From assembly GCF_002795865.1 (NCBI RefSeq), contig NZ_CP024920.1, forward strand, positions 1,151,001 through 1,215,000: DNA of 64,000 nt. Direction: 5' to 3'. A program made the translations under genes and the position numbers. Source of the DNA: Qipengyuania seohaensis. Its GTDB lineage: Bacteria > Pseudomonadota > Alphaproteobacteria > Sphingomonadales > Sphingomonadaceae. Below are positions 1 to 64,000 of the stretch, piece by piece; the first letter of the stretch is position 1; every line of letters starts with the position of its first letter. Below the pieces are notes generated by a model, which worked only from the letters and a program-made list of their open reading frames with translations, did no database searches and had not been told where the DNA came from.

Positions 1-134
1 TGGTCAATCGCGCCACGCTGATCGTCGCCAAGCAGCGTCACGGTTCGACCGGCAACGTGCCACTCCTGTTCCAGAGCGAGTTCACCAAGTTCACTTCGCC
101 TGAAATGCGCGGCGGCTACGACGATTACGAATAA
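1..134 (+). CDS. dnaB: Replicative DNA helicase DnaB, C-terminal end (partial)
   Basis: The reading frame enters from outside the window (first full codon at 3) and stops with TAA at 132-134, giving 43 residues. They contain IVAKQRHGSTGNVPLLFQSE, the conserved end of the RecA-type ATPase domain of DnaB, where the usual form is AKQRNGPTG followed by a short hydrophobic strand. The family unwinds DNA ahead of the replisome as a hexamer. The acidic YDDYE tail is typical of alphaproteobacterial DnaB. Only the tail is visible, so catalytic motifs cannot be checked. It ends 3 bp before the convergent PLD-family gene. Confidence 0.85.
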   Translation, partial: VNRATLIVAKQRHGSTGNVPLLFQSEFTKFTSPEMRGGYDDYE

Positions 135-137
135 GGC

Positions 138-1322
138 TCAGATGCCGAGGTTGAGGCGGCGCGTCACCGTGTAATCGACCACGGAGACGAGCAGCCAGCT
201 CAGGTTCCAGCGGATACGGTTCCACAAGGTCGCGCGCTTCTTGTGCAGCGGGATCGTCACCTGCTGCGATGCCGCGATGTGATCGGTGACAAATTGCCGC
301 ATCCGGTCGGCCAGCGCGGCATCGTCGATCTTCAGCACCAGCTCCAGATTGATGTAGAGGCTGCGCATGTCGAAATTGGCGCTGCCGATGTATACGGAAT
401 CGTCAAGAACGATCAGCTTGGTGTGCAGCTTGCACGGCACGAATTCCCAGATCTTGGCCCGCTTCGACAGCAGGAAATCATAAAGCGAACGGCTGGCCCC
501 GATGGTTGCGCCATTGTCCGACTTGCCAGCCATTACCAGCCGCGTCTCGCCCTTTTGCGCGATCCGGCCCATGTGCTTGAGCAGTTTCTTGGGCGGGCTG
601 AAATAGGCCATGAACATATCCAGCCGCTCGCCTTCCACCAGGTCGTCCGACACGCAGCGCGCCCAGCTCGACAGTCCGCGCGTCGGCCCGCCGACAAGCC
701 AGGTGGCGTTCGGCTCCTTCCATTCCCAGTCGCGCACGGTGCGCGCGATTTCGCGAGCGTGCTGCTCCTCGCGCTCGGTCCATGAGCGCAGCTTGGCATA
801 CCAGTCGTTAAGCCCCTCGACCGCCGATCCTTCGATAACGATGCCAAGGTCGTTCCAGCCGTTTTCCTCCGGCGGCGCGAAATAGTCGTCGGCGATGTTG
901 AAGCCGCCGAACATCGCCCGTTTGCCGTCGGCGACGACGAGCTTCTGGTGGTTGCGAATGAGATAGCGCCGCGTTTTCTTGGCGGAGAAGACGAGAAACG
1001 TGCCCCCGGCATCGATCAGCGGGCGCAGGAACAGGTCGGAAGCATCTGCCCCGAACCGGTCGACGATTAGCGTGACTTCGACCCCGCGCTTCGCCGCCGC
1101 GACCAGCTTGTCGCGAAATTCGGTGCTGACCGTGTCCTCGGCAAAGATATAGAAGCACACGTCGAGCTTCTCTTTTGCGCTTTCGACCAGCTCGAACAGC
1201 GCGGCGCGGCGATCGGCACCCGCCGGATAGAACGCCAGGTGCTGTCCGGCCGCATCGATTTCGAACGGCTCCGGATCGCGGAATTGAGTGGCCTCGCCCT
1301 GCATTTCGCTTGCTCCCATCAT
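138..1322 (-). CDS. Phospholipase D superfamily protein, cardiolipin synthase-like
   Basis: 394 residues with two complete HKD motifs: H125-x-K127-x4-D132 followed by GGFN, and H300-x-K302-x4-D307 followed by GSANFD. Two HKD half-sites define the PLD/cardiolipin-synthase superfamily; the second HKD with GSANFD is characteristic of bacterial cardiolipin synthases, which join phosphatidyl groups at the inner membrane. There is no N-terminal membrane anchor of the ClsA type, so the soluble ClsB-like form is the better match; a plain phospholipase or transphosphatidylase is the alternative. The ATG at 1322 is the first of a Met-Met pair. The gene is convergent with dnaB and divergent from rpoZ. 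Confidence 0.85.
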   Translation of the reverse strand: MMGASEMQGEATQFRDPEPFEIDAAGQHLAFYPAGADRRAALFELVESAKEKLDVCFYIFAEDTVSTEFRDKLVAAAKRGVEVTLIVDRFGADASDLFLRPLIDAGGTFLVFSAKKTRRYLIRNHQKLVVADGKRAMFGGFNIADDYFAPPEENGWNDLGIVIEGSAVEGLNDWYAKLRSWTEREEQHAREIARTVRDWEWKEPNATWLVGGPTRGLSSWARCVSDDLVEGERLDMFMAYFSPPKKLLKHMGRIAQKGETRLVMAGKSDNGATIGASRSLYDFLLSKRAKIWEFVPCKLHTKLIVLDDSVYIGSANFDMRSLYINLELVLKIDDAALADRMRQFVTDHIAASQQVTIPLHKKRATLWNRIRWNLSWLLVSVVDYTVTRRLNLGI

Positions 1323-1428
1323 CCCTGCCTTAGCGGCTGGCGAGAAAGGCGCAAATTCTTGACCTTTTGCCCCTGTGCACCTATCTGGCCCTCTTTCCCG
1401 GATTCTCTAGAATATATCGGAGTGCCCA

Positions 1429-1773
1429 ATGGCGCGCGTTACCGTCGAAGACTGCGTAGACAAGATCCCCAACCGTTTCGATCTCGTGTTGCTGGCTGCC
1501 CAGCGCGCACGTGAAATCTCTGGCGGTGCGGAAATCACTCTTGAACGCGACCGTGACAAGAACCCGGTCGTCGCCCTGCGCGAAATCGCCGAACAGACGG
1601 TCAAGCCCAAGGACCTCAAGGAAGCTGCGGTTACCAACCTGCAGAAAATCCTCCCTGACGACGACGACGAGATGGACGAAATCGGTTCGCTCAGCCAGTC
1701 GGCAGAGGCGCTGCGGATCACCGCTTCGGCCCCGACCCGTTCGACTTCGATCGGCGCCGACTACGAGGGCTGA
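1429..1773 (+). CDS. rpoZ: DNA-directed RNA polymerase omega subunit
   Basis: 114 residues beginning [20 protein letters not shown], the omega signature, followed by [12 protein letters not shown] and a segment ending in VALREIAE. Omega binds the beta-prime C-terminus and promotes polymerase assembly. The length is slightly above the E. coli form because of an alphaproteobacterial tail containing an acidic DDDDE run and a low-complexity end. A GGAG lies just upstream of the ATG. A strong intrinsic terminator follows 27 bp after the stop, so the gene looks monocistronic. Confidence 0.97.
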
Positions 1774-1800
1774 TCGCCTTTCCAGTTTCGGAAAACAGGT

Positions 1801-1828
1801 AAAAGGCCGTCCTCAGGGGCGGCCTTTT
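1801..1828 (+). terminator. Intrinsic terminator of rpoZ
   Basis: Perfect 9-bp stem AAAAGGCCG (1801-1809) with CGGCCTTTT (1820-1828) and a 10-nt loop. The stem ends in a T run on the plus strand, as expected for Rho-independent termination after rpoZ. The A run on the other side could also stop leftward transcription weakly. Confidence 0.85.
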
Positions 1829-1881
1829 GCGTTGCAGCGCAGGGAAAGCCCGCATAGATTCGCCTGCGACAGGAGGATCGA

Positions 1882-3033
1882 TTGAGCGATATCGGGGAAG
1901 GCTTGGGTACGGCTGTCGAAGGGGGACTCTTCGCCAAGGCCGTGAGCGGCGGGGCGAAGCGCGCAGGTAACACCCCTCTCGAAAAAGGCCATTTCGCGGA
2001 GAATGCCTGCCTCAATTGCGGGACCGAACTGATCGGGGCGCATTGCCATTCCTGCGGCCAGCAGGCGCATCTCCATCGCACGATGGGGGCATTTCTCCAC
2101 GACCTGATGCACGGCGCGCTGCATTTCGACGGCAAGACCTGGCGCACCCTGCCCAAGCTGTTCTTCAAGCCGGGCGAACTCACCCGCCGCTATATCGACG
2201 GGGAGCGCATGCGCTTCGTGTCGCCCATGGCGCTGTTCCTGTTTTCGATCTTCCTGATGTTCGCCGTGTTCCAGCTGGCCGGGATCAGCGCGCCGACCGA
2301 CATTCCCGGCGACAACAGCGAAGAGCTGGCCGAATTTACGTCCACCGAGCTCGACCGCCGGGAGAAGCTGTTGGCGGATACCGAAGGGGAACTGGCCGAG
2401 CCCGACCTCGATCCGGGGCGCAGGGAAGTTCTCGAGCGACGCCAGAAGGAATACGCCGATCAGGTGATGGCCCTACGTCAGGCGCAGGAGAACGTCCCGT
2501 TCTTGCGCAAGGGCGGATCCAATGACGAGTTGATCCGGGATGGCGAATTGGTGGTCCCGCTCGAAGAGGTCGACGGCACAACCATGCGGGTCAGCGGCAC
2601 CAGCATCGACTGGATCGACGGTGCGATCAAGAAGTGGCGCAAGAACCCGGGGCTGATGCTCTACAAATTGCAGACGAACTTCTACAAGTTCAGCTGGCTG
2701 CTGATCCCGCTGTCCATACCCTTCGTGTGGCTGATGTTCGCGTGGAAGCGGCAGTTCAAGGCGTATGACCACGCCATTTTCGTCACCTATTCGCTCAGCT
2801 TCATGACGCTGCTGACCCTCGGCCTCACGATTGCGGGGCTAAGCGGCATCTCGAGCGAAATCGTGGCGTTGGCGAGCATCTTCATCCCGCCGATCCATAT
2901 CTACAAGCACTTGAGAGGCACTTACGGCCTCTCGCGCTTCTCGGCGATCTGGCGGCTCGCGCTCATGTCGGTATTCATCGTCGTGATCCTGGCGCTGTTC
3001 CTGCAGCTGCTCCTCGTACTCGGAGCGTTCTGA
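1882..3033 (+). CDS. DUF3667 family membrane protein with N-terminal zinc ribbon
   Basis: 383 residues. An N-terminal zinc-ribbon-like cluster CLNCGTELIGAHCHSCGQQ (four Cys in two CxxC pairs) is followed by FLHDLMHGALHFDGKTW, the hallmark of DUF3667, and hydrophobic segments near residues 110-135, 270-300 and 300-380. The middle (about 140-250) is charged and probably coiled. The function of the family is unknown. The start is TTG at 1882, chosen because a consensus AGGAGG (1871-1876) sits 5 nt upstream. The gene follows the rpoZ terminator and ends 6 bp before the convergent small lipoprotein gene. Confidence 0.85.
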   Translation: MSDIGEGLGTAVEGGLFAKAVSGGAKRAGNTPLEKGHFAENACLNCGTELIGAHCHSCGQQAHLHRTMGAFLHDLMHGALHFDGKTWRTLPKLFFKPGELTRRYIDGERMRFVSPMALFLFSIFLMFAVFQLAGISAPTDIPGDNSEELAEFTSTELDRREKLLADTEGELAEPDLDPGRREVLERRQKEYADQVMALRQAQENVPFLRKGGSNDELIRDGELVVPLEEVDGTTMRVSGTSIDWIDGAIKKWRKNPGLMLYKLQTNFYKFSWLLIPLSIPFVWLMFAWKRQFKAYDHAIFVTYSLSFMTLLTLGLTIAGLSGISSEIVALASIFIPPIHIYKHLRGTYGLSRFSAIWRLALMSVFIVVILALFLQLLLVLGAF

Positions 3034-3039
3034 GGCCCC

Positions 3040-3339
3040 TCAGCTGGCAGGATCTTCCTGCTCCTGGTTGAGATCGTCGCCCAGGATGGGAGCGGTGTCC
3101 GGCGTTTCCTTGTCGCCTTGCTCGATGTGACGCTCCACATCGGCTGCGCCTTCGCTCACTGCCCCGGCTGCTTGCTTCGCGCCTTCCTCGATCACTTCAC
3201 CCACGACTGCGGCGTTGGCTTCGATATCGTCGCCGGCCAGTTCGGCTGTGCGCGCAGCATCCTCCTGAGTCTGATCGGAACAGGCAGAAGCGCCCGCAAG
3301 GGCAAGGGCGGACAGGCTGGCAATGGCAAGACGGTTCAT
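3040..3339 (-). CDS. Small putative lipoprotein
   Basis: 99 residues. The N-terminus MNRLAIASLSALALAGASAC is a short charged-hydrophobic signal ending at a cysteine, an atypical lipobox (ASAC), so lipidation is probable but not certain. The rest is acidic and rich in Ala, Glu and Asp with no recognisable domain, likely helical or disordered. The start at 3339 was preferred to an in-frame ATG at 3348 because the GAGG sequence is 9 nt from the former and abuts the latter. I do not recognise a function; such proteins are common in sphingomonad envelopes. Confidence 0.7.
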   Translation of the reverse strand: MNRLAIASLSALALAGASACSDQTQEDAARTAELAGDDIEANAAVVGEVIEEGAKQAAGAVSEGAADVERHIEQGDKETPDTAPILGDDLNQEQEDPAS

Positions 3340-3413
3340 GTGCGGCATCCTCGTGATTTCGATGGCTATTCCATCACAACGCCCGATGTCCCTTCCGCGT
3401 TTCCGCGCCGGGT

Positions 3414-3797
3414 TCAGCGGCAGGGATATTTGCGGATCAATCCGGCACGCCACGCCTGTGCGAGCGTCATGTTGCGGCGATCGCTTTCGGGTACTGCGCC
3501 GAGGATCTTCACAGCCTTTTTCGCATCGATGCCCTTCTTGCGCTCCGCCTCGCTCACGCAATAGATCGGCTGGCCCTTGGCTTTTCCCGCCTCGTTCTCA
3601 TCCCGAGCCAATTGCCCTGCCGCCTTCAGCTGCGCCATACGCGGCTTGGTGCGCTTGTCGAACAGGGCGCCCATGCCCTTGTCCACTAATCCCACCGCAT
3701 CGACATAGAACGCCTGCGCGTTCACGTCGGCCGGACCGGCCTGTGCGGAGGTTGCGAATGTAAGTGCGGCAATGCCGCCGAGAATCTGCCTGTACAT
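3414..3797 (-). CDS. Secreted protein of unknown function, possibly Rap1a/Tai-like fold
   Basis: 127 residues with a signal peptide (about 1-20, cleavage after SAQA). The mature part has just two cysteines, in IYCVSE and in the C-terminal KYPC, suggesting one disulfide. The spacing, with the second Cys at the very end of a helix, resembles small Rap1a/Tai-type periplasmic domains; this is a weak resemblance, not an assignment. The ATG at 3797 lies immediately behind a terminator-like hairpin (3804-3832), and its only good Shine-Dalgarno (GGAG) is inside the hairpin stem, so expression may depend on hairpin opening or on ftsH read-through. Confidence 0.7.
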   Translation of the reverse strand: MYRQILGGIAALTFATSAQAGPADVNAQAFYVDAVGLVDKGMGALFDKRTKPRMAQLKAAGQLARDENEAGKAKGQPIYCVSEAERKKGIDAKKAVKILGAVPESDRRNMTLAQAWRAGLIRKYPCR

Positions 3798-3798
3798 G

Positions 3799-3832
3799 AA
3801 AAAGCTCCGCTCCCATTGTCCGGGAACGGAGC
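3799..3832 (-). terminator. Hairpin between ftsH and the secreted-protein gene
   Basis: Read leftwards, an 11-position stem pairs 3832-3822 with 3814-3804: 6 bp, one mismatch, then 4 bp, with a 7-nt loop. Five T residues follow (3803-3799). This is a good Rho-independent terminator for ftsH. Its 3' arm also contains the GGAG that is the ribosome-binding site of the next gene (ATG at 3797-3795). Confidence 0.75.
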
Positions 3833-3871
3833 ATTTTCCTAGCGGCGCTGAACGCCAGCCGAACGGGGTCC

Positions 3872-5836
3872 TTATCCCGCCTGCGGCGCGGTGCCTCCGC
3901 CGAACTTCTTGCCCGACTTGGGCACGGCGCTGCCGGTGGTCGGCTTGACCGCGATCGCGCCGGTCGGAGCGTCGGGGCGGTCGATCTTGCCGCCCTTCAT
4001 CAGCTGGTCGATCTCTTCACCGGTCAGGGTTTCGTATTCGAGCAGCGCCTGGGCGAGCAGGTGGAGCTTGTCCTCCTGCTGCGTCAGCACTTCGGTAGCG
4101 CGCTTGAGACCGCCCTCGACCAGTTCCTTGATCTCGGCGTCGATCAGCTTGTTGGTTTCCGCGCCGCCCATGGTCCGCGCCGTCTGGCCCATGCCGAGAT
4201 AGCCTTCCTGGCTCTGCTCGTACTGGAGCGGGCCGAGCTTGTCGCTCATGCCCCACTTGGTGACCATGTTGCGTGCGAGATCGGTCGCGTACTGGATGTC
4301 TCCGCTCGCGCCGCTCGACACCTTGTCATGACCGAAGATGATCTCTTCCGCCACACGGCCGCCCATCGCGACGGCAAGGTTCGCATGCATCTTGTCGCGG
4401 TGGTACGAGTAATTGTCGCGTTCCGGCAGGCGCATCACCATGCCCAGCGCACGGCCGCGCGGGATGATCGTTGCCTTGTGGATCGGGTCGGATGCCGGTT
4501 CATTGATCGAGACGAGCGCATGGCCTGCCTCATGATAGGCGGTCATCTTCTTCTCGTCTTCGGTCATGACCATGGAGCGGCGTTCCGCGCCCATCATGAC
4601 CTTGTCCTTCGCGTCCTCGAATTCCTGCATGGCGACGAGGCGCTTGTTGCGGCGAGCGGCCAGCAGCGCTGCTTCGTTGCAGAGGTTCGCAAGGTCGGCA
4701 CCGGAGAAGCCCGGAGTACCGCGCGCAATGGTGCGCGGGTTCACATCGGGAGCCAGCGGGAGCTTGCGCATGTGGACGGCAAGGATCTTCTCGCGCCCGT
4801 CGATATCGGGAACCGGCACCACGACCTGGCGGTCGAAACGGCCCGGACGCAGCAGCGCAGGGTCGAGCACATCGGGACGGTTCGTCGCCGCGATGATGAT
4901 AATGCCTTCGTTGGCTTCGAAGCCATCCATCTCGACCAGCAGCTGGTTCAACGTCTGCTCGCGTTCGTCGTTCGAATTGCCGAGACCATGGCCACGGCTG
5001 CGGCCGACCGCGTCGATTTCGTCGATGAAGACGATGCAGGGCGCGTTCTTTTTTGCCTGCTCGAACATATCGCGCACGCGGCTTGCACCGACGCCGACGA
5101 ACATTTCGACGAAATCGGAGCCGGAAATGGTGAAAAAGGGCACGCCCGCCTCGCCAGCGATGGCGCGTGCGAGCAGCGTCTTACCGGTACCGGGCGAACC
5201 GACCAGCAGCGCGCCCTTGGGGATCTGGCCACCAAGCTTGGAAAAGCGACTCGGGTCCTTAAGAAACTCGACGATCTCTTCCAGTTCCTCGCGCGCTTCG
5301 TCGATGCCGGCGACATCTTCGAAAGTCACGCGGCCCTGCTTTTCGGTGAGCATCTTGGCCTTGGACTTGCCGAAGCCCATAGCGCCGCCAGCGCCGCCGC
5401 CCTTCTGCACCTGGCGCAGCGCGAAGATCGCGATACCCAGGATCAAGATGAAGGGAAGCATGTTGATCAGCGCGTAAAGCAGGATGTTCTGGCTGCCCGC
5501 TTCCTTGCCCGAATACTGGACGCCATTGTCCTCCAGCAGCTTCGGCAGCGAGGTGTCGTTACCTACCGGGACCGTGCTGAAAGCTTCGCCTTCCTTGGTC
5601 GTGCCGGTGATCTGTTCGTCGGAAATCTCGACCGACTTCACATCGCCTGCGGCAACGCGTTCCTTGAAGTCGGAATAGAGGAGCGGCGTTCCGCCACCAC
5701 CCGAGGAGTTGCCGAACATCGAAACGACCAGCAAGAGGCCGAGAAACACCCCGCCCCAGACGAGCAGGCTCTTCAGCCAGGGGTTAGGGCCGTTGCCCTC
5801 GGGATCGGGCTGCTGGTCCTGATTCTGATCGCGCAT
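3872..5836 (-). CDS. ftsH: ATP-dependent zinc metalloprotease FtsH
   Basis: 654 residues, the normal length. Two membrane segments (about 22-42 and 118-140) flank a periplasmic domain. Then come the AAA+ module with Walker A GSPGTGKT (213-220), Walker B IVFIDEID (268-275) and the second region of homology ending PGRFDRQ (331-337), and the M41 protease domain with the zinc site HEAGH (435-439). FtsH degrades membrane and regulatory proteins as an inner-membrane hexamer. The Walker A loop has Ser where most FtsH have Pro (GPPGTGKT). The C-terminus is a Gly/Pro/Lys-rich tail. Confidence 0.98.
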
Positions 5837-5916
5837 GAGCGGACATTCCTTTCAATCTCACCAGAATGTAGGATCGCGCAGGTGAATGGCAAGTTTAGAC
5901 GGCTCGCCAATTCGTC

Positions 5917-6561
5917 CTATTTCCGATCACACTCTTCGACTGCATAGGCGCGGCAGAAGACATCGACGGCGCCATCGATGCGCCTGCGCTCCACTTCTGC
6001 GTCGGTCGGACGGCCGAAACGGCGCTCCAGATCGCCCATACCCTTGCACATGGAAACGAACTGTTCGACCGCAAGCGCAGTATCGTCGATCGCCAGTTCA
6101 CCGCTTGCGACCATCGTGTCGAGCAGGCCCGCAAAGGCGGTGCGCATACGGTAGGGGCCGGCCTCCAAGAATGCCTCGCCGATGGTCGGATCACGCTCGG
6201 TTTCCGCGGCGATGCGCCGGTCGAACTGGACCATTTCATCACGCAACAAGAAGGCGACCATCGCCTCTGCGATAGCCGTGAGTCTCTGACGCAAAGTCCC
6301 TGTCGGAAGCGATTTCAATTCCAGGCTGGACCGCATTGCCGCACATTCGCGGTCCACGGCGGCAGCGAACAGCGCCTGCTTGTCGCCGAAGTGATTGTAG
6401 ATCGTGACTTTCGACACGCTGGCGTCAGCGGCCAGCTGCTCGATCGAAGTTGCTGCAAAACCTACGCGGAAAAAGGAATCGGCCGCCGCAGCGAGAATCG
6501 CTTCCCGCTTGGCCTGGTCCGCCGGCCTTCCGATCGATCGCTTTTCAGCAGCAGTTGACAA
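5917..6561 (-). CDS. TetR/AcrR family transcriptional repressor of the adjacent ABC exporter
   Basis: 214 residues. The N-terminal helix-turn-helix (about 10-60) includes REAILAAAADSFFRVGFAAT, TSIEQLAADASVSKVTIYNH and FGDKQALF, the classic TetR pattern; the C-terminal part is a helical ligand domain of the type seen in efflux repressors. The likely start is TTG at 6561, since no other start precedes the HTH. The gene is divergent from the exporter operon, and the 74-bp gap between them contains two identical-spacing palindromes, so autoregulation and exporter repression are inferred. The ligand is unknown. Confidence 0.9.
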   Translation of the reverse strand: MSTAAEKRSIGRPADQAKREAILAAAADSFFRVGFAATSIEQLAADASVSKVTIYNHFGDKQALFAAAVDRECAAMRSSLELKSLPTGTLRQRLTAIAEAMVAFLLRDEMVQFDRRIAAETERDPTIGEAFLEAGPYRMRTAFAGLLDTMVASGELAIDDTALAVEQFVSMCKGMGDLERRFGRPTDAEVERRRIDGAVDVFCRAYAVEECDRK

Positions 6562-6599
6562 AGTGAACGGTCCCGTTCAGTTGAACGCCTCCGTTCACT
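6562..6599. promoter_or_regulatory. Twin palindromic operator for the TetR regulator
   Basis: Two copies of TGAACG-N4-CGTTCA lie at 6564-6579 and 6582-6597, 18 bp apart. The outermost bases also form AGTGAACGG/CCGTTCACT (6562-6570 with 6591-6599). The pair sits directly against the TetR start codon and 36 bp before the permease start. Two 16-bp dyads spaced 18 bp apart suit two TetR dimers on one DNA stretch. Confidence 0.8.
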
Positions 6600-6635
6600 A
6601 ATGGACGAGTCGTACAGCAAAGGCAACCGAGCGCC

Positions 6636-7769
6636 GTGATCTGGATCGCAATCAGAATGCTGACCGGGGATGCCCAGAAGTTCTACGGGCTGGTGTTCGG
6701 CATCGCGTTCTCTACGCTCCTCATCACCCAGCAGCTGACGATCTTCGTCAACCTGCTCGAACGCGGGGCGAGCGGCGTCTACAATGTCTCCAGCGCCGAT
6801 GTCTGGGTGATGGACCCGGTCAGCCGCACGACAGACGTGTCCTACGCCCTTCCCTCCACCGCGCTCGACAAGGTGCGCGGCGTCCCTGGCGTCGAATGGG
6901 CCGTGCCGCATATCCGCGCGCAGGCCAGCGTGCGCACCAAGAGCGGCGATCTCGAAGGCGTGGCGGTGATCGGCGTGGACGACGCGACGCTGATCGGCCT
7001 GCCCAAGAACATGGTCGAAGGCTCGCCCGATGTTCTCTCCCAGCCCGACAGCGTGATTATCGACGACGTCGGCATGACCCGCATGTTCCCCGGGCAATCC
7101 CCTATCGGGGAGCGTCTGGAGTTGAACGACCAGCGCGCCGTGATCCGCGGCATCGCCGATGCGACGCCCAGCTTCACCAGCACCGTCGTGCTCTATACCA
7201 AATACAGCCAGGCGCTGAATTACGTCCCCGGCACGCGCAACCGCCTGTCCTTCGTGCTGGTCGGCGCGGAAGACCCCTCGCAGGCCAAGGCGCTATCGGA
7301 AAAGATCGAGCGCGAGACGGGACTGAAAGCGCAGACGCGGGACGAATTCGCCCGCGACGGGGTCGATTTCATCATCGAGAACACCGGCATCCCGCTCAAT
7401 TTCGGGATCACGGTCGCGCTTGGCTTCATCGTCGGGGTCGCCATCGTCGGTCTGACCTTCAGCCTCTTCATCCGCGACAACATCAGGCAGTTCGGGGCGC
7501 TGAAGGCGATCGGCGTCACCAATGGCAAGATTGGCAGAATGGTGGCCGCGCAGGCCGCCCTGGTCGGTTTCGTCGGCTATGGTCTGGGCGTCCTCGGCAC
7601 ACTGGCCTTCATCTGGAGCTTCTCCGCGAACCCGACCTTCAAGGGCTTCTACATCCCTTGGCAGATACCGATCATCAGCCTCGTCGCGGTAACGCTGATC
7701 CTGGCGCTGACCGGCTGGCTTGCGCTGCGCAACGTCCTCAAGACCGAACCTGCGGCGGTGTTCCGGTGA
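6636..7769 (+). CDS. ABC transporter permease, FtsX/DevC (MacB-like) family
   Basis: 377 residues, GTG start. A first membrane helix (about 18-40) is followed by a large periplasmic core (about 45-245) and three C-terminal helices (about 250-275, 300-330, 340-365), the layout of MacB/FtsX/DevC permeases. The segment NIRQFGALKAIGVTNGKIGR between TM2 and TM3 is the conserved cytoplasmic coupling loop. These permeases transmit ATPase movement to the periplasm instead of forming a channel. It overlaps the next gene by GTGA (7766-7769), so the two are translationally coupled. Confidence 0.9.
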   Translation: MIWIAIRMLTGDAQKFYGLVFGIAFSTLLITQQLTIFVNLLERGASGVYNVSSADVWVMDPVSRTTDVSYALPSTALDKVRGVPGVEWAVPHIRAQASVRTKSGDLEGVAVIGVDDATLIGLPKNMVEGSPDVLSQPDSVIIDDVGMTRMFPGQSPIGERLELNDQRAVIRGIADATPSFTSTVVLYTKYSQALNYVPGTRNRLSFVLVGAEDPSQAKALSEKIERETGLKAQTRDEFARDGVDFIIENTGIPLNFGITVALGFIVGVAIVGLTFSLFIRDNIRQFGALKAIGVTNGKIGRMVAAQAALVGFVGYGLGVLGTLAFIWSFSANPTFKGFYIPWQIPIISLVAVTLILALTGWLALRNVLKTEPAAVFR

Positions 7770-8473
7770 GCGAGGCCCCCGCCATCTGCACGCGCGGCGT
7801 CACGCGCGATTTCAAGGCCGGTCAGCAGACGATTACCGTCCTGCACGGCATCGATCTCGACATCCGCGCGGGCGAGCTGACTTATCTCGTCGGGGAAAGC
7901 GGTTCGGGCAAAACGACCATGATCTCGATCATGTGCGGCATCCTCTGGCCGACCGAGGGCGAGGTGAAGGTCTTCGGAACCGACATTTACGAGCTGAGCG
8001 ACACCGAACTGGTCGAGTTCCGCCTCAACAACATCGGCTTCATCTTCCAGCAGTACAATCTGATCCCCGCGATCGATGCGGCCAGCAATGCCGCCGTGCC
8101 GCTGATTGCGCAGGGCATGGACCGTCACAAAGCGCGCGAACGCGCGGTCGCGATGATGGCCAAGCTCAACATCGCGGACCAGGCCGACAAGCTGCCGAAC
8201 CAGCTTTCCGGCGGGCAGCAGCAGCGCGTCGCCATCGCCCGCGCGCTCGTCCACGAACCGCGACTTGTGGTGTGCGACGAACCCACCGCCGCGCTCGACG
8301 CATCATCCGGCAGGCGGGTGATGGACCTGTTGCGCGAAGTGGCCGTCGCCGAAGACCGCGCCTGCATCATCGTCACCCACGACAACCGCATTTTCGACCT
8401 CGCCGACCGCATCCTCGTGCTCGAGGACGGCAAGATCATCCATGACGGCACCGAAATGCCCGAGGAACACTGA
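7766..8473 (+). CDS. ABC transporter ATP-binding protein (DevA/MacB-type)
   Basis: 235 residues from a GTG at 7766. Walker A is GESGSGKTT, the signature is LSGGQQQRVAIARAL, Walker B is LVVCDEPTAALD and the switch is IVTHD. The order and the length of about 235 fit the LolD/MacB/DevA ATPase class that works with FtsX-type permeases. The upstream part of this open frame is a shadow of the permease gene. The GTG overlaps the permease stop and is 2 bp from the membrane-fusion protein start on the other side. Confidence 0.95.
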   Translation: MSEAPAICTRGVTRDFKAGQQTITVLHGIDLDIRAGELTYLVGESGSGKTTMISIMCGILWPTEGEVKVFGTDIYELSDTELVEFRLNNIGFIFQQYNLIPAIDAASNAAVPLIAQGMDRHKARERAVAMMAKLNIADQADKLPNQLSGGQQQRVAIARALVHEPRLVVCDEPTAALDASSGRRVMDLLREVAVAEDRACIIVTHDNRIFDLADRILVLEDGKIIHDGTEMPEEH

Positions 8474-8474
8474 T

Positions 8475-9467
8475 ATGGCTTTCAATCTCCGCAATCTCAG
8501 CTTTTCCCGGCAGGTGCTGCCCGCCATCGCCGGCCTGGCGCTGCTGCTCGCCATTGTCTTCATCGTCTCGGGCCTACCCGATCGCGAATTGTCCGAGCCG
8601 GAGAACGAGCCGCCCCGCGCGCCCGAACAACTGGCCGATGCGCCGCGCGTTGCCGGATCGGGCGTGGTCGAACCGTCGAGCGAGGTGGTGCAGATCGGCT
8701 CGGCCTTGTCGGGCCTCGTCACCGGTCTCTTCGTCCAGCCCGGCGACCGCGTGAGCGAAGGCCAGACGCTGTTCACGGTGGACGACCGCGCCGCCCGCTC
8801 TGCCCTGCGCGAAGCGGAAGCCGCCATTGGCGAAGCGCGCGCCGCGATTTCCGAGGCCGAGAATGCGCGCGCCACGGCATCGCAGCAATTGGCGCTCTAT
8901 CGCAATGTCGATGATCCCGCCGCCGTCAGCCGTTCCGAAGTCATCCGCGCCGAGGGTGAAGCGAGCGCCGCTGCCCAGCGCCTGACGCTTGCCCGGGCAC
9001 GCTTGCAGGCCGCCCAGGCACGGGCCGCCAGCGCGCGGACCGAAATCGGTCGCCTGACCGTACGCGCGCCCATCGCAGGCGAAATCCTGGCGGTAAACAT
9101 CCGCAAGGGTGAATATGTCAGCACCATGGGCGGCGGCGGATCGCAGCCTTTCATCGAGATGGGCCAGACGCAGCCGCTCTATGTCCGGATCGATATCGAC
9201 GAAGAGCAGGCACCCCGCGTCGACATGGGCGCAGTGGCGACCGTCAGCCCGCGCGGAGCATCCGACCAGCAGGTAGAGGCGACCTTCGTGCGCGCCGAAC
9301 CGCTGGTGGTGCCCAAGCGCTCGCTGACCAATTCCGCCGCAGAGCGCGTCGACGTGAGGGTCTTGCAAGTGCTCTACGAATTGCCCGAGGCGGCATCGAC
9401 GAGCGAAAAGCTGTTCCGCGTGGGTCAGCAGGTCGATGCCTATATCCCGGCCAAGGGCGCCGAATGA
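8475..9467 (+). CDS. Periplasmic membrane-fusion (HlyD/DevB) subunit
   Basis: 330 residues. One N-terminal membrane helix (about 14-36), a biotinyl-lipoyl half with SGLVTGLFVQPGDRVSEGQT, an Ala/Glu/Arg-rich coiled-coil hairpin (about 110-195), a second lipoyl half with RLTVRAPIAGEILAVNIRKG, and a beta-barrel domain. This is the adaptor that bridges permease and outer-membrane channel. ATG 8475 is used because GAGGA lies 8 nt upstream. It overlaps the next gene by 4 bp (ATGA). Confidence 0.9.
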   Translation: MAFNLRNLSFSRQVLPAIAGLALLLAIVFIVSGLPDRELSEPENEPPRAPEQLADAPRVAGSGVVEPSSEVVQIGSALSGLVTGLFVQPGDRVSEGQTLFTVDDRAARSALREAEAAIGEARAAISEAENARATASQQLALYRNVDDPAAVSRSEVIRAEGEASAAAQRLTLARARLQAAQARAASARTEIGRLTVRAPIAGEILAVNIRKGEYVSTMGGGGSQPFIEMGQTQPLYVRIDIDEEQAPRVDMGAVATVSPRGASDQQVEATFVRAEPLVVPKRSLTNSAAERVDVRVLQVLYELPEAASTSEKLFRVGQQVDAYIPAKGAE

Positions 9468-10891
9468 TGCGCCTGATACTCGCCTCCACCTGCGCGCTGG
9501 CGCTGGCCGGGTGCGTTGCCGGGCCGCCGCCCGAAATCGCCACCCCCACACCGGTCCTGCCGCCGGAATACCTGTTCGCTCCCGATGCCGCGTCGGCGAC
9601 CGGCCTCGCCGCGCTGCTTCCGGCTGACGATCCTGCCTACGACACGCTGGCGGCGCAGGCCCTCGCCAGTTCGCCCACGCTGGGCGAAGCGCTGGCGCGG
9701 ATCGACCAGGCGCGTGCAGGCGCAGACCTGCGCGGCGCGAACCGGCTGCCCTCCGTGGGCGCGAATGCGACCGTCGAGGGAAGACGCAGCAATCCCGCGC
9801 AATTCGGCGGCGACCTGCCGTCGGCCATAGCGTTCGACACCGAACAACTGTCCTATGCGGCCAATGTCACCGCTCGATGGGATCCGGACATCTTCGGCCG
9901 CCTGCGCGCGCAGGAACGCGCGGCGCTCGCCCGGATCGACGCGGCCTCGTCCAGCGCCCGCGGCGTGCGCAACGCACTCCTCGCCGAAATCGCCGCCAGC
10001 GTGATCGACTGGCGCACGCTCGATGCGAGGGCCAGCGCCATCGAGAACGACCTTGCCGCTGCCGAGGATCTGGCGCGCCTGTCCAGGGTCCGCGAAGATG
10101 CGGGCATCGCGCCCGGCTTCGATCGCGTGAGAGCGGAAAGCGCAGCCGACGCCTCGCGCAGCCGCCTCGCCGCGCTCGAAAGCGAGCGCGCCCGCCTGAT
10201 CGGCCGCCTCGTTACCCTCACCGCACAGGGCGGCGCGCAGGTGCGGTCGGCCCTGGCCATGGCACCTCGCGAAAGCGGCCTGCCAGCTGCCCCCGCCACC
10301 TTGCCGAGCGCCCTGCTGGCCAACCGTCCCGACGTCCTAGCAGCCGCAGCAACCCTCGCCGCGGAAGATGCGGAACTGGCCGCGGCCGCCCGCCGCCGCT
10401 TCCCGGTTTTCGACCTCTCGGCCGCCATCGGCCTGCTCGCTTTCAGTCCGGGCGACCTGTTCGACAGCGATTCCATCATCGGCAGCCTCGCCGCCTCCGT
10501 CGCCGCACCGCTGCTCGATTTCGGGCGCATCGAGGCCGAGATCGACGGTGCCGCTGCCGAAAAGCGGGCTGCATTCGAAGCCTATCGGGGTGCTGTCTAC
10601 ACTGCCCTCGGCGATGCGGAAGGGGCCTATGGCCTCGTCGCCGCCGCCGACCGCGAAGCCGCAGCCGCCGCACAAGAAGCGGCCAGCCTGCAACGCGCCG
10701 CCTCGCTTGCCGAGGTGCGGCAACGCGCTGGCCTCGCCGATTTCCTGACCGTTCTGGAAGCGCGCCGTGCGGCCGATGCCAGCGGCGAGCGCGCGGCTGC
10801 AGCCCTTGGACGGGCGGAGCGCGCACGGGTCATTTTGTGGCAGGCGCTCGGCGGCGACACTCAGCCGATCACGCGGTCCACCAGCCAGTAG
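9464..10891 (+). CDS. Outer-membrane efflux lipoprotein, NodT/TolC family
   Basis: 475 residues. The signal peptide ends in the lipobox LAGC, and the mature protein has two OEP repeats rich in Ala, Arg and Asp forming long helical hairpins. Motifs typical of NodT-type RND channels are present: a helix ending in RANRLPSVG and, near the second repeat, LPSALLANRPDVLAAA. NodT channels normally partner RND pumps; here one closes an ABC-type tripartite exporter. The last 31 bp overlap the end of the convergent HupE-like gene. Confidence 0.92.
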   Translation: MMRLILASTCALALAGCVAGPPPEIATPTPVLPPEYLFAPDAASATGLAALLPADDPAYDTLAAQALASSPTLGEALARIDQARAGADLRGANRLPSVGANATVEGRRSNPAQFGGDLPSAIAFDTEQLSYAANVTARWDPDIFGRLRAQERAALARIDAASSSARGVRNALLAEIAASVIDWRTLDARASAIENDLAAAEDLARLSRVREDAGIAPGFDRVRAESAADASRSRLAALESERARLIGRLVTLTAQGGAQVRSALAMAPRESGLPAAPATLPSALLANRPDVLAAAATLAAEDAELAAAARRRFPVFDLSAAIGLLAFSPGDLFDSDSIIGSLAASVAAPLLDFGRIEAEIDGAAAEKRAAFEAYRGAVYTALGDAEGAYGLVAAADREAAAAAQEAASLQRAASLAEVRQRAGLADFLTVLEARRAADASGERAAAALGRAERARVILWQALGGDTQPITRSTSQ

Positions 10892-11832
10892 GCCCCGGTA
10901 ATGCCGATGGCGTAGGACGCGATACGCAATGCGGGCGCTTCCGCCCCTGCTCGTACGCGCCGGATCACGGCCAGCACCAACAGGACTAGCGCAATCACGA
11001 GCAGTTGCCCCGCCTCTACGCCGAGGTTGAAGCTTACGAGCGCTGCCGGCACCTCGCCCTCGGGCAAGCCTATCTCGCGCAGGGCTCCTGCAAAACCGAA
11101 ACCGTGGAGAAGGCCGAAAGCGAAGGCGACCACCCACGGCAGGCGGCGCGTGATCGTCTCTTTCGTGCCGCGCGCGATCTCGACCGCGAGGAACACGATC
11201 GACAGTGCGATCAGGGCCTCGACCGGACGCTGCGGCAGTCCGGTGACCCCCAGCGTCGTCGCCGCGAGTGTGATCGAGTGCGCCACGGTGAAGGCGGTGG
11301 TCGCCTTTATGACCGGCCATGTCCGGCCGACGAGGAGGACTAGCGCGATCACGAAGAGAAGATGGTCCCATCCCGCCAAAATGTGTTCGACCCCGATCAC
11401 GAAATACCCGCGCCACACCTGCAAGCTCGAAGGCCGCGCCTCGACCTCGGCATAGGGTTCCTGCGCGGTCAGGCGGTAGACCTGGACGGGTCGATCCAGA
11501 GGGGCAACGCGCAGGATTGCGTCTCCCTGTCCGAAAAGGGCGGGCCAGCCAATGCGGCTCCCGGCGATATCCTCCTTGCAGGTGACGTCCGCTCGACCGA
11601 CCACCGCGAGCGCGGAATTGTCGAGCACCGGCTCGCCCGAAAACTCGCAGACTTCCGGCAAGTCCGGACGCGCCGTGCGGTCAGCCTGCGGCGAGGCCAG
11701 CGGTTGCCTCCAGCCGAGGTTCCAGCGCGCCTCGTCGACCTGCTCCAGCTGTATCGAGACAGGCCGCAATTCGTCCGCCAAGGCGGGACTTGCGATGAGC
11801 AGGACGGCGAGCGCCAGCAGCCAGCGGATCAT
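10861..11832 (-). CDS. HupE/UreJ-like membrane protein with periplasmic N-terminal domain
   Basis: 323 residues: a signal peptide (about 1-19), a soluble domain of about 125 residues containing two Cys, then six or seven membrane helices. GVEHILAGWDHLLFVIALVL, TAFTVAHSITLA and FGLLHGFGFAG carry the conserved histidines of the HupE/UreJ superfamily, whose characterised members move nickel or cobalt. The N-terminal extension marks the HupE/UreJ_2 type, whose substrate is not established. The start overlaps the PPIase stop by ATGA. The 3' end overlaps the outer-membrane channel gene by 31 bp. Confidence 0.82.
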   Translation of the reverse strand: MIRWLLALAVLLIASPALADELRPVSIQLEQVDEARWNLGWRQPLASPQADRTARPDLPEVCEFSGEPVLDNSALAVVGRADVTCKEDIAGSRIGWPALFGQGDAILRVAPLDRPVQVYRLTAQEPYAEVEARPSSLQVWRGYFVIGVEHILAGWDHLLFVIALVLLVGRTWPVIKATTAFTVAHSITLAATTLGVTGLPQRPVEALIALSIVFLAVEIARGTKETITRRLPWVVAFAFGLLHGFGFAGALREIGLPEGEVPAALVSFNLGVEAGQLLVIALVLLVLAVIRRVRAGAEAPALRIASYAIGITGAYWLVDRVIG

Positions 11833-12611
11833 TCGACCTCGATCCGGTAGGCTTCGCGCAGGAGCTCGAATGCCCTTGCGCGCCGCGCGGCAGCAGTCGA
11901 ACTGCGCCAGTCGGCCTCCACCTTGTCGCGGATTTCCGACAGTGGCCGTTGCCGTCCCTCTACCCGCTTTTCGAGATCGACGAGGTGGTAGCCGTAGCCC
12001 GACGTCACCTGCGCACCGGAGGTCTGCTGCATTCCGGCGATCTGTGCGGCGAATTGCGATCCGAAGACTGCCATGATTTCATCATAGCTCGCATCGGACA
12101 TCCGCTCGGGCAGCGAAATGGCGTCGCCGCTTGCATCTCCCGCTCCGCCGAGCGCGTCTCGAAGTGCGTCTTCGCTGCGAAAATACGTCTGCGAGAAGGT
12201 AAAGCGCTCGCCTTCCCCGAACCGGCCGGGATGTTCGCGCAGCCAAGCCGCCAGCGTCTCCTCGCTCGGACGGGCGGTTTCCACTTCGGCTCCTGCCAGA
12301 TCGTCCATCTTGGTCGACAGTCGCCGCCGCACGACCGGATCGCCCGCATCGAGCCCTAAGCGCAGCGCCTCGCGGTAGAGCACCTCTTCGCGCACCCAGC
12401 TTTCGATCTGCGCATCGAGTTCCGCATCGGTGGGCGGACGGCCCATTGTGCGCTCGAAACCAAGCGCGAGGTTCGCCTGCTCCTCTTTCGTGAGCGCGAT
12501 GGTCCGTTCGGCCGGATCGACCGGCTCATCCGCAAGGGACAGCGCGGCCCATATAGCTGCCCCTGCCACCAGGAAATGCGCGAGCGGATCGCGCAGCAGG
12601 CGGCGCATCAT
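11829..12611 (-). CDS. Membrane-anchored PpiC-type peptidyl-prolyl isomerase
   Basis: 260 residues. An N-terminal anchor (about 11-27) precedes a SurA-like helical region (VREEVLYREALRLGLDAGD) and a parvulin domain (about 110-250) with FGEGERFTFSQTYF and a segment ending GYGYHLVDLEKR. The region GYHLV is the parvulin active-site strand. Parvulins fold exported proteins, so the protein is presumably periplasmic. It overlaps DUF3604 upstream and the HupE-like gene downstream by 4 bp each, suggesting it helps one of these partners mature. Confidence 0.82.
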   Translation of the reverse strand: MMRRLLRDPLAHFLVAGAAIWAALSLADEPVDPAERTIALTKEEQANLALGFERTMGRPPTDAELDAQIESWVREEVLYREALRLGLDAGDPVVRRRLSTKMDDLAGAEVETARPSEETLAAWLREHPGRFGEGERFTFSQTYFRSEDALRDALGGAGDASGDAISLPERMSDASYDEIMAVFGSQFAAQIAGMQQTSGAQVTSGYGYHLVDLEKRVEGRQRPLSEIRDKVEADWRSSTAAARRARAFELLREAYRIEVE

Positions 12612-14536
12612 TGCATGATCGGCGGCGCATCGCCCGGGATCCTGCGGGGACGCAGCCAGACAGGCGAGGAATAGGCGCGCTGCTGGATAACGTTCGCCTC
12701 CACGACCTCCTTCGGGAGCGTCAGGCCGAAGCGCTTCGCATCGTAGAGGACCCAGCTCGGCGTCGGGATTTCGAGGACGCGCACATAGTAGAAGGCGCGC
12801 TGGCCCCGCCGATATTCGGGATCGGTCCAGGTTGCGCGCAATTGAGCCGCGCCGATCGAATTTTCATAGGTCGCCTCGGACCGGTTCACCGTATCGCCAA
12901 CCGGTGGCACGGGCGAATTTGAGGCGGCATCCATCGGCCTCGCGCTCCACGCGACGTCGAACACCTTTTCCTGCTCCGCGCCATTCGCATCGACCCAGCC
13001 CTTCACGATCTGGACCCGGTCGAGATTGGCCCCGTCGGGGTCTTTCAGCGCGCTGACAAGGAAGGTCGGAGCCCTGCCGTCGTCCACCAGGTCGCCCCCC
13101 ATGGGGACGCCGCGCGAATAGCCTGCGCGCACCCAGTCGCCTTCCCAGTCACTTTCGCCGAAATCGAAGCCTGCGAAGAGGCGCACGACCATGCGCGGGC
13201 CGGTCGTCGCATAGACTTCGCGCCGCATGAAGGCATCGAAGATTTCCGCCCGCGTGTTGCCGCGCGCCCAGGCTGCCGCATAGCCGCTGGCGAGATAGTG
13301 CCAGCCGAAACGGCCCTGCCTTGTGCCAAGGTTCTGTGCCGCCATTGCGCGGTCCGCGCGCGGCTCGTTGCCGGTGTGCTTGCCGAAGAACTGGTCGTCG
13401 TCCGCCGTGGCCAGCGAGGTGTGGCTGTCGGTCGATCCGATGAGGCCGAAGGCATAGGGGTTCTCGCCCATCTGCTGTTCCAGCGTCAGGCCCCGCAAGA
13501 GGGCCGAGCGTATATAGCTGCCAGCGAACATGTCCGGTGTGCTTTTGGCGGTGAGCGGAAGGTTGCCCAGCTCCCACCCGGCCACGCCGAAACTGGCGTA
13601 TTCGTCATTGGGTGACAGGAAGGGGTGCGTTTCGCTGTCGCCCTTGATCTGCGTCACCTCGACCACCGGTTCGTGCCGCGCGCGGCGCCGGGCATAATCG
13701 GCGTCCATCGGTCCGCCGTCGGGTCCGGAAAATTCGAACATCATCCCGTTCGAAAGGTTCGAATTGTGCGGGATCGCCAGCACCTTACCGCCGGTGCTCT
13801 GTTCATAGGAATCCATGTAATCCCACAGGCCGGTGACCTCGCCGTCGATCCCGGGATAGGGAAGAACCTGCCCGGTCTTGGCGCTGCCGTCGCGAAACAT
13901 CACGACGCGGTGGAGGTTGTTTCCGCCCGGCATCAGCGTCCATTCGAAGCCCGCGAATGCAGTGAACGTGCCCGGCTCGTTATAGCGGTCTAGCAGCCCC
14001 AGGTGTCGGTCCCACAATTCGCGCGTCGCCTTGGCCTGACGCTCCGGATCGCGCAGCGCCTCGGGTATCTCGTCGTTTGCAGCAGCCGTGATGAGTTCCG
14101 CCACCGCGCGGGTCGACTGGTCGGGGTTCTCGTGCATCATGTCGCGCCAGCGGCGCAGGGTGGGATCGCGGACCATCATGCGCGGCGCATCGTAGAGCCT
14201 GCGGGTCGCCCCCATCGCATCGGAGTGGTCGGCAATGACGAGGAAATCGAGCGGCCGGTCGAGCTGTGCGGACATGCCAGTGGTCGCAGTGACCTCTTCC
14301 CCGCGCGCGAACTTCAGCGCGTCTTCCGGGCCGAGCCGGACGCCGAAGCCGAATGCGTCGACCGATACGTCGGTGTGAAGGTGGGTGTCGCCCCAATATG
14401 GACGGTCGGGAAACTCGGCCAGTTCGATGGTATCGGTGCCGTCACCGCGCTGCTCTTCGCTAACGCCGCCCCCGCCGAAAAGGTCGCAACCTGCCAGAAC
14501 CAGGGCGCCCGCAATCACGCCGATACGATAGTCCAT
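12608..14536 (-). CDS. DUF3604 lipoprotein, PHP-like putative metal-dependent hydrolase
   Basis: 642 residues with a lipoprotein signal (lipobox LAGC, residues about 13-16). The conserved start of DUF3604 is seen: YWGDTHLHTDVSVDAFGFG and LDFLVIADHSDAMG. The HxH pair and ADHSD resemble the PHP metal-dependent phosphoesterase fold; later metal-ligand candidates are in IPHNSNLSNG and GSTDSHTSL. The substrate is unknown. It is the first gene of a three-gene coupled operon with the isomerase and the HupE-like protein. Confidence 0.85.
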   Translation of the reverse strand: MDYRIGVIAGALVLAGCDLFGGGGVSEEQRGDGTDTIELAEFPDRPYWGDTHLHTDVSVDAFGFGVRLGPEDALKFARGEEVTATTGMSAQLDRPLDFLVIADHSDAMGATRRLYDAPRMMVRDPTLRRWRDMMHENPDQSTRAVAELITAAANDEIPEALRDPERQAKATRELWDRHLGLLDRYNEPGTFTAFAGFEWTLMPGGNNLHRVVMFRDGSAKTGQVLPYPGIDGEVTGLWDYMDSYEQSTGGKVLAIPHNSNLSNGMMFEFSGPDGGPMDADYARRRARHEPVVEVTQIKGDSETHPFLSPNDEYASFGVAGWELGNLPLTAKSTPDMFAGSYIRSALLRGLTLEQQMGENPYAFGLIGSTDSHTSLATADDDQFFGKHTGNEPRADRAMAAQNLGTRQGRFGWHYLASGYAAAWARGNTRAEIFDAFMRREVYATTGPRMVVRLFAGFDFGESDWEGDWVRAGYSRGVPMGGDLVDDGRAPTFLVSALKDPDGANLDRVQIVKGWVDANGAEQEKVFDVAWSARPMDAASNSPVPPVGDTVNRSEATYENSIGAAQLRATWTDPEYRRGQRAFYYVRVLEIPTPSWVLYDAKRFGLTLPKEVVEANVIQQRAYSSPVWLRPRRIPGDAPPIMQ

Positions 14537-14586
14537 GTCTCATCCCCTCATCCGCGAGGGAATGTGCAGGAGCAATCGCGTTTACG

Positions 14587-15255
14587 TCAAGCAGGTATGC
14601 GATATGCAACGGGTTCGACGATGGCCATGCCGCCGCCCGAACCCTCGTCATCCGAGGTGTAGTAGTAATAGGTGCCGCCACCGATCGCCGCGATGGCGAG
14701 CGCCAGTGCCGCGAGCATGATCACGCCGTCGCGGACCGTCAGCGCCAGGCCAATGGCAGCGATCGCCAACATGGGCGCGCTGCTGGCGAAAGGCAGCACC
14801 TCCAGCGGGGGGACCGTTGCGCACAGCAGCAGGATGACCACGGCCGCGATCTTGATCCATACGCCTTCGGTGAGGCCTTCGAGGCGTCCGTGACTGTGTT
14901 CGTCCAGCCAGTGGGCGATCCCGCGAAGCTTGGCGATGCCCTTGTGCAGCTTCTTGCTTTCGACAGCGCGATTCTGGAGCCATTGCGGCATCCAGATATG
15001 CTCCTTGCCGAACAGGAGCTGCACCGCGATCAGCGCGATCACTGCAGCAAGAAAGCTCGGCACGCCGGGAATGCCGCCGACCGGCGTTATTTCAAGCAGG
15101 GCTGGGATCATGATGAAGGGGCCAAAGCTGCGCCCGCCGAAATCGTCCAGCACATCGCCCACCCGGACCTCGTCGTTCTTGGTGGTCAGGTCGTCGAGTT
15201 CGCCGAGCACGCTCTCGACGCCATCGGGTTCGGACTGCGATTTATCTTCGGTCAT
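14587..15255 (-). CDS. ExoD family exopolysaccharide-associated membrane protein
   Basis: 222 residues. The cytoplasmic start (LGELDDLTTKNDEVRVGDVL) is followed by FGGRSFGPFIMIPALLEITP and the GIPGVPSF segment typical of ExoD. There are about four to six membrane helices including a C-terminal pair ending in TYYYYTS. ExoD is required for normal exopolysaccharide production in Sinorhizobium; its biochemical role is unknown. It stands alone between the DUF3604 operon and the MaoC operon, all on the minus strand. Confidence 0.85.
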   Translation of the reverse strand: MTEDKSQSEPDGVESVLGELDDLTTKNDEVRVGDVLDDFGGRSFGPFIMIPALLEITPVGGIPGVPSFLAAVIALIAVQLLFGKEHIWMPQWLQNRAVESKKLHKGIAKLRGIAHWLDEHSHGRLEGLTEGVWIKIAAVVILLLCATVPPLEVLPFASSAPMLAIAAIGLALTVRDGVIMLAALALAIAAIGGGTYYYYTSDDEGSGGGMAIVEPVAYRIPA

Positions 15256-15310
15256 TGCGCTCCCCTTCGCCCCTCAACGCGCGAAGGGCGAAAAGGGGTG
15301 CAGGCACGCT

Positions 15311-15760
15311 TCAGCGTTTCTTTTTGAGCAGCGCAGACCGCTCGCATCGGCAGACCACTTCGCCGCGCTGGTTCACCGCTTCGTGCAGGAAGGTGACGAT
15401 GCCGGTGTCGGGCCGCGACTTGCTTTCACGCAGGGCGATGACCTCGCTGGTGGCGTGCAGCGTGTCGCCGATGAAGACCGGCTTGGGCATCACCAGCTTG
15501 TCGTAGCCGAGGTTCGCCACCAGCGTGCCGAGCGTGGTGTCGCCCACACTCAGGCCCACCATCAACGAGAAGGTGTAGGTCCCGTTGACGAGGATCTGCC
15601 CGAATTCGCTTTCCCTGGCCGCTTCCACGTCGAGGTGGAGCGGCTGCGGATTGTGGGTCATCACGGTGAAGAAGAGGTTGTCCGCCTCGGTCACCGTGCG
15701 CCGGATTTCATGGGTCAGCTTGTCGCCCACCTGCCATTCGTCGAAGTGCCTGCCCGCCAT
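15311..15760 (-). CDS. MaoC family hydratase
   Basis: 149 residues from the ATG at 15760, which overlaps the aldehyde dehydrogenase stop (TGATG). A single hot-dog domain carries [18 protein letters not shown], the hydratase-2 motif with catalytic Asp-x4-His in the form HNPQPLHLD, and a [13 protein letters not shown] helix. Such R-specific hydratases act on enoyl-CoA or mesaconyl-type thioesters. As the last gene of a CoA-transferase/racemase, aldehyde dehydrogenase and hydratase operon it probably serves fatty- or branched-acid breakdown. Confidence 0.88.
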
Positions 15761-17178
15761 CAGCCGTGCCCCATGACGGCCTTGACCTCGAGGAAGTCGT
15801 GGAAGCCCCACTCGCCCCATTCGCGGCCATTGCCCGATTTCTTGTAGCCACCGAAGGCCGCGTTCATGTCGTAGCCGCCGTTGATCGCGACACGGCCGGC
15901 GCGGATGCGCTTGGCGAGCTTCTTCGCAGTCTCGATATCCTCGCCCATGATGTGGCTGGCGAGGCCGTATTCGGTGTCGTTCGAGATGCGGATCGCGTCG
16001 TCGTAGTCGTCATAGCCGATCATCGCGAGGACCGGCCCGAAGATTTCCTCGCGCGCGATGGTCATGTCGTTGGTGACATCGGCGAAGACGGTGGGCTTGA
16101 CGTAATGTCCGGTTTCGAGGCCCTCGGGCTTGCCGGGGCCGCCTGCGACCAGCGTCGCGCCTTCGTCGATACCTTTCTGGATGAGGCCCTGGATCTTGTC
16201 CCACTGCGCTTTGGAGACCACCGGTCCGATGGTGGCGTTGCCCTTGGGATCACCCGGGATCACGCCCTCGGCGGCTTCCTTCGCGGCGGCCTTGGCTTCT
16301 TCCATGCGCTTGTGCGGAACGAGCATGCGGCTGGGTGCCGTGCAGGTCTGGCCAGAATTGCCCATCATGGCGGTGGTGCCGCGCATGACCGACTGGGTGA
16401 AGGCGCTGTCGTCGAGGATGATGTTGGGGCTTTTCCCGCCCAGTTCCTGCGCTACGCGCTTGACCGTATCGGCGGCGTTCTTGGCAATGAGGACGCCCGC
16501 GCGGGTCGAGCCGGTGAAACTGATCATGTCGATGTCGGGATGGCCGCTCATTGCTTCGCCCACGCCCGGCCCATCGCCATTCACGAGGTTGAACACGCCG
16601 GCAGGCACGCCTGCCGCATCCATGATCTCGGCAAAGATATAAGCATCGAACGGTGCGATCTCGGAAGGCTTCAAAATCATCGTGTTGCCGGTCGCCAGCG
16701 CGGGAAAGACCTTGCAGGCGATCTGGTTTAGCGGCCAGTTCCACGGGGTGATCATGCCGACCACGCCGATCGGCTCCCAGATGTGCAGCGTCGGGCCGTC
16801 CTGGCGTTCGAATTCGAACTTCTCGAGCACTTCGATCGCGGTCTGGCAGTGACCTGCCAGCAGGCCGGTGTGCGGACCGTTGGCGAGGCTCATCGGCGCG
16901 CCCATTTCATCCGAAACGGCGAGCGCAAGGTCGTCCTTGCGATTGGCGATTTCGGCCTGGATCGCGCGCAGCAGCGTGAGACGCTCTTCCTTCGTAGTCT
17001 GGCTGAATGTCTCGAACGCACGGCGTGCGGCCTTAACCGCCTTGTCGACATCGGCAGCACTGCCGAAACTGATGTGACCGATGGTCTCTTCCGTCGCGGG
17101 GTTCTCGACCGGCTGCGTGTTTTCGGTGACCGGGTCGACCCATTGGCCGTCGATGTAGAACTTGGTGCAATCGCGCAT
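15760..17178 (-). CDS. NAD(P)-dependent aldehyde dehydrogenase
   Basis: 472 residues. Conserved ALDH elements are all visible: [31 protein letters not shown] with the general-base Glu, and [13 protein letters not shown] with the nucleophilic Cys. The [12 protein letters not shown] block closes the domain. The start MRDCTKF at 17178 follows a GGAGAG; the longer upstream frame is unsupported. The substrate cannot be read from sequence. It is 28 bp downstream of the CoA-transferase and overlaps the MaoC gene. Confidence 0.95.
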
Positions 17179-17206
17179 GGGAATTTCTCTCCTTATGCGC
17201 GGTCCA

Positions 17207-18295
17207 TTAGCTCCCTTGCGACCAGCGCGCCACCACCTCTTCGCCGTCCTGTGCACTGTCGCGGATCGTGCCCGGCGTGCGATCGAAGCGCGGAGCGGGC
17301 GCCGTGTGCGAGCGACCGCCATGTTCGACGAAAGCGCCGCGGGCCTTCATGTGCGGATGGTCCTTCGCCTCGTCCAAGGGAACGACCGGCGCGAAACAGG
17401 CATCGGTGCCTTCGAGCAGTTCGATCCACTCCGCCTGCGGCTTCGTCTTGAACAGGGCGGCGAGCTTTTCGGTGTAATCGTCCCAGTTCGCCGGGTTCAT
17501 CTGGCCTTCGCGCAGTTCTTCGGGAGCGTCGGCGCGCTGGAGCAGTTCCGCATAGAATTGCGGTTCGATAGCGCCGACGCTGACTTCCTTGCCATCGGCA
17601 CAGGTATAGCAGCGATAGAAATGCGCCGCCCCGCCAAGCAGGCCCGCGCCGCGGGTCGTCGTCCGCAGGGCGCTGTGCGGCTGGCCGTAGAAAAAGCTCA
17701 TCAGGCTGGTCACGCCATCGACGATTGCCGCATCGACCACCTGTCCCCTGCCGCTGCGCTCGCGTTCGTAGAGGGCGGCGAGAATGCCCATGGCGCAATA
17801 CATCGACCCGCCCCCGAAATCGCCCACAAGGTTCTGCGGCGGGATCGGCAGCTCGCCCTTCGCCCCGATGGAATCGAGCGCACCGGTGATGGCGATATAG
17901 TTCAGGTCGTGCCCAGCAGCCTGCGCCAGCGGCCCGTCCTGCCCCCAGCCGGTCATGCGCGCATAGACGAGACGCGGATTGGCTTCGAGCAACACATCGG
18001 GGCCAAGGCCAAGCCGCTCCATCACGCCGGGTCGGAAGCCTTCGACCAGCACATCCGCATGCTTCAGAGCCTGATGGACGAACCGCTGGCCTTCCTCGCT
18101 CTTGAGGTCGACGGCCGCGCGGTGGCGGGCCCGTTCGACGACGGGGTTCATCGGCTGGTGTCCCGGACGCTCGATCCGCACGACTTCCGCGCCGAGATCC
18201 GCCAGCATCATCGCCACGTGGGGTCCCGGGCCGATTCCTTGGAACTCCACAACCTTCAGTCCGGTCAGCGGTCCATGCGCGGCGTGTTCGGCCAT
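17207..18295 (-). CDS. CaiB/BaiF family CoA-transferase, alpha-methylacyl-CoA racemase-like
   Basis: 362 residues. It begins GPLTGLKVVEFQGIGPGPHV, then DVLVEGFRPGVMERLGLG, both class III CoA-transferase hallmarks. VGDFGGGSMYCAMGILAAL matches the alpha-methylacyl-CoA racemase version of the catalytic loop (Asp in GDFGGG). The racemase interconverts 2R/2S-methylacyl-CoA so that beta-oxidation can proceed. The start MAEHAAH at 18295 follows a GGAGAG. It leads the operon with aldehyde dehydrogenase and MaoC. Confidence 0.88.
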   Translation of the reverse strand: MAEHAAHGPLTGLKVVEFQGIGPGPHVAMMLADLGAEVVRIERPGHQPMNPVVERARHRAAVDLKSEEGQRFVHQALKHADVLVEGFRPGVMERLGLGPDVLLEANPRLVYARMTGWGQDGPLAQAAGHDLNYIAITGALDSIGAKGELPIPPQNLVGDFGGGSMYCAMGILAALYERERSGRGQVVDAAIVDGVTSLMSFFYGQPHSALRTTTRGAGLLGGAAHFYRCYTCADGKEVSVGAIEPQFYAELLQRADAPEELREGQMNPANWDDYTEKLAALFKTKPQAEWIELLEGTDACFAPVVPLDEAKDHPHMKARGAFVEHGGRSHTAPAPRFDRTPGTIRDSAQDGEEVVARWSQGS

Positions 18296-18373
18296 TCTAC
18301 TCTCTCCACAATCTCGATTTCTCTCGATCGGGAGACAAGGCGAAACGGTTCGCAATTGCAACGCTTTTTGCGT

Positions 18374-19369
18374 CTAACCTCCGGTGACGCTCATATGGCG
18401 GACCGTTGCAGGGGCTTCGGCAGCGATATCGAAGTCGTGCCGCCGGGGCTTGCCCGCCAGCAGGGCATCCATCGCTGCATCGAGCGCCCCTTCGCCGCCA
18501 TCGCGCATGATGTCGCGCAGTTCGACCTTCTGGTCGTGGCCGAGACAGCCATAGACCGTGCCGGTAGCCGCGATCCTGATGCGATTGCAGGAAGAGCAGA
18601 AGTTCTCGCTCAGCGGCGTGATGAACCCGATCCGGCGCCCGGTCCCGGCAACCTTGAAATATCGCGAAGGCCCACCGGTCTGATAGGTCGTCGGCATCAG
18701 GGTCAGCTCGCGTTCCAGAGCCGCGCGCGCCTGCGTGAGGGGCAGGTACGTATCGGCCCGTTCGCCCTCCACCTCGCCGAGCGGCATGGTCTCGATCAGT
18801 GACAGGTCGCAGCCACGCTCGCCGCACCAACGAGCCATGGACACGAATTCGGTATCGTTCACACCGCGCATCGCGACCATGTTGACCTTCACCGCGATGC
18901 CTGCCGCGCGCGCTGCATCGATCCCTTCGATCACGCGCGCAACGTCTCCGCCCCGGGTGATGGCGGCGAAGCGCGATGGGGCGAGCGTATCGAGGCTCAC
19001 ATTGATCCGCTCGATCCCGGCACCGAAAAGCTGCTCGGCCATCTGGGACAGGAGCACGCCGTTGGTGGTCAGGGTGAGCTCTTCGAGGCCCGACGCGCGA
19101 AGGGCGCCGAGCTCTTTTGCAAGGTCGACAAAGCCGCGCCTAACCAGCGGCTCTCCACCCGTCAGCCGGATGCGCTTCACGCCGCGGGCGACGAGATGCC
19201 GCGCAAGTCCGGCAAGCTCTTCCAGCGTCAGCAAGTCGCGCCGGGGAAGGAACTGCATGTCCTCTGCCATGCAATAAGTGCAGCGCAGATTGCACCGGTC
19301 GGTGACCGACATTCTCACGTAGTCGATCCGCCGGCCGAAGCCGTCGATCAGGGGCGCTGCATCATGCAT
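18374..19369 (-). CDS. moaA: GTP 3',8-cyclase MoaA
   Basis: 331 residues. The radical-SAM cluster CNLRCTYC has Cys at 26, 30 and 33; the SAM-binding GGEP is in RLTGGEPL. The second cluster shows FCSSCNRIRI and a third Cys in VYGCLG, the MoaA-specific C-terminal [4Fe-4S] site. MoaA converts GTP to 3',8-cyclo-GTP, the first step of molybdopterin synthesis. The protein ends in SVTGG, so the double-glycine tail needed for MoaA activity is present. It follows moeA by 23 bp on the same strand. Confidence 0.97.
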   Translation of the reverse strand: MHDAAPLIDGFGRRIDYVRMSVTDRCNLRCTYCMAEDMQFLPRRDLLTLEELAGLARHLVARGVKRIRLTGGEPLVRRGFVDLAKELGALRASGLEELTLTTNGVLLSQMAEQLFGAGIERINVSLDTLAPSRFAAITRGGDVARVIEGIDAARAAGIAVKVNMVAMRGVNDTEFVSMARWCGERGCDLSLIETMPLGEVEGERADTYLPLTQARAALERELTLMPTTYQTGGPSRYFKVAGTGRRIGFITPLSENFCSSCNRIRIAATGTVYGCLGHDQKVELRDIMRDGGEGALDAAMDALLAGKPRRHDFDIAAEAPATVRHMSVTGG

Positions 19370-19392
19370 GGCAGGAGATTAGCTACGCCCGG

Positions 19393-20610
19393 TCAGAAGT
19401 CGAGCGCCTGAATGGACTGTCCTGCCGAAAGACCACCGGATCCTCCGGTTTGACGCAGCAAAAGGTCGGCCTTGGCAAGCAAGGCCTGCGCCCCCGATTG
19501 CTGGTTGGCGAAGGGCTGGGCCTTACCGTCCCGCAATGCGCCTCGACCGAAGTGCTCGCGTGGGCCGGGGGCGGGCAAATCCCCTGTCAGCTCCAGTTCT
19601 CGCCACGCCAGCACCTCGTCATAGCGTCCCCCCGCAAGCGCGGTCATTAGCGGGGCGAGAAAGAGCCGCGCGGTTACGAGCGCCGAGGTGGGGTTGCCGG
19701 GCAGGCCGAGAACGTAGCTGCCACTATTCTCGCCTTGCGCGCACCAGACCGGTTTGCCCGGCCGCATGGCAACCTTTGCGAAGAGGGTTCGAAAATCCAG
19801 GCCTGCTATCGACCGGGTGGCGAAATCGCGTTCGCCCACCGACGCTCCACCGACCGTGACCAGGACATCGCAACGCGCCAGCAATTGCGCGGCCAGCGCC
19901 TCGATTTGGCCGGGATCGTCGGGCGCGATCTCGCTTCCGACTATTGTCGCACCGTATGCTCGAGCCATCCCGGCCAGCGCCAGCGTAATACTGTCGGGCA
20001 AGGCACCGGGGCGCTCTTCCGCGGAGCCGGGCGCGACCAGTTCATCGCCGGTGGCAAGAATGGCGACCCGCGGCGCCCGCCAGGCCCAGACCATGGCAGA
20101 ATCGGCTGCGGCCGCCGCTAACAGTTGCCGTGGTCCAAGCCGAGTCCCCGCCTCCAGCAAGGTCTCGCCTTCGCGAAAATCCGAACCACGCGCGCGCATA
20201 TGGCGCGCCTCGCCATAATCGCCGACGATTTCCAGCCGGTCGCCCCGCTCCTCGACGATCTCCTGCACCAGCACGCGATCGGCACCTTGGGGTACCGGCG
20301 CGCCAGTGAAGATCCGAACCGCCTGCCCTTCCGATATACGGAGGAGTGTTTGCGATCCGGCATAGGACTTACCAGCAACCGTTATCGGGCCGGACAGGTC
20401 GGCATCGCGCACCGCATAGCCATCCATCGCGGAAACATCGAAACGCGGCGCATCGATCTTTGCTTCGACCGGACGCGCAAGGCGAAGCCCGGCTGCATCC
20501 CCGATCGGGACCTGCGTCTCTTCCAGCGGCTTTGCCACATCGCGCAGGATCGCGCTGGCTTCATTGAAAGAGATCAATGTGTCGGCCCGGTCGCGGCTGG
20601 AGCAGCGCAT
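19393..20610 (-). CDS. moeA: Molybdopterin molybdotransferase MoeA
   Basis: 405 residues. Family motifs: ISFNEASAIL at the start, FDVSAMDGYAVRDADL, ILATGDELVAPG and VTVGGASVGERDF, ending with GLPGNPTSALV. MoeA inserts molybdate into adenylated molybdopterin. The start is taken as ATG 20610 with AGGA close upstream; a TTG 12 codons later, directly before ISFNEA, would give a more typical N-terminus. It probably forms a unit with moaA downstream. Confidence 0.95.
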   Translation of the reverse strand: MRCSSRDRADTLISFNEASAILRDVAKPLEETQVPIGDAAGLRLARPVEAKIDAPRFDVSAMDGYAVRDADLSGPITVAGKSYAGSQTLLRISEGQAVRIFTGAPVPQGADRVLVQEIVEERGDRLEIVGDYGEARHMRARGSDFREGETLLEAGTRLGPRQLLAAAAADSAMVWAWRAPRVAILATGDELVAPGSAEERPGALPDSITLALAGMARAYGATIVGSEIAPDDPGQIEALAAQLLARCDVLVTVGGASVGERDFATRSIAGLDFRTLFAKVAMRPGKPVWCAQGENSGSYVLGLPGNPTSALVTARLFLAPLMTALAGGRYDEVLAWRELELTGDLPAPGPREHFGRGALRDGKAQPFANQQSGAQALLAKADLLLRQTGGSGGLSAGQSIQALDF

Positions 20611-20746
20611 ATGGTCCTGCGATCGGTCATTCGCTTTCTCTTCATCCCGCTTCGTTAACGCTGCACCTCTACCAAAGGGTGGCTGCGGCGCAACCGCGCG
20701 AAACCGTCCTTGAGGGCAAGGCAGTCATCAGGCAGAAGCATCCGGT

Positions 20747-22093
20747 ATGGACCAAGGGGGAAAAGCGGGCAGCATGCAGACTGGACTTGAACGAGCGTGC
20801 GCGCGCATCGGCCTTGGCCGCCCCGGCGATGCAAAGCGGCTGACCGGCGGAGCCACGATGGAAAGCTGGCGTTTCGCTGCAGGTGGCAACGATTACGTTC
20901 TGCGCCGCGCACCGAGCATGGAGTTCATGACAGAGCGCCCATTCGGCCATGCAAGCGAAGCCGCGATCATCGAGACGGCGCAAAGCAAGGGCGTGACTGC
21001 GCCGCGCATCGCCGGCGTTCTGGAAGAAAGCGACGGCCTCGGCTCCGGCTTCATCATGGAGGCATTGCCCGGAACGCCCGATCCGCGCGCGATCCAGTCG
21101 ATGGCCAACTCGCGCCAGATCCTCGTCGAAGCGGCAAGGGACCTCGCCCGCATCCATTCACTGGGCGCGGACGACCTGCCCGCCGATGTCCCCATCATGG
21201 ATTACGCCGAAGCGGTGGCGAACCTTCGCCAGCAATTCGAGGAGGCAGGCGGCGACAGGCCGATTATCGCTTTGGGTCTTCGCTGGCTGATGGACAATCT
21301 GCCCGACCCGGTCGAACCGGTTCTCAATCATGGCGATTTCCGGCTTGGCAACCTGCTTGCCGAAGATAGCCACCTGACAGGCGTGCTCGATTGGGAGCTC
21401 GCGCACTTCGGGGACTGGCACGAAGACCTCGCCTTCGGCTGCATGGCCGTGTGGCGTTTTGGGGGGTATGACAAACCGGCACTCGGCCTCGGCTCGCTTG
21501 AAGATTACTTCGCGGCCTACGAGGAGGCAGGCGGCAGACCGGTAGACTCCGCACGCTTCCGCTTCTGGACAATCTATCGCACCGTCTGGTGGGCGCTGGG
21601 CTGCCTCAAGATGGCAAGTTACTGGCGCAGCGGAGAAGACCGCATGCTGGAACGCGTCGTCATCTCGCGCCGCACGAGCGAACAGGAACTGGACCTCCTG
21701 CTGTTGCTGGAAGAGGATGCGCCGGAGGAAGAGCGTAGCCATTCGATCGCTGCGCCCGAAGCACCCGAGGCGCAGGGAGAGGCGACCAGCGGTGAAATTG
21801 CGACGGCGATCTCGGAATGGCTCGCGACGATCAAGGACCGCATGGAAGGACACGATCGCTTCCAGCTCGCGGTTGCCCGCAACGCTTTGGGCATGATCGC
21901 CCGGGACGATGCGCTGATGCCGGTCGAAGGGGACGCCGAACTTGCCCAGGCATTGCTGGAAGGCGAAATCGATCTCGCGTCTCCCGGCCTGCTCGCCGAA
22001 TTGCGCGAAATGGCCTTCGCGAAGGTCTCGGCGGATGTGCCCAAATACCCCTCGCTGGCAGTGGCGCGGCGTCAATGGATCGGAGACGATTGA
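20747..22093 (+). CDS. Phosphotransferase family protein (ACAD10/11 kinase-domain type)
   Basis: 448 residues. An aminoglycoside-phosphotransferase-fold kinase occupies about 1-330, with the catalytic loop LNHGDFRLGNLLAED and GVLDWELAHFGDWHEDLAFG. A C-terminal helical region of about 110 residues (after about 345) is extra. A second ATG at 20774 is an alternative start. The stop overlaps the next gene's start (TGATG), an acyl-CoA dehydrogenase. In human ACAD10 and ACAD11 the same two domains are fused and act on 4-hydroxyacyl-CoA, so this is a likely split form. Confidence 0.88.
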   Translation: MDQGGKAGSMQTGLERACARIGLGRPGDAKRLTGGATMESWRFAAGGNDYVLRRAPSMEFMTERPFGHASEAAIIETAQSKGVTAPRIAGVLEESDGLGSGFIMEALPGTPDPRAIQSMANSRQILVEAARDLARIHSLGADDLPADVPIMDYAEAVANLRQQFEEAGGDRPIIALGLRWLMDNLPDPVEPVLNHGDFRLGNLLAEDSHLTGVLDWELAHFGDWHEDLAFGCMAVWRFGGYDKPALGLGSLEDYFAAYEEAGGRPVDSARFRFWTIYRTVWWALGCLKMASYWRSGEDRMLERVVISRRTSEQELDLLLLLEEDAPEEERSHSIAAPEAPEAQGEATSGEIATAISEWLATIKDRMEGHDRFQLAVARNALGMIARDDALMPVEGDAELAQALLEGEIDLASPGLLAELREMAFAKVSADVPKYPSLAVARRQWIGDD

Positions 22094-23373
22094 TGGATTT
22101 CAGCATTCCGCAGGACCTCGAGGACTACTACGCCGAACTCGTTTCCTTCATCGAGGCGGAAATCGAACCGCTGGTCGCAAGGGAGGATAACATCCGCTTC
22201 TTCGACCACCGCCGCGAAAATGCGCGCACCGACTGGGAGCGCGGCGGCTTGCCGAACCACGATTGGGAAGACCTGCTGCGCCAGGCTCGCAAGGTGGCGG
22301 ACGAGGCCGGCCACTGGCGTTTCTCCGCGCCGAAGAAATACGGCGGCAAGGACGGCTCCAACCTATGGATGGCAGTCATCCGCGACCGTTTCGCGCAGCG
22401 CGGGCTCGGCCTGCACAACGACCTTCAGAACGAACACAGCATTGTCGGGAATTTTCCGTTCGTGGCGATGTTCGAGACCTTCGGGACCGAGGAGCAGAAG
22501 CAGGAGTTCATTCTCGGCGGGTTCGAGGGCACGCGGCGCGTCGCCTTCGGCCTGACCGAGCCCGACCACGGTTCGGATGCCACCCACATGGAAACCCGCG
22601 CGGTGCACGAAACGCGCGACGGGGTGGATGGCTGGCGGATCAACGGCGAAAAGATGTGGATCACCGGCATGCATGTGGCGACCCATTGCGCGCTCTTTGC
22701 CCGCACCGACGGGGAAGACGGCGCAGCGCGCGGGATCACCTGCTTCCTCGTCCCCAATCCGACCGAGGGGCTGGAGATCGAGGAATGGCTGTGGACCTTC
22801 AACATGCCCACCGACCATCCGCGCTTAAGCTTCACCGATGTCTGGGTGCCCGATAGCGCGATCCTTGGCGCGGAAGGCCGCGGCCTCGCGCTGGCGCAGA
22901 GCTTCGTCCACCAGAACCGCATCCGGCAGGCCGCGAGCAGCCTCGGCGCTGCGACCTATTGCGTCGAAGAGAGCGTCAAATACGCGCGGGAGCGCAAACC
23001 CTTCGGCGAAGAACTGGCGCGCAACCAGGCGATCCAGTTCCCCTTGGTCGAGCTGGCAACGCAATGCGAAATGCTGCGCCTGCTGATCTACAAGACCGCC
23101 TGGGAGATGGACAATATGCCGCACGAAGAGATCGAGCGGACGATCTCCGACAAGGTGTCCATGTGCAATTACTGGGCGAACCGCCTGGTCTGCGAAGCAG
23201 CCGACCGCGCGATGCAGGTGCATGGCGGCATCGGCTATTCACGGCACAAGCCGTTCGAGCATATCTATCGCCATCACCGCCGCTACCGCATCACCGAAGG
23301 CGCGGAGGAAATCCAGATGCGCAAGGTAGCCGCCTACCTGTTCGGCTATCTCGGGCCGAGACGTCGCAAATAG
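22093..23373 (+). CDS. Acyl-CoA dehydrogenase (ACAD10/11-like)
   Basis: 426 residues from ATG 22093. FAD/substrate motifs are RVAFGLTEPDHGSDATHME and KMWITGMHVATHCALFAR; the C-terminal helical domain has MQVHGGIGYSRHKPFEHIYR. This matches the ACAD10/11 branch, where the loop reads HGGIGYSR. It introduces the alpha-beta double bond in acyl-CoA. Coupling to the kinase gene by TGATG suggests the two proteins act in sequence. A terminator for the convergent receptor gene lies just beyond its stop. Confidence 0.92.
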   Translation: MDFSIPQDLEDYYAELVSFIEAEIEPLVAREDNIRFFDHRRENARTDWERGGLPNHDWEDLLRQARKVADEAGHWRFSAPKKYGGKDGSNLWMAVIRDRFAQRGLGLHNDLQNEHSIVGNFPFVAMFETFGTEEQKQEFILGGFEGTRRVAFGLTEPDHGSDATHMETRAVHETRDGVDGWRINGEKMWITGMHVATHCALFARTDGEDGAARGITCFLVPNPTEGLEIEEWLWTFNMPTDHPRLSFTDVWVPDSAILGAEGRGLALAQSFVHQNRIRQAASSLGAATYCVEESVKYARERKPFGEELARNQAIQFPLVELATQCEMLRLLIYKTAWEMDNMPHEEIERTISDKVSMCNYWANRLVCEAADRAMQVHGGIGYSRHKPFEHIYRHHRRYRITEGAEEIQMRKVAAYLFGYLGPRRRK

Positions 23374-23390
23374 GCACTCGGGTAAGCGCG

Positions 23391-23422
23391 CAAAGAAAAA
23401 GGGGCGACCCGAAGGCCGCCCC
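23391..23422 (-). terminator. Intrinsic terminator of the 23.4-26.1 kb TonB receptor gene
   Basis: GGGGCG (23401-23406) pairs with CGCCCC (23417-23422) around a 10-nt loop. Read leftwards, the stem is followed by a T-rich tract (complement of the AAAGAAAAA upstream). It lies 24 bp beyond the receptor stop, in the gap between convergent genes. Confidence 0.8.
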
Positions 23423-23445
23423 CAATTCTTCGAACTAGGCCGCGA

Positions 23446-26103
23446 TCAGAACTTGCCGCGGACCGTCACGCCGTACATCCGCGGTTCCTGCGTGAATGCA
23501 GACCGCGAACCCGAGCGCAGGGTCGTGTTGAAGGTCACGCCGCGCGTGACCTCGTTGGTGAGGTTGGTTACCCAGCCCTCGATGCCCCAGCGTTCGTCAG
23601 CTCCGCCGATCCCGGCGCGCAGGTTGATCTTGACGTTGCTGTCCTGGTAATCGAACGGGGCGAGCGCGGTGTTACCCAGCTGGGCTTCCGTAGTCGGAAC
23701 CTCGCTCGGCTGGGTCGAAGTACGGCGATCGCTCTCCGCACGGATCTGGCCGTTGAGGAAGAAGCTCAGGCTGTTGCCGATATCGCCGCGATAGGTCGTG
23801 CCGACAATCGACACGAATTCCGGGGCATTCGTCAGCGGAGCACCGCACAGGTTGCGAACACGAAGCGGATCGGCATCGGTTGCGCAATCGTCCGGATAGG
23901 ACGCATCGGTGTAGGTCACACCCGCATTGACGGTCAGCCCGGCCGCGGGGCGGATCTGCGCCTCGAATTCCATACCCTTCGACAGTGCCTTGGGCACGTT
24001 GAAGGTCTGGAACTGAGCGCCGGTGAATTCCAGCACCTGGAAGTCGCTGAACTCCTGGTAGAAGATAGCGATGTTCGTGGTCAGGTCCCCGTCGAGGAAC
24101 CGTCCCTTGAGGCCCAGTTCATAGGCATCGACTTCTTCGGAATCGAAGCGCGGGTCTGCGCCGCCGACTGCGGCTGTGGAATCGAGGTTGAAACCACCTG
24201 CCTTGTAGCCGTGCGTAAAGCTGCCGTAGGCATTCACAGCACCGAAATCGTAGCCCAGCTTGACCGTGTAGATCAGCTCTTCATCCTTGAACTCGCCAGC
24301 GAATTCTCGCGGCAGCGGGAGCGGGATCGCGTCCGAGCCGATCGCCGGTGCCACGAAGGGGAAGCAGCTCAGGACAAAGGCTGTCGGAGCCAGCGCGCCG
24401 ACCGTGCCGGGGATCGCCGCCGCCGGAACACCGGCCGCGCCTACTGCCTGGCCAAGACGAGTCACGCCGCCATTAAGGAAGCCTGCGCAGGTGGGGTTGT
24501 TGACCGCCAGCTGGTCGAAGCTGCCGTCCTTGCTTTCATCGGACCAGCGCGCGCCCAGCGTCAGGCTGAGCCGGTCGGTCACGTCGAACGTGTTGTGCGT
24601 GAAGATCGACCAGCTGGTGCTGTCCTGTTCGAACAGGTTGGTGCTGGTCGTGCCGGCCGGATCGACGCCGCCGCTCAGGAATGAGAGCGGGTTGGCGGGA
24701 TCGAGCGCAAGCCCGTTGCCCGCAGCAGCATAGAAGATGCCGAGCGGCGGGGTGATCGCCGCGCTGCCGCCGGCCAGCAGCGCGCCCGAAAGCTCGCCAT
24801 AGTCATCGCCGAGGCCGGCAACGACCGTCTGGTCGATCTTCTCGTTCGAATAGTAGCCGCCCAGCATCCATTGCAGGCGCCCGGCATCGCCCTGGAAGCG
24901 AAGCTCGTGCGTCATGGTCTTGATGGTGGTGCCGCCACCGGGAAGGATGTTGAAGACGTCGAGGCCCGAGAAATCGGAATCGTAAGCCTCGTCACTTTCG
25001 TACTTGCGATAAGAACCGATGTAGACCGCGTCGATGCTGTCGGACAGCGGATACTCGAACTCGCCGAGGATGCCCCATTGTTCGGTTTCGGCAATATGCT
25101 CGAAATCGGCCGATGCGATCTGGTTCTCGGTCGCTTCTTCGGCAGCCGTCTGGTCGAAAGGATTGGTCGCGACGACCGGAGCCGACATCCCGCCCCGCGG
25201 GCCGAGGCCTACGATACCGAAGAGACCGCCAGTCTCGACCGGGGACCGATACACTTCCACGGCGCCGCAGCAATCGCCGCTCGATTCCGAATAGTCGCCG
25301 ATGATCCGGCCGCGGAAACCGCTGTCGGTTTCCCAGCCAAGCTGGCCACGGACGAGGAACTGGTCGACGCTGTTGGTGTCTTCGAGGAAGTTGCCGGCCC
25401 CGTCGTTGACGGTGATGAAGCCGTCACGTTCGCGCCAGGCGCCGGTCAGGCGAACCGCGACCTTGTCCTGTACGATCGGCATGTTGACCGCGCCCTGCAC
25501 GCTCAGCTGGTCGTAATTGCCATAGGTGGCATTCACGAAACCGCCGAATTCGAACAGGTCGGGACGCTTGTTGATGATGTTGAGCGCACCTGCAGAAGTG
25601 TTGCGTCCGAACAGCGTGCCCTGCGGACCGCGAAGGACCTCGACGCGTTCCACATCGACGAATTCGGAGAGCGCAATACCCGGGCGCGACTGGTACGCGC
25701 CATCGACGAAGATGCCGACCGCGCTTTCGAAGCCGATGTTGTTCGATGTCGTACCGACACCGCGGATACGCAACACGACAGTGCCGGAAGAGTTCTGCGC
25801 CTGCGAGGTCGAGAAGCTCGGCGAAACCTGGGTGATGTTCTGGACGTTCACGACGCCCTGCTGTTCCAGCTGGGCCGGGCTGACCGCGGTCACTGCCAGC
25901 GGGATCTGCTGCACGTCCTGCGCACGCTTGGTTGCCGTCACGATGATGACGTCCATATCTTCGCCGAGCAGTTCGCTTTCGCCGTCGATCTGACCATCGG
26001 TCGAGGCGCTGGTATCCATTGGGTCGGCGTTCTGCGCGAAGGCCGGTGTGGACAGGACGGTCCCGCACAGGGCGGCCGCAACGATCTTCGTTCGATAATT
26101 CAT
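23446..26103 (-). CDS. TonB-dependent outer-membrane receptor
   Basis: 885 residues. The signal peptide ends about 23 (TPAFA), and the TonB box is DVIIVTATK near residue 52. The plug domain shows VSPAQLEQQGVVNVQNI, VDGAYQSRPGIA and VEVLRGPQGTLFGRNTSAGA, the hallmark of the sphingomonad receptor family. A 22-strand barrel follows, ending in the aromatic strand VTVRGKF. It imports large ligands with TonB-ExbBD energy. The substrate is unknown. It is monocistronic with its own terminator and shares a 390-bp divergent region with the DadA-like gene. Confidence 0.95.
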   Translation of the reverse strand: MNYRTKIVAAALCGTVLSTPAFAQNADPMDTSASTDGQIDGESELLGEDMDVIIVTATKRAQDVQQIPLAVTAVSPAQLEQQGVVNVQNITQVSPSFSTSQAQNSSGTVVLRIRGVGTTSNNIGFESAVGIFVDGAYQSRPGIALSEFVDVERVEVLRGPQGTLFGRNTSAGALNIINKRPDLFEFGGFVNATYGNYDQLSVQGAVNMPIVQDKVAVRLTGAWRERDGFITVNDGAGNFLEDTNSVDQFLVRGQLGWETDSGFRGRIIGDYSESSGDCCGAVEVYRSPVETGGLFGIVGLGPRGGMSAPVVATNPFDQTAAEEATENQIASADFEHIAETEQWGILGEFEYPLSDSIDAVYIGSYRKYESDEAYDSDFSGLDVFNILPGGGTTIKTMTHELRFQGDAGRLQWMLGGYYSNEKIDQTVVAGLGDDYGELSGALLAGGSAAITPPLGIFYAAAGNGLALDPANPLSFLSGGVDPAGTTSTNLFEQDSTSWSIFTHNTFDVTDRLSLTLGARWSDESKDGSFDQLAVNNPTCAGFLNGGVTRLGQAVGAAGVPAAAIPGTVGALAPTAFVLSCFPFVAPAIGSDAIPLPLPREFAGEFKDEELIYTVKLGYDFGAVNAYGSFTHGYKAGGFNLDSTAAVGGADPRFDSEEVDAYELGLKGRFLDGDLTTNIAIFYQEFSDFQVLEFTGAQFQTFNVPKALSKGMEFEAQIRPAAGLTVNAGVTYTDASYPDDCATDADPLRVRNLCGAPLTNAPEFVSIVGTTYRGDIGNSLSFFLNGQIRAESDRRTSTQPSEVPTTEAQLGNTALAPFDYQDSNVKINLRAGIGGADERWGIEGWVTNLTNEVTRGVTFNTTLRSGSRSAFTQEPRMYGVTVRGKF

Positions 26104-26493
26104 GTTTCTCTCCCAAACTGTCCGGTCCTTGCCGGAGCTAGCTCTCTTCCCAACAATCGCGCGGACTTGACCACGTTCGGGGCACTTTTGTCAAAAGTCT
26201 ATTGCAGCAAATACCGCACAAAACTGCGCCTAACCGGGTCCTTCGAGGCATATTCCGACAGGCTTACGCTACGGCAGCCGCAAATTCGTGCGAAGCGCGC
26301 GTGTGGTCAGCTGAAGAATTTTCTGAAGTCTTTCAGGAGAACCCTTTCATGACTTGAATTGGTTGCGAGGCAGCAAGCTGTATCCGCCGCCCCCTAACGC
26401 GCCCCCCTTGCAGGCAGGGGCATAGATAGAGGCTATGTCCAAGATCACGACGCGTATTGGCGCCGCAAGCGCGGGAGGGGCAGGATACCCTCC
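26104..26493. other. 390-bp divergent intergenic region between receptor and oxidoreductase genes
   Basis: No supportable gene. The receptor promoter and that of the rightward oxidoreductase must both lie here. The stretch 26165-26290 is less GC-rich than its surroundings and contains CTTTTGTCAAAAG (26188-26200), a short perfect dyad around one central base that could be an operator. An open frame beginning at 26435 reads into the oxidoreductase gene out of phase and shows no domain. Confidence 0.5.
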
Positions 26494-27735
26494 ATGGGCT
26501 CGAGCGGGACTGCTATTATTGTCGGAGCCGGCGTTATCGGCGTCACGAGCGCATATGCACTGGCAAGGCGCGGCTGGCGGGTCGAAATCATCGATGCAGG
26601 GCCGTGCATTGCCGGCGGCGCATCGAAGGGAAACGGCCGCCAGCTCAGCTATTCGCACACCGCCGCCCTCGCCTCGCCGCGCCTGCTTTCCAAACTGCCG
26701 GGACTGGCGCTGGGTCTGGACCCTGCGTTTCGCCTGTCGCTCAGACCCGACGCCGCCTTTGCGCGCTGGCTTGTCCAGTTCCTGTCCCAATGCCGTCGGT
26801 CCGCCTTTGTACGCAACACGGTAGCTTGCAGTCTCCTTGCAGGAGAATCGCGCCGTGCCATGGACCGGCTGCTCGAAGAACACGCTCTGTCCTTCCGCCT
26901 TCGCAATGCCGGGAAACTCGTCCTCCTGCCCGACGAAAAGGCCCGGAGGGATGCAGAGCGCACTCTGCGTCTGACCTCTCAATCCGGGCAGCGACAGAGC
27001 ATTCTTTCGAGCGCCGAGGCGATCGAGCTCGAACCCGCGCTTGCCGCATTTGCCGGACCGCTTGCCGGAGCGATCCATTCGCCCGAGGACCAGACGGCCG
27101 ATTGCGCCGAATTCTGCACGCAACTGCTTGGCGCGATCACACGCGAATATGGCGTCTCGTTCCGGAGCGAGAGCGAAGTCGTCCGGATCGATAGCGGTCA
27201 CTCGGAAAGCGTCGTATACCTAGCGAGCGGGGAAGCGATCCCGTCAGAACTGGTGGTGGTGGCGGCGGGACACGAGGCGAACCGCCTCCTTGCTCCGCTC
27301 GGTTACCACCAGCCGCTGGCCCCGATGAAAGGCTACTCCTTTACCGCCCCCGTCGGACCCAGCGCGCCGCGAATCTCGATTACCGAGAACGCCAACCGCA
27401 TGGTCTTCACCAATCTCGGCGACAGCATGCTGGTCGCAGGCCTGGCCGAACTGGGAGAGGCATCAGGCGAAGTCGATCCCATCCGCCTGGAGCCAATGAA
27501 GCGCCGCGCCCAGGCGATCTTTCCCGATGCCCTCGATTACGAGCGCAGCGATGACGGGTGGGCTGGCATCAGGCCGATGACGCCCAATTCGCTGCCGGTC
27601 ATCGGAAGGCTTTCGCCCTCGCTCGCCGTCAACGTCGGGCACGGGATGCTGGGCTGGACTTTGGCGATGGGATCTTCGCAGCGGCTCGGCCGGATGATCG
27701 GCTCACCCGGGGGCACACCTGAAGAGCGGTGTTAA
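26494..27735 (+). CDS. FAD-dependent oxidoreductase, D-amino-acid dehydrogenase (DadA)-like
   Basis: 413 residues. The Rossmann start TAIIVGAGVIGVTSAYALAR contains GxGxxG, followed by VEIIDAGPCIAGGAS. The C-terminal signature WAGIRPMTPNSLPVIGRL with NVGHGMLGWTLAMGS is typical of DadA. Such enzymes deaminate D-amino acids and pass electrons to quinone. Some relatives act on other amines, so the exact substrate is open. It ends in a 4-bp overlap with the convergent N-acyl-D-amino-acid deacylase gene, which supports a D-amino-acid role. Confidence 0.88.
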   Translation: MGSSGTAIIVGAGVIGVTSAYALARRGWRVEIIDAGPCIAGGASKGNGRQLSYSHTAALASPRLLSKLPGLALGLDPAFRLSLRPDAAFARWLVQFLSQCRRSAFVRNTVACSLLAGESRRAMDRLLEEHALSFRLRNAGKLVLLPDEKARRDAERTLRLTSQSGQRQSILSSAEAIELEPALAAFAGPLAGAIHSPEDQTADCAEFCTQLLGAITREYGVSFRSESEVVRIDSGHSESVVYLASGEAIPSELVVVAAGHEANRLLAPLGYHQPLAPMKGYSFTAPVGPSAPRISITENANRMVFTNLGDSMLVAGLAELGEASGEVDPIRLEPMKRRAQAIFPDALDYERSDDGWAGIRPMTPNSLPVIGRLSPSLAVNVGHGMLGWTLAMGSSQRLGRMIGSPGGTPEERC

Positions 27736-29324
27736 TCGCAGTCGGCGCGCTTGAGTAACGGTTTTCCGGGCAGGCTGCCGGTGTAGTTCCCGTCGGCGAT
27801 GACCGGCTCGCCGTTGACAAGCAGGTGGCGCACACCGACCGATAATTCGCGCGGCGCCTGATAGGTGGCTCGGGGCGCGAATTGCGCCGGATCGAAAATG
27901 ACGATGTCGGCGGCCATGCCTAGCGCGATGAAACCGCGATCCTCCAGCCCGATCAGCCGCGCGGTCTGCCCACTGCTGCGCTCGATAAACCGGGCGAGGT
28001 CCATTTTCGGCTCGTCCAGCACGAGGTCGCGATAAGCCTTGGGAAAGCTGCCGTATTTGCGCGGATGTCCGCTCGACCCGTCAGAGCCGGTGACTACCCA
28101 GTCACGCACTGAAAATGCCGCGATGTCAGCCTTGCTCATGTTGAAGGAAGCAAGCCGCGCATCGCCTTCGAGAAGGATTGCGATTGCCGCGTCCACCGGA
28201 TCGATCCCGATAGCATTGGCATGGTCTGCCAGTGTCCGGCCCGGCTCGACACTTGCTTCGCCCAGCCGCCCGGTAATCAGGAGCTTCTCCGCCCCGCCCC
28301 TGCGCGCAATCGCCTCGACCATTGCGTCCCTGATCGCAGCCCGCGTGGCGGGATCGGCCAGCCGCTGCCGCAAGGCGTCGAGACCACCTTCGAGCGCGGT
28401 GCGCGGAACTAGCGCTGCGCTGATCCGGGTGCCGGATGCTTCCCACGGATACTGGTCGGCCGTCACCTTGAGGCCGTTGGCCTGCGCTTCTTCGATCGCC
28501 TCGATCATTTTCGCGCTGTGGCCCCACACAGCCGGTCCAAGCGCCTTGATGTGGGCTATATGAACAGGGATATCGGCTACATTTGCGATGCTAAGCGTTT
28601 CTTCGAGAGCGCCCGTCACAGAGACGTTGTAGGTGCTCTCGTCGCGCATGTGCGTGTCGTAATAGCCGCCATGCGCGCTTGCCACAGATGCCAGCGCTGC
28701 CACTTCCGCCGTGTCGGAATAAGCTTGGGGTACATAATATAGACCCGTCGAAAAGCCCCACGCCCCTTCGCACATAGCACCGCGCAACCGGGCCTTCATG
28801 GCAGCCAGCTCTGCTTCGTCGGGGGCGCGATCCTCTTTGCCGAGAACCTCTTCCCGGATCGGACCGAAGCCGGCGAGATAGGCCACATTGGTGCCGATGC
28901 CTTGTGCCGAGGCGGCGCTTGCCTCGTCGGCGATGTCCGGGCTTCCACCGCCATCGTTACCCACGACGACCGTCGTAACTCCCTGGAAAACGAACGGAAG
29001 GTTCGCGCGACGCTCGGCATCGCCGGAAGCTAGATCGCCTCCGGCATGCGTGTGCGGGTCGATAAAGCCGGGCGCGACCACGAGGCCGGTCGCATCGATC
29101 TCACGCGCGGGAATATACCTCAACCGGGCATTGGCGCCTACATAGGCTATCCGGCCATCGGCGATTACCAGGTCATCGGAAGTCGCCGGGCTGCCGGATC
29201 CATCGTATACCGTTCCGCCCGATATGAGCAGGTCCGCGGGCACAAGCCGGCCCTCGTCCGGATAGGATTGGCATCCCGCCAGCACGACGACACCGGCCAG
29301 CAGGACGCCATTGCCAAGCCTCAT
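27732..29324 (-). CDS. N-acyl-D-amino-acid deacylase / D-aminoacylase lipoprotein
   Basis: 530 residues with a lipoprotein signal (lipobox LAGC at about 15-18). The amidohydrolase metal site is VAPGFIDPHTHAGGD; further ligands lie in VHIAHIKALGP and in VVTGSDGSSGHPRKYGSFPK, the block characteristic of D-aminoacylases. These zinc enzymes release free D-amino acids from N-acylated forms. The predicted location is the periplasm. Its start overlaps the M14 peptidase stop (ATGA), so it is the third gene of the receptor-peptidase-deacylase operon. Confidence 0.9.
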   Translation of the reverse strand: MRLGNGVLLAGVVVLAGCQSYPDEGRLVPADLLISGGTVYDGSGSPATSDDLVIADGRIAYVGANARLRYIPAREIDATGLVVAPGFIDPHTHAGGDLASGDAERRANLPFVFQGVTTVVVGNDGGGSPDIADEASAASAQGIGTNVAYLAGFGPIREEVLGKEDRAPDEAELAAMKARLRGAMCEGAWGFSTGLYYVPQAYSDTAEVAALASVASAHGGYYDTHMRDESTYNVSVTGALEETLSIANVADIPVHIAHIKALGPAVWGHSAKMIEAIEEAQANGLKVTADQYPWEASGTRISAALVPRTALEGGLDALRQRLADPATRAAIRDAMVEAIARRGGAEKLLITGRLGEASVEPGRTLADHANAIGIDPVDAAIAILLEGDARLASFNMSKADIAAFSVRDWVVTGSDGSSGHPRKYGSFPKAYRDLVLDEPKMDLARFIERSSGQTARLIGLEDRGFIALGMAADIVIFDPAQFAPRATYQAPRELSVGVRHLLVNGEPVIADGNYTGSLPGKPLLKRADCD

Positions 29325-30538
29325 GGCTGCTCGGTCGCGAGAAGCTCTTCCATCATGGCGATGGCCGCTTCGCGCCCGATGCGGCGGATCAATGTCCTGT
29401 CGGTCTCGTCACCAAGCTCGAACGTCACCGCAGGGACGCCATAGGTGTCGAAAGCGTAGGCCTTGGAGATCGGGCGTCCCACCTCGTGGCGCGCATCCCG
29501 GTAGACCTCGTAACCGTTCATGCGGTCCTGGTACCGGGCCAGCCAGTTGCGGGTAAACAGCGGCGGATCGGTCTCCAGCTCGTCGGGGATCGTGTAGAAT
29601 ACGTCGCGACCGGTAGAATGGAAATCGAGCAACAGGCGGAGGTCCCGGGCAGGGGCGTTCGCGATATCGGCCAGGAGATCGCGCATGAGCCTTGTTTCCG
29701 GCTGGGTGAAAGGTCCCCAATCGCGATTGAGGTCGACGCTGCCGGTATTGTGCCGCCAATGCCCTTTTACAACGCCGTCGGGGTTCAGGAGCGGCACCGC
29801 AGAGACGCGAAAGCGCTGGCGAAACCTGCGTGCCAGGTCCGTATCCTCCAGCAAGGTCTCGATGAAAGGAAACATCGCCAGCGCGCCGGTTACTTCGGGC
29901 GGATGCTGGCGTCCGACCAGCACGACCTGCTCCCGCGCTGCCGGATTGCCGATACGAACGATCTCGATCGCGCGCCCTTCGGCGGACGAGCCCAGCCGTT
30001 CGCGCTCCACCGCTCCGACTTCTTCCAGGCCGTCGAGCCAGGCGTCGTAGGTCGCAGGCGCAACGATTTCCTGTGCAGCGACGAACAAGGGCCGTCCATC
30101 CGTGCGGATCGACAGGCGCGCCATCTTCGTCCCGTCGACCTCCAGTACCTCGACACTGGCAGGATCGAGATAGGTCCAGTCCTCCCCGTCGTAGCTCACC
30201 TTCGGCTCGTAGCGGTGGCCGCAGGCCGTGTACGTGAGATCGACAGCGACCACGCGCGGGGCGTTGCTGTGCAGGCGAAACGCATACCACGGACTGCAAT
30301 TGATCGGCGGGGCATCTTCGGGCGACAGGGTGATCGCGATGCGGCCCTCGTCACCGATGGAGCAAGATGCCAGCGCCCCCGCATCGAACGCGGTGTCGAT
30401 CGCCACTGCTCCGTCGCTACAGCGCGCTTCGGCGACATTGAGTGCTTCCGGCATGACGTCGCCGGATACCGGTCCCGGCGCGGTACAGCTGGAAAGCCAT
30501 GCCGCGCCGGCGACGCAGACGCCTAATTCGCGTTTCAT
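29321..30538 (-). CDS. M14 family zinc carboxypeptidase, exported lipoprotein
   Basis: 405 residues. The N-terminal signal ends at a Cys (WLSSC, about 14-18). The M14 site is complete: zinc ligands in RQHPPEVTGA (HxxE) and DFHSTG, the substrate-binding NR pair in VDLNRDWGPF, and the catalytic Glu in VTFELGDE. An N-terminal beta domain of about 150 residues precedes it, as in CCP-like M14 enzymes. It removes C-terminal residues from peptides. It is 23 bp downstream of the receptor gene and overlaps the deacylase start. Confidence 0.9.
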   Translation of the reverse strand: MKRELGVCVAGAAWLSSCTAPGPVSGDVMPEALNVAEARCSDGAVAIDTAFDAGALASCSIGDEGRIAITLSPEDAPPINCSPWYAFRLHSNAPRVVAVDLTYTACGHRYEPKVSYDGEDWTYLDPASVEVLEVDGTKMARLSIRTDGRPLFVAAQEIVAPATYDAWLDGLEEVGAVERERLGSSAEGRAIEIVRIGNPAAREQVVLVGRQHPPEVTGALAMFPFIETLLEDTDLARRFRQRFRVSAVPLLNPDGVVKGHWRHNTGSVDLNRDWGPFTQPETRLMRDLLADIANAPARDLRLLLDFHSTGRDVFYTIPDELETDPPLFTRNWLARYQDRMNGYEVYRDARHEVGRPISKAYAFDTYGVPAVTFELGDETDRTLIRRIGREAAIAMMEELLATEQP

Positions 30539-30561
30539 CGATTTCTCCCGAAAGACCGGTT

Positions 30562-33500
30562 TCAGAATTCCTTACGCAGATCGATGGAGAACTGGCGTCC
30601 CCTCGCGCTGTGCAAGCTTCCATAGAACCCGTAGCTTTCGTCGGCAATCGGCGGCGCTTCGTTGGTGATGTTGTTGATGCCGAAGCGCAGGCGAGTCCCG
30701 TCGAGAGCGTTGTCGGCCTCGATCTCGTAGCTGATCGACGCGTTCACGGTGAACCAGTCGTCGACTTCGAAGAATTCCGCCGTCGCGTCGTTTTGCGCAC
30801 TGGAGTCGAAAACCCGCCCGACATAGCGACCGAACAGGTTCACTCTGACCGGACCGTCTTCCCAGGTGATCGATCCGGAATAGCGCCACTTCGGGCGGCC
30901 ATCGATTTCCAGCAGCTCGCCGAAGCCTTCCGGCTGGAGCGCCGCAACGTCGGCGATCGACAGCTCGGGAATAGCCTCGAGCAGCGGTGTCAGCTGCGTG
31001 AACAGCGGCTCTGCTTCTGGCCCCGCTTCCTGTTCGAAGCCGAGCAGGCGCGCTGCGTTGACCTGGATGTCGAAGTCACCGAAGCCGGTCCCGAACTCGT
31101 AGAACAAGCCGAAGTCCAGGCCTTCCGATGTCCGCTGATCGAGGTTGCGATACGGGTTGAGGATCTGCTGGACATCGCCTGCCGCAAGGATGCCGGTCCC
31201 CTCGTACAGAGCGATCTGCCCGGCATCCGGGTCGTCGCGAACGACGTTCGGGTTGAAGCTGCCCTGAAGGCGCAAGACCAGGTCGAGCAAGAGCGCATTG
31301 CGGTTGCCGAAGATGCCGATGATGCCATCCTGCTTCACGCGCCAGTAGTCGGCAGTCAGCGTCAGCCCCGGAATGAAGCTTGGCTCGAAGACGGCGCCCA
31401 GGTTGATGCTCTCTGTTTCTTCCGGCTCCAGGGTTCCTGCACCTGTGCGGAAGTCGATCGTGCCGACGGTGCCGCAATCGGGCACATCGTCCTCGTCGCC
31501 CTTGATGATTTCGGCCACGCACTCGACCGCGCGGACAACCGAGTTCGAACGCGTCGTTCCCTCGTCATTGATCTGGATGAGGTTCGGCGCGCGGAAGCCT
31601 TGCGAATAGGCGCCGCGCAGCAACAGGTCGGAGAACGGGCGCCATGCCACCGCGGCTCTCGGCACGAAGGCGCTTGTGGAGTCCGAGAAATCCTCGAAGC
31701 GGGCTGCCAGCTGGACTTCCAGTTCGTTGATCAGCGGAATGTTCATGTCCGGCGACACGACCGGGATCAAAGCCTCGGCAAATGCCGAATAAACCTCGCG
31801 GCTGCCGCTGGTGTCGGGCGACGGACTTGAGCCGAGGACGTCGCTGCCGAAGAAGTCGCCGTTCACGGCGTTGGTGAAGGTAATCGTCCCGTCGAGGCGT
31901 GGATCGCGGTCGTCCTTGAAGGTTTCGCGGCGGAATTCCACGCCGGTCGCAATACCGACACCGCCTGCAGGCAGTTCGAAGATGTTCGCCTTCGAAACCT
32001 TGAAGTCGGCCAGCGCGAGCGTGGTCTCGCCCTTGCGGAAGACATCGACCGTGATCGAATCTATGACCGACTGCGGATTGGGTGTGCAGTCGGCAACATT
32101 CGCACCGAGTTCGCCGGGGAAGCAGCCGCCATTGAAGGGGTTGTATGCCGTCGGATCGGTGCGATTGATCGCAGCCTGGGCTAGGCTGCTGGAGATGCGG
32201 TTTTCGGTGAGGTCGGTCGTGTTCGCTTGCGAATAGAGGAAGCCGGTGTCGAAATCCCAGCCCCACAGATCGCCGCGCAGGCCCACCACGATGCGATAGG
32301 TGTCCTTGTCGACATAGCCGCGCCGCGGCCCTGCATCGATGAAGCGATAATCCTCCATCAGGAGCGCTCGCCCTTCGTCGGTAACACCCGATCCAAGGCC
32401 ATTGTCAGCCCGATTGGGATTGGGCGAGCCGTCCGCCAGCAGGGTAGGTCCGAGCGGGTTCCAGTAGGCGCTCGCCTCGACACCAAGCGGGACAGCGCTC
32501 AGCATTGTGCTCTGCTCGCGCTCGCGGAAGGATTCCGAGCGGTAGTAGGAGCCCTCGAGATAAGCTTCTACCGAGGGGCTGATCTCGTAGCTGAACAGCG
32601 CCTGCGCAGCGTAACGGTCCTTTTCGGAAAACAGGAAGCGATTGGCGCCCAGGTCGTGCCTCAGGTTGCGGTCGATCGTGCCGCCATTGTCGGCGCACAG
32701 GCCATTGCCGAGATCGATGACGCGGCCATCGCTGTCAGCGGCGCCATTGGGGCCGAAGTTGATGCATGGCTGGATATGGAAGTCGTCGTCGCGCAGGGCG
32801 GTGGTGTTGGACGATGTGGCGCGCGAGCCCTGGATGTCGAAGGCGCCGAAGGGAGAGTTGATCGAGCTATTGTCGAACTGAGTATCGCCTTCGAAGGGAG
32901 TGCCCACCAGGAAGGGCCGCAGATCGCTCGACGCCGAATAGTCGCGTGCCGTCGCGCGCAGGCCGTTCTCGTGGAAGTAGTATCCGTTGAGGGTCAGATT
33001 GGCGCGGCCATCCGCGAAATCGAACCCGTAGCCGCCACGCAGCGAATAGCTGTAAAGGCTTGTGCCTTCCGATGCACGCCAGTTGCCCTGGATGAAGCCG
33101 CCGGTGCGATTGCCCCGCAGGATGGTGTTCACCACGCCTGCCACGGCATCGGCACCATATACGGCCGAGGCACCGTCACGCAGCACCTCTACCCGGCGAA
33201 TGCTACCGGGCACGATGGTGTTGGTGTCGGGTGATACGACGGGTACGAACAGCTCGGTCTGGAAGCCCGGGTTCAGCACCATCCGGCGACCGTTGATCAG
33301 CAACAGGGTATTGCCAGTGCCAAGGCCGCGCAGGTTGATCGACGCGATATCGCCGCGGGCGCCGTTGACGCCGCCGGTCGTGTTCTGCTCGTTGAATTCG
33401 ACACTGCCTGCCTGGGGGATGGCACGGAAGAGTTCGTCGCCGGAAGCAGGGTCGATCGCGTCGATGAGTTCTTCACCCACTACCGTGACAGGTAAAACGT

Positions 33501-33696
33501 CGTCGACCTGCGCACCGCGGATCTGGGTGCCGGTCACGACGATCAGGTTCTCGTCGCTTGCGTCTGCATCTTCGGCGGCGACATCGGTACCATCGCCCTC
33601 GTCTTCCGCCGACTGCGCCAAAGCAGGCTGCGCCGCCACCAGCGCCAGAGCCGTACCGCAGAAAAGCGCCGACGAAATCTTGCCACCAAACTTCAT
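30562..33696 (-). CDS. Large TonB-dependent receptor, likely peptide or amino-acid-conjugate uptake
   Basis: 1044 residues from ATG 33696, which has a GAGAGG upstream. The signal peptide ends about 27 (PALAQ), an acidic spacer follows, then ENLIVVTGTQIRG (TonB box). Plug motifs include NTLLLINGRRMV and RRVEVLRDGASAVYGADAVA. The barrel ends in QFSIDLRKEF. The arrangement (plug with DGASAVYGADAVAGV) is that of the large Xanthomonas/Caulobacter-type receptors. It heads an operon with the M14 peptidase and deacylase. Confidence 0.95.
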   Translation of the reverse strand: MKFGGKISSALFCGTALALVAAQPALAQSAEDEGDGTDVAAEDADASDENLIVVTGTQIRGAQVDDVLPVTVVGEELIDAIDPASGDELFRAIPQAGSVEFNEQNTTGGVNGARGDIASINLRGLGTGNTLLLINGRRMVLNPGFQTELFVPVVSPDTNTIVPGSIRRVEVLRDGASAVYGADAVAGVVNTILRGNRTGGFIQGNWRASEGTSLYSYSLRGGYGFDFADGRANLTLNGYYFHENGLRATARDYSASSDLRPFLVGTPFEGDTQFDNSSINSPFGAFDIQGSRATSSNTTALRDDDFHIQPCINFGPNGAADSDGRVIDLGNGLCADNGGTIDRNLRHDLGANRFLFSEKDRYAAQALFSYEISPSVEAYLEGSYYRSESFREREQSTMLSAVPLGVEASAYWNPLGPTLLADGSPNPNRADNGLGSGVTDEGRALLMEDYRFIDAGPRRGYVDKDTYRIVVGLRGDLWGWDFDTGFLYSQANTTDLTENRISSSLAQAAINRTDPTAYNPFNGGCFPGELGANVADCTPNPQSVIDSITVDVFRKGETTLALADFKVSKANIFELPAGGVGIATGVEFRRETFKDDRDPRLDGTITFTNAVNGDFFGSDVLGSSPSPDTSGSREVYSAFAEALIPVVSPDMNIPLINELEVQLAARFEDFSDSTSAFVPRAAVAWRPFSDLLLRGAYSQGFRAPNLIQINDEGTTRSNSVVRAVECVAEIIKGDEDDVPDCGTVGTIDFRTGAGTLEPEETESINLGAVFEPSFIPGLTLTADYWRVKQDGIIGIFGNRNALLLDLVLRLQGSFNPNVVRDDPDAGQIALYEGTGILAAGDVQQILNPYRNLDQRTSEGLDFGLFYEFGTGFGDFDIQVNAARLLGFEQEAGPEAEPLFTQLTPLLEAIPELSIADVAALQPEGFGELLEIDGRPKWRYSGSITWEDGPVRVNLFGRYVGRVFDSSAQNDATAEFFEVDDWFTVNASISYEIEADNALDGTRLRFGINNITNEAPPIADESYGFYGSLHSARGRQFSIDLRKEF

Positions 33697-33798
33697 AAAA
33701 CCTCTCCCCACTGAGCGTCCCGAGGCAGAACTGACGGAATTTCGCCGCAACGGCAATTCCTTTCAGTTAATTTCTCACAGGGCAGGTATAGCGAAAGG

Positions 33799-34716
33799 TT
33801 ATGGCTCTTTGGGCTGCAGGCTTTCTATTCCGTCTCCGATTATGGCGACGACATCGCGAAGGGCATCGACTGCCGGAGAGACTTTGGCCTCGTCAGGATG
33901 GTCTGCCAGCGTGATCGCGTAGATCGAGTAGCCCGGGAAATCGTCCAGTCGATAACGCTGTAGTCCTGCGCCGAGATGGGAATAGGCGGTGAACTGGTCG
34001 ATCAGCGCCAGCCCGACCTGTTTGCGGACCAGCGACAAAGCGACATGATAGGTATGCGCCATGGCGACCTCGCGAGGCATGATCCCCCGGTCTTCCAATT
34101 GCTGCCTTATCATCACGCCCAGCGGTCCGCTTTCGCTGATACCGATCATCTCGGCTTCATGCAGGACCTGCTCGCTTATGTCTGAACGCGATCCCGCGAG
34201 AGGCTCGCCGGAAACGATCACCATCCGTCCATCGCCGACACGATGGTTGAGGAGACGCGGATCATCGACCGGTTCGAAGCCGATGCACATATCGACGCGT
34301 TTTTCCCGCAGCGCAGCTTCGATCTCGACCGAATGCAGGGTTGTCAGCTCGAAACTTAGGTCGGGATCGTCTTCACGCATCCGCGCGACCAGTTCGGGTC
34401 CGACGGACAGGCTGAGCGATGGCAGGACACCCAGCCTCAGGTGGCCGCCTTTCCTGCTCCGGATATTCTCCAGCGAACGATTGAACGTCGACAAGCGGGC
34501 GTAGATATCTTCCGCCTCGATGAACAATTCGTCGGCCGCAGCGGTGGGGATGAGGCGGCCCTTGCGCCTCATGAACAAGGCGAACCCCAGCCGATCTTCC
34601 GCGTGACTGAGTACCTTGCTCACCGACGGCTGGGACACGTTCAGGTCGCGAGCCGCAGCGCTGATCGAGCCGGTGCGATACACGTGGTAGAAGATTTCGA
34701 TCTGGCGCAGGCGCAT
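33799..34716 (-). CDS. LysR family transcriptional regulator
   Basis: 305 residues. The N-terminal winged helix has RQIEIFYHVYRTGSISAAAR and LNVSQPSVSKVLSHAEDRLG, the LysR HTH. A periplasmic-binding-like effector domain follows (GGHLRLGVLPSLSLSVGPEL onward). It is on the same strand as, and 102 bp upstream of, the large receptor gene, and divergent from the SGNH hydrolase gene. Control of one or both neighbours is inferred. The effector is unknown. Confidence 0.92.
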   Translation of the reverse strand: MRLRQIEIFYHVYRTGSISAAARDLNVSQPSVSKVLSHAEDRLGFALFMRRKGRLIPTAAADELFIEAEDIYARLSTFNRSLENIRSRKGGHLRLGVLPSLSLSVGPELVARMREDDPDLSFELTTLHSVEIEAALREKRVDMCIGFEPVDDPRLLNHRVGDGRMVIVSGEPLAGSRSDISEQVLHEAEMIGISESGPLGVMIRQQLEDRGIMPREVAMAHTYHVALSLVRKQVGLALIDQFTAYSHLGAGLQRYRLDDFPGYSIYAITLADHPDEAKVSPAVDALRDVVAIIGDGIESLQPKEP

Positions 34717-34854
34717 GCGATCTATTGGCTACGCTTCGAAGCGATTGGCAAGCGCGTTTTCGATCGCGCACGTCGACATGGCTTGCAGATTGTCCGGGCA
34801 AGCTGCATCACCCGTCACGGGCCGATTTGAAAGGCACCGCAGAGGGGGGATGGG

Positions 34855-35700
34855 ATGACTTCATTGCGCGCAGGCTTGTTGGTGCTGTTCGCGGCGGTAT
34901 CGATGCCGGTCGCCAGCGCTTGCAGCCCTCTTGCGGCGCAATCCGCCGCGGAAACTCTGCCGGCGCCCGAAATCCGGCAGCTCGATCAGGCGGCCCCGCA
35001 GACCATTCTCTTCGTCGGCAACAGCTACTTCTATTACAACGACAGCCTGCACAATCACGTCCAGAGAATGGTTGTCGCATCCGGAGTCCTTGGCAGCGCC
35101 GAGCCTTCGTACAAATCGGCAACCATCGGCGGCGCTGCACTGCAGGACCATGCCGTTGCGCACCTGGTCGACCACACCAATTTGAGGGTCGATGATCCCT
35201 TCGAGCTGGTAATCCTGCAGGGGATCAGTTCCGCGGCGCTGAGCGAAGCAAGCAGGACCCGTTTTACGAATGCAGCCACGAAGCACGCTGCGACGATCCG
35301 CGCAGCAGGCGCACAGCCGGTCCTCTACATGACACCTGCCTATGCACCCGAACACCGGCGATACTCGCCGAAGATGACGGCGCAGACCGCCCGACTCTAT
35401 ATCGACACTGCCAACCGCCTCGACGCCCTGGTCATCCCGGTCGGACTGGCGTTCGAGGAAGCTCTCCGCCGACGGCCCGATATCGTCCTGCACAAGCCGT
35501 TCGATTCCTCGCACCCGAGCATGCTTGGCACCTATCTTGCGGCCGCGACGGTGTTCGCCACACTCTATGGACAATCTCCGGTCGGAAACACTTACACCTA
35601 TTTCGGCTCGGTGAGCGCGGAAGATGCGCTGTTCCTGCAGGAAGTTGCGCAGGATACCGTATCCAGCTTCTTCGGACGGACCACGAATGACACAGAATAA
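34855..35700 (+). CDS. Secreted SGNH/GDSL-like hydrolase (putative)
   Basis: 281 residues with a signal peptide (about 1-29). ILFVGNSYFYYNDSLHNHVQ contains a GNS block where GDSL enzymes carry the nucleophilic Ser, and DSSHPSMLGTYLAAATVFAT gives the Asp-x-x-His block that completes an SGNH triad. The Ser-His pair and spacing support a hydrolase of ester or related bonds. No specific substrate can be named. It overlaps the start of the downstream transporter gene by 14 bp and is divergent from the LysR gene. Confidence 0.72.
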   Translation: MTSLRAGLLVLFAAVSMPVASACSPLAAQSAAETLPAPEIRQLDQAAPQTILFVGNSYFYYNDSLHNHVQRMVVASGVLGSAEPSYKSATIGGAALQDHAVAHLVDHTNLRVDDPFELVILQGISSAALSEASRTRFTNAATKHAATIRAAGAQPVLYMTPAYAPEHRRYSPKMTAQTARLYIDTANRLDALVIPVGLAFEEALRRRPDIVLHKPFDSSHPSMLGTYLAAATVFATLYGQSPVGNTYTYFGSVSAEDALFLQEVAQDTVSSFFGRTTNDTE

Positions 35701-37159
35701 TCCCGCCGGCAGCGGCGACCAGCCGAGAGGATTCAATCCGATCGGTCTTATCGCAGGCCTGGCAGGCTTCGCGGTCTTCTTCTTCGGCTTCAGTCCGGAT
35801 GAATTGGAACGTCCCGCAGAAATCGCAGCGGCAATAGGCGTGCTGATGGCGATCTGGTGGGCCACCGAAGGAGTGCCGCTTCCGGTGACCGCGCTCATCC
35901 CGATTATTGCTTTCCCGCTTGCCGGCATTGCAACGGTCGACGAGGCTGCTGCTCCCTATGCCAATCCGATCATCTACCTGTTTCTGGGGGGCTTTCTCGT
36001 CGCTCTCGCGGTCGAGCGTAGTCAGCTACACAGGCGGCTTGCGCTGGCGATCTTCCGCCACCTCGGCAGTACCGGGAAAGGGCTCGTCGCGGGCTTCATG
36101 CTGGCTGCCGCCCTCCTCAGCATGTGGATTTCGAACACCTCGACCACTCTGATGCTGTTCCCGATCGCCGTCTCGCTGGCGCTGGTCGTTGGCGAGACGT
36201 CGCCGGGCCTGAGCGAAAAGGGTAAACGCGACTTCACGCTCGCCCTGCTCCTCGGCCTCGCTTACGGCGCCTCGATCGGGGGTGTCGCCACGCTGGTGGG
36301 CACTCCGCCAAATGCCTTCATGGCCGGTTTCCTCCAGAGCGAATACCAGGTGGAGATACCTTTCGCCCAATGGATGATGATCGGCGTGCCGGTGTCGGTA
36401 ATCCTGCTTCCGATCGGCTGGCTGCTGCTTACTCGCTTCCTGTTTCCGGTCGACTTCGTGTCTTCTGCGGAGACGATAGCGGAAATGGATCGACGCCACG
36501 ACGCGCTCGGAAAGATGACAGTTGCCGAAAAACGCACGGCCGCCCTTTTCGCGCTGCTGGTTTTCGGCTGGATCATGCGCAAGCCGATGTCTTCCCTGCT
36601 CGGCATAGAGGGGGTGACCGACGCGGGTATTGCGATGACGGTGGCCCTGCTCGCATTCCTGGTCCCGAGCGGCGTCGATCGCCACGCGCTCGTCACATGG
36701 GAAGACACCAAACGTTTGCCCTGGGGCGTCCTGATCCTGTTTGGCGGGGGCCTCTCTCTTGCGGCGGCGCTGTCCTCCACCGGCCTCACGCTATGGATGG
36801 GCCAACAGCTCGCCCCATTGGGAGAGATCAACCACATCCTGCTCGTGATTGCACTGACCACACTGGTGATATTCCTGACCGAGCTGACCAGCAATGTTGC
36901 GACGACCGCGACGCTGTTGCCGGTAGTTGCGGCGCTGGCGATCGAGCTGGGGATCGACCCCCTGATCCTGGTAGTCCCGGTCACCATCGCGGCAAGCTGC
37001 GCCTACATGCTGCCCGTTGCCACGCCTCCCAATGCGATCGTCTTCAGTAGCGGCGACGTCGCGATCAAGGACATGATGCGCGCAGGGCTATGGCTCAATA
37101 TCGTGGCGATAATCCTGGTTTCGATAGTCGCGGTCTGGCTGGTTCCGGCAGTCCTGTGA
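35687..37159 (+). CDS. DASS/SLC13 family anion transporter
   Basis: 490 residues, start MTQNNPA, about 11 membrane helices. Family signatures: ISNTSTTLMLFPIAVSLALV with the SNT motif, ELTSNVATTATLLPVVAALA, and YMLPVATPPNAIVFSSG, the SNT/ATPPN pair of sodium-coupled carboxylate or sulfate transporters. Substrates in the family include dicarboxylates, citrate and sulfate; which applies here cannot be read. The ATG lies inside the end of the SGNH gene, so the two are coupled. Confidence 0.9.
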   Translation: MTQNNPAGSGDQPRGFNPIGLIAGLAGFAVFFFGFSPDELERPAEIAAAIGVLMAIWWATEGVPLPVTALIPIIAFPLAGIATVDEAAAPYANPIIYLFLGGFLVALAVERSQLHRRLALAIFRHLGSTGKGLVAGFMLAAALLSMWISNTSTTLMLFPIAVSLALVVGETSPGLSEKGKRDFTLALLLGLAYGASIGGVATLVGTPPNAFMAGFLQSEYQVEIPFAQWMMIGVPVSVILLPIGWLLLTRFLFPVDFVSSAETIAEMDRRHDALGKMTVAEKRTAALFALLVFGWIMRKPMSSLLGIEGVTDAGIAMTVALLAFLVPSGVDRHALVTWEDTKRLPWGVLILFGGGLSLAAALSSTGLTLWMGQQLAPLGEINHILLVIALTTLVIFLTELTSNVATTATLLPVVAALAIELGIDPLILVVPVTIAASCAYMLPVATPPNAIVFSSGDVAIKDMMRAGLWLNIVAIILVSIVAVWLVPAVL

Positions 37160-37178
37160 CGGAGGCTGCGCCTGCCTA

Positions 37179-37745
37179 TCAGGCGTAGGACACGACAAGG
37201 TAGCAGGCCGCGTCTTCGCCGCCCCGATTGGCGATCTTGTGCTTGCGATCGGCGGGGTAATGCGCGGTATCGCCCTGCCCGAGCGCGGTGGGCGGTTCGA
37301 CCCCGACTGCGACCTCGACAGAGCCCTTGGCCACGCTCAACATCTCGCGGGTTCCGGCGAAATGCGCATCGCTGTCCAATTCACCCCCAGGCGCAAAGGT
37401 AAGTTCGTAAAACTCGACGTTCTTTTCCATGTGCAGCGGGGTCAGCGTGCGCAGGCGGCAACCGTTCTTCTCGCTGAACAGGGCCTGCTCGTCGTCCGCG
37501 TCGACGACTTCGACCAGCGACGGGCGGATTTCCTCTTCGATCAGATGCACGATCGACAGGCCGAAAGCGTCCGCGATCCGCGCCGCCACGGCGAGGGTCG
37601 GATTGGCCTTCCCGCGCTCGATCTGGGAGAGCATCGAACGGCTTACACCCGAGCGTTCGGCCAGTTGGTCGAGAGTGATCTTGTGCGTGCGTCGCATCAC
37701 CCCCACACGACGACCGAATTCCTGGCTGATGGCATTATCCGACAT
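37179..37745 (-). CDS. XRE family regulator with C-terminal cupin domain
   Basis: 188 residues from ATG 37745. The HTH (about 10-65) reads KITLDQLAERSGVSRSMLSQ and IERGKANPTLAVAARIADAF. The C-terminal cupin (about 110-185) has FAPGGELDSDAHFAGTREML and a final YLVVSYA. Regulators of this type control amino-acid or amine catabolism. The gene is divergent from tdh-kbl with 74 bp between starts, so control of threonine breakdown is the obvious inference. Confidence 0.9.
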   Translation of the reverse strand: MSDNAISQEFGRRVGVMRRTHKITLDQLAERSGVSRSMLSQIERGKANPTLAVAARIADAFGLSIVHLIEEEIRPSLVEVVDADDEQALFSEKNGCRLRTLTPLHMEKNVEFYELTFAPGGELDSDAHFAGTREMLSVAKGSVEVAVGVEPPTALGQGDTAHYPADRKHKIANRGGEDAACYLVVSYA

Positions 37746-37819
37746 GCTGGGACCCTTATTGCGCCGATGTGCTTTTCCAGTATAGAGGCGCCATTCTGAT
37801 ATAGTGACGGAGACGGTTT

Positions 37820-38848
37820 GTGAAGGCATTGGTCAAGGCGAAGGCGGAAAAGGGGCTCTGGCTCCAGGACGTGCCCGAGCCCGAGGTCGGCTCGAACGAC
37901 GTGAAGGTGAAGATTCGCAGGACGGCTATCTGCGGCACCGATATGCACATCTGGAACTGGGACGAATGGGCCCAGCGCACGATCCCCGTGCCCATGACGG
38001 TCGGTCACGAATTCGTCGGCGAGATCGTGGAATTCGGCGACAATGTTTCCGGTTTCGAGATCGGCCAGATCGTTTCAGGCGAAGGGCACGTCGTTTGCGG
38101 ACGGTGCCGCAACTGCATGGCCGGTCGCCGTCACGTATGTGCCGACAGCCAGGGGATCGGCGTGAACCGCCCCGGTGCCTTTGCCGAATATCTCGTCCTT
38201 CCCGCAGCGAACCTGTGGGTTCACCAGCAGGGCATCGATCTCGACGTCGCATCGATCTTCGACCCCTTCGGCAATGCCGTGCACACCGCGCTGCAGTTCG
38301 ACGTCCTGGGTGAAGACGTACTGGTTGTCGGAGCCGGCCCCATCGGCATCATGGCCGCCGCCGTCTGCCGTCACGCAGGCGCGCGCCACGTAGTCGTCAG
38401 CGACCTCAACGAAGACCGCCTGGCCCTTGCCCTGAAGATGGGCGCGACCACCACCGTCAATCCCACCAAGCGGACGATCGAGGATGTGCAAAAAGAACTC
38501 GGCATGACGGAGGGCTTCGACGTCGGCCTTGAAATGTCGGGATCGCCGGCGGGTTTCGCCTCGCTGATCGACAACATGGCACATGGCGGCAAGGTCGCGA
38601 TCCTCGGCCTGCCTTCGGAAGCGCCGAAGGTCGACATGGACAAGGTCATCTTCAACATGCTGACGCTCAAGGGCGTCTATGGCCGCGAGATTTTCGAGAC
38701 CTGGTACAAGATGTCGGTGTTCATCCAGTCGGGCCTCGACCTTTCGCCGATCATCACCCACCGGCTGCCGGTAGACCGTTTCGAGGAAGGCTTCGCCGCC
38801 ATGGCCTCGGGCGAGGCCTGCAAGGTCGTGCTGAACTGGGATAACTGA
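37820..38848 (+). CDS. tdh: L-threonine 3-dehydrogenase
   Basis: 342 residues, GTG start with a GGAG upstream. Zinc-dependent MDR features: [18 protein letters not shown] with the catalytic Cys, GHEFVGEI, and the structural-zinc cluster [18 protein letters not shown]-binding is by [14 protein letters not shown]. These are the bacterial Tdh sequences, converting threonine to 2-amino-3-oxobutanoate. kbl follows after 9 bp, completing the route to glycine and acetyl-CoA. Confidence 0.97.
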
Positions 38849-38857
38849 GGAAATACG

Positions 38858-40042
38858 ATGAGCCAGCGCTTTTACGAACATCTCGCCCAGGAACTGGAGA
38901 GCATCGAGGAACAGGGCCTGTTCAAGTCCGAACAGGAAATCACCTCGCCGCAAAGCGGAACCGTCGACCTCGGATCGCGCAAGGTCGTGAACCTGTGCGC
39001 GAACAATTACCTCGGCCTCGCCGATAACGAGGAAATCCGCGCGGCATCGCGCGAAGGGCTCGACACCCACGGTTTCGGCATGGCCTCGGTGCGCTTTATC
39101 TGCGGCACGCAGGACATCCACAAGGAGCTGGAACGGAGCATTTCCGATTTCGTCGGCTTCGACGAGACGATCCTCTATCCGTCCTGCTTCGATGCCAATG
39201 CGGGCTTGTTCGAAACGCTGCTTACGGCCGAGGATGCGGTCATTTCCGATGCGCTCAATCACGCCAGCATCATCGACGGTGTGCGCCTGTGCAAGACGCA
39301 GCGCTATCGCTATGCCAATAACGACATGGGCGAGCTGGAAGAGCGGCTGAAGGAAGCCGATGCCGCCGGTGCCAGGTTCAAGCTGATCACGACCGACGGC
39401 GTATTTTCCATGGACGGCTTCATCGCCCGCCTCGACGAGATTTGCGATCTTGCCGAGAAGTACGATGCGCTGGTCCATTTCGACGATTGTCACGCCACCG
39501 GTTTCCTTGGCGAGAATGGCCGCGGCACGCATGAATATCGCAATTGCATGGACCGGGTGGACATCACCACCGGCACGCTCGGCAAGGCGCTGGGCGGAGC
39601 GAGCGGCGGCTACACCAGCGCCCGTCCGGAGATAGTATCGATGCTGCGCCAGCGTTCGCGTCCGTACCTGTTCTCGAACTCGGTCGCGCCGCCCGTGGTT
39701 GCAGGTTCGATCAAGGCGCTCGAACTCGCCCGCCGCGGCGAACAGCGCGCAAAGCTGTGGGAGAACACCCGCTATTTCCGCGAGAAACTGGAAGCGGAAG
39801 GGTTCGACATCCTGCCGGGCGAGCACCCGATCATCCCGATCATGCTCTACGATGCGAAGGATGCGGCCGATTTCGCCGCCCATGCCCGCGCCAACGGGAT
39901 CTACGTGACCGCCTTCTCGTTCCCCGTCGTTCCGAAGGGCAAGGCCCGTATCCGCACGCAGATGTCCTCTGCGATTACGCGCGACGACATCGACCACGCG
40001 GTGGAAGTTTTCACGAAGGCGCGGGCCAGCCTCGGCAAATAA
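38858..40042 (+). CDS. kbl: Glycine C-acetyltransferase (2-amino-3-ketobutyrate CoA ligase)
   Basis: 394 residues. An alpha-oxoamine synthase with the segment [35 protein letters not shown] and the PLP-lysine block [19 protein letters not shown]. It cleaves 2-amino-3-oxobutanoate with CoA to glycine and acetyl-CoA. Pairing with tdh in one operon makes Kbl more likely than the 5-aminolevulinate or 8-amino-7-oxononanoate synthase paralogues. A GAGGA precedes the ATG. Confidence 0.97.
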
Positions 40043-40062
40043 GCGCGGAAAGAAATTGAGTA

Positions 40063-40092
40063 CTGCCTCGGCTCCATGCGCAGCCGGGGCAG
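40063..40092. terminator. Hairpin between convergent kbl and cyd genes
   Basis: CTGCCTCGGCT (40063-40073) pairs with AGCCGGGGCAG (40082-40092) through an 11-position stem with one G-T pair and an 8-nt loop. It is placed between two convergent transcription units. Neither side has a strong T run, so termination efficiency is uncertain. Confidence 0.5.
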
Positions 40093-40093
40093 C

Positions 40094-40222
40094 TCAGACC
40101 TTCAGCCAGAAGCGGATCACCATCGCCACCGCGCCAAGGATCGCGACGCTGGCCAGCCAGATCGCCGCCATCCAGGCCAGCCGTTTCCACAGCGGCGACT
40201 GCGGATCGGTAGGATCCGCCAT
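40094..40222 (-). CDS. DUF2474 small membrane peptide, cytochrome bd accessory
   Basis: 42 residues: a short polar N-terminus (MADPTDPQSPLWKRLAWM) and one membrane helix ending in FWLKV. Small DUF2474 peptides are commonly encoded directly behind cydB of cyanide-insensitive bd oxidases, in the position CydX holds in E. coli. The ATG overlaps the cydB stop (ATGA). A role in oxidase assembly or stability is inferred by analogy with CydX. Confidence 0.8.
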   Translation of the reverse strand: MADPTDPQSPLWKRLAWMAAIWLASVAILGAVAMVIRFWLKV

Positions 40223-41220
40223 CAGTGGTAGCCCTCGTCCGATACCTTGCCACGGAAGACCCAATAGGCCCATGCGGTATAGGCGATGATCAGTGGCATG
40301 GTGATCGCGACACCGACGAGCATGAAGATCTGGCTCCGCTCTGGCGCCGCGGCGTCCCAGATGGTGAGGCCCGGCGGCACGACATAGGGCCACATGGTCA
40401 CGCCCAGTCCCAGCATCCCGAACAGGAATAGCGCGATGGAGAGCCAGAACGGCTTGCTGTTCCGGTCCGTGCCGATCGCTCGCAGCATCGAAACCGCGAT
40501 GATTGCCGTGACGATCGGCACCGGCGCGACAAAGTAGATTTCCGGCGCGGTCAGCCAGCGTTCGGCATATTCGGCGTTGAGGAAGATGTTGTAGAGACTG
40601 ACAGCCCCCATCAGAACGATCGTGGCGATTGCGGCACGAAGCGCGAGCCAGCGGGCATGCTTTTGCGCGCCGCCATCGAGCTTCCAGATCAACCACGTGC
40701 TACCGAGCAGTGCATAGCCTGCGACCACGCCCAGTCCGCACAACAGGGTGTATGGCGTCAGCCAGTCGAACCAGCTCCCGGCATAGGCCCGGTCGACCAC
40801 TTCGACACCTTGCAACAGCGCACCGAGCGTCATGCCCTGCGCCATCGCGGCCACCAGCGATCCGCCGAAGAACGCTGCATCCCAGAACGGCCGGTGTGCC
40901 GGATCGCGCCAGCGGTACTCGAAGGCGACTCCGCGAAACACGAGGCCGAGCAGCATAGCAATGATGAGCGGATAGGTCGCAGGCAAGACGACTGCATAGG
41001 CCAGCGGGAAGGCGGCGAAGAGGCCGCCCCCGCCGAGCACCAGCCATGTCTCGTTACCGTCCCATACCGGAGCGATGGAGTTCATCGCCCGGTCCCGGCC
41101 CTGCCCTACCTTCAGGGTCGGGAACAGGATGCCGATGCCGAGGTCGAACCCGTCCATGACCACATAGGCGAAGACGGCGAAGGCGATGATAAACGCCCAC
41201 ATGACGGTCAGGTCCATCAC
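40222..41220 (-). CDS. cydB: Cytochrome bd (cyanide-insensitive) ubiquinol oxidase subunit II
   Basis: 332 residues with about eight membrane helices. It opens with FAYVVMDGFDLGIGILFP and continues with WDGNETWLVLGGGGLFAAFP, the CydB signature. Subunit II supports haem binding in the bd oxidase that reduces oxygen with quinol. It overlaps cydA by 4 bp upstream and the DUF2474 peptide downstream. Confidence 0.97.
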   Translation of the reverse strand: MMDLTVMWAFIIAFAVFAYVVMDGFDLGIGILFPTLKVGQGRDRAMNSIAPVWDGNETWLVLGGGGLFAAFPLAYAVVLPATYPLIIAMLLGLVFRGVAFEYRWRDPAHRPFWDAAFFGGSLVAAMAQGMTLGALLQGVEVVDRAYAGSWFDWLTPYTLLCGLGVVAGYALLGSTWLIWKLDGGAQKHARWLALRAAIATIVLMGAVSLYNIFLNAEYAERWLTAPEIYFVAPVPIVTAIIAVSMLRAIGTDRNSKPFWLSIALFLFGMLGLGVTMWPYVVPPGLTIWDAAAPERSQIFMLVGVAITMPLIIAYTAWAYWVFRGKVSDEGYH

Positions 41221-42659
41221 ACGTCCTCCTTGTCGGCAGGAAGCGGGTCGGCATGGCCCGGGTTCTGGGTCGGGCCCGGAGTGATACCGGCGGTGCGGAT
41301 CGGCCCGGTATCACCGCGTTTGACACCCGCTTCGCCCACGTGTGGAACCTTGCCCATCAGGCGCAGGATATACCAGACGCCAACGCCGAAGACGGCGAAA
41401 TAGACCAGGATGAAGGCCAGCAGCGATGCCGCCACAGCCGGTGCGTCCAGCGGGCTTGCGGCATCGGCGGTGCGCAGCAATCCGTAGATCACATAAGGCT
41501 GCCGCCCGACCTCGGTGGTGATCCACCCTGCCAGCACGGCCGCGAAGCCGGATGGTGCCATGACGAGCGCTGCCCGGTGCAACCAGGTCCAATCATAAAG
41601 CTTGCGGCGCCACCTCGCGAACAGGCTCCAAATACCGATCCCCAGCATGGCGAAACCGATCCCTACCATTACGCGGAAGGACCAGAACACCACGCCCACC
41701 GGCGGTTCTTCATTGTCCGGGATCGTATCCAGCCCTGCCATCGGTGCATCGAGATCGTGCTTCAGGATCAGCGAGGACAATTTGGGAATCTGGATCGCGT
41801 AGCGGACCGTCTTGGCCTCGCTATCGGGAATGCCGAACAGGATCAGCGGCGCGCCATCAGGATGGCTTTCGAAGTGCCCTTCCATCGCCATCACTTTCTG
41901 CGGCTGGTGCTCTAGCGTGTTGAGGCCGTGCATGTCGCCCGCGAATATCTGCAGCGGGGTCACGATGGCCGCCATCCACATCGCCATCGAGAACATCTTT
42001 CGCGCGTGCAGATTGGTGCTGTCCTTGAGCAGGTGCCATGCGCCGACCCCGCCCACGACGAAGGCCGTCGTCAGGTAAGCGGCCATGACCGTGTGCACCA
42101 AGCGGTACGGGAAGCTGGGATTGAACACGATGTCCCACCAGCTCGGCCCGGGCAGGAACTGTCCATTGGCAGCGATCTCGTAACCCGTCGGCGTCTGCAT
42201 CCAGCTGTTCACCGACAGGATCCAGAAGGCCGACACGAAAGTGCCGAGCGCCACCATGCAGGTCGCTGCGAAATGCAGCTTCTTGCCGACCTTGTTCATG
42301 CCGAACAGCATGACACCGAGGAAGCCCGCTTCGAGGAAGAATGCCGTCAGCACCTCGTAAGCCATGAGCGGTCCGATCACGGGCCCGGCCACATCGGAGA
42401 AGACCGACCAGTTCGTGCCGAACTGGTAACTCATCACGATCCCCGAGACGACGCCCATCGCAAAGGCGATGGCGAATATCTTGAGCCAGTATTTGAACAG
42501 GTCGAGATAGATCTGCCGCCCGGTTTTCAGCCACAGGCCTTCGAGCACCATCAGGTAACTTGCCAGCCCGATCGAAAACGCCGGGAAGAAGAAATGGAAA
42601 CTCACCGTGAAGGCGAACTGGATGCGCGCAAGCATCAGAGCATCGAGAAAGTCGAGCAT
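41217..42659 (-). CDS. cydA: Cytochrome bd (cyanide-insensitive) ubiquinol oxidase subunit I
   Basis: 480 residues, with nine or so membrane helices. Haem-ligand and quinol regions include RIQFAFTVSFHFFFPAFSIG, MSYQFGTNWSVFSDVAGPVI and LTAFFLEAGFLGVMLFG. The protein is shorter than E. coli CydA and lacks a long Q-loop, matching the CioA-type (cyanide-insensitive) branch. Such oxidases keep working when sulfide or cyanide blocks haem-copper oxidases. The next gene upstream belongs to the sulfide operon. Confidence 0.96.
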   Translation of the reverse strand: MLDFLDALMLARIQFAFTVSFHFFFPAFSIGLASYLMVLEGLWLKTGRQIYLDLFKYWLKIFAIAFAMGVVSGIVMSYQFGTNWSVFSDVAGPVIGPLMAYEVLTAFFLEAGFLGVMLFGMNKVGKKLHFAATCMVALGTFVSAFWILSVNSWMQTPTGYEIAANGQFLPGPSWWDIVFNPSFPYRLVHTVMAAYLTTAFVVGGVGAWHLLKDSTNLHARKMFSMAMWMAAIVTPLQIFAGDMHGLNTLEHQPQKVMAMEGHFESHPDGAPLILFGIPDSEAKTVRYAIQIPKLSSLILKHDLDAPMAGLDTIPDNEEPPVGVVFWSFRVMVGIGFAMLGIGIWSLFARWRRKLYDWTWLHRAALVMAPSGFAAVLAGWITTEVGRQPYVIYGLLRTADAASPLDAPAVAASLLAFILVYFAVFGVGVWYILRLMGKVPHVGEAGVKRGDTGPIRTAGITPGPTQNPGHADPLPADKEDV

Positions 42660-42733
42660 GAAACGGCCTTACATCATTCGGGGCGACGGGAGCAGTCGAA
42701 CAAACACAACGTAACTTGCCTTGGGCGCAACAA

Positions 42734-44491
42734 TCAGATCATTCCGCGGGCGAGATAGTGATCCACCGGAGGCGGCGGTTCGCCATTGTCTTTCGAGACT
42801 TCGGCGAAGGCTCGGTCCTGAGAGAGGAAGACCTTGCCGTTCAATTCATCGAGAAAATGCGTGCGCTTCAGCCGGTCCATGACGGGGCCCTTCACCTCGG
42901 ACAGATGCAGGCCGATCCCGCCGTCACCGAGGCGATGGTTGATCGCTTCGAGACTTTCGAGGCCGGAAGCGTCGATCTCGTTCACGGCGCTGCACATCAG
43001 GATCACGTGTCTGAGCGCGGGCCGCTCCGCGACACGCTCAAGCACATATTCTTCCAGCCAGCGCGCGTTGAGATAGGTCAACGCCTCGTCGATGCGGATC
43101 GAGAGGACATGCGGGACGGTGAAGACGGAATGCCGCTCGACATTGCGGAAGTGTTCGGTCTCCGGCACGCGCCCGACAATGGCCGCGTGCGGACGGCTGG
43201 CACGGTAGAGATAGAGCAGGAGGCCGACCGCTACGCCCGTAATGACGCCAAGTTCGACCCCGGCGATCAAGGTGACGGCGATGGTCGCGACATGCGCGGC
43301 AAAATCGGCCTTGGAATAGCGCCACAGCTGCCCCGGCGTCTTCATGTCGACGAGGCTCAGCACCGCGACGATGATGGTTGCGGCCAAGGTGGCAATCGGC
43401 AAGCTGAATAGCAGCGGCGTAAGGAACAGCGTCGCCAGCGCGATCCCGACGGCGGTGAAGGCTCCGGCAGCAGGCGTCTCCGCCCCGGCATCGAAATTCA
43501 CTGCCGAGCGGGCAAAGCCGCCGGTCACCGGATAGCCCCCCGAAAAAGCACTGGCGATGTTGGCAGCACCCAGCCCGATCAGCTCCTGGTCCGGCTCGAT
43601 GCGTTGGCGGCGCTTGGCGGCCAGCGTCTGGGCCACGGACACGCTCTCCACGAAGCCGATAATCGAAATGAGCAACGCCGGGACCCACAATTGCTGGATA
43701 AGCGACAGGTCGGTCGACGGCAGAGCGAACGGTGGCAGGCCCTGCGGGATCGCGCCCACGAGCTTTACACCCTTGTCGCCAAGGTCGAGCACGATCGCGG
43801 CCATGATCGTCAGCGCCACCGCGACGACCGGCCCGGCCTTGGCCGTCATGTCGGCGGCGCGCGCAGGAAGGCCAAGTCGCTGTAGCGCGGGTTTGGCGCC
43901 CTTGCGGACCCAGAACAGGAAGATCGTCGCCGGGATGCCGATGGCAAGCGTCCAGGGATTGGTTTCAGTGATCGAACTCGCCAGCGAACCGAGCATGCTT
44001 GGCCAGTTGTCGCCGCCGGCGGTAATGCCGAGGATGTGCTTCAGCTGGCTGGTTGCGATCAGGATGCCGCTGGCGGTGATAAAGCCGCTGATGACCGGGT
44101 GCGACAGCAGGTTCGCCAGGAAACCTGCGCGCAGCAGACCGAGAATGGCCAGCATGACACCGGACAGCATCGCCAGTGTGATCGCCGCCTCGAGATATTC
44201 CGCTGTGCCTTGTGCGGCCACAGCGCCCGCCGCGCTCGCCGTCATAAGCGAGACGACTGCGACCGGCCCCACCGCCAAGGTCCGGCTTGTGCCGAAAATG
44301 GCATAGAGAACAAGCGGCAGAATGGACGCATAAAGCCCGACCACCGGCGGCAATCCCGCCAGCAAGGCATAGGCGAGGCTCTGCGGAATAAGCATGATGG
44401 TCACGATAACCGCGGCCATCAGGTCATTGGTCAGGATCGACCGGTTATATGTCCGACCCCATTCGAGGATCGGCAGGTAACGCGAGAGCAT
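42734..44491 (-). CDS. SulP family anion permease with STAS domain
   Basis: 585 residues from ATG 44491 (a TTG directly before is possible). Ten or more helices include LAYALLAGLPPVVGLYASIL, the SulP signature, and a C-terminal STAS domain (about 440-560) with VILMCSAVNEIDASGLESLE. SulP proteins carry sulfate, bicarbonate or other anions. Position as the last gene of a sulfide-oxidation operon, 15 bp behind sqr, suggests movement of sulfite, thiosulfate or sulfate. Confidence 0.92.
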   Translation of the reverse strand: MLSRYLPILEWGRTYNRSILTNDLMAAVIVTIMLIPQSLAYALLAGLPPVVGLYASILPLVLYAIFGTSRTLAVGPVAVVSLMTASAAGAVAAQGTAEYLEAAITLAMLSGVMLAILGLLRAGFLANLLSHPVISGFITASGILIATSQLKHILGITAGGDNWPSMLGSLASSITETNPWTLAIGIPATIFLFWVRKGAKPALQRLGLPARAADMTAKAGPVVAVALTIMAAIVLDLGDKGVKLVGAIPQGLPPFALPSTDLSLIQQLWVPALLISIIGFVESVSVAQTLAAKRRQRIEPDQELIGLGAANIASAFSGGYPVTGGFARSAVNFDAGAETPAAGAFTAVGIALATLFLTPLLFSLPIATLAATIIVAVLSLVDMKTPGQLWRYSKADFAAHVATIAVTLIAGVELGVITGVAVGLLLYLYRASRPHAAIVGRVPETEHFRNVERHSVFTVPHVLSIRIDEALTYLNARWLEEYVLERVAERPALRHVILMCSAVNEIDASGLESLEAINHRLGDGGIGLHLSEVKGPVMDRLKRTHFLDELNGKVFLSQDRAFAEVSKDNGEPPPPVDHYLARGMI

Positions 44492-44506
44492 CAAGCAGGT
44501 CCCTCG

Positions 44507-45730
44507 TTATTGGGCGATCAGCCCGCCGGGTCCGGCAAGCCATTCACGCCCCTTGAGCATGCCGTTCCAGTAGATCCACGGCAAGACGTCTGCCTTGAGC
44601 ATCCAGGACAGGCGCTGCGGCTTGGTGCCGTCGATCAGCCATGTCGGGAAGCTGGGGGCGAGCTTCCCGCCGTAGCCGAATTCGGCCAGCACGATCTTGC
44701 CGCGTTCGACCGTAAGCGGGCACGATCCATAGCCGTCATATCCGGCGGTCGGACCCTTGCCGTCCAGCTGTCGCAGGGCGTTCACAGCCACCACGGGTGC
44801 CTGCTTGCGGGCGGCGGCGGCAGTCTTGGCATTGGGGGCAGAACAACCGTCCCCCAGTCCGAAGACATTGGGATAGCGCACATGCTGCAGGGTGTGCTGG
44901 TCGACATCTACAAACCCGCTTTCTGCCGCCAGCGGACTGTCCGCCACGAACTGCGGCGCGACCTGCGGCGGAACGACATGCATCATGTCGAATTGGCGGG
45001 TAACCTCGCCATCCTCAGTGGCAAAGGTCGCCACTTGGCCGGGTCCGTCCACGGCGACCAGATTGTTGCCGAGCTTGAGAGCGATGTCGTATTTCTCGAC
45101 ATAGCTCATCAGCGCAGGGACATAGTCCTGCACGCCGAACAGCACGCCGCCTGCGTTGCAGAACTCGACTTCGATATCGCCAAGGTTGCCGCTGCGGCTC
45201 CAATGGTCGCAGGACAGGTACATCGCCTTTTGCGGCGCGCCTGCGCATTTGATCGGCATGGGCGGCTGCGTGAAGAGCGCCCTGCCCGACTTCATACGCT
45301 GCACCAGTTCCCACGTGTAGGGAGCCAGGTCGTAGCGATAGTTGGACGTGACGCCGTTCTTTCCGAGAGTAGCCTCAAGGCCTTCGATCTTTTCCCAGGC
45401 GAGACGAATGCCCGGCGCCATGATCAGGACATCGTAGACGATTTCGGTGCCGTCCTCGAGTTTAACGAGGTTGTTTTCGGGCTGGAAGGACGCGGCGCGC
45501 GCCTTGATCCAGTTCACACCCTTCGGCAGCACGCTCGCAGTCGAACGTCGTGTCTGTTCCGGCTTGAAGACGCCCCCGCCGACCATGGTCCAACCGGGTT
45601 GGTAGGCATGGAAGTCGGAGGGCTCGACGATGGCGATGTCGAGATCCGATCGCCTCCGCAACATGGAAGCAGCCGTGGCTATCCCCGCAGAACCCCCGCC
45701 TATGACAACGACACGGTGGGATTGTTTCAT
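44507..45730 (-). CDS. Sulfide:quinone oxidoreductase, type II-like
   Basis: 407 residues. FAD binding VVVIGGGSAGIATAAS near the start, then FHAYQPGWTMVGGGVF, PMPIKCAGAPQKAMYLS (an active-site Cys block close to that of mitochondrial SQOR) and FGLGDGCSAPNAKTAAAARK. Sulfide is oxidised to persulfide or sulfane sulfur with electrons passed to quinone. The start overlaps the DUF442 stop by ATGA. The context with persulfide dioxygenase makes the SQR assignment firm. Confidence 0.93.
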   Translation of the reverse strand: MKQSHRVVVIGGGSAGIATAASMLRRRSDLDIAIVEPSDFHAYQPGWTMVGGGVFKPEQTRRSTASVLPKGVNWIKARAASFQPENNLVKLEDGTEIVYDVLIMAPGIRLAWEKIEGLEATLGKNGVTSNYRYDLAPYTWELVQRMKSGRALFTQPPMPIKCAGAPQKAMYLSCDHWSRSGNLGDIEVEFCNAGGVLFGVQDYVPALMSYVEKYDIALKLGNNLVAVDGPGQVATFATEDGEVTRQFDMMHVVPPQVAPQFVADSPLAAESGFVDVDQHTLQHVRYPNVFGLGDGCSAPNAKTAAAARKQAPVVAVNALRQLDGKGPTAGYDGYGSCPLTVERGKIVLAEFGYGGKLAPSFPTWLIDGTKPQRLSWMLKADVLPWIYWNGMLKGREWLAGPGGLIAQ

Positions 45731-46137
45731 ATCAGCTGTCCTTCAATCGCGGATAGATCGTAGCCGGCGGCGTTGGCCCGCCGAATGCGTTCTGCAGGGC
45801 TCACGCCATCGGGATCGGCGAGAGTATCGAGCGTGATCGAGCGAGTACCGGTCCTGCAGTATGCAAGGATGGGACCATCGGTACCGCGCCTTACCGCGCG
45901 GAAAGCCGCCACGGCACCGTCGGGGAAATTGCCGCCGGAAACGGGGATATGGTGGAAGGCCATGCCCTGCTGTTCGGCAGCGCGCCTGATGGCCGCCACT
46001 TCGGGCTGGCCTTCTTCCTCGCCGTCGGGCCGGTTGCAGATCAGCGCGACGACACCCCGCTCGTGCAGCGCAGCAACGTCTTCCGGCCGAATTTGCGCTG
46101 CGACCGCGAAATCAGGGGTCACCTCGAAAATTTCCAT
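45727..46137 (-). CDS. DUF442 / TIGR01244 family sulfur-transfer protein
   Basis: 136 residues from ATG 46137. A dual-specificity-phosphatase-like fold with GVVALICNRPDGEEEGQP and the catalytic loop ILAYCRTGTRSITL. The same domain is fused to the persulfide dioxygenase in Blh proteins; here it is separate. A role in sulfur transfer or persulfide handling is inferred from these fusions and this operon. It overlaps both neighbours (TGATG, ATGA). Confidence 0.85.
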   Translation of the reverse strand: MEIFEVTPDFAVAAQIRPEDVAALHERGVVALICNRPDGEEEGQPEVAAIRRAAEQQGMAFHHIPVSGGNFPDGAVAAFRAVRRGTDGPILAYCRTGTRSITLDTLADPDGVSPAERIRRANAAGYDLSAIEGQLI

Positions 46138-46556
46138 CACGCGTTTCCTTCGACGAGTCGTACCACGAACATTCCCGCAAGCATCGAGACGACAAAGATG
46201 GCGGCACTCACCGGTTCGATGACAAGCGCTGCAATACCCGGCCCCGGGCACAGACCTGCGATGCCCCAGCCCACGCCGAACAGCGCAGACCCGCCGATCA
46301 GACGCGCGGTGAGATCGCTGCGATCCGGCAGCGAGAATTTCTCCGCGAAAAGCGGGTGAGCCATGTGCTCGCGGAACCGCCAGGCGATAGCCATGACGAT
46401 GACCGCCCCGCCCATGACGAAGGCCAGTGTCGGGTCCCAGTCGCCGAATATGTCGAGGAACCCGCGCACGCGTGCAGGGTCGGTCATACCGCCCAGTGCG
46501 AGTCCGGCTCCGAACAGCGAACCGGATACCAGCGGCGGAAGGAGGCGGCGCATCAT
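46137..46556 (-). CDS. YeeE/YedE (DUF6691) half-transporter, second half
   Basis: 139 residues from ATG 46556. About four helices, with LFGAGLALGGMTDPARVRGF and GVGWGIAGLCPGPGIAALV. The Cys in GLCPGPG corresponds to the pore Cys of YeeE-type thiosulfate importers. Two half-size genes next to each other replace one full-length YeeE. It overlaps the upstream half by ATGA and DUF442 by TGATG. Confidence 0.88.
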   Translation of the reverse strand: MMRRLLPPLVSGSLFGAGLALGGMTDPARVRGFLDIFGDWDPTLAFVMGGAVIVMAIAWRFREHMAHPLFAEKFSLPDRSDLTARLIGGSALFGVGWGIAGLCPGPGIAALVIEPVSAAIFVVSMLAGMFVVRLVEGNA

Positions 46557-47014
46557 GGGAGCACCTCCAGTCCGAGAGAATTCATGATCGCCACGGTCGC
46601 GATGCCGGCCGCCATGAAGGTAAGCGTCGCAACGATGGACCGCTGCGAAAGGCGGCTCACACCGCAGACGCCATGGCCGCTCGTGCAACCGCTACCCAGG
46701 CGCGTGCCGACCCCTACCAAGAGACCGGCCACGATCAGGAATGCGGGACTGGCAAAGCTGGGCGCCATTCCGCCGGATGCAGCTGCAACGATCGCTGCAC
46801 CGATTGGCAAGCCCAGCAGGAACATCCAGGCGCTCGATTTGGACATGCCGCTATCGCTTATGCCCGTAGCGCGCGCCGCGATGCCGGAAACCCCTGCTAT
46901 GCGACCGGCGCCCAGAAGCATCAGTGCCGCTGCCAGGCCGATCAGGATTCCACCGATCAGCCCGTTCATCGGAGCGGCGTCGGGAAATGCGGAAAGTGTA
47001 AATGCGGCGATCAT
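46553..47014 (-). CDS. YeeE/YedE half-transporter, first half
   Basis: 153 residues with about four helices. Contains GGILIGLAAALMLLGAGRIA, a GISGI-like segment in GVSGIAARATG and GTRLGSGCTSGHGVCGVSRL, the YeeE/YedE signature with its conserved Cys. The family takes up thiosulfate or related sulfur species. It overlaps the persulfide dioxygenase upstream (ATGA) and the second half downstream (ATGA). Confidence 0.9.
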   Translation of the reverse strand: MIAAFTLSAFPDAAPMNGLIGGILIGLAAALMLLGAGRIAGVSGIAARATGISDSGMSKSSAWMFLLGLPIGAAIVAAASGGMAPSFASPAFLIVAGLLVGVGTRLGSGCTSGHGVCGVSRLSQRSIVATLTFMAAGIATVAIMNSLGLEVLP

Positions 47015-47943
47015 ACGGCGTTCACCGGGATCTTGATGTAGCTGACGCCATTCTCTTCGGGCTCGGGCAACCGGCCACCGCGGATATTGACCTGCACGGA
47101 AGGCATGATCAGCGTGGGCATCGCCAAGGTCTTGTCACGTGACGTGCGCATCTCGACGAATTCGTCCTCGCTCACGCCGTCCTTCACATGGACGTTCTCG
47201 GTGCGCTGCTGGCCGACCGTGGTTTCCCACGCATATTCGTCACGCCCCGGCGCCTTGTAGTCGTGGCACAGGAACAGCCGCGTCTCGTCGGGAAGCGATA
47301 GCAGCCGGCGGATCGACTGGAACAATTGCCGCGCATCACCGCCCGGGAAGTCAGCCCGTGCCGTCCCGAAATCAGGCATGAATATGGTGTCGCCGACAAA
47401 AGCCGCATCGCCGATGATGAACGCCATGTCGGCTGGCGTATGGCCCGGAACGTGGAGCGCAATACCCTCGATCTCGCCCAGCCTGAAAGTCTCGCCATCG
47501 GTGAAGAGATGGTCGAACTGCGATCCGTCACGTTCGAAATCGGTCCCGGCATTGAACAGCTTTCCGAAGACTTCCTGCACGCGGACGATCTCCGCACCGA
47601 TCGCCAGCTTGCCGCCTAGCTTCTCCTGCAGATACGGCGCAGCCGAAATGTGATCCGCATGAGCGTGGGTTTCGATGAGCCACGTCACTTTCAGATTATT
47701 AGAAGTGACGTATTCGATTATCCGATCTGCAGATCCATAGGAGGTTCGCCCGGCGGCAGCCTCGTAGTCGAGGACCGAGTCGATGATCGCCGCTTCGCAG
47801 CTAATCGGATCATGCACTACGTAGCTTACCGTATAGGTAGCCTCGTCGAAAAAACCTGCAATCGAGGGGCGGAGGGCTTTTTCTGCCCGAGCGCGATTGA
47901 TCTGATCGGTCGCGGCCTGTCGGGCCTTATCAGCGTCAGCCAT
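47011..47943 (-). CDS. Persulfide dioxygenase (ETHE1/Blh type), MBL fold
   Basis: 310 residues. A metallo-beta-lactamase fold with the iron-site motif ETHAHADHISAAPYLQ (HxHxDH), HVPGHTPADMAFIIGDAAFV and LFLCHDYKAPGRDEYAWET. The long form with LPEPEENGVSYIKIPVNAV at the end matches the bacterial Blh/CstB-type catalytic domain without a rhodanese. It oxidises glutathione persulfide to sulfite. It is the first gene of the sulfide operon and is divergent from the peroxiredoxin. Confidence 0.92.
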   Translation of the reverse strand: MADADKARQAATDQINRARAEKALRPSIAGFFDEATYTVSYVVHDPISCEAAIIDSVLDYEAAAGRTSYGSADRIIEYVTSNNLKVTWLIETHAHADHISAAPYLQEKLGGKLAIGAEIVRVQEVFGKLFNAGTDFERDGSQFDHLFTDGETFRLGEIEGIALHVPGHTPADMAFIIGDAAFVGDTIFMPDFGTARADFPGGDARQLFQSIRRLLSLPDETRLFLCHDYKAPGRDEYAWETTVGQQRTENVHVKDGVSEDEFVEMRTSRDKTLAMPTLIMPSVQVNIRGGRLPEPEENGVSYIKIPVNAV

Positions 47944-48015
47944 TGCTAAACTCCATTGGTTACGTAAATTGTGTATATGTATTGCATTTGCAGAGTCAAG
48001 TGCTAGAAGGGTCCC
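47944..48015. promoter_or_regulatory. Divergent promoter region of sulfide operon and peroxiredoxin-arsR
   Basis: A 72-bp AT-rich gap (the lowest GC nearby) between the starts of the persulfide dioxygenase and peroxiredoxin genes. AAATTG (47966-47971) and GCATTT (47984-47989) make an imperfect dyad around GTATATGTAT. Both promoters must lie here, so this is the most likely binding site for the ArsR-family protein encoded just downstream. The operator assignment is inference. Confidence 0.5.
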
Positions 48016-48672
48016 ATGAGTGCAGACACATCCGTACCGCAGGCGGTCGCAGGGCTCCGCATCGGCGATTTGGCACCGGACTTCGAGGCGCGCAGCACGA
48101 CCGGACCTGTGCGGCTGAAGGAATTCCGCAAGCGCTGGCTCGTCCTGTTTTCACATCCGGCCGATTTTACTCCGGTATGCACGACAGAGTTCGTAGAACT
48201 GTCCCGCAAAGCGCAGGAGTTCGAACACCGTGATTGCGCCCTCATGGCGCTCTCGGTCGACAGCCTTTTCTCGCACTTCGCATGGCTACGCATGATCCGC
48301 GATCGCTTCGGAATAGAGGTGCGCTTTCCAATCGTGGAAGACCCCACGCTCGTCATCGGTCGCGCGTTCGGGATGGTCGCACCACAGGACAATGACAGCG
48401 CCACGGTCCGATCGACCTTCTTCATCGACCCCAGGGGCGTGATCCGGGCAATGACCTGCTACCCGGCGAACATGGGTCGCTCGATCCCCGAAATGCTTCG
48501 CATGCTCGATGCCTTGCAGGCGATCGACGCACAGGATGGACTGGCTCCGGCCAACTGGACACCGGGCCAGCCGCTCCTTCGGCCGCCGACCCACGATCTC
48601 GATGAGGTCTTCAAGTCTCCGGGCGAGACGGACTGGTTCCTTCGCGACGCGCCCACCGAGGACAAGGCATGA
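48016..48672 (+). CDS. Peroxiredoxin, Prx6/AhpC-TSA family
   Basis: 218 residues. The peroxidatic site is HPADFTPVCTTEFVEL (Cys near residue 55), preceded by GDLAPDFEARSTTG. The C-terminal domain with MLRMLDALQAIDAQDGLAPA and WTPGQPLLRPP matches the Prx6 subgroup. It reduces peroxides, and members of the family also act on polysulfides. It is divergent from the sulfide operon and overlaps arsR by ATGA. Confidence 0.93.
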   Translation: MSADTSVPQAVAGLRIGDLAPDFEARSTTGPVRLKEFRKRWLVLFSHPADFTPVCTTEFVELSRKAQEFEHRDCALMALSVDSLFSHFAWLRMIRDRFGIEVRFPIVEDPTLVIGRAFGMVAPQDNDSATVRSTFFIDPRGVIRAMTCYPANMGRSIPEMLRMLDALQAIDAQDGLAPANWTPGQPLLRPPTHDLDEVFKSPGETDWFLRDAPTEDKA

Positions 48673-49007
48673 GCGAAGATGCCCCGATCGAGGAACTCAA
48701 GGCGATAGCCCACCCGCTGCGTTTCCGCATTTTGCAGATCTTGAAAGGTGGTGAACTCAACGTCGGTGAGATCGAGCAATATTCCGGCATCGGCCAACCC
48801 GCCCTGTCGCAGCAACTCGGCGTATTGAGGAAAGCCGGACTGGTCGAGACGCGCAAGGAAGCAAAGCTGGTCTACTATAGCCTCGATGCCTCTCGACTCG
48901 CCGAGTTGGGCGAACTGATCGGCGGCAACAATGGAGAGGCAGTCGACCTGCCACGAGACCGCCGCTCCGCCGCACCGGGCGTCGCCAATTTTGCACGACT
49001 ATCCTGA
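48669..49007 (+). CDS. ArsR family regulator (BigR/SqrR-like context) without cysteine
   Basis: 112 residues. A winged helix of about 90 residues: LKAIAHPLRFRILQILKGGE, then VGEIEQYSGIGQPALSQQLG and a wing VLRKAGLVETRKEAKLVYYS. In context this is the expected position of a BigR/SqrR-type sulfide repressor, which senses sulfane sulfur through two cysteines. This protein has none, so sensing must differ. A basic and Pro-rich tail of about 25 residues is extra. It is coupled to the peroxiredoxin gene. Confidence 0.9.
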   Translation: MSEDAPIEELKAIAHPLRFRILQILKGGELNVGEIEQYSGIGQPALSQQLGVLRKAGLVETRKEAKLVYYSLDASRLAELGELIGGNNGEAVDLPRDRRSAAPGVANFARLS

Positions 49008-49094
49008 ACCGCGAACCACATCGCAGCCATATCCTGATAGAGCGACCACGATGCCACGTCACACATCGCCCCGAATTCCGTAACTTTAAGAAAA

Positions 49095-49181
49095 TGGTGC
49101 CCAGAAGAGGACTCGAACCTCCACGCCCTTGCGAGCGCCGCCACCTGAAGACGGTGCGTCTACCAATTCCGCCATCTGGGC
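49095..49181 (-). tRNA. tRNA-Leu (CAG)
   Basis: 87 nt including encoded CCA. The 7-bp acceptor stem pairs GCCCAGA with TCTGGGC, the D-arm region is GGCGGAATTGGTAGACGC, the anticodon loop is TTCAGGT (anticodon CAG), a long class II variable arm follows, and the T-loop is GGTTCGAGTCC. Reads CUG leucine codons. No integrase or attachment duplication is visible. Confidence 0.97.
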
Positions 49182-49353
49182 ACACTTTGCATGACCGGTC
49201 ATCTTTCGCCGGTCCGCAGGTAGGAGCGGGCCACTAGCGAAGGGGGGCGATTCTTGTCAACTGCAATCGCGTTCCTTGGAACGCTTGCAGGCACGCGCAG
49301 GTTGTGGCTAGGGGCGCAACACGAATTTCAGACCGGAAAAGACAGGCATCGAA

Positions 49354-50304
49354 ATGGCAAAAGACAGCGCACTGAACGGCAAGCTGGTAGTGCTGATGGG
49401 CGGAAGCGGCTTCATCGGCAATTACGTGGCGCAGGCGCTGCTGGAGCGCGGCGCTCGCGTACGGATCGCCAGCCGCAATCCGGAAAAGGCATTCAAGCTC
49501 AAGCCTCTCGCCAACCTCGGACAGATGCAATTCGCCCGCTGCGATGCGACCAACCGGCGCAGTGTCGAACAGTGCATCGAAGGCGCCGATGCCGTGGTCA
49601 ACCTGGTCGGCTCGTTCGAAGGCAATCTTCGCACGCTAATGGGCGAGGCCCCGGGCTGGATGGCCGAGGCCGCAGCCAAGGAAGGCGCGAGCGCATTCGT
49701 CCATATCAGCGCAATCGCTGCAGAGCCCGACGAGGACACCTCGAACGACTATGCAGCGGCGAAATGCCTCGGCGAAAAGCGCGTGTTCGAAGCCTTTCCA
49801 AATGCAACGGTGCTGCGCCCCTCCATCCTGTTCGGCAAGGACGACAATTTTCTGAATATGTTCGGGAAACTGATTTCCACCTTCCCGGTCTTGCCCGTCT
49901 TCGGACCGGACGCGGAACTGCAATTGGTCTATGTCGACGATGTCGCCGAAGCCGTCGCGCGGACCCTCGAAGACCCGGAAAAGCACGGCGGCAAGACTTT
50001 CGAGCTGGGCGGTCCGGAAACGCTGTCGATGCTGCAAATCAATCGCCGTATCGCCGAAGCGCAGCGCCGAAATCGCACTTTCCTGCCGGTGCCCGATCCG
50101 CTCTCGGCAACCTTCGCCGCTCTGCCGGGCACACCGATGAGCAGCGACCAGTGGGACTTGCTGGCGCAGGGCAACACGGTGTCAGGCGATTTTCCCGGCT
50201 TCGCGAAACTCGGGATTGAGCCCAAGCCGCTCGGCCTGTTTCTCGACAAGTGGATGACCCGCTATCGCAAGCACGGCAGGTTTGCCGAACGCCTGAGCGC
50301 GTAG
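49354..50304 (+). CDS. Complex I NDUFA9-like NAD(P)-binding protein
   Basis: 316 residues. An atypical short-chain reductase: VVLMGGSGFIGNYVAQALLE with the GxxGxxG dinucleotide site, HISAIAAEPDEDTSNDYAAA with the Tyr/Lys region altered, and VLRPSILFGKDDNFLNMFGK. This matches the complex I NDUFA9 subunit family in alphaproteobacteria, an accessory protein near the quinone site. Enzymatic activity is not expected. It stands alone downstream of tRNA-Leu. Confidence 0.9.
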   Translation: MAKDSALNGKLVVLMGGSGFIGNYVAQALLERGARVRIASRNPEKAFKLKPLANLGQMQFARCDATNRRSVEQCIEGADAVVNLVGSFEGNLRTLMGEAPGWMAEAAAKEGASAFVHISAIAAEPDEDTSNDYAAAKCLGEKRVFEAFPNATVLRPSILFGKDDNFLNMFGKLISTFPVLPVFGPDAELQLVYVDDVAEAVARTLEDPEKHGGKTFELGGPETLSMLQINRRIAEAQRRNRTFLPVPDPLSATFAALPGTPMSSDQWDLLAQGNTVSGDFPGFAKLGIEPKPLGLFLDKWMTRYRKHGRFAERLSA

Positions 50305-50305
50305 G

Positions 50306-51172
50306 CTAGAGAGCCTCTTCGTAAAGTACCAGCAGCCGGGCCCATGCTCGCTCTGCCTGTTCCTGGTCGTAGGCAGGGGAATCCGGCACGCACCATCCAT
50401 GGTCGGCCGGATAGACTTCTATTTCGGTCCGGTTATTCACATCCTGAGCGGCGGCGCGCAGCGCTGTTTTCGCTTCCGGCTGCTTGGCATCGTCGTCCTG
50501 CGAAATGGCGATGAGATAATGGCCGTCATCCTGGAGCAGACGGTGGGGGCTGAACTCGCTGTCTCGTACCAGGCCGCCCCCGTGAAAACTTGCACCGGCG
50601 GAAATCATGTCCTCCGACCATGGGCCCAGCACGGCGAAGTTGCCGGTCATGCAATATCCCTGAACGCCGACACCCCGATTGGGTTCGACCGCGGACTGTT
50701 CCTGGAGCCATGCGGCGCAAGCAGCATTGTCGCGCGAGATTGTTTCATGGTCGAAACGGGCCCGCCAAGGTTTCACCTTGTCCCAACCACCGTTCCCGGC
50801 AAAGTCTGCAAAATCCTCGAACTGCTGACCGGAAACATCGCGATAGTAGGGATTGGCAAGGAGAACTGCGTAACCGGCCTCTGACAGGCGGATGGCCATG
50901 AGGCGCTTGGCCGGCCTGATGCCGGCGATATCGGGCCATAGAATGACCGAAGGATAAGTGCCGCTGGAGGGATGGAAGAATTCCCCGTCCATGGTCCCGT
51001 CAGGAGTCGTGAAACTGACCGAGCTGCGCATGATGATGTTCTCCGCCGCGTCATCGCCTGCCGGCTCCATCGAGGTGCAGGCAGCTGCCGTGCCGGCGAG
51101 CGCCCCGGCACCGAACGTCCGCCGCGAGATTCCGCTCTGCGCCCATTTGGCCAAGCGTTCCTGATCACACAT
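50306..51172 (-). CDS. Tat-exported dienelactone hydrolase family protein
   Basis: 288 residues from ATG 51172. The N-terminus has GISRRTFGAGALAGTAAAC: a twin-arginine signal followed by a lipobox-like Cys. The alpha/beta-hydrolase has GVQGYCMTGNFAVLGP with the nucleophilic Cys of the family and the His in YPADHGWCVP. Dienelactone hydrolases open lactones, but distant members act on other esters. It is divergent from the PQQ alcohol dehydrogenase gene, so a joint role in an exported oxidation route is possible. Confidence 0.85.
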   Translation of the reverse strand: MCDQERLAKWAQSGISRRTFGAGALAGTAAACTSMEPAGDDAAENIIMRSSVSFTTPDGTMDGEFFHPSSGTYPSVILWPDIAGIRPAKRLMAIRLSEAGYAVLLANPYYRDVSGQQFEDFADFAGNGGWDKVKPWRARFDHETISRDNAACAAWLQEQSAVEPNRGVGVQGYCMTGNFAVLGPWSEDMISAGASFHGGGLVRDSEFSPHRLLQDDGHYLIAISQDDDAKQPEAKTALRAAAQDVNNRTEIEVYPADHGWCVPDSPAYDQEQAERAWARLLVLYEEAL

Positions 51173-51301
51173 TGCAGTCTCTCCTCTACCCCGTCCGCAG
51201 CCTAACCTAGACCAGTCCTCCCGATGGACAAGGCCCAAGATCGAAGGCAGGATGCAATCGGGTTGAGCGGTCAGAAAAGACCGATGAGGGAGAGATTAGC
51301 G

Positions 51302-53449
51302 ATGAAATACGGTTTGGCGGCTGCGGCCGCGCTCCTGCTTGCGTCGTGCAATTCGGCGGAGCCCGAAGGCGGCATTGACGCGATGCGCCTGGTCAATGCG
51401 GATCAGGACAGTGCAAATTGGATCAGCCACGGACGAACCTATTCCGAACAGCGCTTCTCCCCCTTGGACCAGGTCAGCCGCGAAAACGTGTCCGATCTCG
51501 GCCTTGCCTGGTATGTGGACATGGATACGGCGCGCGGTCAGGAAGCAACGCCGCTCGTCATGGATGGCAAGCTCTACGTGACGACCGCGTGGAGCAAGGT
51601 CTTCGCTTTCGATGCCGCCACCGGCGAACCGCTGTGGAGCTACGATCCGCAGGTCCCCGGCGAAACCGGCGTCAAAGCATGCTGCGATGTCGTGAACCGC
51701 GGCCTCGCCGCCTGGGGCGACAAGCTATACCTCGGCACGCTGGACGGGCGGCTTGTCGCGCTCGACCGGGACACCGGCGCCGTGGCGTGGGAAAAAGTCA
51801 CGGTCGACCAGTCTCAGAGCTACACGATTACCGGCGCCCCCCGCGTCATCGACGGCAAGGTCCTCATCGGCAATGGCGGTGCGGAGTTCGGCGTGCGCGG
51901 CTACATAGCGGCCTATGACGCGGCGGACGGCGATGAGCTGTGGCGGTTCTATACCGTGCCCGGCGGCAAAGGCGGCGAGGAGCCGGAATATCTGAAGAAG
52001 GCCGCCGCGACCTGGAGCGGCGATGTCCTCGGCAGCGAGGACGGCATCGGCGGCGGAGGCACGGTTTGGGATTCCATGGCCTACGACCCCGACCTCGACC
52101 TGCTCTATTTCGGGGTCGGCAACGGCAGCCCGTGGAACCGCGCCTACCGCAGTCCCGGCACCGACGGAAAAGGCGAGGGAGACAATCTCTATCTCTCCAG
52201 TATCGTCGCCATCCGGCCCGACACGGGCGAGTATGTGTGGCACTACCAGACCACGCCTGGGGAGACCTGGGATTACACCGCCACGCAGCACATCATCCTC
52301 GCCGACATGGAGATCGACGGGCGCGAGCGGCAGGTGCTGATGCAGGCCCCCAAGAACGGCTATTTCTACGTGCTGGATCGGGCGACAGGCGAGTTCATCT
52401 CTGCGCAGCCCTATATCCCGCAGAACTGGTCGACTGGAATGTCCGATGATGGACGTCCCATCATGAACCCGGAAACGCGGGTCGATATTACCGGCGAACC
52501 TGCGCTCGTCATGCCCGGCCCGCTCGGTGGGCATAACTGGCACCCGATGGCATATCACCCCGACGAAAACCTCGTGTATATTCCGGCCTTCGAAGCCGCG
52601 ATGCTCTATTCGCCCGAAGCGAACTGGAAACCCGACCGGGCACGCGGCTTCAATGTCGGATACGATTTGGCCGCAGGCGACCTGCCGCCAGACCTTGGCA
52701 TCCGGCGCGAGGTTCAGGGCACGATCAGCGGCAAGCTGCTGGCCTGGGACCCGGTGGCGCAAGAAGTGCGCTGGGAAGTCGAACATCCCGGACCGTGGAA
52801 CGGCGGGCTTCTGGCGACCGGCGGCGGACTGGTATTCCAGGGCAACTCGGGAAGCGAATTTGCCGCATACAATTCTGCCACGGGCGACAAACTCTGGAGC
52901 TTCGCCGCGCAAACTGGGGTGGTTGCACCGCCGATGACCTATACCGTCAATGGCGAGCAATATGTGGCCGTGCTAGCAGGCTGGGGCGGCGCTTTCGCAC
53001 TGTCGGTGGACGGTGAACTTATCGACCAGATGAAGCCGGTGCGAAACGTCAGCCGCCTACTGGTTTTCAAGCTGGGCGGACAAGAGCAGCTTCCTGCCGA
53101 GCCCGATTTTGCGCTTGCACCGCTCGACCCGCCGCTCTCCAAGGCGAGCGCCGGGACCATCGAGCTTGGTCGCACGAAATACGCGCGCTACTGCGCCGTT
53201 TGCCACGCCCCCGCGGCCGTGGGTTCGACCGAATTGCCCGATTTGCGCCGCTCCGGTGCGCTCGAAAATCCGGCCACCTGGCTGCAGATCGTCCATGGCG
53301 GTGCACTGCAGGATAACGGCATGGCAAGCTTTGCCGGTTCGCTCTCCGAGGACGAGATCGAAGCCATTCGCCAATACGTCATCAAGCGTGCCAACGAAGA
53401 CAAAGCGATGGAAGCCGAGCGCGCGAAAACGCGAGTGGCGAAACGCTGA
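51302..53449 (+). CDS. PQQ-dependent quinohaemoprotein alcohol dehydrogenase, lipoprotein
   Basis: 715 residues from ATG 51302 (GGGAGAG upstream). Lipobox LLLASC, then an eight-blade propeller with the vicinal disulfide Cys pair in VKACCDVVNRG and the PQQ-site GETWDYTATQHIILADM. The position two after the Asp is Thr, not Asp, so calcium and not lanthanide is expected. A C-terminal cytochrome c domain carries CAVCH. The enzyme oxidises alcohols in the periplasm and passes electrons to the haem. Confidence 0.93.
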   Translation: MKYGLAAAAALLLASCNSAEPEGGIDAMRLVNADQDSANWISHGRTYSEQRFSPLDQVSRENVSDLGLAWYVDMDTARGQEATPLVMDGKLYVTTAWSKVFAFDAATGEPLWSYDPQVPGETGVKACCDVVNRGLAAWGDKLYLGTLDGRLVALDRDTGAVAWEKVTVDQSQSYTITGAPRVIDGKVLIGNGGAEFGVRGYIAAYDAADGDELWRFYTVPGGKGGEEPEYLKKAAATWSGDVLGSEDGIGGGGTVWDSMAYDPDLDLLYFGVGNGSPWNRAYRSPGTDGKGEGDNLYLSSIVAIRPDTGEYVWHYQTTPGETWDYTATQHIILADMEIDGRERQVLMQAPKNGYFYVLDRATGEFISAQPYIPQNWSTGMSDDGRPIMNPETRVDITGEPALVMPGPLGGHNWHPMAYHPDENLVYIPAFEAAMLYSPEANWKPDRARGFNVGYDLAAGDLPPDLGIRREVQGTISGKLLAWDPVAQEVRWEVEHPGPWNGGLLATGGGLVFQGNSGSEFAAYNSATGDKLWSFAAQTGVVAPPMTYTVNGEQYVAVLAGWGGAFALSVDGELIDQMKPVRNVSRLLVFKLGGQEQLPAEPDFALAPLDPPLSKASAGTIELGRTKYARYCAVCHAPAAVGSTELPDLRRSGALENPATWLQIVHGGALQDNGMASFAGSLSEDEIEAIRQYVIKRANEDKAMEAERAKTRVAKR

Positions 53450-54304
53450 TCAGCTGCGGAAAACGACCGTTCGCTTCCCATTGAGCAGCACGCGCTCTTC
53501 AAGGTGGAGGCGGACGGCTTCCGCCAGCACACGGCTTTCGATTTCGCGGCCTTTGCGCACGAGTTCGTCCGGTTCATCGGCATGGCTGATCGCTTCTGCG
53601 GACTGGTGAATGATCGGGCCTTCGTCGAGATCCGCGGTGACATAGTGCGCGCTTGCGCCGATCATTTTGACCCCGCGCTCGTACGCTTGGTGATAGGGCT
53701 TCGCGCCCTTGAACCCGGGAAGAAACGAATGGTGTATGTTGATGCAGCGCCCGGCGAAATGAGATGCCTGCTCGTCCGAAAGGATCTGCATATACCGCGC
53801 AAGCACGACTAGTTCTGCGTCGCATTCCTTCGCGATCCTGCGGACTTCGGCCTCCTGATCCGCCTTCGTTTCGCGGGTTATGGGCAAGTGATGGAAGGGT
53901 ATCGTGCCGAGATCGGTATGCCCGATCGCCTCGCGCGGGTGGTTGGAGATGATCGCCACCGGCTCCATCGGCAATTCGCCGATGCGCCAGCGGTAAAGAA
54001 GGTCGGCGAGGCAGTGGTCGAACTTGCTGACCATCAGCAGCACCCGCCGCGGCCGATCGCGCAAGGCGAGTTTCCAATCCATCGCGAACTCGTGTGCGAC
54101 TGAAGCAAAGTCTCCGCGAAGCTGCTTGCGTTCTGTGGCACCCGGATCGAACTCCACCCTCATGAAGAAGGCATCCGAGCCGCGATCGTTGAATTGCTGA
54201 GCCTCAAGGATATTCCCACCCCGCTCGAATAGGAACGAGGCGACGCGGGCCGTAATACCAGGGCGATCCGCGCAGGACAGGGTCAGGACGAGTGGTTCGG
54301 ACAT
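53450..54304 (-). CDS. purU: Formyltetrahydrofolate deformylase
   Basis: 284 residues. An N-terminal ACT domain ([20 protein letters not shown]) precedes the formyl-transferase fold with [20 protein letters not shown] and [20 protein letters not shown], the PurU signature. It releases formate from 10-formyl-tetrahydrofolate. A formate-using PurT is encoded at 59.2-60.4 kb, so the two could link through formate. It ends next to the convergent PQQ-ADH gene stop. Confidence 0.95.
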
Positions 54305-54380
54305 GGTTCGCTAAATGACCGCGACCCTCTCGCAGGACAAGCTCAACTTCCTCAGCGGTGTCAAAGCCACGCTTTCGTGC

Positions 54381-54417
54381 AAAAGAAAAACGGCCCGGAG
54401 ATCGCTCTCCGGGCCGT
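54381..54417 (-). terminator. Intrinsic terminator of the YadA-like gene
   Basis: A perfect 12-bp stem ACGGCCCGGAGA (54390-54401) with TCTCCGGGCCGT (54406-54417) and a 4-nt loop. Read leftwards it is followed by TTTTCTTTT. It lies 34 bp beyond the stop of the adhesin gene. Confidence 0.9.
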
Positions 54418-54450
54418 CTCGGTGTAAACAGCCAATCGGGCTGTCAGGAG

Positions 54451-56094
54451 TTACCAGCCGAAGATGATGCCGACACGGCCACCGACCTTGCCGTTCTTGT
54501 TCAGGCCGCCGCCGATACCGGCAGTGATCGCAACCTTGTCGCTGACACGGATGCCGGCGTTGGCTGCGATTGCATTGGCACCTTCGTAGAAGCCGCCTGC
54601 AACCGACAGGTTGAAACGCGTGTCGGGCAGGAAGCCCATGCCGCCCAGCGCGATCGCGGTAGCGGTCGAGCTGGAGATACGGTCATCAAGCTGGTCGATG
54701 CGTGCTTCGACGAGACCGACGCGACCACCAAGACCGTCGATCTGCGTCTGCAGAGCGGCGTCGCCAGCGATACGGGCGTTTTCTTCTGCAGTCAGCTGAT
54801 CGAGCAACTGGGCGTCGGCAGCGGCACGCGCTTCCGATTCAGCGACGATCGCATCGGCGTTCGCGGTGATGCGCGTGTCGTATTCGACCAGCGTTTCTTC
54901 GACGACCGTGATGCGAGCCGAGTTGTCGGCGATGTTCGCAGCATTGGTCGCGATGTCGGCGGTGTTGGTCGTGATACGCTCTTCGTGATCGACCAGAGCA
55001 GCGATGACTTCGACTTCGCTGTTCGTCTCATCAGCGCGCGGGTCGCCGAGAAGAGCCTGCGAAGCAGCAGCGATCGCAGCGTTCTGATTTTCGGCAGCCG
55101 GGACGAGAACGTCCTGAGCACGTGCGTAGGTGTTGGTCGCATCATCGAGAGCATCGAACTGTGCCTGCTCCACAACAGCCTGGTCGGCAGCTGCGGTCGC
55201 GTCGTTGCTGAGCGTGTTGAGGCCCGAAGCGTCGGCAGTGTAGCCAGCGTCGGTGATGGCGTCGACGAAGTCAGTGTTCGAAGCGAGCGAGGTGTCGAGT
55301 GCCGTGAGGGCATCCGAGAAGTCGTCGCTTGCAACTACAGTCGCGTCGGCTGCGGCATTGAACGCGGTCTGTGCGGCGGTCAGGTCTGCAGCGGCATCGT
55401 TGGCAACCGCCAGCGCGTCAGCACGGTCTGCCTCGGCAGCATCCAGAGCGAGCTGTGCGTCGGCGCGATCGGCCAGAGCGTCGTTCAGAGCTGCGAGGTT
55501 CGCAGTGGTCTGGTTGGCGTCATAGTTTGCCTGCGCGGTGTCGACAGCATCCTGCGCGTCCGACAGATCGGTCTGCGCAGCGCCGAGAGCGACGTTGGCG
55601 TCGGTCAGGTCGTCAGCAGCCGCATCGAATGCAGTCTGCGCATCGGTCTGGGCGGCCAGAGCTTCCGCTTCGGCAGCCTGAGCGGCTTCGAGTGCAGCTT
55701 CGGTCGTAGCAACATCTTCGAAAGCGGCGAGGTTGTCGTCGGTCAGCGTGGCTTCGACTGCAGTCTGATCTGCTGCAAGCGTATCTGCCGCATCGTTCGC
55801 AGCATCGAGTTCTGCCTGCGCAGTTTCGACTTCGGCGTCGGTCGGAGCGGTCTGTTCGATCTTGCTATCGAGATTGTCGTAGGCTCCGTCGTTGATACCC
55901 GCATAGCCATAGCTACTTGCGAGATAATCTTGGTCGCCCGGCTCGAAGCAGGAAACATTGCCCGATGCATCACGGAAGCAAGTTTCGTCCGAAGCCTGTG
56001 CCGCCGCGGGCGAAGCAACAAGAAGCGCGCCCCCTGCGACGCTGGTCATCAGGCCGGCAACAGCTGCACGACCCGCAATATTCATAGTACGCAT
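54451..56094 (-). CDS. Trimeric autotransporter adhesin (YadA-like), lysine-free passenger
   Basis: 547 residues from ATG 56094 (GAGGGG upstream). The signal peptide ends about AAAQA, then a short region with two Cys (DETCFRDASGNVSCFEPG). A very acidic Ala/Asp/Thr-rich coiled coil of about 350 residues and a YadA-like stalk (TTNTADIATNAANIADNSAR) follow. The C-terminal anchor has RIDQLDDRISSSTATAIALG and GGLNKNGKVGGRVGIIFGW, the YadA beta-barrel end. After an early Lys near residue 77 the passenger contains no Lys or Trp until the barrel. It is divergent from the MarR-like gene. Confidence 0.9.
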   Translation of the reverse strand: MRTMNIAGRAAVAGLMTSVAGGALLVASPAAAQASDETCFRDASGNVSCFEPGDQDYLASSYGYAGINDGAYDNLDSKIEQTAPTDAEVETAQAELDAANDAADTLAADQTAVEATLTDDNLAAFEDVATTEAALEAAQAAEAEALAAQTDAQTAFDAAADDLTDANVALGAAQTDLSDAQDAVDTAQANYDANQTTANLAALNDALADRADAQLALDAAEADRADALAVANDAAADLTAAQTAFNAAADATVVASDDFSDALTALDTSLASNTDFVDAITDAGYTADASGLNTLSNDATAAADQAVVEQAQFDALDDATNTYARAQDVLVPAAENQNAAIAAASQALLGDPRADETNSEVEVIAALVDHEERITTNTADIATNAANIADNSARITVVEETLVEYDTRITANADAIVAESEARAAADAQLLDQLTAEENARIAGDAALQTQIDGLGGRVGLVEARIDQLDDRISSSTATAIALGGMGFLPDTRFNLSVAGGFYEGANAIAANAGIRVSDKVAITAGIGGGLNKNGKVGGRVGIIFGW

Positions 56095-56215
56095 AAAGTA
56101 ACCCCTCAAAAGGTATTTAACATTTATCAAACCAGGCGATCCGAGGACCCAGTTGACGTGGAGCTACGCGATTTGTAGGGGCATTCATAACGCTTTTGAG
56201 GTCTTATATTATATA

Positions 56216-56232
56216 TACAAGATACACTTGTA
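56216..56232. promoter_or_regulatory. Palindrome in the adhesin/MarR divergent region
   Basis: TACAAG (56216-56221) and CTTGTA (56227-56232) form a perfect 6-bp inverted repeat with a 5-nt centre, inside the most AT-rich part of the window. Read leftwards, a TATAAT-like hexamer follows directly, so the palindrome would cover the -35 side of an adhesin promoter. It suits a dimeric MarR-type repressor. Confidence 0.6.
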
Positions 56233-56323
56233 GGCGTTTTATTCATATAATACTTGTTGTACATAATGGTTGGCATCTCGCAGTTCTGCGAATGCTTGGG
56301 GGTCATGAATAGTTTCTAGGCGA

Positions 56324-56650
56324 GTGGCGGCTTTACTGTCGCGAATCGCGACAGGCGGGCAAGTGCAGAAATTTTTAGAGAATTTTTCGAACGAGTTCGG
56401 TCGTTCGGGGGTCGAGGTTTTCACTATTGAGGGCAGGATTATTATCCATCTTCTCAATAATGGCAGCTCGCGCATCAAGGAACTGTTGCACGCCTCCGGC
56501 TCCTCGTATCGCGGATTCTACCTTGCGATCGAACGGCTCAAGGCCAAAGGTGTAGTGACCGCCGACATCGACCCGAACGACCGACGGGCGCGCCTGATCC
56601 GGCTCAATGAAATCCCCGAACAACTCGGCTTGATGGAGGTTCAGTGCTGA
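56324..56650 (+). CDS. MarR-like winged-helix regulator
   Basis: 108 residues with a GTG start (another GTG 13 codons on is possible). The winged helix: a segment EGRIIIHLLNNGSSRIKELL, then HASGSSYRGFYLAIERLKAK (recognition helix) and a wing GVVTADIDPNDRRARLIRLN. This matches MarR-type domains, though the outer dimerisation helices are short. It is divergent from the adhesin gene with an AT-rich 229-bp gap, so control of the adhesin is the natural inference. Confidence 0.75.
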   Translation: MAALLSRIATGGQVQKFLENFSNEFGRSGVEVFTIEGRIIIHLLNNGSSRIKELLHASGSSYRGFYLAIERLKAKGVVTADIDPNDRRARLIRLNEIPEQLGLMEVQC

Positions 56651-56713
56651 TCGCGCAGGAATACACTCAATCGATCAACGCCCTGGATTAACCGGGCGCC
56701 GGTTCTGCCGGTA

Positions 56714-57730
56714 TCACCTGCGCGACAAAGCCTCTTCGCTCTGCGCCATGAGCTTGTCGATGATGTCCGCGACAGGCTCTTCCGCCTTCAGCATTCCGAC
56801 CGACTGGCCCGCCATAAGGCTTCCGTTCTCCACGTCGCCATCGATGACCGCACGGCGCAGCGCACCGGCCCAGTAATGTTCGATCTGCAGTTGTGCTTCT
56901 TCCATCGCGATTTCTTCGCGATCAAGTGTGCCGGCGACTTCCCGCTGCTTGGCAGTAAATTCTTCGGTGCCCTTGTTCTTCAGCGCTCTCACCGGGATGA
57001 CCGGCAAGCGTGCGTCGACCTGGACACTCGCCACGGCGTCACGCGCATTGGCGCGGAAGAAAGCCTTCTTGAAATTGGGATGAGCGATGCTTTCGCTGGC
57101 ACAGGCGAAGCGAGTGCCGAGCTGGACGCCGGCCGCACCCATTTCGAGATATCCCGCAATCGCCTGGCCCCGGCCGATGCCGCCTGCCACGAAAATGATG
57201 TGCTCTTCGGCCAGTTCCGGCAGCATTTCCTGCGCCAGTACGCTGGTCGATACCGGACCAATATGGCCACCCGCTTCCATGCCCTCGATCACGAGCGCGT
57301 CCGCGCCCGAGCGCAGGAGCTTCTTCGCCAACGCCAGCGTCGGCGCGAAACAGATCACCTTGGCGGGGTTGGCGCCGCCCTTGATCGCTTCCACGCTGCC
57401 CTTGGGCGGAATGCCACCGGCCAGCACGACATGGCTGACCCCCGCCTTGTCGCACACTTCGATCAGGTCGAAGAGTTGCGGGTGCATGGTGATGAGGTTC
57501 ACGCCGAACGGCTTCTCGGTCAGCTTTTGCGTCTCGGCAATCTCGGTTTCGAGCAATTCGGGCGTCATCGCACCGCATGCAATAACGCCGAAGCCACCGG
57601 CGTTCGATATGGCGGAAACGAGGTTCCGCTCCGACACCCAGCTCATAGCGCCGCACAGGATGGCGGTTTCGGATCCGAGGAAGTCGGCGCCGCGCTGCAT
57701 CAGGCGGTCGGTCTTGGGATGGCTAGTCAT
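56714..57730 (-). CDS. Nitronate monooxygenase family flavoprotein (NPD/FabK-like)
   Basis: 338 residues. A TIM barrel with AILCGAMSWVSERNLVSAIS, SNAGGFGVIACGAM, VIEGMEAGGHIGPVSTSVLA and VAGGIGRGQAIAGYLEMGAA, the FMN-binding pattern of 2-nitropropane dioxygenase/FabK. These flavoenzymes oxidise nitronates or reduce enoyl-ACP; the class cannot be split confidently here. It is followed by the LytTR gene upstream, both leftward, separated by 39 bp. Confidence 0.88.
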   Translation of the reverse strand: MTSHPKTDRLMQRGADFLGSETAILCGAMSWVSERNLVSAISNAGGFGVIACGAMTPELLETEIAETQKLTEKPFGVNLITMHPQLFDLIEVCDKAGVSHVVLAGGIPPKGSVEAIKGGANPAKVICFAPTLALAKKLLRSGADALVIEGMEAGGHIGPVSTSVLAQEMLPELAEEHIIFVAGGIGRGQAIAGYLEMGAAGVQLGTRFACASESIAHPNFKKAFFRANARDAVASVQVDARLPVIPVRALKNKGTEEFTAKQREVAGTLDREEIAMEEAQLQIEHYWAGALRRAVIDGDVENGSLMAGQSVGMLKAEEPVADIIDKLMAQSEEALSRR

Positions 57731-57769
57731 ATGGCGCGCTTAGGGCCGCGCGAACGCTACGGCAAGCGG

Positions 57770-58561
57770 CTACAGCCAGCCGGCTGCCTTGAGATCGTTT
57801 GCGCGGTTACGCGACACCGGTGCTTCGAGCCCGCTGCTGAGCACCAGCCGGAGGTTGCGCCCATCACGCTTGACCTCCTCCACGGCATCACGGGCAACCC
57901 ACCAGCTGCGATGTGTCTGCAGGCCTTCGATCTCGTCCAGTTCTGTTATGGCATCGCCCAGACGCATGAGGACCAGTTCGCTGCCAAGACCAGTATGCGC
58001 GCGGACGTAGTGGTCCTCCATTTCCAACGCGAGCAGGTCGGTCCCCAGGTGGACCGGCAAGCGGTCGAAGAAGCGCGAAGGTCCAGTCTCCGGCGCTGGC
58101 GCTGCAGCCACCGGGACTGGCGGCGACGGCGCACCTCCAGTGCCTCGCTGGCCAAGAGTAAAGAGGGCGGTGATCATTCCTCCTACGACGGTTACGTAGA
58201 AATAATGCGCCATGGCTGCGGAGAGTGAAGGCACGCGTATGGTACCGGGTAGCTGGGGCAGCACCCATACGAGTACCGACATGAAAGCGGAGGCGAGCAA
58301 GACCCCTGCGATCCGCAAGGCCCAGACAGGCAGCGCCAGCGCCGGTGCGATCCGCTGCGCGACGCCGTCAATGGGGGCATAGAGCGCATAACCGACATAA
58401 GCGAAGCCGACCCAGACAATGAGACGCAGCGCCAACGGCTCGCGGAAGCTTCCAAACGGTCCGATCAAGGCAAGAACGACGCCAATGGCGCCCATTGCGG
58501 CGAGATCGATCAGAAGCTTACGCAGGCGCGCTTGACGCTCAGTGAGTTCAGCGTGTGCCAT
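57770..58561 (-). CDS. Membrane-bound LytTR family transcriptional regulator
   Basis: 263 residues from ATG 58561. Four membrane helices (about 18-37, 46-66, 75-100, 117-140) are followed by a linker rich in Pro/Ala and a C-terminal LytTR DNA-binding domain (about 160-260) with TDLLALEMEDHYVRAHTGLG and LQTHRSWWVARDAVEEVKRD. LytTR domains bind direct repeats, typically near CGTT. It is divergent from DUF2306; the shared region has striking inverted repeats. Confidence 0.9.
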   Translation of the reverse strand: MAHAELTERQARLRKLLIDLAAMGAIGVVLALIGPFGSFREPLALRLIVWVGFAYVGYALYAPIDGVAQRIAPALALPVWALRIAGVLLASAFMSVLVWVLPQLPGTIRVPSLSAAMAHYFYVTVVGGMITALFTLGQRGTGGAPSPPVPVAAAPAPETGPSRFFDRLPVHLGTDLLALEMEDHYVRAHTGLGSELVLMRLGDAITELDEIEGLQTHRSWWVARDAVEEVKRDGRNLRLVLSSGLEAPVSRNRANDLKAAGWL

Positions 58562-58719
58562 TGCGCGCCAGATTACTGCCCATTCGCGTTTCGTAAAGTG
58601 GCAAAGCCCCGTAAATCCGCGCATTTCACGAAACGCCTTGCCACTTCGCGCAAGCGCAGTTGCGGGCGAATGGGCACGCGGCATTCTCGGCATCGAGCAG
58701 TGACAAACGGAGACTTTCG
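58562..58719. promoter_or_regulatory. Divergent LytTR/DUF2306 intergenic region with interleaved inverted repeats
   Basis: Three perfect inverted repeat pairs: TGCCCATTCGC (58577-58587) with GCGAATGGGCA (58666-58676); GCGTTTCGT (58586-58594) with ACGAAACGC (58628-58636); AAGTGGCAA (58596-58604) with TTGCCACTT (58638-58646). The inner pairs are offset by exactly 10 bp on both sides. An operator array for the adjacent LytTR protein is inferred; a folded leader RNA is the alternative. Confidence 0.7.
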
Positions 58720-59247
58720 ATGACCGCCCATTTCGCCAACTCGCAATCCAAACCAGCTGGCTTCGACCTCGACCAGATGACCCGCCGGATGGTGGTGGCA
58801 ATTGGCGGCGCAATGACCGCGATCTGCCTCTACGCCATCGGGCGTGCTCTGCTGGGGATGACGCCGGACCTGCCGCATCTCAAGAACATCGCACTGGTCA
58901 TCCATATCACGACAGTCATTCCTTGCCTTCCGCTCGGAATGTACCTGCTGTTGGCGCGCAAGGGTACAGCGCGGCACAAGCAGCTCGGTAAGATGTGGGT
59001 AGCGCTTATGGTCATCACCGCGACGTCCACGATCTTCCTCTACGAGGATTTCCGCTTCTCGTGGATCCACATCTTCGTGCCGATCACATACCGCGCAGCG
59101 TGGTTGATCGTCAGCACGGCGCGCAAGGGCGACATCGTCCGCCATCGCAAGGAGATTATCGGCCTCTTCTTCGGCGCGCTGATGATTCCTGGTATCGCCG
59201 CTGTCGCGATCCCCGACCGTCTGATGAATGTAATGATTTTCGGCTAG
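58720..59247 (+). CDS. DUF2306-like membrane protein
   Basis: 175 residues with about four to five helices: AIGGAMTAICLYAIGRALLG, a segment ending PLGMYLLLARKG, WVALMVITATSTIFLYEDF and RHRKEIIGLFFGALMIPGIA. The HKQLGKMW and RHRKE blocks are typical of DUF2306 proteins. The function is unknown. Start ATG 58720 follows a GGAG. The stop shares CTAG with the convergent purT stop. It is divergent from the LytTR regulator, its probable controller. Confidence 0.8.
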   Translation: MTAHFANSQSKPAGFDLDQMTRRMVVAIGGAMTAICLYAIGRALLGMTPDLPHLKNIALVIHITTVIPCLPLGMYLLLARKGTARHKQLGKMWVALMVITATSTIFLYEDFRFSWIHIFVPITYRAAWLIVSTARKGDIVRHRKEIIGLFFGALMIPGIAAVAIPDRLMNVMIFG

Positions 59248-60407
59248 TCGCCGTAGACGATGCGGACCTTGTGGGCAGCGTCGCGGGCCTTGCGGCGGGC
59301 TTCCTCGGTGTCGCCCGCGGTCGCAAGCGCCACGCCCATGCGGCGGTATGGACGGCTCGTAGGCTTGGCGAAAATGCGCAGGTCCGTGCCGTCTTCGGCC
59401 AAGGCGTCCGCCAGCCCTTCGTAGGACAGGTGCTCGCTATCCTTGTCCGCCAGGATTACCGCGCTGGCCGACGGGCGAGCGCGCAAGGCAGCGGGCACCG
59501 GCAATCCCATAATGGCCCGTGCGTGGAGGTCGAACTCTGTCAGGTTCTGGCTGACCAGGGTCACCATTCCCGTGTCATGCGGACGGGGACTGAGTTCGGA
59601 GAAGATCACTTCCTCGCCCTTAACGAAGAACTCCACCCCGAACAGGCCGTTACCACCCAGCTCGTCGACCACGGTGCGCGCCATGTCCTGAGCCTTGGCG
59701 ATTGCCGCGTCGCTCATCGGCGTGGGTTGCCAGCTCTCCTGGTAATCCCCGCGCTCTTGCCGGTGGCCGATCGGCGGGCAGAAGCTCACGCCATCCTTGT
59801 GACGGATGGTCAGGAGAGTGATCTCGTAATCAAAGTCGACGAACTGCTCGACGATAACGCGGCTGCGGTCGCCGCGCATATTGGCGCAGGCGTAATCCCA
59901 GGCCGGCTCGAGCCCATCGTCGTCGCGGACCGTGCTCTGGCCCTTGCCGGATGACGACATCACCGGCTTGATGACACAGGGAAAGCCCGTGTGCCTTGCC
60001 GCTGCGCGCACCTCGTCGAGGTTCTTCGCATAGCGGTATTTCGAGGTCACGAGACCGAGATCGTGCGCCGCGAGGTCGCGGATCGCATCGCGGTTCATGG
60101 TCAGCTGCGCCGCCCTTGCCGAGGGAACGACGTTGAAACCCTCTTCCTCAAGTTCGGCAAGGACCGAAGTGCGAATGGCCTCGATCTCGGGGACGATGTA
60201 ATCCGGCCGGTGCCTCTCGGCCGCGTCGCGCAGCTTCTCGCCATCGAGCATCGAGAAGACCTCGCGCGCATCTGCCAGTTGCATCGCGGGTGCATCGTCA
60301 TAGGCATCGCAGGCCACGACATAGGCCCCGAGGCGCTTGGCGGAGATGACGAATTCACGGCCCAGTTCCCCGGAGCCGAGAAGGAGGATCTTTGCGGTAT
60401 GGCTCAT
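59244..60407 (-). CDS. purT: Formate-dependent phosphoribosylglycinamide formyltransferase
   Basis: 387 residues from ATG 60407. An ATP-grasp enzyme: ILLLGSGELGREFVISAKRL, FPCVIKPVMSSSGKGQSTVR, VEQFVDFDYEITLLT and RPHDTGMVTLVSQNLTEFDL, the PurT signature. It makes N-formylglycinamide ribonucleotide from formate and ATP. The longer upstream frame has no start signal. It is 8 bp downstream of a small membrane protein gene and converges with DUF2306. Confidence 0.97.
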   Translation of the reverse strand: MSHTAKILLLGSGELGREFVISAKRLGAYVVACDAYDDAPAMQLADAREVFSMLDGEKLRDAAERHRPDYIVPEIEAIRTSVLAELEEEGFNVVPSARAAQLTMNRDAIRDLAAHDLGLVTSKYRYAKNLDEVRAAARHTGFPCVIKPVMSSSGKGQSTVRDDDGLEPAWDYACANMRGDRSRVIVEQFVDFDYEITLLTIRHKDGVSFCPPIGHRQERGDYQESWQPTPMSDAAIAKAQDMARTVVDELGGNGLFGVEFFVKGEEVIFSELSPRPHDTGMVTLVSQNLTEFDLHARAIMGLPVPAALRARPSASAVILADKDSEHLSYEGLADALAEDGTDLRIFAKPTSRPYRRMGVALATAGDTEEARRKARDAAHKVRIVYGD

Positions 60408-60414
60408 TTCACAG

Positions 60415-60690
60415 TCACCTGTTGCGGCGCCCTCCCCCACCGGGCCAGCGCGAATTACGGCGCAGTTGGTAATGGAAGACGAGCGCGGTGACAAAGGCCG
60501 CGACGAACATGAGAATGGCGGCCACGCCGATCTCTTCCATCACCTCCCGATTGCTCGCTTCCGCATACTCCCCGCCTCGAAACCGGAGCAGGACAGCAAT
60601 CACTCCCGCTCCGCAAAACACCGCATAGGCCCGCCAGGTGCTTCGGACGATGGCGCTCCAACCGTCAGCTACCTTGCGGAATCTGCTCAC
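60415..60690 (-). CDS. Small membrane protein of unknown function
   Basis: 91 residues from a GTG at 60690 that overlaps the lysC stop (GTGA). Two membrane helices, about 20-36 (AVFCGAGVIAVLLRF) and 53-72 (IGVAAILMFVAAFVTALVFH), with an acidic segment between and a Gly/Arg-rich end. I do not recognise the family. The coupling to lysC and closeness to purT suggest a shared transcript. Confidence 0.7.
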   Translation of the reverse strand: MSRFRKVADGWSAIVRSTWRAYAVFCGAGVIAVLLRFRGGEYAEASNREVMEEIGVAAILMFVAAFVTALVFHYQLRRNSRWPGGGGRRNR

Positions 60691-61967
60691 GCAGCCTCGT
60701 CGTTGGCATCCAGACCATAGGCGGTGTGCAGCACGCGCACGGCCAGTTCGGTCTCGTCTTCATCGATAAGCACGCTGACCTTGATCTCCGAAGTCGTGAT
60801 CGCCTGGATGTTGATCCCGCGATCCGCGAGCGCCTTGAACATGGTGCTGGCGACGCCGGCGTGGCTTTTCATCCCTACACCCACGACGCTGATCTTGGCG
60901 ATCTTGCTGTCGGTGATGAGCCGGTTGAACCCGATGTCATCGCGCTTGTCTTCCAGCAGCGCCTGAGCCCTTGCAAGGTCGGCCTGCGGGACGGTGAAAG
61001 TCACGTCGGTCTCACCCTTGTCGCGGCCCACGTTCTGGATGATCATGTCGACATTGATCGCCGCCTTGGCCAGCGGATCGAAGATATGCGCCACCGCGCC
61101 CGGCTTGTCGGGAACGCGGGTGAGGATGATCTTGGCCTCGTTCTTGTCATGCGCGATGCCGGTTACGTGCTGGCGTTCCATTTCGCCCTTCTCCACCAAG
61201 ATATTCATTTCCTCTTCCGACACGATCATCGTGCCGGGGAGTTCGTCTGCCGGGATGGCGTCGTCGCCCACGAAGCTGGAGAGGACCTGCACGCGCACGC
61301 CCTCCTTCATCGCCAGGCCGACGCTGCGGGTCTGGAGGACCTTGGCCCCCACGCTCGCCAGCTCGAGCATTTCTTCATAGGTCACGGCCTTGAGCTTGCG
61401 AGCCTTGGCCACGATCCTCGGATCGGTCGTGTAGACGCCGTCGACATCGGTATAGATATCGCACCGGTCAGCCTGGACTGCAGCGGCGATCGCGACTGCG
61501 CTGGTGTCCGATCCGCCGCGGCCCATGGTCGTGATACGGCCGTCTTCCGAAACCCCCTGGAAACCCGGGATGACGGCAATCTGTCCGGCTTCCATCGCCG
61601 AAGTGAGAGCTTCGCCATCGATCGCTTCAACCCTCGCCTTCGCATGCGCTTCGATGGTGCGGACCGGAAGCTGCCAGCCGAGCCAGCTGCGGGCGTCGCA
61701 GCCGAGCGATTGCAGGGTGAGAGCGAGCAGTCCGCTCGTCACCTGTTCGCCGCTGGCAACGACGACGTCGTATTCGGCAGGGTCGTAGAGGGGGTTCGCT
61801 TCACGGCAGAAGTTGACGAGACGGTCGGTCTCGCCCGCCATCGCGCTGACGACCACGGCGACCTGGTTGCCACCGGCAGCCTGTTTGCGCACGAGGTTGG
61901 CGACGCGCCTGATGCGCTCCGTCCCCGCCATCGAGGTGCCGCCGAATTTCATCACGATACGGGCCAA
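60687..61967 (-). CDS. lysC: Aspartate kinase
   Basis: 426 residues with a TTG start at 61967 (GGAGAG 8 nt upstream), giving MARIVMKFGGTSMAG. Kinase motifs: VMKFGGTSMAG, FQGVSEDGRITTMGRGGSDT and DVDGVYTTDPRIV; then two ACT domains (about 265 onward) with SVVGVGMKSHAGVASTMFKA. This is the feedback-regulated class. It phosphorylates aspartate for lysine, threonine and methionine synthesis. It is divergent from ubiG with 53 bp between starts. Confidence 0.96.
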   Translation of the reverse strand: MARIVMKFGGTSMAGTERIRRVANLVRKQAAGGNQVAVVVSAMAGETDRLVNFCREANPLYDPAEYDVVVASGEQVTSGLLALTLQSLGCDARSWLGWQLPVRTIEAHAKARVEAIDGEALTSAMEAGQIAVIPGFQGVSEDGRITTMGRGGSDTSAVAIAAAVQADRCDIYTDVDGVYTTDPRIVAKARKLKAVTYEEMLELASVGAKVLQTRSVGLAMKEGVRVQVLSSFVGDDAIPADELPGTMIVSEEEMNILVEKGEMERQHVTGIAHDKNEAKIILTRVPDKPGAVAHIFDPLAKAAINVDMIIQNVGRDKGETDVTFTVPQADLARAQALLEDKRDDIGFNRLITDSKIAKISVVGVGMKSHAGVASTMFKALADRGINIQAITTSEIKVSVLIDEDETELAVRVLHTAYGLDANDEAA

Positions 61968-62020
61968 GCGGATGTCTCTCCGTGCTGGAATGCGTGGGCT
62001 ATGGCTGCTAGCCACCCCTC

Positions 62021-62779
62021 ATGAGTGATGCAACAACCGACACGCCAAGCAATACTTCAGGCGCCCAAACGATCCGGCCCGAAGAGGCCGCACATTTCGG
62101 CAGACTGGCTCGGGACTGGTGGGACCCGAAGGGCTCGTCGGCCATGCTGCACAAGCTCAACCCTGTGCGCCTCCAATTCCTGCGCGATGCGATCGACGTC
62201 CACTGGGCCGGCGATATCCGCAATGCGAGTCCGCTCGCCGGCAAGAGCGCCCTCGACGTCGGCTGCGGCGCAGGCCTGCTGTGCGAACCGCTGGCGCGCA
62301 TGGGAGCGCAGGTTACGGGCGTAGATGCGGCGCCCGAGAACGTTGCTGCGGCCAGCGTTCATGCCGAGGGCGTGGGCCTCGACATACGGTATATGGCGGG
62401 CGAGATCGGATCGCTCGATATTGGAAAATTCGACCTCGTCACCGCAATGGAAGTGATCGAGCATGTGGCCGACAAGGCCGCGTTCGTGCGCGAGCTGGCA
62501 GCGCGCCTTTCCGACGACGGCCTCATGGTCCTCTCCACTCCCAACCGCACCTCCCAATCGCGCCTGTTGATGATCGGCGCGGCAGAGGGTCTGGGCATGA
62601 TCCCCAGGGGCACCCACCACTGGGACGACTTCATCACGCCCGATGAGCTGCGCGACCTATTGTCCGAGGCGAGTCTTTCCATGGGCGAGCCGCGCGGGAT
62701 CGGGTTTTCCCCGATGAAAGGCCTCCACCTCAGCGACGACACGGCGCTCAATTACATCGTCACCGCACGCAAGGCCTGA
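62021..62779 (+). CDS. ubiG: Ubiquinone biosynthesis O-methyltransferase
   Basis: 252 residues. SAM-binding SALDVGCGAGLLCEPLARMG, EAAHFGRLARDWWDPKGSSA near the start and HHWDDFITPDEL, the UbiG pattern. It carries out the two O-methylations of ubiquinone synthesis. A membrane-contact segment (IPRGTHHW) is present. Divergent from lysC, as commonly seen in sphingomonads. Confidence 0.96.
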   Translation: MSDATTDTPSNTSGAQTIRPEEAAHFGRLARDWWDPKGSSAMLHKLNPVRLQFLRDAIDVHWAGDIRNASPLAGKSALDVGCGAGLLCEPLARMGAQVTGVDAAPENVAAASVHAEGVGLDIRYMAGEIGSLDIGKFDLVTAMEVIEHVADKAAFVRELAARLSDDGLMVLSTPNRTSQSRLLMIGAAEGLGMIPRGTHHWDDFITPDELRDLLSEASLSMGEPRGIGFSPMKGLHLSDDTALNYIVTARKA

Positions 62780-62829
62780 GACCCGCCGTTAACCCGATCT
62801 TTAGGATAGGCGGGTAGGCTCGCGTGATC

Positions 62830-62997
62830 ATGATCAAGAAACTCCTCCTCGGCGGCGCGATCGTGCTTGGCCTGATTTACGGATCGGGTAGCAACCTCGG
62901 CGCGGTCAAGCGCCAGATCACCGGCACGGCGAACGACAATGCACGCTCTGTGACGCAGGGCGACAATGGCGGCTGGAGCAATTCCAGCGGCTATTGA
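62830..62997 (+). CDS. Small single-pass envelope protein (55 residues)
   Basis: ATG 62830 to TGA 62995-62997. A charged start (MIKK) and a hydrophobic helix (about 5-19, LLLGGAIVLGLIYGSG) precede a polar Gly/Asn/Ser-rich tail ending GWSNSSGY. A GTG two codons earlier could also start it. The inverted repeat ACCCGCC (62781-62787) with GGCGGGT (62809-62815) lies between ubiG and it. Its stop overlaps the convergent ArsC-family gene. No family recognised. Confidence 0.55.
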   Translation: MIKKLLLGGAIVLGLIYGSGSNLGAVKRQITGTANDNARSVTQGDNGGWSNSSGY

Positions 62998-63338
62998 AGC
63001 GCTGCCGCCCAGTCCTCTTCCTTGAATCCGACCAGTACCCCGCCCGCGTGTTCGACAACGGGCCGTTTGATCATGCTCGGGTGCTCCGCCATCAGCGCGA
63101 TCGCCTTTTCCCGGTCGATATCGGCCTTGGCTTCTTCGTCCAGCTTGCGAAAGGTGGTGCCGCGCTTGTTGAGCAGCACTTCCCAGCCCACCGCGTCCGA
63201 CCATGAGGCGAGCCTCGCCGGATCGGCTCCTTCCTTCTTGTAATCGTGGAAGTCGTAATCGATCGTCTGCGCGTCGAGCCACTTGCGGGCCTTCTTGACG
63301 GTGTCGCAATTGGGGATGCCGTAGAGCTGGATGGTCAC
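62991..63338 (-). CDS. ArsC/Spx family protein (YffB-like)
   Basis: 115 residues from GTG 63338. Thioredoxin-like with IQLYGIPNCDTVKKARKWLD, where the arsenate-reductase-type Cys is followed by DTVKKA, typical of YffB/Spx and not of true ArsC with CGTSR. MIKRPVVEHAGGVLVGFKEE is the C-terminal block. Function in the YffB group is unknown; arsenate reduction is unlikely to be its main role. Confidence 0.9.
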   Translation of the reverse strand: MTIQLYGIPNCDTVKKARKWLDAQTIDYDFHDYKKEGADPARLASWSDAVGWEVLLNKRGTTFRKLDEEAKADIDREKAIALMAEHPSMIKRPVVEHAGGVLVGFKEEDWAAALQ

Positions 63339-63356
63339 GAGGCTTATCCTACAGAG

Positions 63357-63374
63357 TGGAACACATGGAACACG
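63357..63374. repeat. Short tandem 9-mer TGGAACAC(A/G)
   Basis: TGGAACACA (63357-63365) is directly followed by TGGAACACG (63366-63374) in the 119-bp gap between the ArsC-family gene start and the ruvC stop. Two copies only. No other features were found in this gap. Confidence 0.5.
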
Positions 63375-63457
63375 GTCCAGGCGGGAATTCCACCGGAGGC
63401 CGCAAAGCGCCGTGATCCGGCGGTTTGGTGGGGATTGGGCGCGCTCATCCCACAGGC

Positions 63458-63940
63458 CTAGCGCGAGGGCGGCGTGTAGGACAGGTGCGCATCGGCAATA
63501 GCGACTGCCAGCGCGTCGGCAGCATCGGCGCCGGCCAGTTTTGCGCCTGGGAGGAGCACTTTCAGCATGGCCTGAACCTGCGTCTTGTCGGCCCCGCCGG
63601 TCCCGACGACCGCCTTCTTGACCAGCCGCGCAGCGTGTTCGTTCACATCCAGCCCTGCGCCGCCGCAAGCCGCCAGCACAGCGCCGCGCGCTTGCGCGAG
63701 CTTGAGGGTCGACTGCGCGTTCTTGTTCGCGAAAACCTCTTCCGCCGCCGCCCGATCTGGGTCGTATTCGGCAATGACGGCTTGGATCGAGGTGTGCAGC
63801 AGCGACAGCCGCCGTACCATCGGCGCCTTGGCATCGGTCGGAATCTGGCCGTTCGCGATATGCATGATCCGGCTGCCTTCGACGCGGATCACGCCCCATC
63901 CCGTGCAGGACAGCGAGGGGTCGAGACCGAGAATCAGCAC
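63458..63940 (-). CDS. ruvC: Holliday junction endonuclease RuvC
   Basis: 160 residues, GTG start at 63940. Acidic catalytic residues in LGLDPSLSCTGWGV, DRAAAEEVFANKNAQST and in ADAADALAVAIADAH, all in the RuvC order. It cuts Holliday junctions with RuvAB. It is 4 bp downstream of an unidentified membrane-protein gene on the same strand. Confidence 0.97.
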   Translation of the reverse strand: MLILGLDPSLSCTGWGVIRVEGSRIMHIANGQIPTDAKAPMVRRLSLLHTSIQAVIAEYDPDRAAAEEVFANKNAQSTLKLAQARGAVLAACGGAGLDVNEHAARLVKKAVVGTGGADKTQVQAMLKVLLPGAKLAGADAADALAVAIADAHLSYTPPSR

Positions 63941-63944
63941 GGCG

Positions 63945-64000
63945 TCACAACCCGATCATCCAGCCGAGCCGCCAGGCAATCGCCAGCAGGAATGCGCCGC
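63945..64000 (-). CDS. C-terminal end of an unidentified membrane protein (partial)
   Basis: The last 17 codons, GAFLLAIAWRLGWMIGL and stop (TGA at 63947-63945), form a hydrophobic helix. The rest lies beyond the window. No family can be named; it is 4 bp upstream of ruvC and probably cotranscribed. Confidence 0.5.
   Translation of the reverse strand, partial: GAFLLAIAWRLGWMIGL

Follow-up and report, generated by a model that had tools for sequence, protein, structure and literature searches.

A predicted operator array of a membrane-tethered LytTR regulator between divergent LytTR and DUF2306 genes in Qipengyuania seohaensis

The canonical site of LytTR transcription regulators consists of two direct repeats of about 9–11 bp with a spacer of 10–13 bp. 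Variants of this layout have been described for several systems. The one-component LytTR protein HigX from the alphaproteobacterium Caulobacter crescentus (PMC13384398, PLoS Genet, July 2026), which has four transmembrane helices at its N terminus, has a ChIP-Seq motif that is an imperfect inverted repeat, ATGTTASC-GSTACCAT, with its halves back to back and no spacer; it acts on many targets, and a COG4188 hydrolase is conserved next to it. CoxC from Afipia carboxidovorans (PMC11347149) is also a membrane-bound alphaproteobacterial one-component LytTR regulator, with a seven-helix MHYT sensor; its operator, three direct repeats TTNNNGCN at 18–21 bp, overlaps the −35 and represses. In the LytTR Regulatory Systems (LRS; HdrRM and BrsRM; PMC6193735), the LytTR regulator gene stands beside a gene for a small membrane protein, regulator and inhibitor being separate proteins of one operon, which is autoregulated via direct repeats near the promoter; the same source places LytTR direct repeats about 10 bp upstream of the −35. 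The soluble response regulators AlgR of Pseudomonas aeruginosa (PMC4064291) and YpdB of E. coli (PMC4847170) read the words CCGTTCGTC, at scattered sites, and GGCATTTCAT, at direct repeats, respectively, and the introduction of one paper permits ‘direct or inverse’ LytTR repeats (PMC4847170). LytTR sites are mostly direct repeats, and a convergent dyad is unusual for the family.

Here we present an analysis of a 158-bp intergenic region (58562–58719) within a window of 64,000 nucleotides, the whole stretch of DNA analysed, from the single-contig, 2.94-Mb genome of Qipengyuania seohaensis. The flanking genes diverge, as the original prediction had described: a LytTR regulator gene lies on the minus strand (57770–58561; 263 aa), and the gene of a DUF2306 membrane protein on the plus strand (58720–59247; 175 aa). 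The inverted repeats between them quite probably constitute, on the sequence evidence set out below, an operator array of the membrane-tethered LytTR regulator that is autoregulatory and shared with the divergent DUF2306 gene.

The regulator carries a LytTR domain at residues 175–260 (PF04397, E 2e-15). Its AlphaFold2 model (mean pLDDT 89.8) displays four long helices followed by a LytTR fold, and model and alignment together delimit four long hydrophobic N-terminal helices (residues 2–33, 43–75, 79–103 and 113–141) that are predicted to form a four-helix membrane region. A sequence search of solved structures with this protein returned no match, and Foldseek matched it to the solved LytTR domains of Bacillus cereus, ComE and AgrA (3d6w, E 5e-6; ComE 4cbv; AgrA 4xqj/3bs1). 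The protein thus has the C-terminal fold of the LytTR transcription regulators and, with predicted N-terminal transmembrane helices fused to it, would fall in the membrane-bound one-component class of HigX and CoxC, unlike the soluble AlgR and YpdB. By contrast with the LRS, where the regulator is followed by a separate membrane inhibitor in one operon, the LytTR protein has a predicted membrane part of its own, and the gene pair is divergent, with a dyad as its main site. Elsewhere in the window, the minus strand at 54451–56130 encodes a protein of 559 aa whose long, coiled-coil-like repeats are rich in Ala, Asp and Thr and whose C-terminal end looks YadA-like by eye; an NCBIfam search with it gave no match.

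The product of the divergent gene matches DUF2306 (PF10067, E 1.9e-6) with 28.6 bits, just under the Pfam cutoff of 31.6; the 20 homologues aligned with it all reach DUF2306 E values of 1e-3 or lower. Its model is a helical bundle (mean pLDDT 85.5), for which a fold search found no credible match among solved folds. Four histidines are invariant in the alignment of DUF2306 proteins of the clade (H62, H86, H117 and H142), and these could bind metal or heme. In the literature, LytTR and DUF2306 were found mentioned together in one halotolerance genome comparison of related genera, once each.

The intergenic region holds a 27-bp imperfect palindrome, TGCCCATTCGCG-TTT-CGTAAAGTGGCA (58577–58603, centre 58590), hereafter referred to as op1, which is the candidate main site for a LytTR dimer. 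Its two half-sites (58577–58588 on the plus strand and 58592–58603 on the minus strand) converge on a 3-bp centre, and it lies 16–42 bp upstream of the LytTR start codon, ending 15 bp before it. Among the 17 genomes of the genus that carry the gene pair, a gap-free intergenic alignment of about 110 bp runs from op1 past the candidate −35, and op1 is its most conserved part. We found op1 in 80 alignable relatives. Across 81 sequences, a mean of 7.53 of 12 pairs matched at the op1 centre, against an average of 3.1 and a maximum of 4.72 at other centres; op1 columns carry 1.72 bits of information on average, compared with 0.65 for the linker that follows and 0.32 for the flank. This symmetry is carried by fixed columns. 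Compensatory covariation of the arms was rejected as the main evidence, since pairing across the set is not above the expectation from column composition, and arms that change together were seen in single cases only (for example, GTACC...GGTAC in L107). The palindrome is cleaner in more distant relatives, as in CCCGTTCGCG-CTT-CGTGAACGGG of L104, and the asymmetric centre CTT reads AAG at three loci (L109, L111 and L119), where the site is reversed relative to the genes.

HigX is the nearest precedent, but orientation, spacing, target and clade all set the present site apart from it: the HigX halves abut and, should TACCAT there correspond to CCRTT here, point outward, whereas those of op1 converge on their 3-bp centre, and the conserved neighbour here is DUF2306. 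The half-site resembles the published words of AlgR, YpdB and RcoM1 (TTCNNGCA). The AlgR word is similar to CCRTTCRCG here, and the YpdB word has GCATTTCA in common with half-site 3 (described below), although the main site here is a dyad, unlike the scattered sites of AlgR and the direct repeats of YpdB.

op1 accompanies LytTR genes. Of 60 genus genomes, the same 17 hold the LytTR orthologue, the DUF2306 gene and op1, and the genomes without the LytTR gene are also without op1; the gene pair is patchy in the genus and always comes with op1. At 10 of 24 distant loci, a strict core, TTSRCG-NNN-CGYSAA, lies no more than about 300 bp upstream of the LytTR gene, with no match in the distal sequence of the same 24 loci and a shuffle mean of 0.005. 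No DUF2306 gene was found near these ten within the fetched stretch of about 1 kb, so a change of neighbour leaves op1 in place beside the LytTR gene. A slightly looser core lies within 300 bp upstream of LytTR at 77 of 79 named loci from Qipengyuania and its family and is absent from 248 kb of other neighbouring sequence, these sets overlapping in species and not being independent. Two named loci (L241 and L257) and several distant LytTR loci have no recognizable op1. In this genome, op1 occurs once with zero mismatches, a single occurrence that suits autoregulation at one local target better than control by a global factor. A wider regulon was considered here and dropped: matches with two mismatches numbered 29, against 17 for a reversed-pattern control, which is not clearly higher (these are strand hits, the real site being counted on both strands), and we claim no second target.

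Could op1 instead be bound by some other transcription factor that is widely conserved, or act as a special type of promoter element, with the LytTR gene merely one of its targets? The LytTR start does lie nearer to the most conserved block than DUF2306 does, and the block could belong to the LytTR promoter. Against this, near-perfect copies of op1 are found almost only at LytTR loci, op1 is missing where the LytTR gene is missing, the half-site resembles known LytTR motifs, and numerous genomic sites would be expected for a global factor. We therefore consider this alternative unlikely, although it is the most serious of those weighed here, and infer that the LytTR protein is the probable binder.

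Two further features were noted among the family loci. Several distant LytTR genes (L168–L187) face small secreted-looking proteins instead of DUF2306, with the same operator type; these proteins are about 160 aa long and have a signal peptide followed by a motif like MNCSAG/MRFECGAG. In addition, operators with a GTACC-type left arm accompany a changed predicted loop in the LytTR protein, in which R-x-D/E-R-A replaces R-D/E-G-R-N/T (three of three proteins; loci L100, L101 and L107 with L165, L154 and L155). This may be a specificity switch, and the correlation may represent one evolutionary event.

The original prediction had drawn attention to three perfect inverted repeats in this region, two of them interleaved. 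Arm read-out and an exhaustive search both recovered them: repeat C, of 11 bp, pairs TGCCCATTCGC (58577–58587) with GCGAATGGGCA (58666–58676), repeat A, of 9 bp, pairs GCGTTTCGT (58586–58594) with ACGAAACGC (58628–58636), and repeat B, also of 9 bp, pairs AAGTGGCAA (58596–58604) with TTGCCACTT (58638–58646). As claimed, together they span exactly 100 bp, and the step from A to B is exactly 10 bp on the left and on the right. They are more than chance: three perfect inverted repeats of at least 9 bp arose in none of 1,000 dinucleotide shuffles of the intergenic region, at least one such repeat arising in 85 and one of at least 11 bp in 11 (shuffles of 157 bp). As conserved units, however, they do not stand, A and B being perfect in none of 80 relatives and C in one. 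Mean arm pairing in these relatives is 0.56 for C and 0.53 for A, against 0.28 and 0.25 for a slid control, and 0.35 for B, equal to its best slid control (0.36). The prediction had made its case depend partly on conservation; the perfect repeats are not kept, yet the 12-nt half-sites beneath them are, at fixed positions. The perfect repeats are thus largely private to this genome, and the underlying sites older and shared.

These half-sites were located with a 12-nt position weight matrix, built from both op1 arms of the relatives with the window left out and then run over the window. It matched at 58577 (plus) and 58592 (minus), the two halves of op1, and at three further half-sites, 58619 (plus), 58639 (plus) and 58665 (minus). 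Half-site 3, GCGCATTTCACG (58619–58630, plus; p 1.3e-3), holds the A′ region; half-site 4, TGCCACTTCGCG (58639–58650, plus; p 5e-6), holds the B′ arm; and half-site 5, TGCCCATTCGCC as read on the minus strand (58665–58676; p 1.3e-4), holds the C′ arm. Counted at p < 2e-3 in the 80 relatives, matches at the same offset were detected in just 42%, 35% and 51% of them, respectively; background offsets have a median of 0, none exceeding 7% except the back-strand reading of half-site 3 (21%). A weaker match lies over the LytTR start codon (58556–58567).

All repeat arms fall on copies of this one word. The left arm of C is half-site 1, the left arm of B is half-site 2 and the left arm of A spans the op1 centre, and on the right A′, B′ and C′ correspond to half-sites 3, 4 and 5. 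The left arms of C and B are thus the two halves of one imperfect palindrome, which had been missed, and five copies of one word ordered forward, reverse, forward, forward, reverse must give the interleaved arm order. The suggestion that protein sites are displayed on one face of the DNA holds in part: the sites look like protein sites, most likely for LytTR judging by their word, and several lie on one helical face, the forward half-sites starting at 58577, 58619 and 58639, in steps of 42 and 20 bp that are near whole turns. Compared with the canonical LytTR layout, op1 is a convergent dyad, whereas half-sites 3 and 4 form a weakly conserved direct pair in the same orientation, 20 bp from start to start. 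A direct triplet with 21-bp phasing, as for RcoM, was rejected, the expected site near 58604 being missing.

The interleaved order had also raised the idea of a pseudoknot. A transcribed structured RNA, either a pseudoknot or a leader, that regulates DUF2306 would accommodate the A-B...A′-B′ topology and the outer 11-bp helix, which is perfect here, but is most improbable: an Rfam search at E up to 5 returned only weak microRNA matches far below threshold, folding is no better than that of shuffles (z −1.05 and −0.55 on the two strands), and the pairings are lost in relatives, where changes in the arms fail to restore them, so that neither compensatory pairing nor better-than-random folding is seen. 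Equally improbable is an origin by chance or from a small mobile element, although the perfect outer repeats, 100 bp from end to end, could pass for the 11-bp terminal repeats of a MITE. Position-fixed conservation refutes this reading. The alignment is gap-free from op1 to half-site 5 in 17 genus members, the repeat region is single copy in the genome and three such repeats are absent from the shuffles.

If the repeats are the operator array of the membrane LytTR regulator, a LytTR dimer tethered through its N-terminal four-helix bundle would read op1 through a half-site of about TGCCCRTTCRCG around the 3-bp centre. Given how near op1 lies to the LytTR start codon, binding should place the dimer over the regulator's own promoter and hold its expression down, and autorepression is likely. 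A candidate −10 region of the LytTR gene (58570–58576, minus) may lie between op1 and the start codon; it is CTAG-type in relatives and degenerate here, and the conserved TAG columns adjoin op1. With half-sites 3–5 the array would reach across the DUF2306 start region. There, conserved TTGC and G-CA columns in 56 relatives suggest a candidate promoter (58660–58688, plus), with a TTGC-type −35 at 58660 and a −10-like region near 58682–58688. Half-sites 3 and 4 would stand just upstream of this −35, as in other LytTR-activated promoters; the candidate −35 comes 9 bp after half-site 4, near the rule of repeats about 10 bp upstream of the −35, which argues for activation of DUF2306. Half-site 5 would lie in the spacer between −35 and −10, which argues for repression when it is filled. 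Activation is slightly more likely than repression, and occupancy of the sites would switch the LytTR and DUF2306 promoters together.

More speculatively, and with doubt outweighing confidence, membrane-tethered LytTR dimers of the Sphingomonadales might read a convergent 27-bp palindrome, the extra half-sites letting several anchored protomers pin the divergent promoter region to the membrane and switch it with a histidine-rich DUF2306 partner. If true, this would be a reading geometry for which we found no description for the LytTR fold in the literature.

Membrane LytTR regulators are typical of alphaproteobacteria, yet we found only two that have been studied in the literature, and how they read DNA is hardly known. 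The present analysis provides a sharp, family-wide predicted operator for an uncharacterized clade, giving palindrome, half-site word, spacing and target genes, and would tie the DUF2306 membrane protein to a regulator.
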